Shown here: positions 1 to 6,974 of the stretch, one piece after another
Layout of the letters: every line of letters begins with the position of its first letter
Numbering within the stretch: position 1 is the first letter of the stretch
Assembly (NCBI GenBank): GCA_024278215.1
Contig: JAJRTR010000057.1
Location: forward strand, 1 to 6,974
DNA from: a bacterium
GTDB taxonomy: Bacteria > UBP15 > UBA6099 > JAJRTR01
Reading direction: 5' to 3'
DNA length: 6,974 nt
The notes under the pieces: model-generated
Database searches by the model: none
What the model was told of the DNA's origin: nothing
Seen by the model: only the letters and a program-made list of their open reading frames with translations
Made by a program: the position numbers and the translations under genes

Positions 1-166
1 AAATTATGTTCGTAGCGAGGTCGAGCGAAATTGTTCAGAGCAAGGCGGAGGTGTAAAATCCTCGCAGGCGTACTTGTAGAGTACGTCGAGGACGATTTCG
101 CGCCGACAACGCAGCTATGGACAATAGCAGCCGACCGCAGTTGAATCATAATTTTGCGAATGGCTC
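1..166 (+). repeat. Dispersed foldback repeat, copy 1 (left end cut by window)
   Basis: This copy matches the complete one at 1459-1637. Base 1 corresponds to base 1471, so about 12 bases of its left terminus lie outside the window. Its centre is TTGTAGAG with the 3-nt middle at 76-78, followed by an 88-nt right arm ending in GGCTC at 162-166. Relative to copy 2 it has a single-base deletion near 38-40 (AGAGCAAGG against GGAAGCAAGG). Its inner stem, CCTCG (60-64) with CGAGG (87-91), is the best paired of the three copies. It ends 7 bases beyond the stop codon of the leftward tctC gene, so a tctC transcript would run straight into it. No convincing reading frame lies within it. Confidence 0.85.
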
Positions 167-173
167 AACAGCG

Positions 174-1184
174 TTACATTTCAATATTTTTCAGGATGCG
201 CGCGAATATTTCGTCCTGATTTGCAGCAAACGAGGAAAATTCCGCCGCCCCGAGCCAGTTGAGGCCCGCGCCGCGTTCGCTGCTTTTCTGCTGGAATTCG
301 GCGTTATTGAAACCTTTCGAGAACATGTCGATGAGTTTCTGCTGAATTTCTTCCGGAGTGCCGATCGGCACACCGAGCCCGCCCCATGCTCCGACGTTTA
401 TATCGTAACCCAGCTCCTTCGCAGTGGGTACATCGGGGAACTCGCCGACCCGTTTGTCGCCGAAGACAGCGAGCAGCCTGAGCTGGCCGGCCTTGACGAA
501 AGTGAATACTTCCGATGGACTCGATACAACAGCGTCCAAATGGCCGCCCAGGAGATCCTGAACAGAGGGTGCCGCGCCGTCATAAGGCACATAGCTGTAG
601 TCCACACCAAGAGAATCGGCCATAACAGCCGCTGCAAGGTGCCATATTGAATATTGTCCCGATGTCCCGATGTTTACCTCGCCGTTGTGGCTTTTCGAGT
701 GATTCACGAAATCCTCGAACGATTTCCACGGCGAGTCCGCCTTGACTGAAAGCGACGCCGGCCCGTAGTTCAGCCTGGCAAGAAGGTCGAAATCCTTGTA
801 AGATACGGTTTCATCAATATCCGTCCTGTGCTTGAGAATTGTGCTCTCAACAGTAACATAAGTCACCGTATAGCCGTCGGGGGCCGCATGTGCGCCGAAG
901 CGCATCCCGGTTGCGCCCGCGTTGCCGGGTCTGTTTTCCACAACGACGTTCGCGCCGGTTTCCTCTTCCGTGTAGCGTGCCAGTGTCCGTGTGATGAAAT
1001 CCGACAGGCCACCCTGCTTCGGCGGACATATCAGGTGGATGTCTTTCTTCGGGAACTCCTTTACCATCTTCGCAAGTTCTTCTTTCGTCATTTCCCCTTG
1101 CTTGCCGCTGTCCACACAACCACCAACGGCAACAGCCGCAACAATCGCAATAATCAGAGCCGGTATCATCAGGTGCGTTTTCAT
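174..1184 (-). CDS. tctC: Tripartite tricarboxylate transporter substrate-binding lipoprotein (TctC/Bug family)
   Basis: Predicted extracytoplasmic solute-binding protein of a tripartite tricarboxylate transporter (TctABC type). It would capture a carboxylate and deliver it to the TctA/TctB membrane complex; the ligand cannot be told from sequence. The protein is 336 aa, close to the usual ~320 plus leader. Residues 1-23 form a lipoprotein signal: MKTH, a hydrophobic stretch, then VGGC with Cys23 as the probable lipidated residue. Family signatures follow in order: FPKKDIHLICPPKQGGLSD (44-62), VVENRPGNAGATG (81-93), APDGYT (101-106), VPYDGAAPSVQDLLGGHLD (199-217), GQLRLLAVFGDKR (233-245), FPDVPTAKELGYD (249-261) and GVPIGTPEEI (271-280). 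The start at 1184 was chosen over the upstream ATG at 1226 because GGAGGAG lies 7 nt before it and the signal peptide begins there; the longer form would put 14 extra residues ahead of the signal. No tctA or tctB is present within the window, so the gene is either orphan or separated from its partners by the repeat at 1-166. Confidence 0.92.
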   Translation of the reverse strand: MKTHLMIPALIIAIVAAVAVGGCVDSGKQGEMTKEELAKMVKEFPKKDIHLICPPKQGGLSDFITRTLARYTEEETGANVVVENRPGNAGATGMRFGAHAAPDGYTVTYVTVESTILKHRTDIDETVSYKDFDLLARLNYGPASLSVKADSPWKSFEDFVNHSKSHNGEVNIGTSGQYSIWHLAAAVMADSLGVDYSYVPYDGAAPSVQDLLGGHLDAVVSSPSEVFTFVKAGQLRLLAVFGDKRVGEFPDVPTAKELGYDINVGAWGGLGVPIGTPEEIQQKLIDMFSKGFNNAEFQQKSSERGAGLNWLGAAEFSSFAANQDEIFARILKNIEM

Positions 1185-1191
1185 ATAAAAT

Positions 1192-1198
1192 CTCCTCC
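1192..1198 (-). promoter_or_regulatory. Strong Shine-Dalgarno for tctC
   Basis: Read on the minus strand this is GGAGGAG, separated by 7 nt (ATTTTAT) from the ATG at 1184. It decides the tctC start in favour of the Met that opens the lipoprotein signal peptide, rather than the in-frame ATG at 1226. Confidence 0.85.
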
Positions 1199-1215
1199 AG
1201 TGATATAGTATCATT

Positions 1216-1323
1216 CTAACCCGCATATTTCACCAATGCGAGCCAAAAATCGGGAGAATGCGCAATAACCATTTTCGCGAGAAATATGATCAGGCCGAGG
1301 TACGGTGCCCCCGCCACACACAT
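1216..1323 (-). CDS. Possible 35-aa membrane sORF or C-terminal remnant of a membrane protein
   Basis: On the minus strand an open frame from ATG at 1323 to TAG at 1216-1218 encodes 35 aa. It begins MCVAGAPYLGLIIFLAKMV and ends HSPDFWLALVKYAG, with a clear hydrophobic segment around YLGLIIFLAKMVIA and a plausible second one. The frame is closed upstream by a TAA at 1342-1344. It ends 31 nt before the tctC start, normal operon spacing, and a promoter-like pair lies just upstream (1359-1386). Codon choice looks coding (CTC, GCG, ATC, CTG) and composition changes sharply at about 1340, where the DNA becomes AT-rich. Against it: no Shine-Dalgarno precedes the ATG, and no family is recognised. It may be a small membrane protein translated ahead of tctC, or the last codons of a deleted membrane-protein gene, possibly a transporter subunit. 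Confidence 0.3.
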   Translation of the reverse strand: MCVAGAPYLGLIIFLAKMVIAHSPDFWLALVKYAG

Positions 1324-1358
1324 CTTGCGCGATTGCAGGTTTTACATACATACTAGTT

Positions 1359-1386
1359 ATTATATATTATACTCTAGTGATGTTGA
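1359..1386 (-). promoter_or_regulatory. Putative leftward promoter for tctC
   Basis: On the minus strand, TCAACA (1386-1381; 4 of 6 consensus) is followed after 16 nt by TATAAT (1364-1359; 6 of 6). A second TATAAT lies at 1371-1366 without a good -35 partner. Transcription would start near 1352, giving a leader of about 170 nt that contains the possible sORF. The -35 element shares bases with the rightward promoter, so the two would compete. The surrounding DNA is AT-rich, which raises the chance of accidental -10 matches. Confidence 0.35.
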
Positions 1387-1412
1387 CATACTACCAAGCA
1401 AAAATATATAAT
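1383..1412 (+). promoter_or_regulatory. Strong sigma70-type promoter for the merR-like/gyrB/gyrA unit
   Basis: A perfect -35 TTGACA (1383-1388) and perfect -10 TATAAT (1407-1412) are separated by 18 nt. Predicted transcription start is near 1419. No other pair in the window matches the consensus as well. The resulting leader would be about 310 nt to the MerR-like start at 1728, and it would include the whole 179-bp foldback repeat. Confidence 0.7.
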
Positions 1413-1458
1413 CTTGTGTGTGGACAAACAGTGAAAAAACGAAATATGAAAAACAAAC

Positions 1459-1637
1459 GAGCCAGTTGCAAAATCATGTTCGAAGCGAGGTCGAGCGAAA
1501 TTGGTCGGAAGCAAGGCGGAGGTGCAAAATCCCCGCAGGCGTACTTGTAAAGTACGTCGAGGATGATTTTGTGCCGACAACGCAGCTGTTGCCAATTGCA
1601 GCCGACCGTAGCCGAATCAGAATTTTGCAATTGGCTC
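1459..1637 (+). repeat. Dispersed foldback repeat, copy 2 (complete, 179 bp)
   Basis: This is the complete copy. The ends are near-perfect inverted repeats: GAGCCAGTTGCAAAAT at 1459-1474 against ATTTTGCAATTGGCTC at 1622-1637 (15 of 16 positions pair). Aligning the 88-nt left arm with the reverse complement of the 88-nt right arm without gaps gives 51 of 88 identical by my count, around a 3-nt centre (GTA, 1547-1549). The innermost stem is CGTACTT/AAGTACG. Other paired blocks include GGTCG (1489-1493), AATTGG (1499-1504) and CAAAATC (1526-1532) with their partners in the right arm. No transposase is encoded, as expected for a non-autonomous MITE-like element. AAAC occurs on both sides (1455-1458 and 1638-1641), a possible 4-bp target duplication, but this is uncertain. 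It sits between the strong promoter at 1383-1412 and the MerR-like gene. Confidence 0.88.
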
Positions 1638-1643
1638 AAACAG

Positions 1644-1675
1644 ATTACATACACTTAAGTATACTTGTTTATATG
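1644..1675 (+). promoter_or_regulatory. Possible second promoter with palindromic operator before the MerR-like gene
   Basis: A weak -35 candidate, ATTACA (1644-1649), and a weak -10 candidate, TATATG (1670-1675), are 20 nt apart, each 4 of 6 to consensus. The perfect 10-bp palindrome AAGTATACTT (1657-1666) lies near the middle of the spacer. Over-long spacers with a dyad between -35 and -10 are the known layout of MerR-controlled promoters, and a MerR-like gene starts 53 nt further on. Both boxes are poor and the region is AT-rich, so this is suggestive only. Confidence 0.25.
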
Positions 1676-1727
1676 CCAACAAATTACCCATAAATACAAA
1701 GAAAGGAAAGCGGGTATATCAATTTTC

Positions 1728-1937
1728 ATGGAAGGTTTCACGGATAAATCGTTCACAACGCAGCAGGCCGCCAACATGTTGAGAGTCCACAAGAATACGC
1801 TTCTGAACTGGATACGCCTTGGCAAGATCAGTGATGTCGAGCGAAACAAGAACAACTACAGAATATGGACGTTAAAGGATATTCAGGCGGCGAAAAAAAT
1901 CAGAAGAAAAGAAAAACAGCTCGAGCTGGAACTGTAG
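1728..1937 (+). CDS. Small MerR-type helix-turn-helix DNA-binding protein
   Basis: Encodes 69 aa, essentially a lone winged helix-turn-helix domain of the MerR/excisionase (HTH_17-like) type. FTTQQAANMLRVHKNTLLNW (9-28) gives the first helix, the turn and the recognition helix. IRLGKISDVERNKNNYRIWT (29-48) gives the wing, and LKDIQ (49-53) the following helix. The C-terminus is a short charged helix (KKIRRKEKQLELEL) with no effector-binding domain or metal-binding cysteines. True MerR sensors are usually 110 aa or more. Start: the ATG at 1728 is the only ATG in frame ahead of the domain. Its Shine-Dalgarno is poor (GAAAGGAAAG ends 17 nt away), so translation may be weak or the start may differ; an upstream TTG at 1665 has no better site. 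It lies 55 nt before gyrB on the same strand and is probably cotranscribed. Its target is unknown; its own promoter is an obvious candidate. Confidence 0.75.
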   Translation: MEGFTDKSFTTQQAANMLRVHKNTLLNWIRLGKISDVERNKNNYRIWTLKDIQAAKKIRRKEKQLELEL

Positions 1938-1965
1938 TAGCGAAACAGCAGCCGGGGTCGAATGA

Positions 1966-3981
<2,016 letters not shown>

Positions 3982-4087
3982 GGAAGTAATATCACAGGCT
4001 TGAAACGGGTTGGAATCCAGATTTATCCGGAATAATGTAAAAAGTCGCAAAAACCGCCGATTGTAACACGAACTGGAGATACGAAAA

Positions 4088-6775
4088 ATGAGTAATACGG
4101 AAAACACAGGCACGACACAGACTTTTGATGTTCGAATAGAAAAACAGATGAAGGAGTCATACATAGATTACGCGATGAGCGTGATCGTAGGGCGCGCGCT
4201 TCCCGATGTTCGGGACGGGTTAAAACCGGTTCACAGGCGGATTCTCTATACTATGGGCGACCTGGGACTCACTCCGGAGAAGGCACACAGGAAATGTGCC
4301 AAGATCGTCGGAGATGTCATGGGGCGTTTCCATCCCCACGGCGACACGGCCATATACGATACGCTGGTGCGTCTCGCGCAGGATTTCAACATGCGCTATC
4401 CACTTGTCGACGGACACGGCAACTTCGGTTCCATCGACGGCGACAACGCGGCGGCCATGCGGTATACGGAAGCGCGAATGGCCAAGCCCGCCATAGACCT
4501 TCTGGCCGACATAAAAATGGACACTGTCGATTTCGCGGATAATTATGATTCCACTGAAAAAGAACCGACGGTGCTGCCGAATAAACTGCCGAACCTGCTG
4601 CTCAACGGCTCTTCGGGCATTGCCGTGGGGATGGCCACCAGCATTCCACCTCACAATATGAACGAAGTAATCGACGCGACAGTGAAGTTTATCGACAATC
4701 CGGAGACGACGGAAGTTGCCGATCTGATGGCGGACATCAAGGGTCCGGATTTCCCGACCGGCGGCGAGATTCTCGGAAAGCAGGGCCTGCGAGACGCCTA
4801 TGAAACCGGCAGAGGGAAAGTTACGGTGCGGGGCAGGGTCGTGGTCGAAACACAGAAAAACGGTCGCGAGCGGCTCATTGTGACCGAAATGCCCTATATG
4901 GTCAACAAGTCCAATATGATCGAAAGCATGGCGGACCTTGTGCGCAACAAGAAGATCGAGGGCATCACCGACATCCGCGATGAATCGTCACGAGAGGGCA
5001 TCCGGGTGGTCATCGAACTGAAAAGAGACGCAAACCCATACGTTGTCCAGAACCTGCTCTACAAACACACTCAATTACAGAATACTTTCAGCATAATCAT
5101 GCTTGCGCTCGACAATAACAAACCCGTTGTTCACACGTTAAAAGAAATGTTGTGGAAATTCATCGAACACCGCCGCGTGGTGGTGCGTCGACGCACGGAA
5201 TTCGAACTGAAAAAGGCGAAAGCACGCGCCCACATACTCGAAGGACTCCACATAGCTCTGGAAAATATCGACGAAGTTATCGCAATCATAAAGAAAAGCA
5301 ACGACGGCCCCACTGCACGTGCGGCACTCATAGCACGCTTTGAACTATCCGAAATCCAGGCGCAGGCCATACTTGACATGAGACTACAGAAACTTACCGG
5401 ACTGGAACAGCAGTCGCTGCTAGACGAACTTGAAAAACTGCTCGAGCAGATCGCCGAGTTCGAAGACATACTGGCGAATCCGCACCGCATCGACACGATA
5501 ATAAAGGAAGAACTCGTCGAGATGAAAGCGAAATACGGCGACGAGCGACGCACGGAGATCGCCGCGGGCTCGGCCGACTTCGACATCGAAGACCTCATCC
5601 AGCGCGAAGAAGTCGTCATCACCGTCACGCGCGCGGGCTACATCAAACGCCTGCCGGTAGACACCTACCGCAGCCAGGGGCGCGGCGGACGCGGCATCAT
5701 CGGCTCGACACAGAAAGCCGACGACATCATACGGCACCTCTTTGTCACTTCCAGCCACGATTACATACTCTTCTTCTCGAATCGCGGCCAGGTATACCGC
5801 ATGAAGGGCTACCAGATACCGCAGGCGAGCCGCACCGCCAAGGGCATCCCCATCGTCAACCTGCTACAGCTCAACGAGGGCGAATGGATCACCGCGACAA
5901 TCCCCATCACTGAATTTGCCGAAGACCATTACCTGCTTATGGTTACGAAATTCGGCATAGTGAAAAAAACAGTGCTCAGAGCGTTCGACACATCGCGCAA
6001 AGGCGGCATCCGCGCTCTGACACTCAGACAGGACGATCAGCTTCGCTATGTGCTCATGACAGATGGTGCGCAGGACATCATCCTCGCCACAAAAACAGGA
6101 CTTAGCATCAGGTTCCACGAATCCGATGTGCGCTTCATGGGACGCGCCGCCGCCGGTGTGCGCGGCATAAGGCTCGGCCCGGACAACGAAGTCGTCGGCG
6201 CGGGCATTGTCAACGACGACGCCTCGCTGCTTGTCGTCTGCGAAAAAGGATACGGCAAACGCACTTTGCTCAGCCAGTACCGCACGCAGAAACGCGGCGG
6301 CAAAGGCATCCTCACGATCAAAGCCTCGGAGCGCAACGGCAACGTCATCGGCATCGCCGTCGCGGACATCGACGAAGAACTCATGATGATCTCGGCAAAA
6401 GGCATCGTCATCAGGCAGAAGGTAGCGGACATCTCGGAAACGGTAGGCCGCAGTACAATGGGCGTACGACTGATGCGGCTCGGCAAAGGTGACAGCGTCG
6501 TCACATTCGAAGTATTCAAAAAAGAAGAGGTGGAGGAGAACGGCTACGGAGAAAACGGAGAAAATTCCGAAAACAATAATAATGATAATAACAATGAAGG
6601 TGAAAACGGCAACGCGGAAAACTCTGTCGAAAAAAACGAAGGCAACGAAGAAGCCGACACCTCTGGAGAAAGCTCCGAAGAAAACGCCGCAAACACAACA
6701 ACTGAAGCAGAAAACACGGCAGGAGCGGAAACTACCGTAGAACCCGACGCCGCGCCCGATACGGAAACCACATAG
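4088..6775 (+). CDS. gyrA: DNA gyrase subunit A (DNA cleavage and wrapping subunit)
   Basis: Breaks and rejoins the DNA gate segment and wraps DNA to give gyrase its supercoiling direction. It is 895 aa and complete. The N-terminal breakage-reunion domain (about 20-500) contains the catalytic Y126 in [10 protein letters not shown], preceded by R125. The quinolone-determining region [11 protein letters not shown] (81-91) has T87 where E. coli has Ser83, a common natural variant, and keeps D91 (E. coli Asp87). A coiled-coil C-gate region lies at about 360-490. The C-terminal pinwheel (about 505-810) has two box-like motifs: QGRGGRG (530-536, first blade) and QKRGGKG (734-740, late blade). Their presence argues for GyrA rather than ParC. 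Residues 811-895 form an acidic, Asn-rich tail. The start is supported by GGAG at 4075-4078, 9 nt upstream. It is the last gene in view of the + strand unit; a foldback repeat begins 39 nt after the stop. Confidence 0.98.
6518..6772 (+). other. Low-complexity Asn/Glu-rich tail of GyrA
   Basis: The last 85 codons of gyrA encode a disordered-looking tail. By my count it has 22 Glu, 4 Asp and 18 Asn, only 3 Lys and no Arg, so net charge is near -23. The first half is Asn/Glu/Gly-rich (for example [16 protein letters not shown]); the second half is Glu/Thr/Ala-rich. The DNA is locally rich in AAT/GAA/AAC triplets (around 6570-6600), unlike the GC-rich codons of the preceding blades. Acidic tails occur in other GyrA proteins, and in E. 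coli the tail modulates DNA wrapping; this one is longer and unusually Asn-rich. Confidence 0.85.
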
Positions 6776-6786
6776 CAGCCCCCTTG

Positions 6787-6814
6787 CGGTGCCTTAAGCG
6801 ATGTTGAAGCACTG
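6787..6814 (+). terminator. Weak hairpin after gyrA, possible terminator
   Basis: CGGTGCCTT (6787-6795) can pair with AAGCACTG (6807-6814) with one bulged C and one G-T pair, leaving an 11-nt loop. No T-run follows, so it is not a standard intrinsic terminator. The much larger hairpin of the adjacent repeat (from 6815) could serve as the transcript end instead. Confidence 0.2.
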
Positions 6815-6974
6815 GAGCCAATTGCATAATTAAGTTCGAAGCGAGGTCGAACGAAATTATTCAGAAGCAAGGCGGAGGTGCAAAATCACCGCAGGCGTAC
6901 TTGCAGAGTACGTTGAGGAAGATTTTGTGCCGACAACGCAGCTGTTGACAATTGCAGCCGACTGTAGCCGAATC
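6815..6974 (+). repeat. Dispersed foldback repeat, copy 3 (right end cut by window)
   Basis: It begins with the same terminal motif, GAGCCAATTGC, and runs to the window end, which corresponds to base 1618 of copy 2; about 19 bases are missing. Over the shared 160 bases it aligns with copy 2 without gaps, with about 15 differences by my count (about 91% identity). The 3-nt centre falls at 6903-6905, exactly 88 bases from the left end, as in copy 2. It has the same orientation as the other copies and lies 39 nt after the gyrA stop. Confidence 0.88.

Follow-up and report, generated by a model that had tools for sequence, protein, structure and literature searches.

A 179-bp foldback MITE of a UBP15 bacterium and its apparent hairpin relatives in many other phyla

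The element at positions 1459-1637 of the window, by which is meant the whole 6,974-nt stretch of DNA analyzed here, is a real foldback MITE, small and non-coding, that inserts between genes. It is very probably a non-autonomous element, probably mobilized in trans, and represents, as family I, an old superfamily of many phyla whose fold is probably selected. The usual view is that a bacterial MITE originates anew in its own lineage, when a resident IS loses its interior, and disappears together with that IS. In the present case a single hairpin design, internal loop included, turns up in many phyla; the ends vary, and in three genomes they agree with those of resident IS1380 elements. If this is true, some bacterial MITEs are old, independent lineages that switch transposase, and the conserved fold provides a testable handle on why. 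What is new, provisionally, is the cross-phylum conserved fold with exchanged ends; the element itself is a MITE.

Form and Fold of the Element

The features discussed below are as follows.

1459-1637, plus strand: family I hairpin MITE, complete copy (match of covariance model R2 at 1458-1638)
1459-1474, plus strand: left terminal inverted repeat GAGCCAGTTGCAAAAT
1622-1637, minus strand: right terminal inverted repeat, reading GAGCCAATTGCAAAAT on the minus strand
1455-1458, no strand: AAAC, target duplication of 4 bp on the left side (supported by family-wide statistics)
1638-1641, no strand: AAAC, target duplication of 4 bp on the right side (supported by family-wide statistics)
1479-1490, plus strand: left strand of the conserved internal loop, TTCGAAGCGAGG (C28, G29, C33, G34, and A35 of alignment A1 kept in 23-24 of 24)
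1606-1616, plus strand: right strand of the conserved internal loop, CCGTAGCCGAA (G170, C171, A172, G173, and G176 of alignment A1 kept in 23-24 of 24)
1538-1560, plus strand: apical stem and loop GGCGTACTTGTAAAGTACGTCGA, the seed motif of the cross-phylum search
1-166, plus strand: copy 1, its left end lost at the contig start
6815-6974, plus strand: copy 3, its right end lost at the contig end
1216-1261, plus strand: truncated copy of family II, a relative of ~200 bp whose ends, TAACCCGCATATTTCACCA, are IS1380-like
1383-1412, plus strand: sigma-70-type promoter match, 12 of 12, TTGACA-18-TATAAT (consensus match only)

A sequence-only reading had described positions 1459-1637 as a single imperfect palindrome of 179 nt, with two 88-nt arms around a 3-nt center (GTA), and recomputation confirmed each of its figures: 51 of 88 arm positions are complementary in ungapped alignment, including 15 of 16 at the ends and 7 of 7 in the innermost stem. 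Base-shuffled controls pair at only 21.8±4.1 positions, with a maximum of 38 (n = 5000). Folded as single-stranded RNA, the element forms a single extended hairpin with a folding energy of -86.1 kcal/mol (z = -9.7), and all shuffled sequences fold less well. The same reading had assigned 88-nt arms to the two partial copies, and this is confirmed by gapless alignments in which copy 3 (6815-6974) matches 1459-1618 at 91% and positions 39-166 of copy 1, within an ungapped match at 39-179, align to 1510-1637. Both copies are incomplete because the window is the whole of its contig. A search of the Rfam covariance models with the element matched no family.

Copies, Edges, and Target Sites

The host genome is a 4.55-Mb draft of 207 contigs, of which the window is the complete contig C27. 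BLAST against this genome returned at least 40 long copies (≥172 bp) with identities of 91-100%, and exact matches to the core motif number 165 over the whole genome. Copy statistics come from 1.78 Mb, or 39% of the genome, a non-random sample in which many contigs were picked for containing matches; it holds 169 family I matches, 94 of them full-length. Full copies measure 173-180 bp and all start with GAG and end with CTC, to within a few bases. The proposal that the palindrome is a dispersed element is borne out by these 94 copies, and the two outcomes opposed to it, a lack of other copies and edges lying off the inverted repeats, are excluded, as there are more than 100 copies and their edges coincide exactly with the repeats.

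A perfect 4-bp repeat flanks 50 of 90 family I copies, compared with 1.2 expected, and there is no excess of flanking repeats at lengths of 2, 3, 6, or more. The duplicated 4 bp are AT-rich and otherwise unspecific, with C and G favored just outside the duplication; AAAC flanks the window copy on either side. The search for empty sites suggested by the sequence-only reading gave two precise ones. In both cases the copy had inserted into a member of a different dispersed repeat, and members of that repeat lacking the insertion have a single TTGT or a single GTAA. By script-made ORF calls, 88 of the 94 full copies are intergenic in a genome that is ~85% coding. The reading as a foldback MITE is thus upheld by multiple copies, intergenic location, inverted repeats at exact edges, 4-bp duplications, and two empty sites. 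The repeat that supplied both empty sites is ~200 bp long, carries a GGCGGGGTCACCGTACCCCGCC hairpin, and was matched 37 times in the 1.78 Mb (e.g. L037:9772-9966); a fragment of it lies in the window at about 1267-1334.

These target sites also bear on the kind of transposition involved. REPINs and REP sequences, like family I, are short repeats that fold and whose amplification is believed to occur in trans, and a REPIN-like element moved by a RAYT (Y1 HUH) transposase would likewise be short, palindromic, intergenic, and present in many copies. Single-strand HUH transposition, however, makes no target duplications, whereas family I has clear 4-bp duplications and empty sites; REPINs and REP also have other ends and tags. 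A 4-bp duplication favors a DDE transposase and argues against movement of the HUH (REPIN) type, which is here very improbable.

Short forms (39-153 bp) keep both ends and little of the interior, and 7 of 29 have a perfect 4-bp duplication. Either they are deletions that followed insertion or movement is possible without the interior. Such forms are located, for example, at L240:16952-16997, L057:13840, L290:8146, and L056:10641.

Relatives in Other Phyla

A pattern search of the GTDB collection with the apical stem gave matches in many genomes, among them Deltaproteobacteria, Gammaproteobacteria, Nitrospira, Acidobacteria, and Aegiribacteria; the majority of the matches fall within palindromes of 175-225 bp ending CTAGCCYGSATWTYTCA. 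As a guard against circularity, only elements from outside the phylum and genome of the window, 22 in all, went into covariance model R2. This model recovers the window element with the same edges (1458-1638, E = 1.5e-18), together with sibling copies in 390 kb of the host genome. An initial model, R1, which includes the window element as a row and whose E-values are rough, matches 34 of 290 sampled genomes at E ≤ 0.001, under 32 family labels; 25 of the 34 match at E ≤ 1e-8.

Some genomes have a shorter form in which only model positions ~34-153 are matched and the ends are quite different. In several distant genomes, shorter forms to which just the inner part of the model matches are neighbors of tRNA genes or lie between two of them (L316:1501-1626; L320:1161-1280 and 1501-1621; L319; L311). 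Phage and viral matches to GAGCCRRTTGCAAAATT were considered as relatives and are taken as chance: the one pair examined further, L218/L230, proved to be a single conserved phage gene, and on none of the 19 contigs do two inward-facing ends stand an element length apart. A plasmid search with a relative found nothing. A literature search with exact sequences, within limited literature coverage, found no paper carrying them, and the hairpin superfamily across many phyla is apparently unnamed, its novelty being provisional.

Conservation of the Fold

Among 24 divergent members, 89.9% of cells pair, and of 60 stem pairs 45 have compensatory double changes. Covariation scores 0.536, compared with 0.184±0.011 for shuffled and 0.07-0.12 for slid controls. 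Because the outer stem helped pick the elements and the apical stem seeded the search, the interior stems were also scored separately, giving 0.655 compared with 0.221±0.016 shuffled and 0.08-0.14 slid. Unpaired G29, G34, and A35, opposite G170, C171, and A172 in alignment A1, are unchanged in all or all but one of the rows (23-24 of 24), and the pairs next to them vary. This cross-phylum covariation and the conserved internal loop support the other suggestion of the sequence-only reading, a family of structured hairpins, and the pattern points to selection on the folded single strand.

The main alternative is that pairing is kept by mutation bias alone, in which template switching during replication copies one arm to the other, so that the pairing of a plain MITE would have no function. 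Template switching in quasi-palindromes is established, and the internally deleted forms with both ends and a duplication suggest that the interior may be dispensable for movement. Within the host genome, moreover, compensatory change barely exceeds the slid control (25 cells compared with 15-22), although this comparison adds little because the copies are too alike; RNAalifold gave a poor consensus on the within-genome alignment, and pairs of the consensus fold were counted instead. Correction between arms should, however, erase mismatches, yet the asymmetric loop is kept in nearly all members across many phyla. Such a loop is not easily explained by arm-to-arm correction, although a double-strand binding site at that position could explain it, and on balance mutation bias appears an unlikely sole cause.

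A broader proposal, which we hold only tentatively, is that a hairpin module comprising the apical stem and the asymmetric loop occurs domain-wide and persists by swapping its ends for different transposases, with the folded strand having a selected function as RNA or in an amplification step through single-stranded DNA.

Exchanged Ends and the Mobilizing Enzyme

The ends of family I in the genome of the window are GAGCCAATTGC, and those of relatives elsewhere are mostly CTAGCCYGSAT... This difference across the superfamily suggests that the moving enzymes probably differ too. In three genomes (L189/L195, L327, L331), the ends of the relatives match those of IS1380-family transposons (DDE_Tnp_1_4, PF13701); these are three cases rather than a survey, and 13 of 22 hairpin-bearing genomes have no PF13701 match. 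A Bryobacterales genome contains two intact IS1380-family transposons ending CTAGCCTGCATTTCTCACCAG and TAACCCGCATTTCTCACCAG, like the hairpins there, including the CTAGCCTGCATTTCTCACCA-ended hairpin of the IS1380 transposase L195. In genome G277, the IS1380 right end is TTAGCCCGCATTTCTCACCA and the hairpin end CTAGCCCGCATTTCTCACCAG; in G210, the corresponding ends, the former from an IS1380 fragment, are CTAGCCCGGATAATTCATAAG and CTAGCCCGGATAATTCATGAG. Flanks of the CTAG-ended relatives give 1 direct duplication, 1 inverted, 20 ambiguous, and 13 neither, as a duplication is indistinguishable from an inverted end when CTAG is itself palindromic.

The host genome also contains a second family of the same superfamily. 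Family II is ~200 bp long and has IS1380-like ends, TTAACCCGCATATTTCACCA, with NTAN adjoining; 62 matches, 22 of them full copies, were found in the 1.78 Mb (e.g. L038:13252-13458 and L052:10867-11065). Its flanking 4-mers (3 direct-only, 0 inverted-only) fit 4-bp NTAN targets, and an intact IS1380 from the same order has an end, TTAACCCGGATATTTCACCA, that matches family II.

For family I, the transposase gene flanked by the same termini that the sequence-only reading had proposed to look for was not found. In the 1.78 Mb (39% of the 207-contig draft), no transposase-like ORF lies between paired GAGCC ends 0.25-5 kb apart, as judged by the start of each longest ORF. A search of the host genome with PF01609 (DDE_Tnp_1) gave three matches, none with family I ends: one has CCAATRCCGTTCAGTTAAGC ends, another, located where a contig stops, lacks matching ends, and the third has no GAGCC end, so that these were rejected as partners. 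PF13586 (DDE_Tnp_1_2) matched nothing in the host genome, and PF13701 matched a single C-terminal remnant of an IS1380-family transposase. This remnant (G000:C44:16102-16254; L194) lies 145 bp from an ordinary MITE copy, to which the nearby GAGCC end belongs.

The presence of this remnant, the IS1380-like ends of the superfamily elsewhere, and those of family II in the same genome are what would be expected if an IS1380-type transposase with drifted end recognition moved family I, its autonomous copy having been lost or left unassembled. Family I ends do not match IS1380 ends, however, as they carry three extra nucleotides (GAG); homology assigns the remnant an end of a different type; the target is not NTAN but any AT-rich 4 bp, with C and G on its flanks; and no IS1380 with family I ends was found. 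We therefore consider a drifted IS1380 enzyme doubtful.

In the preferred explanation, family I is probably mobilized in trans: a DDE-type transposase supplied from elsewhere would recognize the GAGCCAATTGCAAAATT ends of a non-autonomous foldback MITE, and a 4-bp staggered cut at AT-rich intergenic sites would lead to insertion with 4 bp duplicated. Family I would then be the local representative of an old superfamily, shared by many bacterial phyla, with a common long hairpin, in which the asymmetric internal loop and the apical stem are conserved, and differing ends. As the covariation suggests, the fold is probably selected, either in RNA, when intergenic regions are transcribed, or in single-stranded DNA that is extruded.

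Comparison with Known Hairpin Elements

ERIC is a full-length imperfect palindrome of 127 bp, mostly intergenic, present in up to hundreds of copies in Enterobacteriaceae and Vibrionaceae and treated as a MITE (PMC10969869). Family I resembles it in being a full-length imperfect palindrome, mostly intergenic and in many copies. The target of ERIC is TA. Family I differs in its greater length, 4-bp duplications, and relatives in many phyla, and the two are set apart by length and description. The Chunjie MITE of Geobacter uraniireducens (235 bp) has terminal repeats and direct repeats (PMC10969869) and, as compared by description only, resembles family I in size class and in both kinds of repeat. 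The review of these elements (PMC10969869) makes no mention of IS1380.

Genomic Setting and a Possible Role as RNA

MITEs with hairpin transcripts are well known, including Correia, ERIC, QMITE, and Chunjie, and transcripts of the hairpin MITE Correia/NEMIS of Neisseria are cut by RNase III (PMC10969869). Correia/NEMIS may serve as a model for transcribed family I copies, although it is a Neisseria element with other ends, compared with family I by analogy. In the window, the perfect sigma-70 match lies between a TctC-like gene and the HTH-gyrB genes, and the element is inserted downstream of it. With this match upstream and the HTH gene and gyrB downstream, the window copy may be transcribed as a hairpin in the leader of an HTH-gyrB transcript, which is a suggestion only.

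It is conceivable, though short of probable, that the hairpin acts as RNA, so that copies in leaders or between genes set mRNA stability, processing, or termination, as reported for Correia and ERIC. The strong fold with its covariation, the position of the window copy, and the literature parallels (PMC10969869) are consistent with such a role, as is the orientation of copies between codirectional genes, 34 of 51 reading with the genes and 17 against. That bias is modest, however, and based on script-made ORF calls, and there is no terminator-like T run at the window element.

Many contigs of the draft start or stop inside a family I element (e.g. C8:40, C11:22, C20:40, C27:1, and C27:6974), so that the element is probably behind many of the assembly breaks in this genome, where its copies also adjoin core genes such as gyrB.
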